Positions 1 through 36,334 of a DNA stretch of 36,334 nucleotides are shown piece after piece. Numbering within the stretch: position 1 is the stretch's first letter; the number at the start of each line of letters is the position of its first letter. The DNA is taken from IMG/VR virus record IMGVR_UViG_3300037485_001401, positions 1 through 36,334 of that record. The stretch is one strand, 5' to 3'. The stretch comes from a virus. Both the position numbers and the translations under genes were made by a program. The notes beneath the pieces are model-generated. The model had not been told where the DNA came from. It searched no databases and worked only from the letters and a program-made list of their open reading frames with translations.

Positions 1-127
1 CGCCTGAACGTCTATCATGTTTATTCCTTCCTTGGTGTGTGCTACTATTGTAACACTATCGATTTTTTAAAACACTGTCAATTTTTGGAGCTAACTTGTC
101 AACTTTCATCAGAGTACCCAAAAAAGT
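1..127. repeat. Terminal direct repeat, left copy
   Basis: Bases 1-127 are identical to 36208-36334. An exact 127-base overlap equals a common largest assembler k-mer, so this is best read as the overlap left when a circular or circularly permuted genome is written as a line, not as a biological terminal repeat. The unique circle is 36,207 bp. The repeat carries the upstream region and TTG start of the gene at 96-611 and the first codons of the minus-strand gene at 35926-36225. Confidence 0.95.
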
Positions 128-611
128 CATCGCGCTGCAATGGTATCCTTTTATGAAACTAAACTATGTTGAGAACATCATGGGTGAAGTTGTGTCGGCT
201 ACGGCATCAACGTATATGGGAGCTAGTTATAACCCTAATGACCCGTTCCAACCACCACAAAAGCCCAAAATGACTTGCATTGGTGCAAGGGTGAAATGTG
301 GTGATAAAGTGTATGAATTAGAGCCTTCTGACTACGTGATTTACGATGTAACAACATCATTGCCGATCCAAGTTTTGAAAGAATCCATCTTCCTTGGTAA
401 CTACGTTGTTACCGAAAAATTTGAGCTTTGCCATGACTGCGCGGCTAAAGTAGCTGAACTTAATAACTCAGCCCCACCGATACCAAAGACAATAGAAGAA
501 TGCATTTCAGTACTAGAGCGCGGGGAAGTATTAGATTTAGGCAAGGGAAAGATCATAAGAACTATAGCAGAATTTAAGAAGTGGGCCGCTGAGAATGGTA
601 AGGTGATATAA
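96..611 (+). CDS. Small phage protein of the 'KKPVVIEA'-type family, function unknown
   Basis: This 171-residue protein starts with TTG at 96, supported by GGAG at 87-90 with 5-base spacing. The next ATG (145) has no ribosome site. The N-terminus (RVPKKVIALQWYPF) and a later GDxVYxLxPSDYVIYD stretch resemble a widespread phage family that opens with KYRKKPVVIEAxQW and carries a PGDYII motif; its function is unknown. A CHDC pair near residues 112-115 could bind metal. It stands alone on the plus strand, convergent with recT, and the two share the hairpin at 611-637. The family link is by eye only. Confidence 0.75.
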   Translation: MSTFIRVPKKVIALQWYPFMKLNYVENIMGEVVSATASTYMGASYNPNDPFQPPQKPKMTCIGARVKCGDKVYELEPSDYVIYDVTTSLPIQVLKESIFLGNYVVTEKFELCHDCAAKVAELNNSAPPIPKTIEECISVLERGEVLDLGKGKIIRTIAEFKKWAAENGKVI

Positions 612-637
612 AAAAAACCATGATAAACATGGCTTTT
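611..637. terminator. Bidirectional intrinsic terminator between 96-611 and recT
   Basis: The stem CCATG (618-622) pairs with CATGG (628-632) around a 5-base loop. A-run 611-617 lies on one side and TTTT 634-637 on the other. It sits between two convergent genes, so it can serve both strands. The stem is short. Confidence 0.55.
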
Positions 638-666
638 ATGTGGTCTGGTATTTCTTTTGGAGTAGT

Positions 667-1689
667 TTATTGTTGCCTATTTTGATTCATCTTTTCAATT
701 ATAAAATCATACATCTTCTTCATATGTTCAAGTTTTTTCTCAAGTGAAATTTGAACTAAAATTTCCGCTTTAGTTTTTTTCATCCCTTCAAAAAATGCAT
801 TATCCATGGTTTCGAGCGTGTCCATCAATTCCCCGCGCATATCTTCTATGTCAAGTTCACGTACTAAATCGATTTCATTTAGTTCATTAACTGCATTCAA
901 AGAATCCATTGACTGCTGTTCTGTAGAAAATTCTGGTTCATGCTCAAAATTTTGTTCACTGTCTATTTTTTGAACAGTCTCAGCCAATTTGGCTTGTGTG
1001 CTTACTTTTTGAGCAATTGCCTCTTTTTTAACCAACGTGCTAGGCTGACTTATCTCAATATCAATTACTTTATCCATTTCCTCTGAAATATAAAAATTAC
1101 CCATAGTCTCTGGAAATGCCCATCTAAAAGCGCCTGCTATCGCGCATTTGCGCATCATAAACTTGGGAGCTGCTTTCCACGTTGCTGTTGGAAGCCCTGT
1201 TTTAAAATCTAGTTTTGCAATCTCCCAAAAATCACACTCATAAGCTACTTTTTCCCTTCCTTTGCGTTTAACCCATGCAGTAGCTTTCCAGCTTGGCTTT
1301 TTTATTCCCGATATGATATCGAGATATGAATCTTCAACAACTTCATAGCCCCAGTCTTCTAACTGCCCTGTTTGCTGCGCTAACTGCATGTAAAACATGT
1401 AGTTAAACATTACAGTGCCTTTGTACTCGGTAACTCCTGTCTGATAATTAGTTGTCTTATGAGGGATAAGATATATTTGGTTTAATCGTGGATCGGCGCC
1501 GGTAAGTTGCGCTTTGTGAATAAAATCAAGCAAGTATTTCTTATCCATGTCAGGGTTAGCATCGACCAAGATCTTAAGGAAATTTCGATCCAATGCTTTT
1601 TTAACATCATTTTTTGTTGTGGTCGAAAGCGACAGCAGTAAATCAACTTTTCTATCGAGTTCAGTCTGTGTAGCGAGTTCTTTTGACAT
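667..1689 (-). CDS. recT: RecT/Bet-type single-strand annealing recombinase
   Basis: This 340-residue protein matches the RecT/Redbeta (Bet) family. The core has the hallmark GADPRLNQIYLIP at about residues 64-76, then YKGTVMFNYMFYMQLAQ and a conserved PKFMMRKCAIAGAFRWAFPE near 175-194. Such proteins anneal complementary single strands during phage recombination and help form replication concatemers. The C-terminal third (about 215-340) is polar and coiled-coil-like, and longer than in Bet of lambda. The ATG at 1689 follows GGAGATAGAACT. It is the last gene of a minus-strand early operon. No exonuclease or SSB partner gene is recognisable nearby, which is unusual. Confidence 0.9.
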   Translation of the reverse strand: MSKELATQTELDRKVDLLLSLSTTTKNDVKKALDRNFLKILVDANPDMDKKYLLDFIHKAQLTGADPRLNQIYLIPHKTTNYQTGVTEYKGTVMFNYMFYMQLAQQTGQLEDWGYEVVEDSYLDIISGIKKPSWKATAWVKRKGREKVAYECDFWEIAKLDFKTGLPTATWKAAPKFMMRKCAIAGAFRWAFPETMGNFYISEEMDKVIDIEISQPSTLVKKEAIAQKVSTQAKLAETVQKIDSEQNFEHEPEFSTEQQSMDSLNAVNELNEIDLVRELDIEDMRGELMDTLETMDNAFFEGMKKTKAEILVQISLEKKLEHMKKMYDFIIEKMNQNRQQ

Positions 1690-1749
1690 AGTTCTATCTC
1701 CAAAAGTCAGTTATACAAAGTTTATGCAACAATTTTGTAACACGGAATG

Positions 1750-2037
1750 TCATGACGTGCAATAGCATTTTTCAGTTAATTCGTATTCATTTGGTGCATT
1801 TCCGTTATCGTCGAAATGATGTTTATAAACTATCAGATATCCCTTATATTTCAATCTTTCGACATTCGCCCGGATGGTGGAAACGGATAGATCAAACTCT
1901 GACTGAATCTCATGAAATGGCATTGTTACCGTTTTTGAATTCATAGCTTCTAATTTTGCAGCAATGCAGATAAGCATATATTTCTCACAAATCGACAATT
2001 CTTTGCGCGTTTGGACTCCCTTGATGAAATTAATCAT
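1750..2037 (-). CDS. Winged-helix DNA-binding protein
   Basis: This 95-residue protein has a likely winged helix-turn-helix. Helices EKYMLICIAAKLEAMN and FHEIQSEFDLSVSTIRANVERLKYKGY precede a basic wing ending NEYELTEKC. The layout resembles winged-helix N-terminal domains of phage and plasmid replication initiators. It is similar in plan to the proteins at 3446-3733 and 3726-4100, suggesting a small paralogue family. The ATG directly abuts the stop of the upstream gene (TAAATG), so translation is probably coupled. A regulatory or replication role is inferred. Confidence 0.7.
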   Translation of the reverse strand: MINFIKGVQTRKELSICEKYMLICIAAKLEAMNSKTVTMPFHEIQSEFDLSVSTIRANVERLKYKGYLIVYKHHFDDNGNAPNEYELTEKCYCTS

Positions 2038-2271
2038 TTAATGATCAATCCTATGTTCTAAATATTCCATTTTAGACATAAGCACCTTCTCAAGATTACC
2101 CATAGTTCTAATCATCAAGTTCATTTTTTCATCCAAATCCATAATTGACTTTTCAAAAGACTTTTCCTTTTTGACATATATTTCAAACCAATTCACTTTT
2201 TGCTCTGGAATTCCCTTAGCTCTAAATTCATCGAAAGATGACGCATAATAGCTGTTATTTATTTCAGACAT
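2038..2271 (-). CDS. Small coiled-coil protein, unknown
   Basis: The product is 77 residues, mostly charged, with a predicted helix or coiled coil across about residues 30-75 (KSIMDLDEKMNLMIRTMGNLEKVL). No known domain is recognised. The ATG at 2271 has AAGGGATAGGT just upstream. It lies between the putative replication gene and the winged-helix gene, with which it is contiguous, so it probably belongs to the same early operon. Confidence 0.65.
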   Translation of the reverse strand: MSEINNSYYASSFDEFRAKGIPEQKVNWFEIYVKKEKSFEKSIMDLDEKMNLMIRTMGNLEKVLMSKMEYLEHRIDH

Positions 2272-2334
2272 ACCTATCCCTTATCTGTTATTTTTATGCT
2301 GTCCTAGTCAATGTTTTAGTGCTTAGGATTTAAC

Positions 2335-3234
2335 TTAGCAAATCATTGGCGGTGAATATTTGTCGTTAAACTCATTAATCGAATTGACATAGTTTTGATG
2401 GATCATAGCCCTTGCAACTTCAACTTGGGTCATGCCTGAATCCATTAATTGTTTGCAAATTCTTGTAGTTGCGTCGGTCCATATCTTCACTTTCTTGTGA
2501 GTATAGGAAGAAAGATTGGCTAAAAGCGGGTTATTGAATTTGTCTTTCAATGCACCCTTTTCCTGAGAAGGAAGATAGCCGTGGGTATTTAAAATTGTAT
2601 CTTTATGATTTGAGTTGTCTTGTATCTTAGCAAATGAGCCAAGCGGATAGGTTACCCCCCTCACCAATCCACCTGCTACTGATTCACAGCAATTACACAT
2701 AGTTATCAACATTTTTCCCGTATTATATTTCAATCTCGCAAACCGTGATCGCATAGTAACAAACTCTCTTTTTATGATATATCCGTCACAATATCCGAAT
2801 TCTCGGAATGGCATTATTTTTCGGTTTGCCACGCAATCATGGAACCAAGAAATAAATTGCTCGGTTAATTGTACTCTCTGTCTATATGGTGTTTTAGTTC
2901 TTACTAATCTACCGTCAACTTCCATTGTTTGTTCAGCCCAGTTAAGACCATCAATTAGTATGATACCTCTAGCCTGCAATCCTTCCTTGGCTATCCTAAC
3001 GCTCTCTTTTGATCGATTGATAAGATATCCGATAGACCCATTAGCCCAGTCATGAAATGTTTTTAAATTATGTCCATTTTTACCAAGTTTCGATTCCTCA
3101 AGAATCAAATCGAGTAGTTTTAACTCTGTTTCAGTCAAAAACTTAATATGACGAACAGTATTTTTCACATTGATTGAAGAAAGTGAAATGTTTTTTTGAG
3201 CTGATGTATTGATTTTTTGCGCGGAATTATGCAT
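2335..3234 (-). CDS. Winged-helix protein, possible replication initiator
   Basis: This 299-residue protein has a winged-helix-like region at about residues 30-130: TETELKLLDLILEESK, then SIGYLINRSKESVRIAKEGLQARGII. The C-terminal end (ATTRICKQLMDSGMTQVEVARAMIHQ) also looks like a small helical DNA- or protein-binding segment. Size, winged helix and position at the head of the recT operon fit a phage replication initiator, but no catalytic motif is seen and this is inference. The ATG at 3234 follows GGAG. The large palindrome at 3279-3340 lies just upstream and could be its promoter-operator or the replication origin. Confidence 0.6.
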   Translation of the reverse strand: MHNSAQKINTSAQKNISLSSINVKNTVRHIKFLTETELKLLDLILEESKLGKNGHNLKTFHDWANGSIGYLINRSKESVRIAKEGLQARGIILIDGLNWAEQTMEVDGRLVRTKTPYRQRVQLTEQFISWFHDCVANRKIMPFREFGYCDGYIIKREFVTMRSRFARLKYNTGKMLITMCNCCESVAGGLVRGVTYPLGSFAKIQDNSNHKDTILNTHGYLPSQEKGALKDKFNNPLLANLSSYTHKKVKIWTDATTRICKQLMDSGMTQVEVARAMIHQNYVNSINEFNDKYSPPMIC

Positions 3235-3278
3235 ATTTAAATTTCTCCATGACGGTTTTCATAGTTCCGTCTTGTTAG

Positions 3279-3340
3279 TAGGAGAAATTAAATCTTGTGT
3301 ATGTTTATTGGTTGTATTATACACAGTTTGTTTTCTCCTA
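3279..3340. promoter_or_regulatory. Nested imperfect palindrome with promoter -10 (operator or origin candidate)
   Basis: Outer arms TAGGAGAAA (3279-3287) and TTTCTCCTA (3332-3340) enclose inner arms TGTGTAT (3296-3302) and ATACACA (3319-3325), all centred near 3310. A perfect TATAAT lies on the minus strand at 3316-3321, pointing toward the 299-aa gene, though no good -35 is seen. The left half (3289-3307) is an 18/19 match to 4301-4319, upstream of the next minus-strand operon. This suggests a shared regulator. A replication origin is an alternative. Confidence 0.55.
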
Positions 3341-3374
3341 ATTTTTGTAGGTTAATGAGAAAATGTTCTATCGT

Positions 3375-3410
3375 AAAAGCCTGAAACGCGCAATATCGTT
3401 TCGGGCTTTT
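3375..3410 (-). terminator. Intrinsic terminator of the 4282-3446 operon
   Basis: A 14-bp stem (AAAAGCCTGAAACG at 3375-3388 with CGTTTCGGGCTTTT at 3397-3410; one G-T pair) surrounds an 8-base loop. It lies just after the stop of the minus-strand gene at 3446 and ends GGCTTTT in that direction. The opposite direction also has a T-rich tail (3407-3417), so it may work both ways. Confidence 0.75.
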
Positions 3411-3445
3411 CATTTTTATAAACAAAACAATCCCAAAAAACATAA

Positions 3446-3733
3446 TCACACCGGCATGATTAGATAATAGATATTCGATTGATTTCTATACCCTTTTCCC
3501 TGTTGCGGCTTGATTGACAAAAAACCATTGCTGCTTAATTTTTGAACAGCTCGATACACTGTTTTAGTGCCTATTTTTAAGGCAGCACTCGCATTTTTGT
3601 ATGATATCTCAGTATATCTTTTCCCCGTGAACGGATCAAAGAAACTGAGTTCATATAACGCTAAAGCTAAAAACTTCTGTGTAGATGTTAGGTTTTTATG
3701 GTGAATAACGCATTTTTTCCAATAGTCACTCAT
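3446..3733 (-). CDS. Winged-helix DNA-binding protein
   Basis: The product is 95 residues. The order is helix STQKFLALALYELSFFD, then EISYKNASAALKIGTKTVYRAVQKLSSNGFL as recognition helices, then a wing (IKPQQGKGYRNQSNIYYLI). This matches the winged-helix domain seen at the N-terminus of replication-initiator-like phage proteins, but nothing follows it, so it is a stand-alone DNA binder. It overlaps the upstream gene by 8 bases and is the last gene before the terminator at 3375-3410. Confidence 0.7.
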   Translation of the reverse strand: MSDYWKKCVIHHKNLTSTQKFLALALYELSFFDPFTGKRYTEISYKNASAALKIGTKTVYRAVQKLSSNGFLSIKPQQGKGYRNQSNIYYLIMPV

Positions 3734-4100
3734 CTTTGTACGCCAAAGTTTTTGGGTTTAAAAATGACTCACCTTTCTTTATCCTTTTGCAAGATTTAAT
3801 TTCATTAACTTGTGAATATTCCGTTGTTATTTTGTCAGTTAATGAGAAATGTGTGTAGTTTTTACCATTCTTTTCTATATAGGAAGTTAATACATATCCT
3901 ATCCTGTTCAGATCGATCAAAATTTTGTCAACAACAGACCGCGACAAAGACACCGCTTGGCTTATTATCTCTATGTCAATTTGTTTAGATGCAACATCAG
4001 TGCCATGAGCCGCGATACAAATCATCACCGATTTTTCAGCGGAATTTAACCTGCTGTTGTAGATCATAAGTATTGTCAGTCTTAGATTACTGAGTCTCAT
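3726..4100 (-). CDS. Winged-helix DNA-binding protein
   Basis: The 124-residue product has the plan of its neighbours: LNSAEKSVMICIAAHG, then IEIISQAVSLSRSVVDKILIDLNRIGYV, then a wing ending HFSLTDKI. The motif MICIAA is shared with the 1750-2037 protein, supporting common descent. A basic tail follows. The ATG at 4100 overlaps the stop of the upstream RHH gene (TGATG), with a G-run ribosome site. A longer start at 4103 (TTG) is less likely. Confidence 0.7.
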   Translation of the reverse strand: MRLSNLRLTILMIYNSRLNSAEKSVMICIAAHGTDVASKQIDIEIISQAVSLSRSVVDKILIDLNRIGYVLTSYIEKNGKNYTHFSLTDKITTEYSQVNEIKSCKRIKKGESFLNPKTLAYKDE

Positions 4101-4282
4101 CAATCAACCCCCGATTTAAAATTTAGAGCCAATTCCTTGGAAACAATTTTGTCGATACACCATCTTATTGCTTTTGATCTATTTCCGCTTGGAGCTATCT
4201 TGTTTAACCTACTCCATTGTTTCTTATTTACCCAAATTGTAACGCGCTTTAAATCGTTACTTTTTTTTAAAATTGGAGCCAT
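4100..4282 (-). CDS. Ribbon-helix-helix (Arc/CopG-like) DNA-binding protein
   Basis: The product is 60 residues. The stretch LKRVTIWVNKKQWSRLNKIAPSG fits the beta strand and first helix of the ribbon-helix-helix fold, and NRSKAIRWCIDKIV fits helix 2 with a typical basic N-cap. RHH proteins bind operators as dimers of dimers and often repress their own promoter. The gene starts 28 bases from the perfect 15-bp inverted repeat at 4311-4325. The ATG follows AAAGGAA. Confidence 0.7.
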   Translation of the reverse strand: MAPILKKSNDLKRVTIWVNKKQWSRLNKIAPSGNRSKAIRWCIDKIVSKELALNFKSGVD

Positions 4283-4310
4283 TTTTACTTTCCTTTCGAA
4301 TAAATCTTAT

Positions 4311-4325
4311 GTATGTTTAACATAC
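4311..4325. promoter_or_regulatory. 15-bp inverted-repeat operator candidate
   Basis: GTATGTT-T-AACATAC is a perfect 7-base inverted repeat around one base. It sits in the 76-base space between divergent genes (4282 minus, 4359 plus). With its left flank it forms TAAATCTTATGTATGTTTA (4301-4319), nearly repeated at 3289-3307. The RHH protein next door is a natural candidate to bind it. Confidence 0.6.
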
Positions 4326-4358
4326 TTAAAAATCCTCATTTGTAAAAGGAAAAGTTAT

Positions 4359-4604
4359 ATGACTGATGTTTTTGACGAATTAGAGTCTGTCGTTGATGAA
4401 ATCGCGGATGAAAAAGAAGAGGCTAAAGCTGAAAAAGAAGGTCGTGCTAAAAGCAAATATTTCATTGTGCAAGTTACACATGTAGCCGAAAATCAGAAGG
4501 AATTGCGAGAATATCTTGAGGAAAACGATGACGTGGTTAAATCCCATCGCATTGTTAAAGGTTTTGAAATCCTTCCCAAGCGAAAAGTCGCCTACGTTTT
4601 TTAA
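4359..4604 (+). CDS. Small acidic protein, unknown
   Basis: This 81-residue protein starts at ATG 4359 after AAAGGAAAA. Longer in-frame starts would run back through the operator and the opposite gene. The first 37 residues are very acidic and helical (DELESVVDEIADEKEEAKAE); the rest looks like a small alpha/beta fold (KYFIVQVTHVAE, VVKSHRIVKGFEIL). No family is recognised. It is first in the plus-strand block, divergent from the RHH gene, so it may be under the same operator. Confidence 0.65.
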   Translation: MTDVFDELESVVDEIADEKEEAKAEKEGRAKSKYFIVQVTHVAENQKELREYLEENDDVVKSHRIVKGFEILPKRKVAYVF

Positions 4605-4725
4605 TTTTGTATTGACATGAAAATAAAATCATGTTTTTCTATCCATCTCATCTTGTTTATAATAGCGGTTACTGCCAAGCAATCAAAAACTAGGCAGGAT
4701 GAGACCAATTTGTTTAGAGGATTTT

Positions 4726-4947
4726 ATGGGTAGAAGAATTATAGTTCACGGGTTTCACCCAAAATATACAACAAAACTTTTGAATGAAGCGGCTGAACAT
4801 TTTGGTAGTTTAAGAAAAGTAGCCTTTGCACTAGGAATAGGAACCGCCGTGATTTATCGATGGCGCAATAACGAAACAGAAATGGGAGAAAAATGGGTTA
4901 TTTCATTAGAAAATTTATTGAAAAAATCACAATCATTGCAGTTATGA
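4726..4947 (+). CDS. Cro-like helix-turn-helix protein
   Basis: The 73-residue product has HTH GSLRKVAFALGIGTAVIYRWRN, the pattern of Cro/DicA-like regulators that check a host or phage feature and then bind an operator. Start ATG 4726 has AGAGG five bases upstream. An earlier ATG at 4699 sits directly on GGCAGG and is less likely. Two further HTH proteins of the same short type lie at 32239-32421 and 34682-34873. A TATAAT at 4658-4663 may be its promoter -10. Confidence 0.65.
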   Translation: MGRRIIVHGFHPKYTTKLLNEAAEHFGSLRKVAFALGIGTAVIYRWRNNETEMGEKWVISLENLLKKSQSLQL

Positions 4948-5357
4948 TAATTTCATTGTCGTGCGGTGATGGTAAAGAAAGAGTTGACACAATCAAAGGG
5001 CCAAAAGGCGAGACAGGAGCTAAAGGGGAAGCTGGTGCCAAGGGTGAACCCGGTAGCAAAGGGGAAGCCGGTACAAGGGGAGATAGAGGCGACAAGGGAG
5101 ATAAAGGGGATAGGGGAGATAAAGGGGAATCAGGGCCGGTAGTTGTTCAAACGCCTGCGCCGCAACCACCTATACCCGTTCCACCAATTCCACAGCCCCC
5201 GGTAATTATTTACCCACCGTATCCTTCTGACCCCGGAAATTACTGTTCTGGCTGTATCATTGTTTGTGCCTGTATCCAAAATAGATGGCAAAGCATTATC
5301 ATCAATGTACATGATAGGTATCTATATAATATAAAAAATGATGGTGTATGTTTCTAA
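4893..5357 (+). CDS. Collagen-repeat lipoprotein
   Basis: The 154-residue product begins with a basic, hydrophobic signal peptide ending in a lipobox (IISLSC, Cys24), so it is probably exported and lipid-anchored. Residues about 36-83 are 16 perfect Gly-X-Y triplets rich in K, E, D and R (such as GAKGEAGAKGEP), expected to form a collagen-like triple helix. A proline-rich linker (about 84-115) leads to a Cys-rich tail (YCSGCIIVCAC). The gene overlaps the Cro-like gene by 55 bases and has GGGAG upstream. A surface role, such as superinfection exclusion or altered host adhesion, is inference. Confidence 0.8.
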   Translation: MGYFIRKFIEKITIIAVMIISLSCGDGKERVDTIKGPKGETGAKGEAGAKGEPGSKGEAGTRGDRGDKGDKGDRGDKGESGPVVVQTPAPQPPIPVPPIPQPPVIIYPPYPSDPGNYCSGCIIVCACIQNRWQSIIINVHDRYLYNIKNDGVCF

Positions 5358-5384
5358 AAAAAACACTCTATGAAAGGAACTAAG

Positions 5385-5981
5385 ATGAAATTAATAACAG
5401 TAATTCAGATAATCATAGCGTTATCTATTGGCTATTTTTTACCCAAAGCATTTGCAGGAGAAGGGCCAGAAAATAACATCAAAGACGTACCGAAAGGAAT
5501 GAAGCTAGTTAAAATAGATTCTGAATGTAAAGATAAAGATCCCTGCGAAGCTCAAAAAAAAGAGATAGAGAAACTAACTAAAGAAATTGCAAAACTGAAA
5601 GCAGATAATGAAAGAGCTAAAAAAGATTTAACAAATGCTGAATTCCAAACAGATTGTCCAGCTCCTGAGATAAAAACAGTCTATAAAACAAAAGAGATCT
5701 CCGTTGAAAAGATTGTGGAAAAGAAAGTTGAAACCATCGTTGAAAAACCAGCTAAAAGGGGTTTAACACTGGGTTTAATGGGGGCCTACGCACAAGATGG
5801 ATTATCAACTTCTCCGTCTCCGACAGATGAATATGCAGTTGACGCCTATATTTATAAATCTTTTATCGCGGGTCCATACGTTACAATCCCAATCGGTGAT
5901 AGCTTTGAAGCTGGTTTATTCGGCATGTTTGGTGGAGTAAATCAAACAATAGGCGGTAAAGTGGGATACATGTTCAAGTGA
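5385..5981 (+). CDS. Exported coiled-coil protein with strand-rich C-terminus
   Basis: The 198-residue product has a cleavable signal peptide ending KAFA-GEG (after residue 24), then a coiled coil at about 56-88 (QKKEIEKLTKEIAKLKADNE), two cysteine-bearing segments, a charged repeat (SVEKIVEKKVETIVEKP, about 106-121), and a glycine/aromatic C-terminus (about 125-198) with alternating strands ending GYMFK. The end resembles outer-membrane strands. It could span the periplasm like a spanin, but no lipobox or known spanin motif is present. ATG 5385 follows AAAGGA; an ATG at 5370 lacks a ribosome site. Confidence 0.7.
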   Translation: MKLITVIQIIIALSIGYFLPKAFAGEGPENNIKDVPKGMKLVKIDSECKDKDPCEAQKKEIEKLTKEIAKLKADNERAKKDLTNAEFQTDCPAPEIKTVYKTKEISVEKIVEKKVETIVEKPAKRGLTLGLMGAYAQDGLSTSPSPTDEYAVDAYIYKSFIAGPYVTIPIGDSFEAGLFGMFGGVNQTIGGKVGYMFK

Positions 5982-6106
5982 ATTGCCAGCAATGCGAATT
6001 AGCTAAGACATGCCAAGTCAAAAGATTATATGAAATGTGGATTATTCCATACTCTAGAGCTGTTATTATTTGCGAAATTGTGAGGAAAAATGGAAAAGAA
6101 AAATGA
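5978..6106 (+). CDS. 42-residue Cys-rich protein
   Basis: This small frame begins with GTG 5978, overlapping the previous stop (GTGA), and ends at TGA 6106 inside the next small gene. It has Cys at positions 3, 6, 12 and 32 (CQQC, then C, then C), compatible with a small zinc knot. The coupled overlap with both neighbours supports it, but the GTG has only a weak ribosome site. No function is assigned. Confidence 0.45.
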   Translation: MNCQQCELAKTCQVKRLYEMWIIPYSRAVIICEIVRKNGKEK

Positions 6107-6251
6107 ACTATTGGTATATTTAATCACGGATTCCGGTTTCACAATTGACGTAAGGGCCTCAAAAGAATCGGCGGAAAAAGAAGTCAAAAGACTCAAAGAA
6201 TTAGATAGAGCCGGAAGTTACCGATTTGAATCATGGGAAGTTGAAGAATGA
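6090..6251 (+). CDS. 53-residue alpha/beta protein, unknown
   Basis: ATG 6090 has GAGG with good spacing, and the frame ends with a stop that overlaps the next start (ATGA at 6248-6251). The sequence shows a strand, then a helix (SKESAEKEVKRLKELDRAG), then a strand (YRFESWEVEE). This beta-alpha-beta plan is common in tiny phage proteins. No family is recognised. Confidence 0.6.
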   Translation: MEKKNELLVYLITDSGFTIDVRASKESAEKEVKRLKELDRAGSYRFESWEVEE

Positions 6252-6529
6252 AAAAGATAGTAGAAACATCTCAAGAAATGACCGGAAAAATTTGTGACAT
6301 CATTATAAAACCAGAAATTCACCCTTGGGTATCATTGGGAGTTATTTTGCAATCTACAATTGTCATATCTGCTGCGTCCGGCATCACTCTCGATACAATA
6401 TTAGAGCATATAAATAAGATACTCACCGATCCAATAGCCATAGCCGAAAGAAACCGCATTGAAGTTGAATACAAAAAAGAATACTCAAAAAACAAAACTC
6501 ACTTAAATATAGCATCTAAGCGAGTTTGA
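6248..6529 (+). CDS. Small single-helix membrane protein (holin-like size)
   Basis: The 93-residue product has one hydrophobic segment at about residues 26-48 (WVSLGVILQSTIVISAASGI) and a charged, helical C-terminal tail (about 63-93). It is translationally coupled to the gene before it and closes the plus-strand block that also encodes the exported coiled-coil protein. Its size and position would suit a holin or lysis accessory protein, but one weak membrane segment is not diagnostic. Confidence 0.6.
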   Translation: MKKIVETSQEMTGKICDIIIKPEIHPWVSLGVILQSTIVISAASGITLDTILEHINKILTDPIAIAERNRIEVEYKKEYSKNKTHLNIASKRV

Positions 6530-6619
6530 TTGTAGTATCCGTTTTCTACAGTGATTAGCCTTAATTCCCTCCAAAATTCAAATATCTTCAATATCACGTC
6601 AAAAGCCTACCTGACCTAA

Positions 6620-7621
6620 TCACTCGCCTTTTGTAATTAATTTTCCGCTTATTGTCAATTGACCTGCTGTCATCGCTAAATTAGCTTTTACATAGCGGTA
6701 ATAAACCCCGTATTGATTAAACAGAGAACTACCATCACCAGTAATAGTAACGGTTTGACTCGCTAAATCGGTGTAATTAGTTCCATCGTTTGACCCTTGC
6801 AATTTAGCAATGCAGGCAGTCAAAGCGGTAGCTGTGAAAGTAAAAGTTTCACCGTCAGAACCTTGATTTGTTAAATCTTTCGGGGTTCCTGCAATTGCAT
6901 CGGCCAAAGAAGCGGCTAATTTTATTGTATCAACATCGATGTAAATGACAAAATAATCAGTTCCAGTTGTGACGCCTGTCGGTAATGTGCCGCCAGTAGT
7001 TGTCAATTGCCCTTTTAAGCCCGTTACTAAACCATGGCCTGAAATAGTAATTGTGTTTGCCAATACAGCAACGGTAGAAGCTACGCCTACATTGTCAACA
7101 TTATTTGTAACAATAATGGAAACAACTTCCGTTCCGCTATAACACGCGATAGCTACTACAGGAGCGCGAACAACATGAGTAAACGTCAACTTTCCATCTG
7201 CTGGAGTATCATCGGTTACGCATAAAGCAGTAAAACCAACCAACCCATCAAACGACAATTCAAAAAGCGCAGCAACTTCAACATCAGTTGTTGCGCTTGA
7301 TAGATCACAAATAGCTTTTCTTCCTGCCGGTATCGCTGTCCAAATAGCTGATGAGGCGGGCGCGGAAGTTGCCGCTACCGCCCATTTATTACCGCTTGTA
7401 TCTGTAACAACAGTAAATTCACCTGCTGTCATAGATATTTTGGCCGCATATGTAACTGTATTTATACATGATTCACCTGCTAGGAAGTTTTTAGCAGCAG
7501 GAGCAACATTGTCATACACAAATTGAGCTGAAAAACCTGTAAAGTGCAATAAATCGGCCACAATGCTATCAAGCCCGGTTGTATAAGTTCCACCGAATAA
7601 ATCAAAAGTTTTATGCATCAT
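6620..7621 (-). CDS. Virion surface protein with beta-rich modules
   Basis: The 333-residue protein is rich in T, A, G and V, typical of tail-fibre or head-surface proteins. It holds a module with HGLVTGLKGQLTTTGGTLP...GTDYFVIYIDVDTIKLAASLADA (about residues 194-245), a repeat found in many phage tail proteins. The C-terminal module LQGSNDGTNYTDL ... YRYVKANLAMTAGQLTISG resembles carbohydrate-binding-like beta sandwiches. The initial ATG follows AAAAAGGG. It sits downstream of a membrane coiled-coil gene, outside the late operon. Exact virion position is unknown. Confidence 0.65.
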   Translation of the reverse strand: MMHKTFDLFGGTYTTGLDSIVADLLHFTGFSAQFVYDNVAPAAKNFLAGESCINTVTYAAKISMTAGEFTVVTDTSGNKWAVAATSAPASSAIWTAIPAGRKAICDLSSATTDVEVAALFELSFDGLVGFTALCVTDDTPADGKLTFTHVVRAPVVAIACYSGTEVVSIIVTNNVDNVGVASTVAVLANTITISGHGLVTGLKGQLTTTGGTLPTGVTTGTDYFVIYIDVDTIKLAASLADAIAGTPKDLTNQGSDGETFTFTATALTACIAKLQGSNDGTNYTDLASQTVTITGDGSSLFNQYGVYYRYVKANLAMTAGQLTISGKLITKGE

Positions 7622-7625
7622 AATC

Positions 7626-7895
7626 TTAACCCTTTTTATGAAATCTTTGTTCGCAATCCCAGCAACGTCTTTTTAAAGTCTCAAGTTCGGCCTTAATATA
7701 ATCTATCTCAGCGGAACGTGCAGCAAATGATTCTTTAAATTTGCCAATAGTATCACACAATTTATCTATTTCACGCGCAACTTTGTCGTTAGCATCATCG
7801 ATTGTTTTTTTAATTGAAGTGTTAAGAAAATAAACAAGCCCGACAACCCCCGCACCCATAGAACAAACTAATCCAATTATAGCCTGTGAATCCAT
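7626..7895 (-). CDS. Membrane-anchored coiled-coil protein with CxxC
   Basis: The 89-residue product starts at ATG 7895 with GAGG six bases upstream; a TTG at 7907 is less likely. An N-terminal membrane helix (AIIGLVCSMGAGVVGLVYFL, about 5-24) is followed by a long coiled coil (about 30-75) and a CWDCEQRFH tail. A short helix plus coiled coil recalls XhlA-type lysis proteins, though there the order is reversed. It is 4 bases ahead of the surface-protein gene at 7621. Confidence 0.6.
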   Translation of the reverse strand: MDSQAIIGLVCSMGAGVVGLVYFLNTSIKKTIDDANDKVAREIDKLCDTIGKFKESFAARSAEIDYIKAELETLKRRCWDCEQRFHKKG

Positions 7896-8011
7896 GCTAA
7901 ACCTCAAATTTTTTAACGTGTATAATTATTTTAGCGGATTGCTACCACTTTTTCAAATTTTAGTGTTAATATTTAACTACGCATTAAAATTTAAAAAGGG
8001 GAGATAGCTAC

Positions 8012-8866
8012 ATGAATAAACTATTAATTTTTGTGTTGTTGCTATATGGGTGTTCGGCATCACCCGCAACTAGACAACAAACATCTAATACAGGAAAAGG
8101 GCCAATTGATCCAAAAGTTACCAAAAGTTTCTTGCCTGATAACAATTTTTCTCAAACAAAAAAATATGCTAAAGCAGGAGAAGTTACCGAAGAAGATTTT
8201 GATGACGTAATGGAAGCTATCAGGACAATTTACGAGCCTATAATTTGGAATCATGGCGCTACGCTTAATGTGTATGGCAATTGGTCAGATAACACAGTAA
8301 ACGCATATGCTGAACAGGCAGGAACCGCTTGGAACGTATCTTTCTTTGGCGGGTTAGCAAGACATCCTTATATGACAAGGGAAGGATTTGCAATGGTCGC
8401 CTGCCACGAAATTGGCCATCATGTAGCAGGATACCCAAGCTATCCGGGTGAATGGGCAAGCAATGAAGGTAATTCAGACTTCTATGCAACAGCTTCTTGC
8501 GCAAAGCTCATGTTTGACGAAAACAGCCCTTTGCTGTTCATGAAAAAGAAGCCTAAGCCTAAGCCTACCCCCGTCCCTACGGATTGCGTTGATTCAGTTT
8601 GTAAATTGTCTTTAGAGGCAGGATTATCCCTTGGAAAGGTTTTGGCTGAACTTAATGACGAACCGAATCCAAGTTATGACACCCATGATACCAGCAAGGT
8701 AAGCACAACATATGATTCACATCCTAAAGCTCAGTGTCGTGTTGATACGTATCGCTATGGAGCTTATTGTGACAAGCAATGGAACCATGACAAAATACCA
8801 CAATCTTTAAGTGACATGGTGAACAATAGTTGCTCTGATCGACCTAAATGTTGGTATGCGAGATAA
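8012..8866 (+). CDS. Lipoprotein zinc metallopeptidase
   Basis: The 284-residue product has a lipoprotein signal (MNKLLIFVLLLYGC, Cys14). A gluzincin-type metal site, HEIGHH at 132-137, is followed by a likely third ligand Glu152 in WASNEGNSDFYAT. A KPKPKPTPVP linker (about 175-189) leads to a Cys-containing C-terminal domain. The substrate is unknown: host envelope, cell-wall protein or incoming-phage receptor are possible. It is the only plus-strand gene among minus-strand structural genes, ends exactly where the late operon's last gene ends, and has GGGGAGA upstream. It looks like an independently expressed accessory gene, or an unusual lysis enzyme. Confidence 0.75.
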   Translation: MNKLLIFVLLLYGCSASPATRQQTSNTGKGPIDPKVTKSFLPDNNFSQTKKYAKAGEVTEEDFDDVMEAIRTIYEPIIWNHGATLNVYGNWSDNTVNAYAEQAGTAWNVSFFGGLARHPYMTREGFAMVACHEIGHHVAGYPSYPGEWASNEGNSDFYATASCAKLMFDENSPLLFMKKKPKPKPTPVPTDCVDSVCKLSLEAGLSLGKVLAELNDEPNPSYDTHDTSKVSTTYDSHPKAQCRVDTYRYGAYCDKQWNHDKIPQSLSDMVNNSCSDRPKCWYAR

Positions 8867-9235
8867 CTAAGGGTTACTTGTTCCTTCAACTTCTCTTTCC
8901 ATTCTATCTAATCTTCTCAAACGTAACCATCCAACCGCACTATTCAGGCATCCAATAGCCTGATAGTTTTGTTCGCAAGGATATTTTTCATTCAACTTCT
9001 CAATGATAATTTTTGCAGTTTCAATCATGGTATCAACTTGACAACCGTTAATTCCTACTTCTTTGATCGGTCCGTTTTGTATTTTGAATGAAATAGTATT
9101 CATTCTTTCGGTGATGTTTATTGGGAATTCATCCCTGATTTTGTCGAATTCATCCCAAGACATTTCATCAGGTTTTTTGCGAACTATTTTAAAGCCATCA
9201 ATTTTTTCAATACCTTCTAAAGTTTCCAAAGCCAT
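8867..9235 (-). CDS. Tad1/Acb2-family signalling-nucleotide sponge (anti-Thoeris/anti-CBASS)
   Basis: The 122-residue protein has an N-terminal strand-rich part with ISFKIQNGPIKEVGINGCQ (about 48-66), followed by a helical hairpin: MIETAKIIIEKLNEKYPCEQN, then AVGWLRLRRLDRMEREVEGT at about 99-118. The ending R-x2-R-x2-R-x-VEGT and the NG[VC]Q segment are the pattern of Tad1/Acb2-type proteins, which bind immune signals such as gcADPR and cyclic oligonucleotides. Assignment is by remembered family pattern, not a search. It is the last gene of the late operon, coupled by TAATG to the membrane protein before it, and ends base-to-base against the metallopeptidase gene. Confidence 0.7.
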   Translation of the reverse strand: MALETLEGIEKIDGFKIVRKKPDEMSWDEFDKIRDEFPINITERMNTISFKIQNGPIKEVGINGCQVDTMIETAKIIIEKLNEKYPCEQNYQAIGCLNSAVGWLRLRRLDRMEREVEGTSNP

Positions 9236-9357
9236 TATTCACCATCCCATTTTGTAAACCAAATTTTACCGAGCTTGTACAAGCAAAAAATTGTAGTCGC
9301 CGTAATGACGAATATCAACCACTGGATATCTATCGATAATGAAATGATTCTTTCCAT
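9235..9357 (-). CDS. 40-residue membrane protein in the Acb2/Tad1 cassette
   Basis: This frame runs from an ATG at 9357 to a TAA at 9235, each sharing a TAATG with its neighbour. It encodes one membrane helix at about residues 12-31 (IQWLIFVITATTIFCLYKLG) with a short polar tail ending KWDGE. Because both ends are precisely coupled, it is probably real. It may be a holin-like or membrane-acting partner of the cassette; this is inference. Confidence 0.65.
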   Translation of the reverse strand: MERIISLSIDIQWLIFVITATTIFCLYKLGKIWFTKWDGE

Positions 9358-9596
9358 TATTCATCATTCCTTTCTTCCTGTAATTCAGCCGATCCATTTC
9401 GACTAATTTGGTCATCACGAATAGCTTTACCGATCCACATATAAGCTTCTTCAAGTTTCGTTAAAGCTAAAGCCTTAGCCCTTGGTGAGACTAAAAACAC
9501 ATCAATGTAATTTTCTAAACTTCTAACTGTCCCTTTAAAAACATCTTGTGTGGTTATTGACTTTTCATCATACTTCACATAATCAAATCTACCCAT
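9357..9596 (-). CDS. acb2: Acb2-family protein (anti-CBASS nucleotide sponge)
   Basis: The 79-residue protein carries the block SPRAKALALTKLEEAYMW (about 37-54) followed by IGKAIRDDQISRNGSAELQ, the conserved hairpin of the Acb2-type phage family. Acb2 proteins assemble into hexamers and bind cyclic di- and trinucleotides of CBASS defence. The N-terminus GRFDYVKYDEKS is typical of the short late-region members. It is coupled by TAATG to the phospholipase-like gene upstream and the membrane gene downstream. Binding of any nucleotide is inferred from the family. Confidence 0.75.
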   Translation of the reverse strand: MGRFDYVKYDEKSITTQDVFKGTVRSLENYIDVFLVSPRAKALALTKLEEAYMWIGKAIRDDQISRNGSAELQEERNDE

Positions 9597-9961
9597 TATT
9601 TACAATCCCTCTGTTTCCAAATTTTTTCACCAAACACCCTAACAACCCAATAATTTCTGTAATTCATGAGATGATAAAAAGTCTTATGCCATCCAAAACA
9701 AAATGATTCAATAAACATCTTATTTTTTTCTAGCATAAGATTATCAGCTTCTAATCTTGTACCGAAATTTTCAGCAAAATGGTATGCCCAATCATGAAAG
9801 TTAGCTCCAAACTTTAAAGCATGACTAGAAGGAAGGGAATTAAGAGCGCTTGTTAATACCCTCCATTTTATAGGTCCAACACCGTTCGGCCTAAAGTACC
9901 TTAAACAGAATGGACACATACCACCATCTTTAGCCATTTCTTCCGTGATTATGTCTCTCAT
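9596..9961 (-). CDS. Phospholipase A2-like protein
   Basis: The 121-residue protein contains GANFHDWAYHFAENFGTRLEADNLM, split as an HD dyad (His56-Asp57) in HDWAYH and a downstream R-x-EADN-x-M. This is the short PLA2-like signature found in phage and parvovirus phospholipases, where His-Asp activates water at a lipid ester. A CPFC pair (16-19) may bind zinc. ATG 9961 has AAGGA eight bases before; an upstream ATG at 9970 overlaps that site. It heads the TAATG-coupled cassette and could damage host membranes at lysis or aid entry. No usual endolysin is seen elsewhere. Confidence 0.65.
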   Translation of the reverse strand: MRDIITEEMAKDGGMCPFCLRYFRPNGVGPIKWRVLTSALNSLPSSHALKFGANFHDWAYHFAENFGTRLEADNLMLEKNKMFIESFCFGWHKTFYHLMNYRNYWVVRVFGEKIWKQRDCK

Positions 9962-10102
9962 AGTTAACATCCTTGTTAGCTGCGAAACATCTATCTTTTA
10001 GTTTTTAATTATTAGCAAATTGGACACATATAAATTCCTTTCTTTTGTTTTGAAAATGATCCGTTAAGTTTTTTTGTATCATTATACTTTTTCAATAAAA
10101 AC

Positions 10103-11113
10103 TCATGCTGGTGCGCCTAGTTCATAAGTTATACTAAACCTAGTCCCAGTATCCGATTTTCCAGTCGAGAATAGTCTAAACAATCCCGTAGCAGGATTTA
10201 CATCATAATAATTAGTAGTAACAACGCCAGCTGTCGATACCTGCACCATTCTAGCAACAGAACCATCTCCTATTAAATATACATTAGTTACTGGGTCACC
10301 AATTGGACGTAGTTGTGCAGGTACACAACTCGCAGCAGTTGACGCAGTATTAATAGGAGTAGAATGACCGGGAACCCCCTCGGAGGTCATGATAACAATA
10401 CGGTCGATTCGAGTATATCGAACAGTCACATCAGAAGCAAAATCGCCATTCAAGTTAAACGTACCGAATTCAAAATAATTTAAAAGTGTCTGTACTCCTC
10501 CAACATTATCAAGATAGATCCCAGAATTAAAAATAGGCGCGTCGGCAAACGTCTTTGGCCCATTCCACGTCGCTGCATTCCCATCAACAATCCCCGGCGT
10601 AGCGCCGCTTGCCGGTGGGATATAGACATCAGCCGCGATCACGCCTTCCATGTTTGCTGCTGTGGTGTATGTTGTGGGCTCGCCTACAAGCAGAACGTCA
10701 CCAGAGAATCGAAGATACCTAATAGTGGTTGAAGAACCGTAAAACGATAAACGGTTGCTGCTCGCCGCCGACTGACACATAACGACTTGATTAGCAAGTG
10801 TGTCATTAAGTGCGTCCATTACAACACCCTGAGCGGATGGAGTTGTTGCAAAATTACTGCCAGTAGCAAATGTCAGATATGCAGTACCGTCGCCAGATAA
10901 ATTTGCTTGTGCGGCATACTCCACCTGTCCAGTAAAGTTCATCCTCCATTTTCCGGCACTATCTGCGTAAAAAATTGCTGATACTTCCACCGTTGCGGCA
11001 GCCGGGTTTGAGGTAACTCCGGAGCTTATATTAAGTTCCTTCGTCCGCTTCGTTGTGCTCACATATGGAACAATTACATTCCCTGATTTGACACCTATTT
11101 GTGCTGTTGTCAT
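10103..11113 (-). CDS. Tail fibre or spike protein
   Basis: The 336-residue protein is rich in A, G, S, T and V with repeated short strands, and has a PPASGATPGIVDGNAATWNG linker near the middle followed by NSGIYLDNVGG, typical of fibre C-terminal modules. It directly follows the 664-residue fibre/tip gene with a 24-base gap and precedes the phospholipase/Acb2 cassette, the place where host-recognition genes usually sit. The receptor is unknown. Confidence 0.65.
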   Translation of the reverse strand: MTTAQIGVKSGNVIVPYVSTTKRTKELNISSGVTSNPAAATVEVSAIFYADSAGKWRMNFTGQVEYAAQANLSGDGTAYLTFATGSNFATTPSAQGVVMDALNDTLANQVVMCQSAASSNRLSFYGSSTTIRYLRFSGDVLLVGEPTTYTTAANMEGVIAADVYIPPASGATPGIVDGNAATWNGPKTFADAPIFNSGIYLDNVGGVQTLLNYFEFGTFNLNGDFASDVTVRYTRIDRIVIMTSEGVPGHSTPINTASTAASCVPAQLRPIGDPVTNVYLIGDGSVARMVQVSTAGVVTTNYYDVNPATGLFRLFSTGKSDTGTRFSITYELGAPA

Positions 11114-11137
11114 TTTATGTTTTCCTTGTCGTTTTGT

Positions 11138-13132
11138 TTATGTAATGTACCAAATAAGGGCAGTAAATGCTTTGCTAAATATCGAGCCCCCTTCTCCACT
11201 GACAAATTTTACATTCACATCTGTGCCATCAATATATGTGGAAAATCTGTATGAAGAATCTGGATATTCTGAATGAAGAGAGAGAGCGCCCTGCTCTACT
11301 TGAACGGTGAATCCAACTATTTTAGATAGAGTTAGCCCATGGGAGGCTGTTGTAGTCTGTGCGCCAGTGCTATTAGTTGGAGTTGTTCCTGTCACCCGCT
11401 TGCATTTCAAAGCAACGTTCCCACTTCCAAAAGAAGTAAACCCAGCAATCTCTAAAGAGCCACTAAATGTTCCATTCAAAGGCGAACTAGCATCATCTAC
11501 TTGCCAAAAAGTGGTCAAATTAGCTGCAAATTTAGCCCATGAATTAGCGTAAACCAATTTTGCTGATGTATGGGTATGGATACCATCGTAGCTAACCTCA
11601 TCCCCTGCATAGCAAGCTAGTGTGACTCTGCGAGCTTCAGTTGGTGTCATGTTAACAACACTAACTTCTAATGTAGCTTCTGCGACTAATTGAGGAAGAT
11701 TCAAAACAGTATCGGCGCTAAGATTTATGACAACATAGTGCTTACCGATTTCAAGGTTAACACCGCTTGTTGCAGGAGCGTCAAGGATGGAGACCGTTAA
11801 TCCACCACCTATAGGGTTAACCGCCGATCCATTAGCAACAACCGGCTTTTTCTTTGTGCTATCCCAACCTATCAAAGACTCAGTTGGTGTAAGACCGGCC
11901 CAACCTGCTGTTGTGTTGGTGGGTAGCAATATTTTGTTTGTTGAGTTTGTAGGAGTGCCAGAAGGAAAAACATTATTTACAGTATTGGCATTCTGCGCGG
12001 CTGTCGTATGATAATACTCGCCCGGCTGGCCGCCCTGTAAACCTGATAAATTATTATGAGTAGCTGCATTTGAACCCGCGACAGGATTTAATGCGGTTTT
12101 ACGCCAATCGATATACGGAACCCCAGTATCAACTGAAATTATTAAAGTTTTAACTGAATTTGAATAAGTATCTTTTGTTTTGTTTATAAAAGTCGCAATA
12201 GCTCTGAATTCTGGAAAAGGAAGCCCGTTATTCAACAATGTAGCTATCTCGGAACTAGCTGCAATTCTTGCGTCTCTCGCTAATTGATATTGAGTATTAC
12301 CAACGATACCAATAACGTCACCGCTATTTGTAGCAAATAAATGCGTTAAAACATGATAGTTGTCAGTGCATTCAACTAATCCGCTTGCTATGTTATTATA
12401 TGCGGCCCTACCAGTTCCAGCAGGAAGAACACCCGCGCCGGATGATTGTGGAGTATTAGCCCAATATGTACCATTATAAAACCACATAGATTTAGCAGTA
12501 GCAGCTAATAGAGCGTTAGTTGTTAAATCTATATCCTCATCAGAAATAACCCCGGCGATAACGGAAAATTGAGCATGAGATATATCGGAACCATTTCCAT
12601 CTATCGAAGTTATTGAGGTAGTTAGCCCGCTTCTATATTGTGTTGATAAATAATAATGCTTAAAAATCCAGTCTCTTTTTAAAAATTTAGTTGTGTGCCT
12701 TTCGTTTGCTTTGTACGTTACCGCGCTACCATTACAATGACAAAACTCAACAATAATATGTGTTGATAAGACTTGAGCAGTTGGAAGAGCAGAACCTAAG
12801 TCCTCTAAAACTTCAGTTGTGCAGTTAAGACCGATATAATGAGCACCAGCCGTTGGAGTTATTCCAATTGATTTATTGCCTGATAGAAGTTTCAAAATTC
12901 CTTTATGATAATATGGTGTGCTAGCCCCAACTTGAGTTAATGAAAAAGTGTTACTTGTCCATCCTCTGGTCATGTAGGTATTATCGTATTCAGTCCAGCC
13001 ATGTGGATCAATTAGCAAAGCACCTTGAGTAGAAATTATATTATCAACATAATCTTCAGAAGCTGCCTCGGTAGCAACCCCATCAACGTCTATCCCATCT
13101 TCAAAAACTATCTCTCGTATTCTTCCTACCAT
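11138..13132 (-). CDS. Large tail fibre or tip protein
   Basis: The 664-residue protein begins GRIREIVFEDGIDVDGVATE and is built of beta-rich repeats and a central helical part, followed by a HYVVINLSADTVLNLPQL module found in many tail fibres. ATG 13132 has GAGG upstream. It lies between the tail-hub-like gene and the second fibre gene in the late operon. A receptor-binding or fibre-attachment role fits its order. No enzymatic motif is recognised. Confidence 0.65.
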   Translation of the reverse strand: MVGRIREIVFEDGIDVDGVATEAASEDYVDNIISTQGALLIDPHGWTEYDNTYMTRGWTSNTFSLTQVGASTPYYHKGILKLLSGNKSIGITPTAGAHYIGLNCTTEVLEDLGSALPTAQVLSTHIIVEFCHCNGSAVTYKANERHTTKFLKRDWIFKHYYLSTQYRSGLTTSITSIDGNGSDISHAQFSVIAGVISDEDIDLTTNALLAATAKSMWFYNGTYWANTPQSSGAGVLPAGTGRAAYNNIASGLVECTDNYHVLTHLFATNSGDVIGIVGNTQYQLARDARIAASSEIATLLNNGLPFPEFRAIATFINKTKDTYSNSVKTLIISVDTGVPYIDWRKTALNPVAGSNAATHNNLSGLQGGQPGEYYHTTAAQNANTVNNVFPSGTPTNSTNKILLPTNTTAGWAGLTPTESLIGWDSTKKKPVVANGSAVNPIGGGLTVSILDAPATSGVNLEIGKHYVVINLSADTVLNLPQLVAEATLEVSVVNMTPTEARRVTLACYAGDEVSYDGIHTHTSAKLVYANSWAKFAANLTTFWQVDDASSPLNGTFSGSLEIAGFTSFGSGNVALKCKRVTGTTPTNSTGAQTTTASHGLTLSKIVGFTVQVEQGALSLHSEYPDSSYRFSTYIDGTDVNVKFVSGEGGSIFSKAFTALIWYIT

Positions 13133-13144
13133 TTATAACCTCTT

Positions 13145-15451
13145 TTATGGAAAAATGTTTTCAATACATGTTACAACAACACCGGATAATCCTTTATTCA
13201 ACTTTATGACAAATAGATTTTTAGTCGTATCAGTTCCAAGCCATTTTCCTGAATTATCAAGGCTGATATTTATCCTATCTCCTAAAGTCAATTCATAACC
13301 TTTATTAATTATAGTAAAACTGTATTGAGTTACAGGATTGCTAAAATAGACAAATTTCCTATTTTGTATTGTTGTTGAATATATAGAGCTGCTTTCTATG
13401 CAATAATCCTCATCTTTTTTTATGTCTCCATATAGCAATATTTTGTCGTCTGATTTTATTTCTAGTGGATTGTATTTTATCACACCACCGTTAGAAGATA
13501 ATCTAGTAGATATCGCAGAAGCATCGTAACCTGAACTTACCGTACCATCTTTGATATCATCTTCTGTTAAATCAAGAGCAACTACAGCATAGCAACTACT
13601 TTCGAATAACCTAACACCTATTTTTCCTGTGTTCTGAACATATAAAAAACCAAACACACTAGAAAGCATCTTTTCAAGCAGTTCTAAATAAGTAGATGCA
13701 TCGGTTGATTTTAGAGTAAAATATGTAGTACCTAATTTTGTATCCAAATCTTTAAATGAAGATGTTGCAGCGGTTAGGGTTAACCCCGTACCACCATCAG
13801 TATCAAATCCAGCTTTTTTAAGAGTAAAATGCAGCATAGCCCCTAAACTTACGTTAGTTGCTTCGGTTAATGCCTTTCCAAAAAATGGAACATCTTTTAG
13901 CTCGATTGTGGCTGAATTTAATTCTGTATATTGATCTAATACTCCACCTCTAAGTATTTGTTTCGTATCGCTTCCAATATAAAAATATTGATCCAAATAA
14001 CCCAAATCATAAACAGCGGCATATCTATGGATTTGAAAGAAAGTTGTGTAAGTACCATCGGAGTTTGTTTCGCTATATATTGTGGTTTTCTCGGTTACCC
14101 CTACAGGTACATCAGAGTCTGTATAAAATGTGGTGAATCCACCAAAAACAACATAGGTATAGGTACGAGAATAAACATTTTTGTTTATTTTTATGTTACC
14201 GCTTGGTGAAAGAGTCACCTTAAGATTAGCATAATCAATATCAGAGACCCTAAGCCACAAAGGTTCTCCGTAATATGGTGTGGTGTTTTCATATGCTATT
14301 CTTGACGCCTGCCCTATAAAAATATTAGCGATAGAAGTTAAAGTAACAATTATATCGCCGCCGAAATATTGAGCAGTTGCTACCTCTGACCTTTTATCAA
14401 CTATTGCCCCGTAGGTTACAGCGTAGTTGAAGGTAGCTATCACTTGGTTAAATGATCTAAACGCAACAAATTTAGCACATCTAATGGTTGTGCTGTCGAA
14501 AGTTGCATCTTCTCTATTTATTACCCTCAATTCTACACAATCTTTTGAATCAATATGATTTGACTCATAAACATCAGAGTAGTATTCAACCGAAGTTGGA
14601 TTTGTGCATACTTTGTCTGGGACATCTTCGGCGATAGTTTTGAAATTTAACGTTTGTTTTATCTTTTTGTAATCAAAAGAAGTCATCCGACCAAGGATGA
14701 AAGGAATTTGTTTTCCTACTATATCCGCTGAAATATCCGTTCCGAATCTTGATGTTGATATGGTGTATTCTGTTTCAACGTCAGTAAATTTTGCAAGTTT
14801 TTGGAGTTTTTTATTACCATCCTTAACTTCTATTGTTGCTTTTTTTCCGTCAATGTTGAAGTTTTCGCATAACCCTGTAAAACAAAGATACCTATTAACA
14901 AAAGTATTTATCACTATCCATACTTTTACAGTTGCATTTTTGAATGATATCGTATCAACAGCAAGATAGTTGTAATACGAATCATTGTCTATAAGGGTTA
15001 AAGTTGCAGAACTAATTCCTATCTTGCCATTTATCTGGTCATCCGCTGACTGAATAAACGAAGATTCTTCAAGCCTATTTCTCCAAATTATTTTATCTGT
15101 ATTGTAAACATCATCAGGGTCAGATGGTGCTAAAACATCAAATGTTGTAGTAACAAATATACTTATTATAACTATGATTTTTAAAGGCAATGAAGCTGAG
15201 CAATATATGTATAAAAGACTTGCATTTCTATCCCAATACCACTGGCCGTTGGTATCCAATTCCGCATATGTCCAAACACGATCAACAACATAACCTAAAG
15301 TAGCGATAAATTCTATTGACTCAACAAAGTCAGCTAAAGAAACAACCCTGATATTACCGGAATGAGCCACAAGGCTAACCAATTTTCTTGGTGATATCTT
15401 AGCAAATAATGATTTATCTATTGAAGATTCATCAACGTACAACAAAGTCAT
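13145..15451 (-). CDS. Tail tip/hub protein
   Basis: The 768-residue protein starts at ATG 15451 after AAAGG, overlapping the gene before by 20 bases; a start at 15499 is less likely. The N-terminal 100 residues resemble a connector, then strand-rich sections (ATLTLIDNDSYYNYLAVD; TSVEYYSDVYESNH) and near residues 590-640 an LEKMLSSVFGFLYVQNTGKIGVRLFE motif, which recalls hub or 'tail tip' proteins with a gp27-like fold. Position after two tail proteins and before fibres supports a central tip role. No protease or lysozyme motif is seen. Confidence 0.6.
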   Translation of the reverse strand: MTLLYVDESSIDKSLFAKISPRKLVSLVAHSGNIRVVSLADFVESIEFIATLGYVVDRVWTYAELDTNGQWYWDRNASLLYIYCSASLPLKIIVIISIFVTTTFDVLAPSDPDDVYNTDKIIWRNRLEESSFIQSADDQINGKIGISSATLTLIDNDSYYNYLAVDTISFKNATVKVWIVINTFVNRYLCFTGLCENFNIDGKKATIEVKDGNKKLQKLAKFTDVETEYTISTSRFGTDISADIVGKQIPFILGRMTSFDYKKIKQTLNFKTIAEDVPDKVCTNPTSVEYYSDVYESNHIDSKDCVELRVINREDATFDSTTIRCAKFVAFRSFNQVIATFNYAVTYGAIVDKRSEVATAQYFGGDIIVTLTSIANIFIGQASRIAYENTTPYYGEPLWLRVSDIDYANLKVTLSPSGNIKINKNVYSRTYTYVVFGGFTTFYTDSDVPVGVTEKTTIYSETNSDGTYTTFFQIHRYAAVYDLGYLDQYFYIGSDTKQILRGGVLDQYTELNSATIELKDVPFFGKALTEATNVSLGAMLHFTLKKAGFDTDGGTGLTLTAATSSFKDLDTKLGTTYFTLKSTDASTYLELLEKMLSSVFGFLYVQNTGKIGVRLFESSCYAVVALDLTEDDIKDGTVSSGYDASAISTRLSSNGGVIKYNPLEIKSDDKILLYGDIKKDEDYCIESSSIYSTTIQNRKFVYFSNPVTQYSFTIINKGYELTLGDRINISLDNSGKWLGTDTTKNLFVIKLNKGLSGVVVTCIENIFP

Positions 15452-15938
15452 CGTAAAGCCTTTCTGTGAATATCTGACCTTCCACAACAGCATTAACAAA
15501 AGGGTTAACCGAACCTATTATGTCATAAGTTCTAAACGGGTAATCTATCGCAAACATGATGAACCTTGTGTCTGATGTTGTATAAGTTCCCGCTGTATAA
15601 ATCATTTGTAAAAGATACATGTTACCTATTGCTAATGTTTTTGTGCCTGTAAAATCAAGCCTAATCCATCCCTGATGAAAATCACGGCCAACAGCAGGTT
15701 TAACAAAATCAGCAAGAAGCAAAGCGGCTGATGTATCAATGATTTTATTATCGTCATAAAAGTCAACTAAATTTACCACCATGCTGAAATCATCAGTGAA
15801 ATTGTCAGTTATGATATATCTCATGCGAAAGTTTCTCAAAACTGCTGATGTATCGGACACATATTTACCGATAGTAAACGCCGTGTTTAATTCAGGCTCA
15901 AAAAAAAGTTGCCTCTGAGCATAAGGACCAAATGTCAT
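15432..15938 (-). CDS. Tail tip-region protein
   Basis: The 168-residue product starts at ATG 15938 following AGGAG; the ATG at 15968 lies inside the previous gene. It is a strand-rich protein: YIITDNFTDDFSMVVNLVDF, then LADFVKPAVGRDFHQGWIRLDF. The order between the 376-residue tail protein and the hub is like the small distal-tail genes of siphophages. No specific family is recognised. Confidence 0.55.
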   Translation of the reverse strand: MTFGPYAQRQLFFEPELNTAFTIGKYVSDTSAVLRNFRMRYIITDNFTDDFSMVVNLVDFYDDNKIIDTSAALLLADFVKPAVGRDFHQGWIRLDFTGTKTLAIGNMYLLQMIYTAGTYTTSDTRFIMFAIDYPFRTYDIIGSVNPFVNAVVEGQIFTERLYDDFVVR

Positions 15939-15939
15939 T

Positions 15940-17070
15940 TCAATTGCTCCTAAATTCAAAGTTTGCATCGAAATAATTGGAAGGTTTTGATGTTATTGTT
16001 GGATCATTATCAAAGACACCAATGTTAGTAAATTCCGTCAAATCATCGTTGAAGTTTCCAGAGTCTAACGAAAGATAAAAGTTGTTTGATTTACCTATGT
16101 CATAATATAGCTGTTGAATCGCGGTTGTTTCAACTCTAGTTAGGTTAGAAAACTTCAATCCTGATATCCTTTGATGCCTTCCGTACCTTTCAAAATACAA
16201 TCCCCCGGCTTGAGACTCAGTTCTTAAAGCCCGATCCACATCCTGCAAGGTGAACCCTGAATCAACAGTCCTATTTGGCAGGGCAATGTATCCACCAAGA
16301 AAAATTTGACTAAAAACTAGGTTAGGCCCAAAAGGATTAGCTGGGTCAAGTAGCGTAAACCACACATAACGGTAAGCAACAGGTATTCCAGTCTCTAAGA
16401 AATAAAATGAACCTTCTGCCCCGGCTGGCACATTAACACTAAGTGGAGCTGTAGTTATGTCATTTACATTTGAAGCTCTAATATTTAGTGTAGCTCCTGC
16501 TGTTAACATGTTTGAATAATTTCTTTGCGGCATTAGAGCGAAGAAAGAAATATCCATTGCATAACCCAAATCAAAATACATAAATTCATGAGTATGGATT
16601 CTAATCTCACCTTCCAATTCATCACCACTATCAACAGTAATGTTGACAACACCAAGAAGACCAACATCGTACCAAGTTGAAGTAGTTTGATTAGATAGAA
16701 CCATTGCAAAATCAGCTCCAACTAATTCAAAATGAAATTTATATGTAGATAAATAAGTACATGTTAATAATGTTGAAGTTGCTGCTCTAACTTTTGTTTG
16801 TATTTCAGCGGCTAATGTTGTTCCGCTATAGTTACCAGATGCTAAAGTTGCCGTGTATAGCGTATAATTAACCTCAAGATACATTTTATTATTTGTTGCA
16901 TCTATCTTGAATAGTCCATTAGTAACCCACAAATTACCTCGATTCATGGATACGGCGTTAGAAGCTGGAAAGCCTGTCATCGCACCTGAGTTTGAAGTCA
17001 TAGTGCCTAATTCAAGCGAATTAATGTACATAAAGCGCGTTTCACATGATGAACCTAACCCTGCTGTCAT
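15940..17070 (-). CDS. Distal tail protein (probable)
   Basis: The 376-residue product follows the tape measure gene with a shared TAATG at 17070. It contains LYTATLASGNYSGTTLAAEI (about 72-91), a YT-x6-Ala/Leu-x-Ala-Glu-Ile type module also seen in the tail tube protein at 20709-22217 and common in phage structural proteins. The C-terminal half has beta strands and ends in LTEFTNIGVFDNDPTITSKP. Position immediately after tape measure suggests a distal tail protein. Confidence 0.6.
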   Translation of the reverse strand: MTAGLGSSCETRFMYINSLELGTMTSNSGAMTGFPASNAVSMNRGNLWVTNGLFKIDATNNKMYLEVNYTLYTATLASGNYSGTTLAAEIQTKVRAATSTLLTCTYLSTYKFHFELVGADFAMVLSNQTTSTWYDVGLLGVVNITVDSGDELEGEIRIHTHEFMYFDLGYAMDISFFALMPQRNYSNMLTAGATLNIRASNVNDITTAPLSVNVPAGAEGSFYFLETGIPVAYRYVWFTLLDPANPFGPNLVFSQIFLGGYIALPNRTVDSGFTLQDVDRALRTESQAGGLYFERYGRHQRISGLKFSNLTRVETTAIQQLYYDIGKSNNFYLSLDSGNFNDDLTEFTNIGVFDNDPTITSKPSNYFDANFEFRSN

Positions 17071-20000
17071 TAGGCAAGTCTCCTATTGTCTTTATTAAGA
17101 GATATGATAGCTCTCGCTAAAGTATCCCTATCAATTTTAACATCAATCTGTGTTTGCTGTGAAGCAATCAGCGAAATTAGCTGCTTCAAAAGTTGATTTG
17201 TTTCAATACTAGAATTATTCGGTTGTGACTCATTTTTAGCTAGTTTGTCGATGAGGGAAAATAAATTTGGAGTAGTTGACGAAGGTATGACTACCTCATT
17301 TGATGTAAGAAGGGAGGGGTAACTATCATCTGGGTATCCCGGCGGTACAACCCCACCAGTAGCCATGATAGCAGGTATTTGACTAAGTCCACCCGTAGCA
17401 AATGATAATATATTTGATCCAGCATTATCACCTGATACAGCTTTTACCGGGTCAAGTTTAGCAAACATATCCTTGAAACCATCAATTATTGATTGGCCTA
17501 AGTCTTTATAAAATTCAATACTAAACAAGTTACCAAATCCATCTTTTATTTTATCACCAACACCAGCAAGCCAATCCCCCGACGATGATAAATCTAGTTT
17601 TGATTGAATTGCTGCCCCAATACTTGCCCCAAAGTTTTTAAAGAAATCACCAATATTTGTTCCTAATTCTGTTATGGCTGAATTGAATGATTGATTTAGT
17701 TGTGGACCGATATTTTTAAACAAATCACCAAAAAATTTACCAAATTTTTCTATATCACCAAGAAACTTTATGAATACATTTCCCATTCCAGCAAAAAAGT
17801 TACCAACATTTTTTATCAAATTATCGATAGTAAATGCAGATAATTTAACTTTAATCCATGCAACTTTTTCATCCCATATTCTAGTTATTTCACTAAAAAC
17901 ATTGCTTGCAACATCAACAGCGGCAAGCATCTTTTCAGATATTAATTGCCATAATCCTATAGCCAAACCTTGAATTGCATATCCGGGAACGGTATATAAT
18001 GAGGCGAATAACTCCCATATAATGTCAACTACTACTTGCAGAATTGCGGGCAAGTTGTAAGCTAATTCTTTACCAAGATATTTCATACTTGAAGCAGAAG
18101 CCCTTAAAATTGAAGGTATAGCTTTGAATAATTGAATCATTATGGTAGGTAAAACTTCTGCTACCTTATTCATTATAGTGGGTAGATTTTCAACTATTCT
18201 ATCTATTACCTTGGGGAATTCAGTCATAAAAGCTTCAATTTGAGCCATAGTTTCATTTATAGGCCCGGAAGCAAGTTTAATTTGTTCTCCTATTAAACCA
18301 CCTATTCCAGTTCCAACAGCTGAACCTATTGGCCCCCATATCGCGCCAACAGCAGTCCCTAAACCTTTCATTGTTGTAGCTAAAAATTCTGGAACTAATG
18401 TTTTAGCTCCTTCTGCGCCTTTTCCCATTGCAGCAACTATCCCGCCAACAGTATCAAATATTGCTGGAATATTTTTAACAACAGCTTGAGCAATTTCAAA
18501 TAGACCACGCATAATGATATATGAACTTTTTTTAATAAATGGAACAACCTTAGCGAGAATTGCCTTAACTGAATCCATAAACAAATCAAAATCGGTTGAT
18601 ATTCCTTCGAATGCTTTACCGGTAAATATATTATCCCACCCTCTAACTTCAGGAGCTTCCGCTAAATCCCTATGGATACTATCAAGCCAATCAGAAACAG
18701 ATTGAAACATGCTTTCAAATGCAATTTTTCTCATCTCTTCTGGTGAGAATTTAACTGGCCCTTCTTCTTGTACAAAAGGTTTATCTTTCTTCTTTTCCAC
18801 TTCAACGGTTATTGGTTTTATATCAGGAATTTTTCCATTTTTTATATTGGTTGATATATCAATTGGTTTTTTATTAGCGGCATCCTGTATTCTTTTTAAT
18901 GCCTCATCAAAGCCCTTGGTATCGATATTCTTGAAACCATTTTTAGCTAAATTAGCCCAACTAGTAGCGAGTTCATCTGATCTTTTAGCAATTCTATCCA
19001 TTGCTGCGGACATATCATCAAAGGCAGTCTTTTTACCTGTGATAGTCCCAACCAACCATAGCCATGAATTACCAAGAATCTTTAAACCATCAACCAAATT
19101 TAATGCAGAAGTCCAAAGTGTTTTGAATAAAAGTGCAATGCTTTCCATGACATTAGAAATCATATTCAAAGAAGGAAGTAGATCCCGAATTCCAGAGATA
19201 ACCGCAACTAGTCCACGGTTAACAAAACTTATACTTGCGCTAGTCCCCTGCTCAATATTTCCAGTCATCCCGGTTAATGCTGCTGAAATTTCTTTGATTG
19301 CCTGCGTAACCATGGGATTTTGAACAATCATATTTCCCAAAGCAGCGGCGAAATTTCCAAACACATTTCCGAGCTGTAACATTGCGCCCTGATATGTGTT
19401 GATTTGACCTACAGCCGCACCCGCGAATTGCTCACCAACTAAAGCAATAGCGCCGCCTGCCTGCAATGCTTCTTTGGACAAACCGCGCAAAGCTGGCACG
19501 GTCTCGTTTAACCTACCGGCGGTTCCGTCCAAAGTTCTACCCAAAAGCTCCACAGCAGTACCTAAATCGGTTCCCATGGCAGCAGAAAGGTTAGCCGCCG
19601 CCGTTACTAACTCCTGTGCTTTTGTCGCTGAATTCGTGAAGTTTAAAGCTATGGCAAGTTGACCGTTAACAACATCGTCATCGATTGTTGAAACTGACAT
19701 CAAATCAGTTGCGAATTTTGCCATTGAAGCAGAAGTTTCAGCGGTAAACTGTCCTGTCCGAGCCAGTGCATTATTCAATTGATTCAGGTTAGTTTCTGCG
19801 TCTTTTGATTCAGCCATCATAGTTCCAAAGAACCCTGTCACCGCTTGATAAGAAAAATATCCAGCTGCGAGTGATAACATTGTACTTTTCAAACTAGAAA
19901 TTGCAGAAGACGCCATAGATGTATCTATAGTTATCTTTTTACTAGACACATTTTTTATTGAATCATCTAAACCAGAGACGGATTTATTTACACCATTAAC

Positions 20001-20093
20001 AGAAGTTTCAGCAGCTTTTCCGAAATCTTTTACATTTTTAATGGCATTAGATGTATCAAATGTTGCGGTTAAATCTATGTTATTATCTGCCAC
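17070..20093 (-). CDS. Tape measure protein
   Basis: At 1007 residues it is the largest gene. It begins with coiled-coil segments, then has membrane-helix-like hydrophobic blocks (about 510-670), repeated Gly/Ala-rich helices (GKGAEGAKTL) and a Ser/Asn-rich C-terminus. The N-terminal SAAMGTDLGTAVELLGRTLDG section is characteristic of phage tape measure proteins. Using the usual 1.5 angstrom per residue, a tail of about 150 nm is expected, so a siphovirus. It overlaps the frameshift tail-chaperone gene by 11 bases at 20083-20093. Confidence 0.9.
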   Translation of the reverse strand: MADNNIDLTATFDTSNAIKNVKDFGKAAETSVNGVNKSVSGLDDSIKNVSSKKITIDTSMASSAISSLKSTMLSLAAGYFSYQAVTGFFGTMMAESKDAETNLNQLNNALARTGQFTAETSASMAKFATDLMSVSTIDDDVVNGQLAIALNFTNSATKAQELVTAAANLSAAMGTDLGTAVELLGRTLDGTAGRLNETVPALRGLSKEALQAGGAIALVGEQFAGAAVGQINTYQGAMLQLGNVFGNFAAALGNMIVQNPMVTQAIKEISAALTGMTGNIEQGTSASISFVNRGLVAVISGIRDLLPSLNMISNVMESIALLFKTLWTSALNLVDGLKILGNSWLWLVGTITGKKTAFDDMSAAMDRIAKRSDELATSWANLAKNGFKNIDTKGFDEALKRIQDAANKKPIDISTNIKNGKIPDIKPITVEVEKKKDKPFVQEEGPVKFSPEEMRKIAFESMFQSVSDWLDSIHRDLAEAPEVRGWDNIFTGKAFEGISTDFDLFMDSVKAILAKVVPFIKKSSYIIMRGLFEIAQAVVKNIPAIFDTVGGIVAAMGKGAEGAKTLVPEFLATTMKGLGTAVGAIWGPIGSAVGTGIGGLIGEQIKLASGPINETMAQIEAFMTEFPKVIDRIVENLPTIMNKVAEVLPTIMIQLFKAIPSILRASASSMKYLGKELAYNLPAILQVVVDIIWELFASLYTVPGYAIQGLAIGLWQLISEKMLAAVDVASNVFSEITRIWDEKVAWIKVKLSAFTIDNLIKNVGNFFAGMGNVFIKFLGDIEKFGKFFGDLFKNIGPQLNQSFNSAITELGTNIGDFFKNFGASIGAAIQSKLDLSSSGDWLAGVGDKIKDGFGNLFSIEFYKDLGQSIIDGFKDMFAKLDPVKAVSGDNAGSNILSFATGGLSQIPAIMATGGVVPPGYPDDSYPSLLTSNEVVIPSSTTPNLFSLIDKLAKNESQPNNSSIETNQLLKQLISLIASQQTQIDVKIDRDTLARAIISLNKDNRRLA

Positions 20094-20666
20094 GTTTCCC
20101 CCTTGCTTTTGAAGCCTCGCGCTTTCTTTCTTCTGATTCCTGTTTTTTTATTTCAGCTTCAATATTTATTAGACAGCTAGCGGTATAGCAGTCAAGTGTA
20201 TCCATATTAGAAACATAACCAAGACCAACTAAAGTTTTTCTCTCAATAAATAATGATAAAAAAGGCATTGCAGCCGGGTCTATACCGTCATTAATGCCTT
20301 TAAACCAACATTTTGTTGAAAACCTTAATCGGTCAATATCTTTTTTGGAACATATCCGTTGGCCATCAAAGACGCTAAAAACTGAATAATGCAAGTTGAA
20401 GCCTGATAACAACTCAGTGTTTCAAAATCGCAGACTAAATCACTCCCATCAACAGGGTCGCAATAGATTTCTGCTAGCATTTCGCTAGCCAATTCCATTG
20501 TTTGTTCAACCCCTGAAACCCCGGCCTCTTCTGCCTTTTTACCGATTTGCACCTTCTCAGCCATTGATGGAATATTTACAATAATGTAGCTTTCATCGGT
20601 GAAACCAGTTTCATGTTTCTTTCCATCAATTTCAATTTCATTCACAATAAATTTCTTTTTAATCAT
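20083..20666 (-). CDS. Tail assembly chaperone, -1 frameshift fusion (gpGT-like)
   Basis: The in-frame gene 20666-20325 (113 aa, gpG-like) meets a second frame (reaching 20083) one base back. At the canonical slippery heptamer A AAA AAG (20340-20346 plus coordinates, read as CCA AAA AAG) a -1 shift would give GAT ATT GAC, which is frame two, making a fusion of about 194 residues. Lambda gpG/gpGT is the model: a minority of ribosomes shift to make the extended chaperone that escorts the tape measure. The second frame ends with a basic tail (EERKREASKARGKRGR) just where the tape measure begins. ATG 20666 was chosen over 20684. Confidence 0.85.
20325..20666 (-). CDS. Tail assembly chaperone, unshifted form (gpG-like)
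   Basis: This is the 113-residue product made when ribosomes do not slip. It begins MIKKKFIVNEIEIDGKKHET and ends NGYVPKKILTD. It lies between the tail tube gene and the tape measure, the expected position. Its length and its stop just after the slippery site match gpG-type chaperones. A candidate ribosome site AAAGG lies 10 bases before ATG 20666. Confidence 0.8.
   Translation of the reverse strand: MIKKKFIVNEIEIDGKKHETGFTDESYIIVNIPSMAEKVQIGKKAEEAGVSGVEQTMELASEMLAEIYCDPVDGSDLVCDFETLSCYQASTCIIQFLASLMANGYVPKKILTD
20340..20346 (-). other. Programmed -1 frameshift slippery heptamer
   Basis: Minus-strand A AAA AAG (plus CTTTTTT) is the efficient bacterial -1 slippery heptamer, placed in the correct frame between gpG and gpT. 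There are four sense codons after it before the unshifted stop. I did not find an obvious downstream stem-loop by eye. Confidence 0.85.
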
Positions 20667-20708
20667 TTTATAACTACCTTTCATGAGTAAAACAGAACAA
20701 GACCTTGT

Positions 20709-22217
20709 TTACACAAAGCCCATATAAACTTCTAATGAACCATCGTTTGGAACGAAAGAGCTAATCTCAAACTCGACAGTCACAAGGGTTTCATCATCTC
20801 CGATTGTGTAACTATCGACAGAACAATAAGGCATGTAGAAACCAAAGCATTTTCCTGCTGTCCAATTTCCGCCCGTCTTTGTCCCGCCTACGTACATGAA
20901 CCGAGAATCTTTGTTTTGCAAAAGCCTATCGATCTTATCGGCGTCATATTTTTCAAGAAGGGTCGTGATGGTAGCCGTAACTGTTCTTCCGGTAATTACC
21001 GAGCCTGATCTACCAGACGCCGCACAAATTGAATCGATAACTTTTCTTTCGTTTGTTATCGTAATCTCAACAGTAGAAGGATTAAAACAAACATTGTCAA
21101 CATCATCACCAAAGTTCGCAATATGTCCTTTAGCAGATAATGGGTCAGCAGCGTCGAAAGTTGGAGTGTATGCAGCAGCATAAGTTTGAGCTGTTGCTGA
21201 TGCGTAGGTAGTTGCCAAAGTGCTGTCAGCAGCGGTAGAAAAGCCAATTTTAGGACCAATTGACCTTGCCGTATTTGTTCCGGTATTCCACAACAATGAA
21301 ACTACAGTTGAAGTTGATGAAGCAATGGTAAATTTTCCAGTTGAATTAGAATATACAACCGTAAAAGTTTCTGTTGACAAATTATCAATAGCCGTTTGTA
21401 GAGCCGATGCTAATTCTTGAGGAGTCTTGTACCATCCGGAAGCTACCCTTGGTGCAATAGTTCCGTTATCATCGGTAAGATCCAAAGTATCTGCTGCTAC
21501 CGTTATTTCGATTGGATTCCAATAATACTCAAGACCTTCCAAAGATACAGAACCATTAATCAATTGTCCTGCTTCTGCTGTGAAACTGAGTTCGGTAACT
21601 TTGGCCCCACGGATCATATCGGTAGCGTTAGAACCACCGATATATCTCCACAGAGTCAAAGATGGATGAATTGGGGTATTGGCAGGGTAATAAGTGATAG
21701 CCTTGCCGAGCTTTGTCGTAATAGCAGGAGCATAAGCCAAATCAAAAGCCATCTGCATTGTATCGGTTGTGGTTTCGAGCGAATGGATAAAGTTGATGGA
21801 ATAACCGTTAGTTGCGTCTTTGATTAAGACAGGTTCACCAACTCTAAAAACAGCGGCATCGGCAACAACTAACTGCTTCACGGTACTACCAGCTACCACA
21901 GCGTATTCTGTTCCAGCAACTTTGACAGTTCCGAAGATTGATTCAAGAAGTGGACCCCATGCAGGAGCTTGTCCTTCAACACCTGAATGCTTGATATAAT
22001 GAGAAAATGAAGCGGTTGGGTTTTCTGCTCCGGTAATCTTTTTAGCCATACCGAGCGAATTTTTTAGTTCCTCATTATCAAGTTTTTCAATTTCTGGAAC
22101 CATTTCCAAATCGGATTGAACAGGAATGAAAGACGTTGCAGCGGTTGGAACAGTAATAGTTCCTTCTGTTGCTTCTTTTTTGATTGCAAAAATAGTTGCT
22201 TTATTGCTAATAGGCAT
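20709..22217 (-). CDS. Major tail (tube) protein
   Basis: The 502-residue protein begins ATIFAIKKEATEGTITVPTA, the usual start of siphophage tail tube proteins, then has strand-rich TAEAGQLINGSVSLEGLEYYW. An inserted module in the middle (TPQELASALQTAIDN ... TVVYSNSTGKFTIASS, about 263-300) is a common phage structural add-on. The C-terminus has GDDETLVTVEFEISSF. At about 500 residues it is longer than many tube proteins, due to the insertion. ATG 22217 follows GAGGAG. It directly precedes the tail chaperone genes. Confidence 0.85.
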   Translation of the reverse strand: MPISNKATIFAIKKEATEGTITVPTAATSFIPVQSDLEMVPEIEKLDNEELKNSLGMAKKITGAENPTASFSHYIKHSGVEGQAPAWGPLLESIFGTVKVAGTEYAVVAGSTVKQLVVADAAVFRVGEPVLIKDATNGYSINFIHSLETTTDTMQMAFDLAYAPAITTKLGKAITYYPANTPIHPSLTLWRYIGGSNATDMIRGAKVTELSFTAEAGQLINGSVSLEGLEYYWNPIEITVAADTLDLTDDNGTIAPRVASGWYKTPQELASALQTAIDNLSTETFTVVYSNSTGKFTIASSTSTVVSLLWNTGTNTARSIGPKIGFSTAADSTLATTYASATAQTYAAAYTPTFDAADPLSAKGHIANFGDDVDNVCFNPSTVEITITNERKVIDSICAASGRSGSVITGRTVTATITTLLEKYDADKIDRLLQNKDSRFMYVGGTKTGGNWTAGKCFGFYMPYCSVDSYTIGDDETLVTVEFEISSFVPNDGSLEVYMGFV

Positions 22218-22241
22218 TTCGAAAACTCCTCTTTTAATCTA

Positions 22242-22694
22242 TTAAATAAAAGTTTCTATGATAACATTTAACGCGCAAGTTATAAATTTTCTATCATCCA
22301 ATTCAATTGGAACTATTCCAGAATCACCTTGAAAAGAAGCAATTGCTTTCCCTCCTGGTATGGCAAGTGTAACATCACTTTCAATAGCAACAGAAACGCT
22401 TGTGGAAGCCTCTAATATCTTTTTGATAGAATCATCTTGCTCGGTATAAGACGCTTGGCCACCGAAGTATTCAACACATAATACAATCGAAAAAGACCTT
22501 GCGAAGCTCTTTCTTCCACATAGTTCCCGATTTGTATTAACAGTTGAATCAACTATTATTCCCCACCCCCCCCTCAAGAAAGAATCAAAATTTTGTGACA
22601 ACTCATCAGGATTTGTTAACCGCACCCAAGTATTGCCTAGTGTAGTTCCAATCAATGCTGTAATGGTATCGTATGCTGTAGAAATTATAGTCAT
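22242..22694 (-). CDS. Tail completion/terminator protein (probable)
   Basis: The 150-residue product starts in an ATGA overlap with the gene before and lies just ahead of the tail tube gene. Residues form a helix-strand pattern (TVNTNRELCGRKSFARSF, SFQGDSGIVPIELDDRKF) as in tail terminator proteins that stop tube growth and join the head. Its size matches. There is no diagnostic motif. Confidence 0.6.
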   Translation of the reverse strand: MTIISTAYDTITALIGTTLGNTWVRLTNPDELSQNFDSFLRGGWGIIVDSTVNTNRELCGRKSFARSFSIVLCVEYFGGQASYTEQDDSIKKILEASTSVSVAIESDVTLAIPGGKAIASFQGDSGIVPIELDDRKFITCALNVIIETFI

Positions 22695-23533
22695 CGATAG
22701 AACCCCATAGGAGCGCGTTCGTAAACTTCTTGGCCCTTTAAAATATTCCCTGTCTTAGTTATCCCGTATTTTCTTGATTCTAATGAGTGTAGATATGACT
22801 TATTAGCTGCAAGCATATCCTCACGGTATTTGATTCCTTGCGCTTTGTAGATGAGTTCAGCAGTTTTGTGTATTGTTGGTTCCTTCATGAGCCGCCAATC
22901 AAGAAATTGCTCCCCTGTTATAACTTGGCCCATGGTTATCAAATCAGAGATAACCCTATCCGTTGCAATTATTCTTTGATCCAAATATTCTGTTTTAGTT
23001 GCTCCATAAACTCTCAGGTATGGAGTAGCCGCCAAATCAGGATATTCTTTAAAAATAGTTGTATCAGCTTCAACAAATAGTTGGCCAACATACAAAAGAG
23101 TTACGGCGTCTAATGCTGCTGAAAAAGTTAACTTTGTCCAATATAGCGAGTAATATCCATCGATATTACCAAGTTCAGTTATATTCCTTGAATCATATCG
23201 CGCCGGAAGTTTGTCATCCTTCGCGATTATATTGACAATTCCACTTTTACCTAATGTAGCCGTTGCTAGTATGGTGCCATCCACTACACTATAAAAGTTT
23301 GTAAACGCCGTAGCATCCCAAAAAGATGCTGTAAGTACGCTGGTATTGTTATTTACAGCCGTACTTAAAAGCCTCAAATAGAGCGCGTTAAATGGAAAAA
23401 CGGAACCTATGTAAAGACTATCACCAGTCCCAAAAGTAATAGCCTTTCCTGCATGATCGACATCAGTCACAAACGCCGATATATCTGAAACGGTACTTCC
23501 AATTTTTGTAAGTACAACATTTTGATTATTCAT
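22691..23533 (-). CDS. Neck/connector protein (probable)
   Basis: The 280-residue protein starts at ATG 23533 with GGGG six bases upstream; the ATG at 23587 is less favoured. It has a beta-rich first half (LYIGSVFPFNALYLRLL, then SVVDGTILATATLGKSG) and a helical second half (ATDRVISDLITMGQVITGEQ, LMKEPTIHKTAELIYKAQG). The helical part resembles head-tail adaptor proteins; the first half may be a surface domain. It lies between capsid-decoration and tail-terminator genes, supporting a neck role. Confidence 0.55.
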   Translation of the reverse strand: MNNQNVVLTKIGSTVSDISAFVTDVDHAGKAITFGTGDSLYIGSVFPFNALYLRLLSTAVNNNTSVLTASFWDATAFTNFYSVVDGTILATATLGKSGIVNIIAKDDKLPARYDSRNITELGNIDGYYSLYWTKLTFSAALDAVTLLYVGQLFVEADTTIFKEYPDLAATPYLRVYGATKTEYLDQRIIATDRVISDLITMGQVITGEQFLDWRLMKEPTIHKTAELIYKAQGIKYREDMLAANKSYLHSLESRKYGITKTGNILKGQEVYERAPMGFYR

Positions 23534-23621
23534 AAACGCCCCAAATATGGAAAAAATGTTATGCCCATAATGAGCATAACACCCCATGAAAGGAAGTATG
23601 ACTCAAGATAGGCATCCCGAA

Positions 23622-24041
23622 TTAACCTACCCGTGCGTCCTTGTAATAAACCTCAACAACGATTTGACCTGCTGTCAAGTTTGCCGTACCAATCGTAAGG
23701 ATAATCTGCTTACCATCGGTCAAAACATGAGGAACCGCCGTTGCTTCAATTGCAGCGACTGCATTCAGGCCAAAATGAGCTTCCGCTTCTGCGTTAACAT
23801 AAATTGTACCGCTATCAGTATTACCAATCGAAACAGTTGAAGAGCTACCAACTACAGCAGCCGTAGCGCGTGCATAGATTTTTTCAATCAATACGGTTCC
23901 GCTAATGGTTCCGAGTACCCAGCTATTGCCAGAATACGCACCACCGTCTTTAGCGAAATCATAGATCAAAGATTGTCTTTTGAGTTCACCGGTGAAACCG
24001 TCGGCAATAGTTTTATGATTTTTGCAAATATAAACAGTCAT
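23622..24041 (-). CDS. Head decoration-like protein
   Basis: The 139-residue strand-rich protein (GTISGTVLIEKIYARATA, TVSIGNTDSGTIYVNAEA) ends with ANLTAGQIVVEVYYKDARVG, a module like those on other virion proteins here. It lies two genes after the capsid gene and shares a TAATG with the gene before. A decoration or trimeric head-stabilising role is likely but unproven. Confidence 0.6.
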   Translation of the reverse strand: MTVYICKNHKTIADGFTGELKRQSLIYDFAKDGGAYSGNSWVLGTISGTVLIEKIYARATAAVVGSSSTVSIGNTDSGTIYVNAEAEAHFGLNAVAAIEATAVPHVLTDGKQIILTIGTANLTAGQIVVEVYYKDARVG

Positions 24042-24247
24042 TATTTTAACCCTTTCTTAAGTTTTTTATCTTCTATTTTTTCTTCAGTAACTGGCTCCAC
24101 ATGAGGTAAATAAAACATTACAAATGATTCATTTCTCCTCAGATGAAGACCGATTACTTGCCCAACTTCTCCACTTTGCAAGAAGGCAGCAACATCTTTT
24201 TCAGTTGCTAACACCTTCACTTTTGTTTCTGTGTACTTGCTAGTCAT
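24041..24247 (-). CDS. Small protein between capsid and decoration genes
   Basis: The 68-residue product begins at ATG 24247, sharing TAATG with the capsid stop. It has a KVKVLATEKDVAAFLQSGEV segment and basic C-terminus ending KKLKKGLK. Such small proteins often follow the capsid gene. Function unknown; coupled translation implies a virion or assembly role. Confidence 0.6.
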   Translation of the reverse strand: MTSKYTETKVKVLATEKDVAAFLQSGEVGQVIGLHLRRNESFVMFYLPHVEPVTEEKIEDKKLKKGLK

Positions 24248-25140
24248 TATGTTGGGTAAACCCATCCTGTTGCACTGTTGGTTGTGTAAACGGGATAATG
24301 CATCACCGCGCCAGCATAAGCATTAAGTGCAGCGCCACAAACGACATCAACACTCAGGAGAATTCCGCGCTTATAGTTAGAGTGAAGATCAGATACCTTC
24401 CATTGTGGCATCTGCTGCATAACGAAGTACAACCATTCGCGATGAAAGAAAAGACCCTGCGATGTGCTAAGGCAATTGTCTTCTGCGGTTTTAAAATCCA
24501 AAAGATTTCTGAATTCACTTTGGCCAGAAATTGGAGTTTCACCAACAAACAAAGAGCTTGAAAGGATGCTATCTACGGTGATATCTCCCCAATAAGAAGG
24601 GTCAAGAAGCGCGAACCAATTCCCATCTTTCGGCCATTTCTTTTGGCCTCCGAATACCCGCGCACCACGGAATTCTGTCTTAGAAATTGTAGATACGTTA
24701 TAATCACCGTTTGTTCCATCGGTTGTTGAAGCTCTAACGAAACTATAAAGATAAGCATTGATTTGGTCAGAAACCGCTTGCATCATTGTTTCACGAAGTT
24801 TTGGATCGTTATTATCTAAAAGACTTTGAAGCTCAACAATGCTCTCAAGTTCGATTGAACTTGACATAACCTTGTTAGCTACGATTGAAGTTCTAGTTAA
24901 AACCGCTTTTGATGGTGAAAAGGTATCAGCATCAACACCAACTGTTTGTGTTTGCCCAACCATCGGATTAAGAACAGATACATAAACAGTATCGCCCTTG
25001 TTCTGCAAATTACCCTGATAGTTTCTGTTTACAATGTTTACCATAGGGTTAGTTTGAACCAATTGGGAAGCTGACATAGGCGCCCAATATTTCTGGATTT
25101 GGTCGGCTACCGCTGCAATATCTGTTGCACCCATTACCAT
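24247..25140 (-). CDS. Major capsid protein
   Basis: The 297-residue protein lies after the scaffold gene with AAGGAG ahead of ATG 25140. It contains YQGNLQNKGDTVYVSVLNP, SPSKAVLTRTSIVANKVMSS and the E/helix-rich SIELESIVELQSLLDNNDPK, which follow the plan of HK97-fold phage coat proteins (N-arm, E-loop, spine helix, P domain), closest by eye to P22-coat-like or N4 gp56-like members. No prohead protease gene is visible, consistent with a scaffold-only maturation. Confidence 0.85.
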   Translation of the reverse strand: MVMGATDIAAVADQIQKYWAPMSASQLVQTNPMVNIVNRNYQGNLQNKGDTVYVSVLNPMVGQTQTVGVDADTFSPSKAVLTRTSIVANKVMSSSIELESIVELQSLLDNNDPKLRETMMQAVSDQINAYLYSFVRASTTDGTNGDYNVSTISKTEFRGARVFGGQKKWPKDGNWFALLDPSYWGDITVDSILSSSLFVGETPISGQSEFRNLLDFKTAEDNCLSTSQGLFFHREWLYFVMQQMPQWKVSDLHSNYKRGILLSVDVVCGAALNAYAGAVMHYPVYTTNSATGWVYPT

Positions 25141-25166
25141 GTTCGTAACTCCTTTTTAAAATTAAC

Positions 25167-25796
25167 TTATTTAATTTGACTTACTTTCCATTTCTTTTGT
25201 TCTTTATACGGTAATTTAAGCCAGTCAGCTTGATTTATCGTAGTTTGAACACCACTATTTGAACCATTTCCTGATTCACCCATTGCGTTAGGATTAAAGC
25301 CTTTCTTGATAGTCTCAGGATATTGAACTTTAAATGACTCAGCTACTTTAGCCGCTGACATATCATCTATTTCGCCTGTATCAGGGTTCGTTTTAATATC
25401 GTTTAAATCAATCAAACCGTAATACTTCGAATCTAAAGAACCACCAATTTTTGAAATTACAGAAGATAGTTTTTGGCTGTTAACTATCCTTTCATTCAGA
25501 CCTTGGTATTTTTTTCCAATGGCCTCTGACTCTTCCTGTAATTCTTTAATCCTTGAGTCTCTAAGCTCTATTAAGCCCTTCCAATCTCCGTCGGATTTGA
25601 GCTTTTCTTCTTTTGTCTTATTGAGAATATCCTCATGCTCTTTGAGCTTGGCCTTAACAGCTTTAGCTTCATCTAAGACACGGGAATAGGTCTCGTATGA
25701 CACAAAATCTTTTTTTGGGATTGTTTCGTTTTCCCCACCGGGGATCACGTTGGTTCCACCGGAACCGTGAATAGGGTTATCATTTTCTGTAGTCAT
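25167..25796 (-). CDS. Capsid scaffold protein
   Basis: The 209-residue protein is acidic and helical, with a central coiled coil (about 40-115: EAKAVKAKLKEHEDILNK, LIELRDSRIKELQEESEA) flanked by flexible, Gly/Asn-rich ends (GESGNGSNSG). It sits directly upstream of the capsid gene. Both features match phage scaffold proteins that shape the procapsid and are then removed. Confidence 0.8.
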   Translation of the reverse strand: MTTENDNPIHGSGGTNVIPGGENETIPKKDFVSYETYSRVLDEAKAVKAKLKEHEDILNKTKEEKLKSDGDWKGLIELRDSRIKELQEESEAIGKKYQGLNERIVNSQKLSSVISKIGGSLDSKYYGLIDLNDIKTNPDTGEIDDMSAAKVAESFKVQYPETIKKGFNPNAMGESGNGSNSGVQTTINQADWLKLPYKEQKKWKVSQIK

Positions 25797-25811
25797 AACC
25801 TTCCTTTCATT

Positions 25812-26306
25812 CTAAACAAAATTTTTACCTTTTAGCAAGTCCGAAAAAGTTCTTAACCAAAATATTCTTACTTGCTTCACTTCTTGTTTGCTCATGCGAA
25901 GAAAAACGCGCCCCATCTTTTCTTGCCAAAATGCTTTAGAAGAGTTTGAAACGCCGAACATATCAGCGCCTGTTGGACCAATACGAATAGCGTTATGGGA
26001 CATCGATTTAATTTTCAAACTACTAAGCATTGAACCTGTTCTAGTTAAATTAGATTTTTTTGGAGTTGTCATATTAGAAAGAAATGTATTAATCTTTCTT
26101 GCTTGTACATATTTAGGAGATAAAGGTTTCAATCTTGATTTTTCAGAAAGATTAGTATCAACCCCATATCCTAGTTGCGTCCTAATCCTGATCTTTTCAA
26201 TCAAGAAATCACCAATTGCTGACATTTGTTTTTGGCCAGTTGTTGACTGTATTAGTGTGTTAAGCCTTTTTACAAAATCATTTATATTTTCGTTATTTTT
26301 TGCCAC
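25812..26306 (-). CDS. gp10/Mu gpG-like head-assembly protein
   Basis: The 164-residue protein starts with GTG 26306, overlapping the prior gene by 14 bases. It has basic helices, the segment LSPKYVQARK and NLTRTGSMLSSLKI, and a C-terminal helix. This is the plan of HK97 gp10-like and Mu gpG-type virion morphogenesis proteins. It is a probable paralogue of the upstream 26293-26796 gene. Confidence 0.65.
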   Translation of the reverse strand: MAKNNENINDFVKRLNTLIQSTTGQKQMSAIGDFLIEKIRIRTQLGYGVDTNLSEKSRLKPLSPKYVQARKINTFLSNMTTPKKSNLTRTGSMLSSLKIKSMSHNAIRIGPTGADMFGVSNSSKAFWQEKMGRVFLRMSKQEVKQVRIFWLRTFSDLLKGKNFV

Positions 26307-26796
26307 GTTTCACATCCCGTGATGATAGCCATGCTAATGCTTTTAGAGCAATACTATCTCTGTCAATAGGTTTTTCATGCTTTCGTATAATGCTTTTCAA
26401 CTTCTCTTTCTCGCCACCAACAAAACCGAGAAATGGCCTTTTGGTATCCGATCTTCCTTGCCATCCTGTAATATGTCCATCAGCTTTATCATTAGATATC
26501 GAGCCTCTCTCAAATCCGATAACTATTTTATCATTCTTTATGTCTAAAACTTCTATGTCTGATAGCATGTCACCCGTTTGTTTTAGATTCACCCGTGATG
26601 ATTTTCCAGCAATTCTAAAATCAAGACTCTTCATATATTCTTTTGAATACTTGGGAAAAGAACCACCAGAATTATCTTTACCTGATTCAGTTCTTTTCCT
26701 CATGTACTCAATAATATCCTCCCCTAAAGATAATTTCTCTCTTTCTGAAATATCTTTAGGGATATCTATTTCAATCTTCTGCCAATCCGCTCCCAT
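26293..26796 (-). CDS. gp10/Mu gpG-like head-assembly protein
   Basis: The 167-residue protein has PKYSKEYMKSLDF and VNLKQTGDMLSDIEVLDIKN, then a KADGHITGWQGR...RPFLG segment typical of this family, in which KRPFLG is a recurring motif. It overlaps the portal stop by 26 bases. Being paired with a second protein of the same plan is unusual; the two may act at different stages or positions. Confidence 0.7.
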   Translation of the reverse strand: MGADWQKIEIDIPKDISEREKLSLGEDIIEYMRKRTESGKDNSGGSFPKYSKEYMKSLDFRIAGKSSRVNLKQTGDMLSDIEVLDIKNDKIVIGFERGSISNDKADGHITGWQGRSDTKRPFLGFVGGEKEKLKSIIRKHEKPIDRDSIALKALAWLSSRDVKRGKK

Positions 26797-28234
26797 ATTC
26801 TATATCCTCCATATCTTTGATTGCAGGATTTTCCGCTGGAATAATCTCCTCAACTTTATTTACTTCCTCTATTGGTTTCTTTTCTTCGTTAATTTCTTCC
26901 AAAAGCTCCTCAATTTCATCATCTGACATGTTTGGATTAAGTCTTTTGATTGCTCTTTTTTTAGAAGTTAAGCCAATAGACAGCTCTTCCTTTACTTCTT
27001 TTATTATCTCATCTCTTGATTTAATCACTTCAACTTTTGGAAAGTTAACTTCCACATAGCATTCCGGTGAAAAGCTACCTTGTGGGATTTCTGGGTTATT
27101 CATTTTCCACAAATTATGTCCATAGTGCATGATAAAGTCAAAAATTGACCGCTCCATATTCCTGTAAACTTCTTGATTTTGAGAAATCATGGCAGAAACA
27201 TCGGCTTCGTCAATCATTTTGCTTAAGCCTGATGATATGTTTGTCGAGTTATAGCCCAGCACAGAAGCAGATATGCCCCTTGAATTGAGCCACAATTGAA
27301 GTTGCTGCATGATTCCGTTAAATACTTCCTGAATATCGATATCAGGTTTTAATACACCTACCTCTGGCTTGTTTGGAGACTCTGGGTCAAAAGGAATAAG
27401 ATTGAAGAAAGCATTTGGCCCTCTTCTAACCATTTCTTCCTTAACATTGATCCCGTATATTATGGCGTAGCTCATATACTTAATGGCGTAGTTGATATCA
27501 CCGCACAGCATGGGAATCAGGGTAGCAACAGAAATCATTGACTCATCAGGGTAAGGCATGGTTTCAGTTTTTGATCGATTAGCGTAAACAAAAGGAATCC
27601 TCCCATAAAGATTATTTCCGTCAACATTGCCTCTATCACTCATTTCATTCTTGAGCAGATCACCGCGAATATTTTGAATCCAAACCTCTTCTTCTGTAAC
27701 GCAAAATAACATTTCCTCATTATCTTCACTTTTACCGAAATGAGTTACAAAGATAGTTGCATTTGAAATATCCTGAGTATCATCAGTTACCGCGATATAC
27801 TCGGAAGGTTCCCAAATCTTAACCCGTGGTTTCTGTGATTTAAGATGAAAAATACATTGTACAAGTGCTTCCTTGTAATTATTGTAATTCTTGTCAATAG
27901 TTCTTCCGAGTTCATCAAAGTTTATATTTTCAAGATACCACTCGAACATTTCTTCATCAATCGGTGTAGCATCGCATAACCTTCTAACCGGATTGTCTTT
28001 GTAAGCCTTTGCTAGCTTATCAACTATTCTTTTTACAATTTCAATTTCCAGTATGCGAGAAGCAATTTCTTCTTGTTCTTTTTTGTCTTTTATCTCTGAT
28101 TTTATCCGATATTCAACGTGTTTTCTAATCGCTCCTTCGTATAATTCAGACAAAGTTTTACAATTGCATCTTCTATGATTTTCGTCATTTTCCCAAATCT
28201 TACCTATCTTCTTTCTTATAGTTTCATCTTGCAT
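26771..28234 (-). CDS. Portal protein
   Basis: The 487-residue product follows the large terminase gene and overlaps its stop by TGATG. It has the helical, charged N-terminus, a central strand-rich wing (PSEYIAVTDDTQDISNATIF) and a long C-terminal helix (VIKSRDEIIKEVKEEL) with acidic tail, as in SPP1-type portal proteins. The portal forms a dodecameric ring at one capsid vertex through which DNA enters. Start ATG 28234 follows AAGGGG. Confidence 0.8.
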   Translation of the reverse strand: MQDETIRKKIGKIWENDENHRRCNCKTLSELYEGAIRKHVEYRIKSEIKDKKEQEEIASRILEIEIVKRIVDKLAKAYKDNPVRRLCDATPIDEEMFEWYLENINFDELGRTIDKNYNNYKEALVQCIFHLKSQKPRVKIWEPSEYIAVTDDTQDISNATIFVTHFGKSEDNEEMLFCVTEEEVWIQNIRGDLLKNEMSDRGNVDGNNLYGRIPFVYANRSKTETMPYPDESMISVATLIPMLCGDINYAIKYMSYAIIYGINVKEEMVRRGPNAFFNLIPFDPESPNKPEVGVLKPDIDIQEVFNGIMQQLQLWLNSRGISASVLGYNSTNISSGLSKMIDEADVSAMISQNQEVYRNMERSIFDFIMHYGHNLWKMNNPEIPQGSFSPECYVEVNFPKVEVIKSRDEIIKEVKEELSIGLTSKKRAIKRLNPNMSDDEIEELLEEINEEKKPIEEVNKVEEIIPAENPAIKDMEDIEYGSGLAED

Positions 28235-29697
28235 CAATAGCCCCTTTTAGACATTAATCTATCTGTTTCTTTTTTATACATGTAATATTTTTCAGATGAT
28301 AGTATCCCGTAACCAATTGCTGTCGTTATATGTTGCCCTTCAAACGAGTCATCTTCAATCAAACTACCATTGTCTTTTAGTTTTGTTAATTTCATTCCTC
28401 TAATAGTCATTTTACAGTTTTGGTATGTAAAAAGTCTAATTTCTCCCAAAGAATTTTTACAAATGCCATTTACCCTATTATGTCTTGTACGAATTGGTGG
28501 ATTTGATTGTGGAACCATTTTAGATACTACCAACTTCTTATCATCTATTCTCTGATAATTTTGCAGATATCCCATGATAATGTCATAGTCATTCTTTTTT
28601 GACCGAGTATCGTTATGAGCGCCCGATGCATCACCATGAACAATAATTTCAACTCCAAAGTTATCGAGTATCCCCTTATCTGCAATTTCTTCACATGAGT
28701 CAAGGGTTCTCATGCCTTCAACTACTACCTCATCAAAAAAGTGATAACTACAATATTCACCTTGTTCAATCGCCTGAAATATACAGGCTGAAAGCGGTTT
28801 TCCAACACCTATATTGAAGTCCCAAGAAATATGGATAGGTAGATTTGAATCAACTTTATAGATCTTCTTGATTATGTTGTAATCACCGAATTGGTAATAA
28901 ACCACATCAGATCTTAATTCTAGCCACCTTCCAAATATCATTCGTAATATTTGTTTTTCATCCAAATCACGTATTAAGCTAACTATGTAGCTCTTTTCCA
29001 AGAAAGGATTATCAAAAGTTAGTGAATAATAGACATGGCGGCTAGGCATTGTCTCCGATCCATCAATAAAGTATTCATGAATCCATGAACTTGGATCGCC
29101 CGGATTCGTAGCTGTAATACAAAGATTTTCTTTAACGTGTGGTATTCTGCCTAGTCTATTTTTTACTTCTTTGAAAGCCTGTTGATACTTACCGTCAAAC
29201 TCGATAAATTCCTCAAATATAGCCATAGATAGTCTGAGCGATCTTACCTTTGTAAATTTGTTATCTGAAAATGACCTAGAAATAATAGATGAACCGTTCC
29301 TAAAAGTTACTTGACATCTTGTTTGGTTTATCCAGAAATCTTTTCCTTCTGTCAATCCTTCGCATTGCAAATGATCTACAATATCCTTAAATATTGTATC
29401 CCTCAAATCAGGCATTGACATTCTGAATATACCTACGCAAGCCTTGTTATATATAATACAATGCGAAACTGCTAAATGAGCAAGGAATAAACTTTTAGCC
29501 GAACCGACCGACCCAGACAACAGAACATCATGAGTACCCAAAGAATAATCAAAGTTTTTACGGATATCATTTAGAGCTTTCCTTTGCCAAGGAATCACCG
29601 GCCTAAATGTATCAATCGTTGTACCGCTATCTTTGCTTATGCTTTCGCGAATATCCCAATACGGTTTTAAATCTATATCTGATACTTTACTTAGCAT
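28234..29697 (-). CDS. terL: Terminase large subunit (ATPase-nuclease)
   Basis: The 487-residue protein has a Walker A GSVGSAKS (62-69), a Walker B LSMAIFEEF (about 156-164), a coupling C-motif TATNPG (195-200), and a nuclease half with Asp293 in ISWDFNIG and Asp356 in VHGDASGA. It packages DNA into the procapsid and cuts it. ATG 29697 was chosen because the earlier frame start 29718 is TTG. It overlaps the small subunit by 11 bases and the portal by one. Confidence 0.92.
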   Translation of the reverse strand: MLSKVSDIDLKPYWDIRESISKDSGTTIDTFRPVIPWQRKALNDIRKNFDYSLGTHDVLLSGSVGSAKSLFLAHLAVSHCIIYNKACVGIFRMSMPDLRDTIFKDIVDHLQCEGLTEGKDFWINQTRCQVTFRNGSSIISRSFSDNKFTKVRSLRLSMAIFEEFIEFDGKYQQAFKEVKNRLGRIPHVKENLCITATNPGDPSSWIHEYFIDGSETMPSRHVYYSLTFDNPFLEKSYIVSLIRDLDEKQILRMIFGRWLELRSDVVYYQFGDYNIIKKIYKVDSNLPIHISWDFNIGVGKPLSACIFQAIEQGEYCSYHFFDEVVVEGMRTLDSCEEIADKGILDNFGVEIIVHGDASGAHNDTRSKKNDYDIIMGYLQNYQRIDDKKLVVSKMVPQSNPPIRTRHNRVNGICKNSLGEIRLFTYQNCKMTIRGMKLTKLKDNGSLIEDDSFEGQHITTAIGYGILSSEKYYMYKKETDRLMSKRGY

Positions 29698-30136
29698 CTT
29701 CTTCCAATGCGTAGGCAAATTTTAGGGGTTTATCACCCAAATCATGGGAGATACTTTCTTTCATTCCTAGATAATTTTTGCTTAACCAAATTGCTGCTGC
29801 TGTGTTATCCCATTTTGGATTCATAGCCATTTCATAGAGTCTTCTTCGTAAAGAAGCCTGTCCATCGGCGCCATATTTATTACGCCATGTAGAAAAATCA
29901 ATGCCATATCTTTCATGTATTTTAGGGATTAATGTTTGATCGTCAATATCTAAACAACCGCAAATTTCTTCCCTTGTGCATTGAATATGAGCCATTTCTT
30001 CAGCTATTGACCACCATTCATCCGAGAATTTTTCCGCTTTCCTACCAGCTCCTTCCCGTTTTCCACCACGGTTTGAAACTGGCTTCGCTGTTTCTTTTTG
30101 TGTCACACCTTTTTTAACCGTTGTCTTTTTTTTCAT
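29687..30136 (-). CDS. terS: Terminase small subunit
   Basis: The 149-residue protein has a basic N-terminus (NRGGKREGAGRKAEKFSD, a common start in TerS) and an HTH-like QCTREEICGCLDIDDQTLIP (about 52-71), then helical LRRRLYEMAMNPKWDNTAAA and the ending YLGMKESIS. It recognises phage DNA to begin packaging. ATG 30136 follows AAAGGA; an ATG at 30154 lies upstream of that site. It is the first gene of the late operon. Confidence 0.88.
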   Translation of the reverse strand: MKKKTTVKKGVTQKETAKPVSNRGGKREGAGRKAEKFSDEWWSIAEEMAHIQCTREEICGCLDIDDQTLIPKIHERYGIDFSTWRNKYGADGQASLRRRLYEMAMNPKWDNTAAAIWLSKNYLGMKESISHDLGDKPLKFAYALEEDAK

Positions 30137-30219
30137 TCTATAAAATCCTTTCATTGTATTTATAATATAATTATATCAAACTGGTTAAAATTTAAACAGC
30201 TTTGGCAAGGATATAAGTC
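30137..30219. promoter_or_regulatory. Divergent promoter region, late operon and resolvase block
   Basis: This 83-base gap separates the late minus-strand operon from the plus-strand zinc-ribbon/HNH/RuvC genes. It includes a perfect 12-base palindrome ATATAATTATAT (30165-30176), with TATAAT on the minus strand at 30170-30175. No convincing -35 is seen, so a phage-specific or activator-dependent late promoter is possible. Confidence 0.4.
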
Positions 30220-30453
30220 ATGTATGCATATAAGGAATTTAAAATTTATGGAATTTGCCCTTACTGCAATTCTGAATACGAGACAATTTTAAACCAAATC
30301 CCAGCTTCTTTGGTTCATCAGTGTAGTAAGTGCAAACGTGGTTTGTCAATGATTACAAGCCCTAACGGATATGCTACGGTTGAAACAGGGACACCAAAGC
30401 AATCCCTTGCTGTAATCTCAAATCTATCCCGTGGGTGTTGTGGCCATGATTAA
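30220..30453 (+). CDS. Zinc-ribbon protein
   Basis: The 77-residue product has CPYC at about 13-16 and CSKC at about 35-38, a four-cysteine zinc ribbon, and a second pair CC near the C-terminus (RGCCGHD). ATG 30220 has AAGGATATAAGTC before it. It precedes the HNH gene, and the ends overlap. A nucleic-acid-binding or chaperone role is unknown. Confidence 0.7.
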   Translation: MYAYKEFKIYGICPYCNSEYETILNQIPASLVHQCSKCKRGLSMITSPNGYATVETGTPKQSLAVISNLSRGCCGHD

Positions 30454-30766
30454 TTATATCAAGTTTGCGATCCAAGGAAGAAGTTCGAAATGGTCAAAAG
30501 TCAGGAAAGAGTTCCTTGCTTCGAAGTGGAATGGGTCTTGTGCAGCTTGTAAAAGGGATACAGGGTTAGAAGTACACCACATAATCCCATTCGACCTACG
30601 CCCTGATTTGGAGCTATCACAGTCAAACCTAATTACATTATGCAAATACTGTCATTTCATTTTTGGTCATTTTGGAGATTATATTACATATAACCCGAAC
30701 GTCCGAGATGATACAAAGTGGTATCATGTTAAATTGTTGCTAACTTCCAAGTCAATGAAGGGATAA
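30446..30766 (+). CDS. HNH endonuclease
   Basis: The 106-residue protein shows the HNH core: CAAC (32-35), LEVHHIIPFD with HH (44-45), NLITLC (61-66) and CKYCHF (C66, C69, H70). The zinc pairs and the metal-binding His cluster are complete. Small HNH proteins next to terminase genes often assist DNA cleavage in packaging (known for cos-type phages). ATG 30446 was preferred to GTG 30431. Confidence 0.85.
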   Translation: MINYIKFAIQGRSSKWSKVRKEFLASKWNGSCAACKRDTGLEVHHIIPFDLRPDLELSQSNLITLCKYCHFIFGHFGDYITYNPNVRDDTKWYHVKLLLTSKSMKG

Positions 30767-30769
30767 TAA

Positions 30770-31285
30770 ATGAACATAATTGGAATTGATTCAGGCGAAT
30801 TCGGTTGTATTGTTGAACTTGATATATCCGAAGTTACTTGTAGATTTATGCCGTTGCCTTACCGCGAAGATGGATTATTAGACTATTACAAAATAAGGTA
30901 TAATATATACTTTGCAGCGGCCAATTATATTGCGATTGAAAAAGTAAACCCTAATCCACTGTTTGGATCGAGACAACACACATACGGTAAAAATTATGGC
31001 CTTGCCCTTGGATTATTAGAGCCATACCCGCATGAGACATTCACCCCGCAACAATGGCAAAAATCGATACATGGAATAAAAGGAAAGGCAGATGATAGAA
31101 CAGCCAAAGAGCGAACAGCCGCCAATTTTAAGCGAATGAACCCCGATTTTAAAGATAGGCAGATTACCAAGAAAGAAGCAGAAGGTTTAAAAGATGCTTT
31201 TTTTATTGCGTATTATTGCGGTTTAAAGAACAACGTGGTTATGCCTAACTCTTTTCACTTTGTGAAGATTGTTGATGAGTCATAG
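30770..31285 (+). CDS. RuvC-like Holliday junction resolvase
   Basis: The 171-residue protein has an RNase H-like core: GIDSG with Asp7, IEKV with Glu57, then GSRQHTYGKNYGLALGLLE and a final GLKDAFFIAYY with Asp142. These are the acidic metal-binding positions of RuvC. TPQQWQKSIHGIKGKADDR is typical of the family's DNA-binding region. It probably resolves branched DNA before packaging. It overlaps the ClpX-zinc-type gene by 41 bases tail to tail. Confidence 0.85.
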   Translation: MNIIGIDSGEFGCIVELDISEVTCRFMPLPYREDGLLDYYKIRYNIYFAAANYIAIEKVNPNPLFGSRQHTYGKNYGLALGLLEPYPHETFTPQQWQKSIHGIKGKADDRTAKERTAANFKRMNPDFKDRQITKKEAEGLKDAFFIAYYCGLKNNVVMPNSFHFVKIVDES

Positions 31286-31628
31286 TCTCCATTTTGCTAA
31301 CCCAGTGTTCCCCTATTGCTTTTAAAGAAGTAGCTACGCAGTTACAACAGATACAAGAGCCATTCATACCCTGCAACATCACCGCAACGTCACGCCTGCT
31401 ATTTCCACAAAAAGTGCATTTTTCAAATATTTCCTGTGATGGTTCATCTTCCACAACGGTCAATGGACACCAATCCGGCCTACTAAATAGCAAGCCATCA
31501 CAATTATCATTCATTGCCCCGCAAACTTTGGCTGGTAAACGATGATTATGGTCTAACACCTGAATAATCATTCTACATGGCCTTAAAGAATCTTTTTCTT
31601 GCTCAAACTGAAAATTATATTTTGTCAT
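31245..31628 (-). CDS. Stand-alone ClpX-type zinc-binding domain protein
   Basis: The 127-residue product contains CTFCGNSRRDVAVMLQGMNG, then CICCNCVATSLKAI. Compared with the ClpX N-terminal zinc domain (C-x2-C, x18, C-x2-C and a trailing helix), Cys71, Cys74, Cys94 and Cys97 match with a one-residue insertion. There is no AAA+ ATPase. In ClpX this domain dimerises and recruits adaptors and some substrates, so a free version could steer host ClpXP. The N-terminal half contains another Cys cluster (residues 18-54). This is inference from the motif. Confidence 0.7.
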   Translation of the reverse strand: MTKYNFQFEQEKDSLRPCRMIIQVLDHNHRLPAKVCGAMNDNCDGLLFSRPDWCPLTVVEDEPSQEIFEKCTFCGNSRRDVAVMLQGMNGSCICCNCVATSLKAIGEHWVSKMETMTHQQSSQSEKS

Positions 31629-31831
31629 GCCTCACCTTCCATAATTCTTTCTATATCACTTATGTATTCTTCTGTTACTCTTTCAATTTTATCTAATTTT
31701 TGTTGCAATTCTTTTCTTTTACACCAAAGAGCTTCAACATATAAATACGCTGATTCCGGCGCGAAGCATTCCCGAAGCTGCTTAGCTATATCTGTTTTCT
31801 CGAAATTACGATAATAAATTTCACCTTCCAT
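31625..31831 (-). CDS. Small coiled-coil protein, unknown
   Basis: The 68-residue product starts at ATG 31831 after AGGA and ends in an ATGA overlap with the ClpX-zinc gene. It is helical with a coiled coil (KRKELQQKLDKIERVTEEY). A long frame upstream to 31876 is a less likely start. No family is recognised. Coupling suggests it acts alongside the zinc protein. Confidence 0.6.
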   Translation of the reverse strand: MEGEIYYRNFEKTDIAKQLRECFAPESAYLYVEALWCKRKELQQKLDKIERVTEEYISDIERIMEGEA

Positions 31832-31970
31832 ATTTCCTGCCTTGTGTGATTTTAGGAGAACATGCGATACAAACAAATGTTTTGTGTTTCTCTTTCATCT
31901 TCCGTTGTTGATCCGGTGAAATTGCATACGAATTTTTACAGTGCCGACAACGTACCACTACTATCTTCAT
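31821..31970 (-). CDS. 49-residue zinc-ribbon protein
   Basis: This frame has ATG 31970 and stop at 31821, overlapping both neighbours (35 and 11 bases). It encodes a zinc-ribbon shape with C8-x2-C11 and C34-x2-C37, a basic linker (QQRKMKEKHK) and basic tail. The ribosome site (GGAA) is weak, but the four-cysteine spacing makes it convincing. Confidence 0.6.
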   Translation of the reverse strand: MKIVVVRCRHCKNSYAISPDQQRKMKEKHKTFVCIACSPKITQGRKYGR

Positions 31971-32139
31971 TTCCGATTTTTTCAATTGCTCCATCTAACT
32001 TCACCCAAATATATCTATAAAAACCTTTTGACAAATTATAATCATCTAAATTACCACTTGCCAAATCAATTAATTTACCGTCAACATATTCCATCAAAAA
32101 AGCCAATTCATCTCTATCTAAATAAACATTATTTTCCAT
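31936..32139 (-). CDS. Small acidic protein, unknown
   Basis: The 67-residue product begins at ATG 32139 with a long G-run before it (TTG 32151 is less likely). It is helical and acidic (DRDELAFLMEYVDGKLIDL). No motif is recognised. It lies in the right early block between a small membrane protein and the zinc ribbon. Confidence 0.55.
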   Translation of the reverse strand: MENNVYLDRDELAFLMEYVDGKLIDLASGNLDDYNLSKGFYRYIWVKLDGAIEKIGNEDSSGTLSAL

Positions 32140-32140
32140 G

Positions 32141-32254
32141 TTACCCCCCAAAAGAACCCTTAAGAATCCATCCTAACATCACGCCAAATAGCAGAACAAA
32201 GCCCATGAATAAATAGGCAACTATCCAAGCGGGACCCTCTATTTTTTTATCCAT
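32141..32254 (-). CDS. 37-residue membrane protein
   Basis: ATG 32254 with GGAG ahead, stop TAA 32141. It encodes one membrane helix (AWIVAYLFMGFVLLFGVMLG, about 9-28) with a short KGSFGG end. It overlaps the HTH gene by 16 bases and ends just before the ribosome site of the next gene. The function is unknown. Confidence 0.6.
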   Translation of the reverse strand: MDKKIEGPAWIVAYLFMGFVLLFGVMLGWILKGSFGG

Positions 32255-32421
32255 TTTAAAATCTCCAACATGAAATCACTTCGCATGATATGCTTTCCTT
32301 CTGCCCATCTTGCTATCGTATTCCTCGATACCCCAAGCCTATCCGCTACGGCATTAATAGAGCCAAGATGTAAGATTGCTTTTTTTATCAATTTCTTTTG
32401 TTCATCACAATTTTTTAGCAT
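32239..32421 (-). CDS. Cro-like HTH protein
   Basis: The 60-residue product has HTH GSINAVADRLGVSRNTIARW followed by AEGKHIMRSDFMLEILKWI. The ATG 32421 has AGGA ahead; upstream ATGs would need reading through the prior gene. It is close in plan to the 34682-34873 protein (GS, VSR, RW, GK, DF at matching positions), so the pair are paralogues. A regulator of the right early block is likely. Confidence 0.7.
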   Translation of the reverse strand: MLKNCDEQKKLIKKAILHLGSINAVADRLGVSRNTIARWAEGKHIMRSDFMLEILKWIKK

Positions 32422-32431
32422 ATTTTTCCTA

Positions 32432-32872
32432 TTATGAATCTTCTTTCTTAATTCCGTTAGTTCCGTCATTTTCACCCAATCTATATGCAACAATTTTGTT
32501 ATACTTATCAAATTCAGTTGCTAGTTGCAAACTATAAATTTCCTTTACATCACCCAGCATTTGCCGGAATGATCCAACAGAAAAATGGAACGGATAGCCT
32601 CCTGCTAACTCCTTGTTTGCCTTAACCGCCATGACTATAAAATCATTTATAAATTCTGCTGTTAGTTCATGAATGACATGAATGAAAAACATTTCACTTT
32701 CTTTGCCTATCAATTCAATCCTTTTAAAGTTGTGTTCATTAGCGAAAGCTCGGAACTTAATCAGAGATAGTTCATTGCTTTCCTGCGAAATGTGGATTGT
32801 ATTCCCGCAAAATTGACATTTAATTGTCCCCGCGCATATATCGCATTGGTTGTTATTTCCGTGATAGTTCAT
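32432..32872 (-). CDS. Zinc-finger early protein, unknown
   Basis: The 146-residue product has CDIC (10-13) and CQFC (19-22), a compact zinc finger at the N-terminus, followed by an alpha/beta segment (NFKRIELIGKESEMFFIHV). ATG 32872 follows GAGG. It overlaps the upstream gene by 20 bases. No family is recognised. Confidence 0.6.
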   Translation of the reverse strand: MNYHGNNNQCDICAGTIKCQFCGNTIHISQESNELSLIKFRAFANEHNFKRIELIGKESEMFFIHVIHELTAEFINDFIVMAVKANKELAGGYPFHFSVGSFRQMLGDVKEIYSLQLATEFDKYNKIVAYRLGENDGTNGIKKEDS

Positions 32873-33065
32873 TTTTTAACCTCTTTTTTTTGCTATATAC
32901 TGCATCATATATAATTGCGGCTTTGATTTCTTCGATTGCCTGTTGTTTATCAAACATCATTCTTAATTTGGCGCCTTCTAATATTCTATTGTGTTCAATA
33001 ACTATTTCTTCCATAGTCATTTTTTCTGCTTCATTTTGTATATATTTTTTTGTTACTTCCTTCAT
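32853..33065 (-). CDS. Small helical early protein
   Basis: The 70-residue product starts at ATG 33065 after GGAGATAGAACG, which is shared almost exactly with recT and the 33552 gene. It is helical and charged (MEEIVIEHNRILEGAKLRMM). The promoter at 33114-33142 lies just upstream. The function is unknown. Confidence 0.6.
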   Translation of the reverse strand: MKEVTKKYIQNEAEKMTMEEIVIEHNRILEGAKLRMMFDKQQAIEEIKAAIIYDAVYSKKKRLKNELSRK

Positions 33066-33113
33066 CGTTCTATCTCCATTCTTTGCGACATTATTGTTGC
33101 TGTCTTGAATATG

Positions 33114-33142
33114 GTTATGCACCAAGTTTAGTGCGCTGTCAA
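33114..33142 (-). promoter_or_regulatory. Early promoter P1
   Basis: On the minus strand TTGACA (33142-33137) is followed after exactly 17 bases by CATAAC (33119-33114). The -35 is perfect consensus. Downstream lies a GCAAC/GTCGC imperfect inverted repeat before the ATG 33065. The same layout is repeated at 33604-33632, so these are paired promoters. Confidence 0.65.
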
Positions 33143-33330
33143 TCTAAAAACTCATACCTTTGCTCAAGTTTATTCCTGCAATTTATTGCATCTATTGCGC
33201 CCTGTTCATTATATGGGAAGTTGTAAGAAATAACCCCATCCCTGAAAGATTTACCATCAACTCTAAAAACCTTCCACTGGTAGCATTTTTCATCGAATGA
33301 ATAACTCTGTGTTACTGTGAATTTTTCCAT
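33139..33330 (-). CDS. 63-residue early protein, unknown
   Basis: ATG 33330 follows AAAGGG. The sequence alternates strands and a helix (VTQSYSFDEKCYQWKVFRVD, then EQGAIDAINCRNKLEQRY), a small alpha/beta fold. The gene ends within promoter P1. No known family is recognised. Confidence 0.6.
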   Translation of the reverse strand: MEKFTVTQSYSFDEKCYQWKVFRVDGKSFRDGVISYNFPYNEQGAIDAINCRNKLEQRYEFLD

Positions 33331-33348
33331 CGTTTTACCCTTTCAAGG

Positions 33349-33552
33349 TTAGCAGTTTAAAAGATCGATTAAAGAATTTAACTTACAGAGAATTTTATGT
33401 TTAACACCTACGCTATTGCTATCCATTGCTTCAATGCATTCAATTTCAAGACCTTCTCTATAATCACACATTAATTCACCTGTTATATTTTCTATTTCAT
33501 TCATCCTAGAAACTATCAGGCTGTTTATAATTCTATTTGATTGTGTTTGCAT
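33349..33552 (-). CDS. 67-residue early protein, unknown
   Basis: The ATG at 33552 follows GAGGGTAGAACG. The protein is helical (LIVSRMNEIENITGELM, KHKILCKLNSLIDLL) and has no recognised motif. It is driven by P2 and shares leader sequence with the 33065 and recT genes. Longer frame starts upstream would run into P2. Confidence 0.6.
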   Translation of the reverse strand: MQTQSNRIINSLIVSRMNEIENITGELMCDYREGLEIECIEAMDSNSVGVKHKILCKLNSLIDLLNC

Positions 33553-33603
33553 CGTTCTACCCTCTCGTTTTGGTGCAACGTTTTTGTTGCCTCCCATGCA
33601 GTA

Positions 33604-33632
33604 GTTATGCAACAAACTTGATGCATTGTCAA
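33604..33632 (-). promoter_or_regulatory. Early promoter P2
   Basis: Minus strand TTGACA (33632-33627), 17-base spacer, then CATAAC (33609-33604). Between it and the start is an inverted repeat GCAAC-6 bases-GTTGC. The spacing, the -10 and the repeat match P1. An operator for an HTH regulator is a plausible reading. Confidence 0.65.
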
Positions 33633-33684
33633 CACCAAAAATTAAATTATTTTTAATTATTTTTTTGCTTATTATTCGGGTGAG

Positions 33685-33900
33685 TTATGAATAGCTATCG
33701 TTGCAATATGGACAAACTTCATAGAAAGTTTGTGCCATTGTTAGTTCCCTTCCGCATTTGGTGCACCAAAATTTATTATCTCTATATCCTTGATATTCCT
33801 TCTTTTTATTCATTCTTATGATAATCCTACATCCAATACATGACACAATATAAGCCACCATTCCCATCAATAACAATTTCAGAATCAAGCTATAACTCAC
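33685..33900 (-). CDS. Membrane zinc-ribbon protein
   Basis: The 71-residue product has an N-terminal membrane helix (about 5-27), a basic stop-transfer region, then CTKC (46-49) and CPYC (63-66), forming a zinc ribbon on the cytosolic side. The start is GTG 33900, directly after the previous stop (TAAGTG), with GGAGGG ahead. The role is unknown. Confidence 0.65.
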   Translation of the reverse strand: MSYSLILKLLLMGMVAYIVSCIGCRIIIRMNKKKEYQGYRDNKFWCTKCGRELTMAQTFYEVCPYCNDSYS

Positions 33901-34107
33901 TTACTTAACCCTCCTCATGCTTTGCCTTTTTTCTATGATATCAATCCTATCTAAAAAAGCCCTATTGATAGAATTCTGCTGAGTTATGACCGTAACTAAA
34001 TAGCCTCTTAATTCATCTATTTCGTTCCTATTTTTGTATAATTTTATCAGCAAAAAAAACCAAGCTCCATAGCTCAGACATATCGCAATCCAAAGATTAT
34101 CTATCAT
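33901..34107 (-). CDS. Small membrane/coiled-coil protein
   Basis: The 68-residue product has one membrane helix (about 4-24, LWIAICLSYGAWFFLLIKLY) and a helical tail (INRAFLDRIDIIEKRQ). It is coupled to the MazG-like gene by ATGA and to the next gene end to end. Role unknown; host-takeover or superinfection effects are possible. Confidence 0.6.
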   Translation of the reverse strand: MIDNLWIAICLSYGAWFFLLIKLYKNRNEIDELRGYLVTVITQQNSINRAFLDRIDIIEKRQSMRRVK

Positions 34108-34397
34108 AGAGTACCGTCTTTCATCCTTTCGTTTGCCCGTAATAATTTCTCTGAAACATGCCCATCGATTTCTTTTCTATTAAAAATCATGCAAAGTTGG
34201 TTCAGCATAATTATGTTATCTGCAATTTCTTTCGTAAGTTCTCTAACATTTTCACTACTCTTAACTCGTCTATAGTGATTTATTGCAACAATCAATTCCG
34301 CTGATTCTTCCTGCGCCTGATTTAGCTGCGTCCAAATATCGCCCCTAGCCAGTTTTATAATTACCTCATTTTTAGTCAAATCCACTTGAAACCCCAT
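34104..34397 (-). CDS. MazG-like NTP pyrophosphohydrolase
   Basis: The 97-residue protein carries the all-alpha NTP-PPase signature: EESAE (30-34) and EIADN (57-61), matching the EExxE plus ExxD magnesium sites of MazG-like enzymes. Phage MazG-like proteins hydrolyse nucleotides and may adjust stringent-response signals or clear modified nucleotides. ATG 34397 has no clear ribosome site. It is first in a coupled three-gene run. Confidence 0.75.
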   Translation of the reverse strand: MGFQVDLTKNEVIIKLARGDIWTQLNQAQEESAELIVAINHYRRVKSSENVRELTKEIADNIIMLNQLCMIFNRKEIDGHVSEKLLRANERMKDGTL

Positions 34398-34425
34398 CAG
34401 ATAAATGACATAACATTTATGAGTT

Positions 34426-34457
34426 TGCCGGGGTTTTAATTAAGACGAAAACCGGCA
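34426..34457. terminator. Strong hairpin between early genes
   Basis: TGCCGG (34426-34431) pairs with CCGGCA (34452-34457), plus TTTT/AAAA inside, with a GG bulge. There is no T-run on either side, so it may be a weak terminator, RNA-processing or regulatory element. A further CCGGC copy at 34472-34476 could form an alternative stem. Confidence 0.4.
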
Positions 34458-34484
34458 TTAGAGAAGAGTGAACCGGCAAGCTCA

Positions 34485-34685
34485 CTAAGAAAATATTTCC
34501 TCTCTTTCCTTAGAATTCCCATAACCGTAATACTTCTTTTTCCTGCAAAACATACAGATATGTACCGCAATTTTACGCCCACAGATTATGTCATTTTTGT
34601 AAAAAGAATACCGATGGTAACAAAAATATTTATGGATCTTATCAAATAGTTTTTCAAAAATTTGAATGGTTATTGACTTTCTCAT
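34485..34685 (-). CDS. Small Cys/aromatic-rich protein
   Basis: The 66-residue product starts in an ATGA overlap with the HTH gene stop. It is rich in K, Y and C (FCYHRYSFYKNDIICGRK, CMFC at about 44-47), perhaps zinc-binding. No family is recognised. Confidence 0.5.
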   Translation of the reverse strand: MRKSITIQIFEKLFDKIHKYFCYHRYSFYKNDIICGRKIAVHICMFCRKKKYYGYGNSKEREEIFS

Positions 34686-34873
34686 TTTTTCACCTTGACT
34701 GAATGAATTTTTTGTAATTTTAAAAGAAAATCAGCGGAAGGCATATTTTTACCATTACGCCATCTGCTGACCGAACCCCTTGAGACATTCAAAATTTTGG
34801 CTAATTCTGTAACGCTTCCATAAACGCCAACACAATCATCTATCAGCTGCTTTACTTGATTTATTTTTGCCAT
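34682..34873 (-). CDS. Cro-like HTH protein
   Basis: The 63-residue product has HTH GSVTELAKILNVSRGSVSRW followed by RNGKNMPSADFLLKLQKI. It shares plan and residues with the 32239-32421 protein. ATG 34873 has AGGAG eight bases ahead. As an early gene near the divergent region at 34983-35075 it is a likely transcription regulator. Confidence 0.7.
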   Translation of the reverse strand: MAKINQVKQLIDDCVGVYGSVTELAKILNVSRGSVSRWRNGKNMPSADFLLKLQKIHSVKVKK

Positions 34874-34982
34874 CCTTAGCACTCCTACCCATCAATCCAA
34901 TTACAATTAGAGCTATTATAACCCCCCATGGTACACCATTTATCATGCCGAATGAAAAGGTTAGCAGATCAAAATTTTCCAT
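34836..34982 (-). CDS. 48-residue membrane protein
   Basis: ATG 34982 follows GAGGAG; stop at 34836. One membrane helix lies at about residues 17-31 (VPWGVIIALIVIGLM), then a short basic tail. It overlaps the HTH gene by 38 bases. It is the first gene of the right early block. Confidence 0.6.
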   Translation of the reverse strand: MENFDLLTFSFGMINGVPWGVIIALIVIGLMGRSAKDGKNKSSKAADR

Positions 34983-35030
34983 TTTTATTTGCTCCTCATG
35001 TCCGAATTATGTTATGTTGTAGCAAGTCTG

Positions 35031-35059
35031 TTACAATATTTCTACTAAATAAATTATAC
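35031..35059 (+). promoter_or_regulatory. Possible promoter for 35076-35531
   Basis: Plus-strand TTACAA (35031-35036), 17-base spacer, then TTATAC (35054-35059). The distance to ATG 35076 is only 16 bases, which leaves a short leader containing the ribosome site AAGGTGA. Moderate match to consensus. Confidence 0.4.
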
Positions 35060-35075
35060 CACGAAGGTGATAATT

Positions 35076-35531
35076 ATGGGTTTTACAGAAATAAACGACA
35101 AAATCAGGGATGACTATACGAAATGTTTAGACACCGTGCTTAACGGCGCCCAAAAAGTAATAGATTTTATGAATAAAACAGCATGTCAAAAATCATTACC
35201 AGAACAATCAACACCAACATTTCTGGAAAAAATTGCTAATACGGCTATTGAAGCCGCGATAGATAACACCCCATTGAAAGGAATAAAAATGATTAAAAAT
35301 TTTACGGCGGAAGCTCCAATACCACCAATAAAAATAGATCAAAAAGTTGAGCCATCTGGTTTACTAAATTGGAACATAGCTAGGGAGTTAATCGAAAAGA
35401 CTTTGGAGTCTGTAACGGTTATTAGAACCATTGTAGCGCAAGAAATAAAGGATGATGATTTGAAATACAAACTTGAATCAAGGCTATATGAGATACAAAA
35501 GGATGTTTACGAAACCCTGAAATTTATGTAA
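35076..35531 (+). CDS. Unknown helical protein
   Basis: The 151-residue product is helical, with a Pro-rich loop (EAPIPPIKIDQK) in the middle and a charged C-terminal helix (VAQEIKDDDLKYKLESRLYE). ATG 35076 has AAGG ahead; GTG 35067 is an alternative. It stands alone on the plus strand, divergent from the right early block, and ends at the 13-bp terminator hairpin. No motif is recognised. Confidence 0.65.
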   Translation: MGFTEINDKIRDDYTKCLDTVLNGAQKVIDFMNKTACQKSLPEQSTPTFLEKIANTAIEAAIDNTPLKGIKMIKNFTAEAPIPPIKIDQKVEPSGLLNWNIARELIEKTLESVTVIRTIVAQEIKDDDLKYKLESRLYEIQKDVYETLKFM

Positions 35532-35532
35532 A

Positions 35533-35564
35533 AAAATAGCCATAACGTAAATTATGGCTATTTT
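35533..35564. terminator. Bidirectional intrinsic terminator
   Basis: AAAATAGCCATAA (35533-35545) pairs perfectly with TTATGGCTATTTT (35552-35564) across a 6-base loop. Flanking A and T tracts give U-runs in both directions. It lies between convergent genes 35531 and 35568. Confidence 0.9.
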
Positions 35565-35567
35565 AAT

Positions 35568-35876
35568 TTACGCTGCTGGCTTTGCATTCAGCAGCGCAAG
35601 AAGGAATTGCTCATTAACTGTAATCCCGTTGTTATTAACCCGATCTTTTTGCAACATGAAGCTAGTTGACATCGGATCGAATGGTCTTGCTGCCATTGCT
35701 TCCGAGTAGTCAAACTCAACTGCCTGCTTTTCCATCTGCTGTCCAAATCGAGCTGAAACACTACGGCTTTGTGATGTTAACGCTACAAAATCATGAGTCT
35801 GTACGCGAAAGATGATAGCATTGTCAGAAAGTGTTTGTTCTGCAATTTGCTTTTCCAAGGGTGATTGCTCTGCCAT
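35568..35876 (-). CDS. Tandem paralogue A, unknown
   Basis: The 102-residue product is clearly paralogous to 35926-36225: shared HDF-ALTSQ-RS-SAR-GQQMEK, the VEFD segment and FDP-STSFMLQKDRVNNN. No known family is recognised. ATG 35876 has AAGGAG at good spacing. It is the second of the pair and ends at the terminator 35533-35564. Confidence 0.7.
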   Translation of the reverse strand: MAEQSPLEKQIAEQTLSDNAIIFRVQTHDFVALTSQSRSVSARFGQQMEKQAVEFDYSEAMAARPFDPMSTSFMLQKDRVNNNGITVNEQFLLALLNAKPAA

Positions 35877-35925
35877 AATAAAACTCCTTTTTAATATATG
35901 TTAATCACGCGCATGAACGTAAAGT

Positions 35926-36225
35926 TTAGCTTTTAGATAAGATTTTTAGCAACTGCTCCTCATTTATTAAAATTGAATTGTTATTCACTCTGTCTTTTTG
36001 CAGCATAAAACTTGTAGAAATCGGGTCGAACATTTGCGCCGCCTTTGCTTCTGCTACATCAAACTCAACAATACTTTTTTCCATCTGTTGACCGCACCTT
36101 GCGCTAAAACTTCTGTTTTGAGAAGTCAAAGCTATAAAATCATGGTCCTGAGTTCTTTTGATTATTGTTAAATCACTCATCAATTGCATAGTAATCTGGT
36201 CTGCAAACGCCTGAACGTCTATCAT
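35926..36225 (-). CDS. Tandem paralogue B, unknown
   Basis: The 99-residue product has the same core as its neighbour (HDFIALTSQNRSFSARCGQQ, FDPISTSFMLQKDRVNNNSI). ATG 36225 follows AAGGAAGGAA and sits in the terminal repeat, so it is whole only because the contig overlaps. Upstream, in circular sense, is a perfect TTGACA on the minus strand at 77-82 (again 36284-36289), without a clear -10. Function unknown. Confidence 0.7.
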   Translation of the reverse strand: MIDVQAFADQITMQLMSDLTIIKRTQDHDFIALTSQNRSFSARCGQQMEKSIVEFDVAEAKAAQMFDPISTSFMLQKDRVNNNSILINEEQLLKILSKS

Positions 36226-36334
36226 GTTTATTCCTTCCTTGGTGTGTGCTACTATTGTAACACTATCGATTTTTTAAAACACTGTCAATTTTTGGAGCTA
36301 ACTTGTCAACTTTCATCAGAGTACCCAAAAAAGT
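36208..36334. repeat. Terminal direct repeat, right copy
   Basis: This is the exact second copy of bases 1-127. It includes a truncated copy of the start of the 96-611 gene (TTG at 36303). See the left copy for interpretation. Confidence 0.95.

Follow-up and report, generated by a model that had tools for sequence, protein, structure and literature searches.

Positions 8867–9596 of the window, the whole virus record of 36,334 bases (37% G+C) analysed here, probably constitute an accessory anti-defence cassette with two nucleotide sponges of the Acb2/Tad1 superfamily, predicted blockers of the CBASS and Thoeris type. An anti-defence unit, as proposed in the original prediction, is the easiest reading of the two-sponge operon. 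Earlier work treats Acb2 and Tad1 separately, and the literature searched, which covered few subscription papers, yielded no account of two proteins from the Acb2/Tad1 superfamily forming a recurrent tandem. Judged by sequence, both proteins are new members of known families; the recurrence of the tandem is a new element.

Layout of the cassette and its position in the late operon

The minus strand of the window carries terminase, portal, head, tape-measure and tail genes. The cassette is located at the 3' end of this late operon, beyond two long tail- or fibre-like genes. Four minus-strand open reading frames, joined by TAATG as described at the outset, were confirmed in the ORF listing of the window. 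These are a PLA2-like protein of 121 aa (9596–9961; DUF1353/group XIV PLA2-like, assigned by model and conserved residues), an Acb2-like hairpin-domain protein of 79 aa (9357–9596; PF24729 and family profile), a single-span membrane protein of 40 aa (9235–9357; sequence) and a Tad1-like protein of 122 aa (8867–9235; phmmer, family profile and predicted model). The PLA2-like frame has an alternative start at 9970; AAGGA ahead of 9961 favours the latter. All three junctions are overlaps of 1 nt. TAATG overlaps are also present at 17070 and 24041 in the same late operon and therefore mark compact packing, not special coupling. The G + C content of the four genes is 34–35%, close to that of the window. 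A late promoter or terminator special to the cassette was not detected, pattern counts being equal to those of shuffles. The late-operon position, at first considered unusual, is not so: in several relatives, too, such genes adjoin late structural genes.

Relatives of the terminase are distant only (about 24–28% identity) and occur in phages of many hosts. Assignment of a host by means of the terminase was dropped for these reasons. A collagen-repeat gene is present on the plus strand at 4893–5357, and lipoprotein-like genes resembling it are located near the same block in contigs L224 and L227. A MazG-like nucleoside triphosphate pyrophosphohydrolase is encoded at 34104–34397 (phrog_2245, 1.6e-15). 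The phage MazG-like protein Atd1 is reported to block a different alarm pathway (PMC10419184), and 34104–34397 may be a further anti-defence gene of the same phage.

Family assignment of the two sponge-like proteins

Tad1-like protein (8867–9235). In single-sequence phmmer the protein matched Tad1 8kbb at 4.7e-8 and phiKZ gp184 at 1.7e-5. A 10-member Tad1-like profile matched 8kbb at 2.2e-15, gp184 at 1.3e-9 and CbTad1 at 4.3e-6. Searched against the whole phiKZ genome, the Tad1-like profile A5 gave one gene at 2.2e-11, the sequence of gp184. Orf184 is reported as the working Tad1 of a phage with natural CBASS resistance (PMC12043709); it is taken to be the orf184 of phiKZ, matched by the window protein and by the profile. 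Features shared with Tad1 (CmTad1 8kbb, CbTad1 7uav/8smd, phiKZ orf184) are the beta part, the two-helix hairpin, the EG tail, the Q-x-GP-I-x-x-x-G-x-N-G loop and the R..R..EG pattern. Q53, G61, N63, G64, C87, R107, R111, E117 and G118 are invariant from the window to distant isolate proteins and gp184. The GxNG loop, the Asn before helix 2, the Arg pairs and the EG tail are invariant or nearly so in the Tad1-like alignments, the window protein included. The match to Tad1 covers the second half of the protein, whereas the N-terminal half cannot be aligned to Tad1 by sequence. Helix 2 is diverged (EQNYQAIGCLNSA versus RENxxAITKLDEA), so PF24729 gives no match to the window protein; Tad1-like relatives in contigs L004 and L136 pass the PF24729 gathering score. 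Given the diverged helix, ligand specificity of the window protein may be changed. The branch starts with MALETL and is represented here mainly by metagenomic contigs. Isolate phages yielded seven Tad1-like matches, all distant; four of the isolates that have such a gene were searched for a second hairpin protein, and none was found.

The predicted structure, built on 52 sequences, has a pLDDT of 86.7 and consists of beta strands (15–18, 39–42, 47–50) followed by two long helices (67–84, 88–114) and an EG(T) tail. No significant match came from Foldseek by itself. On realignment, Tad1 entries took the first six places, with Z of 7.1–8.5, values of 7–8.5 being reachable by unrelated helical hairpins; the next entries were such unrelated hairpins at Z 7.0. 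The model aligns with 8kbf over 69 residues at 2.5 A and with 8kbe over 96 residues at an rmsd of 6.8. The fold result agrees with the sequence result and by itself is no proof. The structural comparison called for by the original prediction came out in agreement with Tad1, and the Tad1-like identity holds by phmmer, profile and model. Gp184 is also chain I of PDB 8y6v, an entry separate from the Tad1 ones; if 8y6v is a virion, the sponge may travel packaged in particles. Two Tad1-like genes are present in contig L090, at 121–459 and 4001–4408, about 3.5 kb apart. By its sequence, L090 appears to be another phage with two sponges of one superfamily.

Acb2-like protein (9357–9596). The protein matches PF24729 (Acb2_Tad1_hairpin) at 8.1e-9 with 36 bits, above the gathering cut-off of 27; Acb2 of T4 and PaP2 score 70 and 65 in a search of their genomes. 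The 20-member family profile matches 9ptq, 'Acb2 homolog 43', at 3e-5 over residues 11–61, and Tad1 chains at 9e-5 to 1e-3. The predicted Acb2-like identity is supported by both searches. In the T4 and PaP2 genomes the family profile did not pick up Acb2. Since PF24729 finds these two proteins and the family profile does not, the family is placed in a separate Acb2-like branch. It shares the PF24729 hairpin and the small size with Acb2 (T4 Vs.4, PaP2 8H2J, 9ptq homolog 43). Identity of the window protein to Acb2 in alignment is 27% for T4 and 17% for PaP2. The branch starts with RFDYVKYD and lacks the IKGY segment, N-terminal in T4 and PaP2 Acb2. F4, R39, E49, E50, M53, W54, G56, K57 and A58 are present without exception in the family, and K21 is nearly invariant. 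Aromatic residues are found at 4, 6 and 9. Lys21 follows Tyr6 by 15 positions, a spacing as in T4 and PaP2, in a region of uncertain alignment. Isolate phages searched for Acb2-like proteins gave no match. In contig L066 an Acb2-like hairpin makes up the N-terminal region of an open frame of 270 aa (2537–3349), perhaps a fusion.

It is unlikely that the two proteins bind other signals, for example cA3 of type III CRISPR or the cyclic nucleotides used by further systems, or have lost nucleotide binding, in which case the CBASS/Thoeris label would be wrong. The diverged helix 2 of the Tad1-like protein, the large distance in sequence of the Acb2-like family from Acb2 of T4 and PaP2, and the sharing of cA3 with type III CRISPR (PMC12043709) are consistent with this possibility, but the invariant residues of the Tad1-like and the near-invariant residues of the Acb2-like family are kept in the window proteins.

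Recurrence of the pair and the variable slot

The Acb2-like and Tad1-like genes are paired in the window and in five other contigs (L002, L040, L066, L071, L122). In all pairs the Acb2-like gene is located 5' of the Tad1-like gene on the same strand, with at most one small ORF between. The genes overlap by 1 nt in L002, are spaced by -13 in L071 and +2 in L122, and are separated by one small ORF in L040 and L066. Each locus was retrieved because it contains one of the families and extends 2.5–5 kb to each side, so pairs lying farther apart would be missed. When the families next to 76 other Acb2-like genes were ranked, Tad1-like came second with 5 loci, all of them downstream, and first among families on a fixed side; the overall leader is found at 6 loci on mixed sides. 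The recurrence suggests an anti-immunity cassette that is reused, not genes that are neighbours by chance. PF24729, the profiles and the model uphold the claim of two distinct superfamily members in one operon. Members of pairs do not cluster on either gene tree, each of which shows 6 label changes (shuffled mean 5.9). Branches with good support require at least 3 of these in the Tad1 tree. Both trees are short and poorly resolved, so that repeated gain and repeated loss look alike.

Little probability is assigned to a single hetero-oligomer with composite pockets in place of two independent sponges. Such an assembly would agree with the shared hairpin family, with the fixed order of Acb2 then Tad1 and direct adjacency in L002, L071 and L122, and with the hexameric state of both published Acb2 and Tad1 (PMC12043709); however, within the fetched stretches most genes of either kind stand alone, and relatives with the same slot keep one of the two, which should work alone there.

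This slot is bordered by the PLA2-like gene and by a convergent plus-strand lipoprotein gene (8012–8866; ORF with a HEIGHH sequence, HEIGH zinc-protease motif). In six related contigs the order is PLA2-like gene, variable gene or genes, convergent HExxH lipoprotein. The slot contains both sponges in the window, only the Tad1-like gene in L006 and L079, only the Acb2-like gene in L012, only a small membrane ORF in L227 and nothing recognised in L224. The records to which L012, L224 and L227 belong, which may be incomplete, were searched in full and gave no Tad1-like gene. Flanking proteins are similar between L079 and L227; of the two, L079 alone has the Tad1-like gene. The stop of the lipoprotein gene directly adjoins that of the Tad1-like gene in the window; in L006, L012, L079 and L227, too, it touches the stop of the final slot gene or is no more than a few bases away. 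Lipoprotein homologues 39–55% identical border the same slot in L006, L012 and L079; further homologues are present in L224 and L227. The lipoprotein has a weak match to M48 peptidase (0.07) and possibly acts in envelope opening or in a change of the host surface. A small protein with one membrane span, a coiled coil and a CxxC tail is encoded at 7626–7907 and conserved beside the metalloprotease in L006, L012, L079, L224 and L227; it looks like a lysis or envelope protein.

Presence of both, one or neither sponge in the slot points to accessory genes carried as cargo and speaks against a structural role. The many different neighbourhoods of Tad1-like genes across other contigs are likewise as expected of cargo rather than of a virion part. 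That both proteins are minor structural or assembly parts of the virion is very improbable: their neighbours are late genes (tail, terminase, portal, scaffold) in the window, L001, L002 and L003, and gp184 is a chain of the solved entry 8y6v, but gene position changes between contigs and presence varies at one slot, unlike that of an essential virion part. The slot is a place to seek other anti-defence genes in this phage group.

Accompanying genes of the cassette

PLA2-like protein (9596–9961). The label is supported by the model and by the conserved His56-Asp57-Asp73; no significant match was obtained in profile libraries, including Pfam. Matches of relatives in L095 (PF08398, 1.3e-3) and L079 (DUF1353, 9e-3) are both below cut-off, and the protein is therefore called PLA2-like only. 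The model has a pLDDT of 84.1. Its best alignments are with 8k1w (Z 7.5), 4aup (7.3), 1faz (6.7) and 7ygk (6.3), four bacterial or fungal PLA2s aligned over 94–104 residues, against Z of 5.8 or less for all others. Foldseek placed 1faz at rank 1 with an E of 0.84, below significance. N26-G27-x-G29-P30, H56-D57 and D73 are invariant in five family members; relatives in L006, L012, L079 and L095 keep NGxGP, His-Asp and the later Asp. A single-sequence scan for relatives gave nothing, a three-sequence scan only two already known, and isolate phages searched gave no match. TtaP, a member of DUF1353, was assayed as a PLA2 and has a His/Asp dyad plus an Asp beside the His; prophage DUF1353 proteins similar to TtaP are described (PMC11525133). 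In common with DUF1353/TtaP and group XIV PLA2 (1faz, 4aup), the window protein has the His-Asp and the downstream Asp, and its size of about 120 aa and the extent of the model alignment accord with group XIV; its Foldseek and Pfam matches are, in contrast, under significance. Among relatives the gene stays in the same place with or without a sponge, which argues against a fixed partnership. The suggested link between lysis and immunity through a phospholipase is not sustained for this reason, and 9596–9961 is probably a separate constant gene of the phage group, not part of the sponge pair.

Membrane protein (9235–9357). The protein, as predicted, is tiny (40 aa) and has one hydrophobic segment. 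Relatives were not detected in Pfam, PHROGs, NCBIfam or the fetched loci, and a functional link to the cassette is not supported, given this lack of conservation. Unrelated small membrane ORFs are found at similar places in L040, L066, L079 and L227. A conserved role of a membrane protein was considered and rejected, hydrophobic neighbours being present beside 5/67 and 5/61 Acb2-like genes. The 40-aa protein is probably incidental to the cassette.

Predicted action and place among known systems

Oligomerisation, ligand binding and protection of the phage are expected from the families of the two proteins. On infection, a host cyclase or TIR enzyme would make an alarm nucleotide. Two oligomeric sponges would bind it tightly and withhold it from the effector. 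The Acb2-like protein would take CBASS cyclic di- and trinucleotides; the Tad1-like protein would take gcADPR of Thoeris and possibly CBASS nucleotides too. CBASS or Thoeris effectors would be kept inactive while particles mature, and possession of two sponges would widen or deepen the range of signals. Published Acb2 binds cyclic di- and trinucleotides, and published Tad1 binds gcADPR as well as CBASS cyclic di- and trinucleotides (PMC12043709). Blocking of CBASS and Thoeris together, as originally proposed, is still the best reading; one sponge for each system is too simple, as the published ligands overlap.

Possession of two blockers of nucleotide signalling by one phage is known from T4 with Acb1 and Acb2 (PMC11722364) and from SPO1 with Tad2 (PMC12043709) and Acb4 (PMC11722364). 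The blockers of T4 and SPO1 belong to two unrelated families, whereas those of the window belong to one superfamily, are encoded by neighbouring cistrons and form a recurring unit.

Panoptes senses sponges such as Acb2 and CbTad1 (PMC12657218) and would offer a hypothetical reason for the observed sponge losses. It is quite unlikely that the Acb2-like and Tad1-like proteins function jointly, by mixed assembly or as a matched pair whose complementary pockets are maintained together by selection, and are exchanged at the slot as a ready-made cassette whose loss is favoured in Panoptes hosts. With the two proteins read as an accessory pair of sponges, the tandem and the slot with both, one or neither offer natural sets of phages for three questions: what makes two sponges of the same superfamily worth their cost, whether the two bind complementary ligands, and whether sponge sensing by Panoptes drives loss (PMC12657218).
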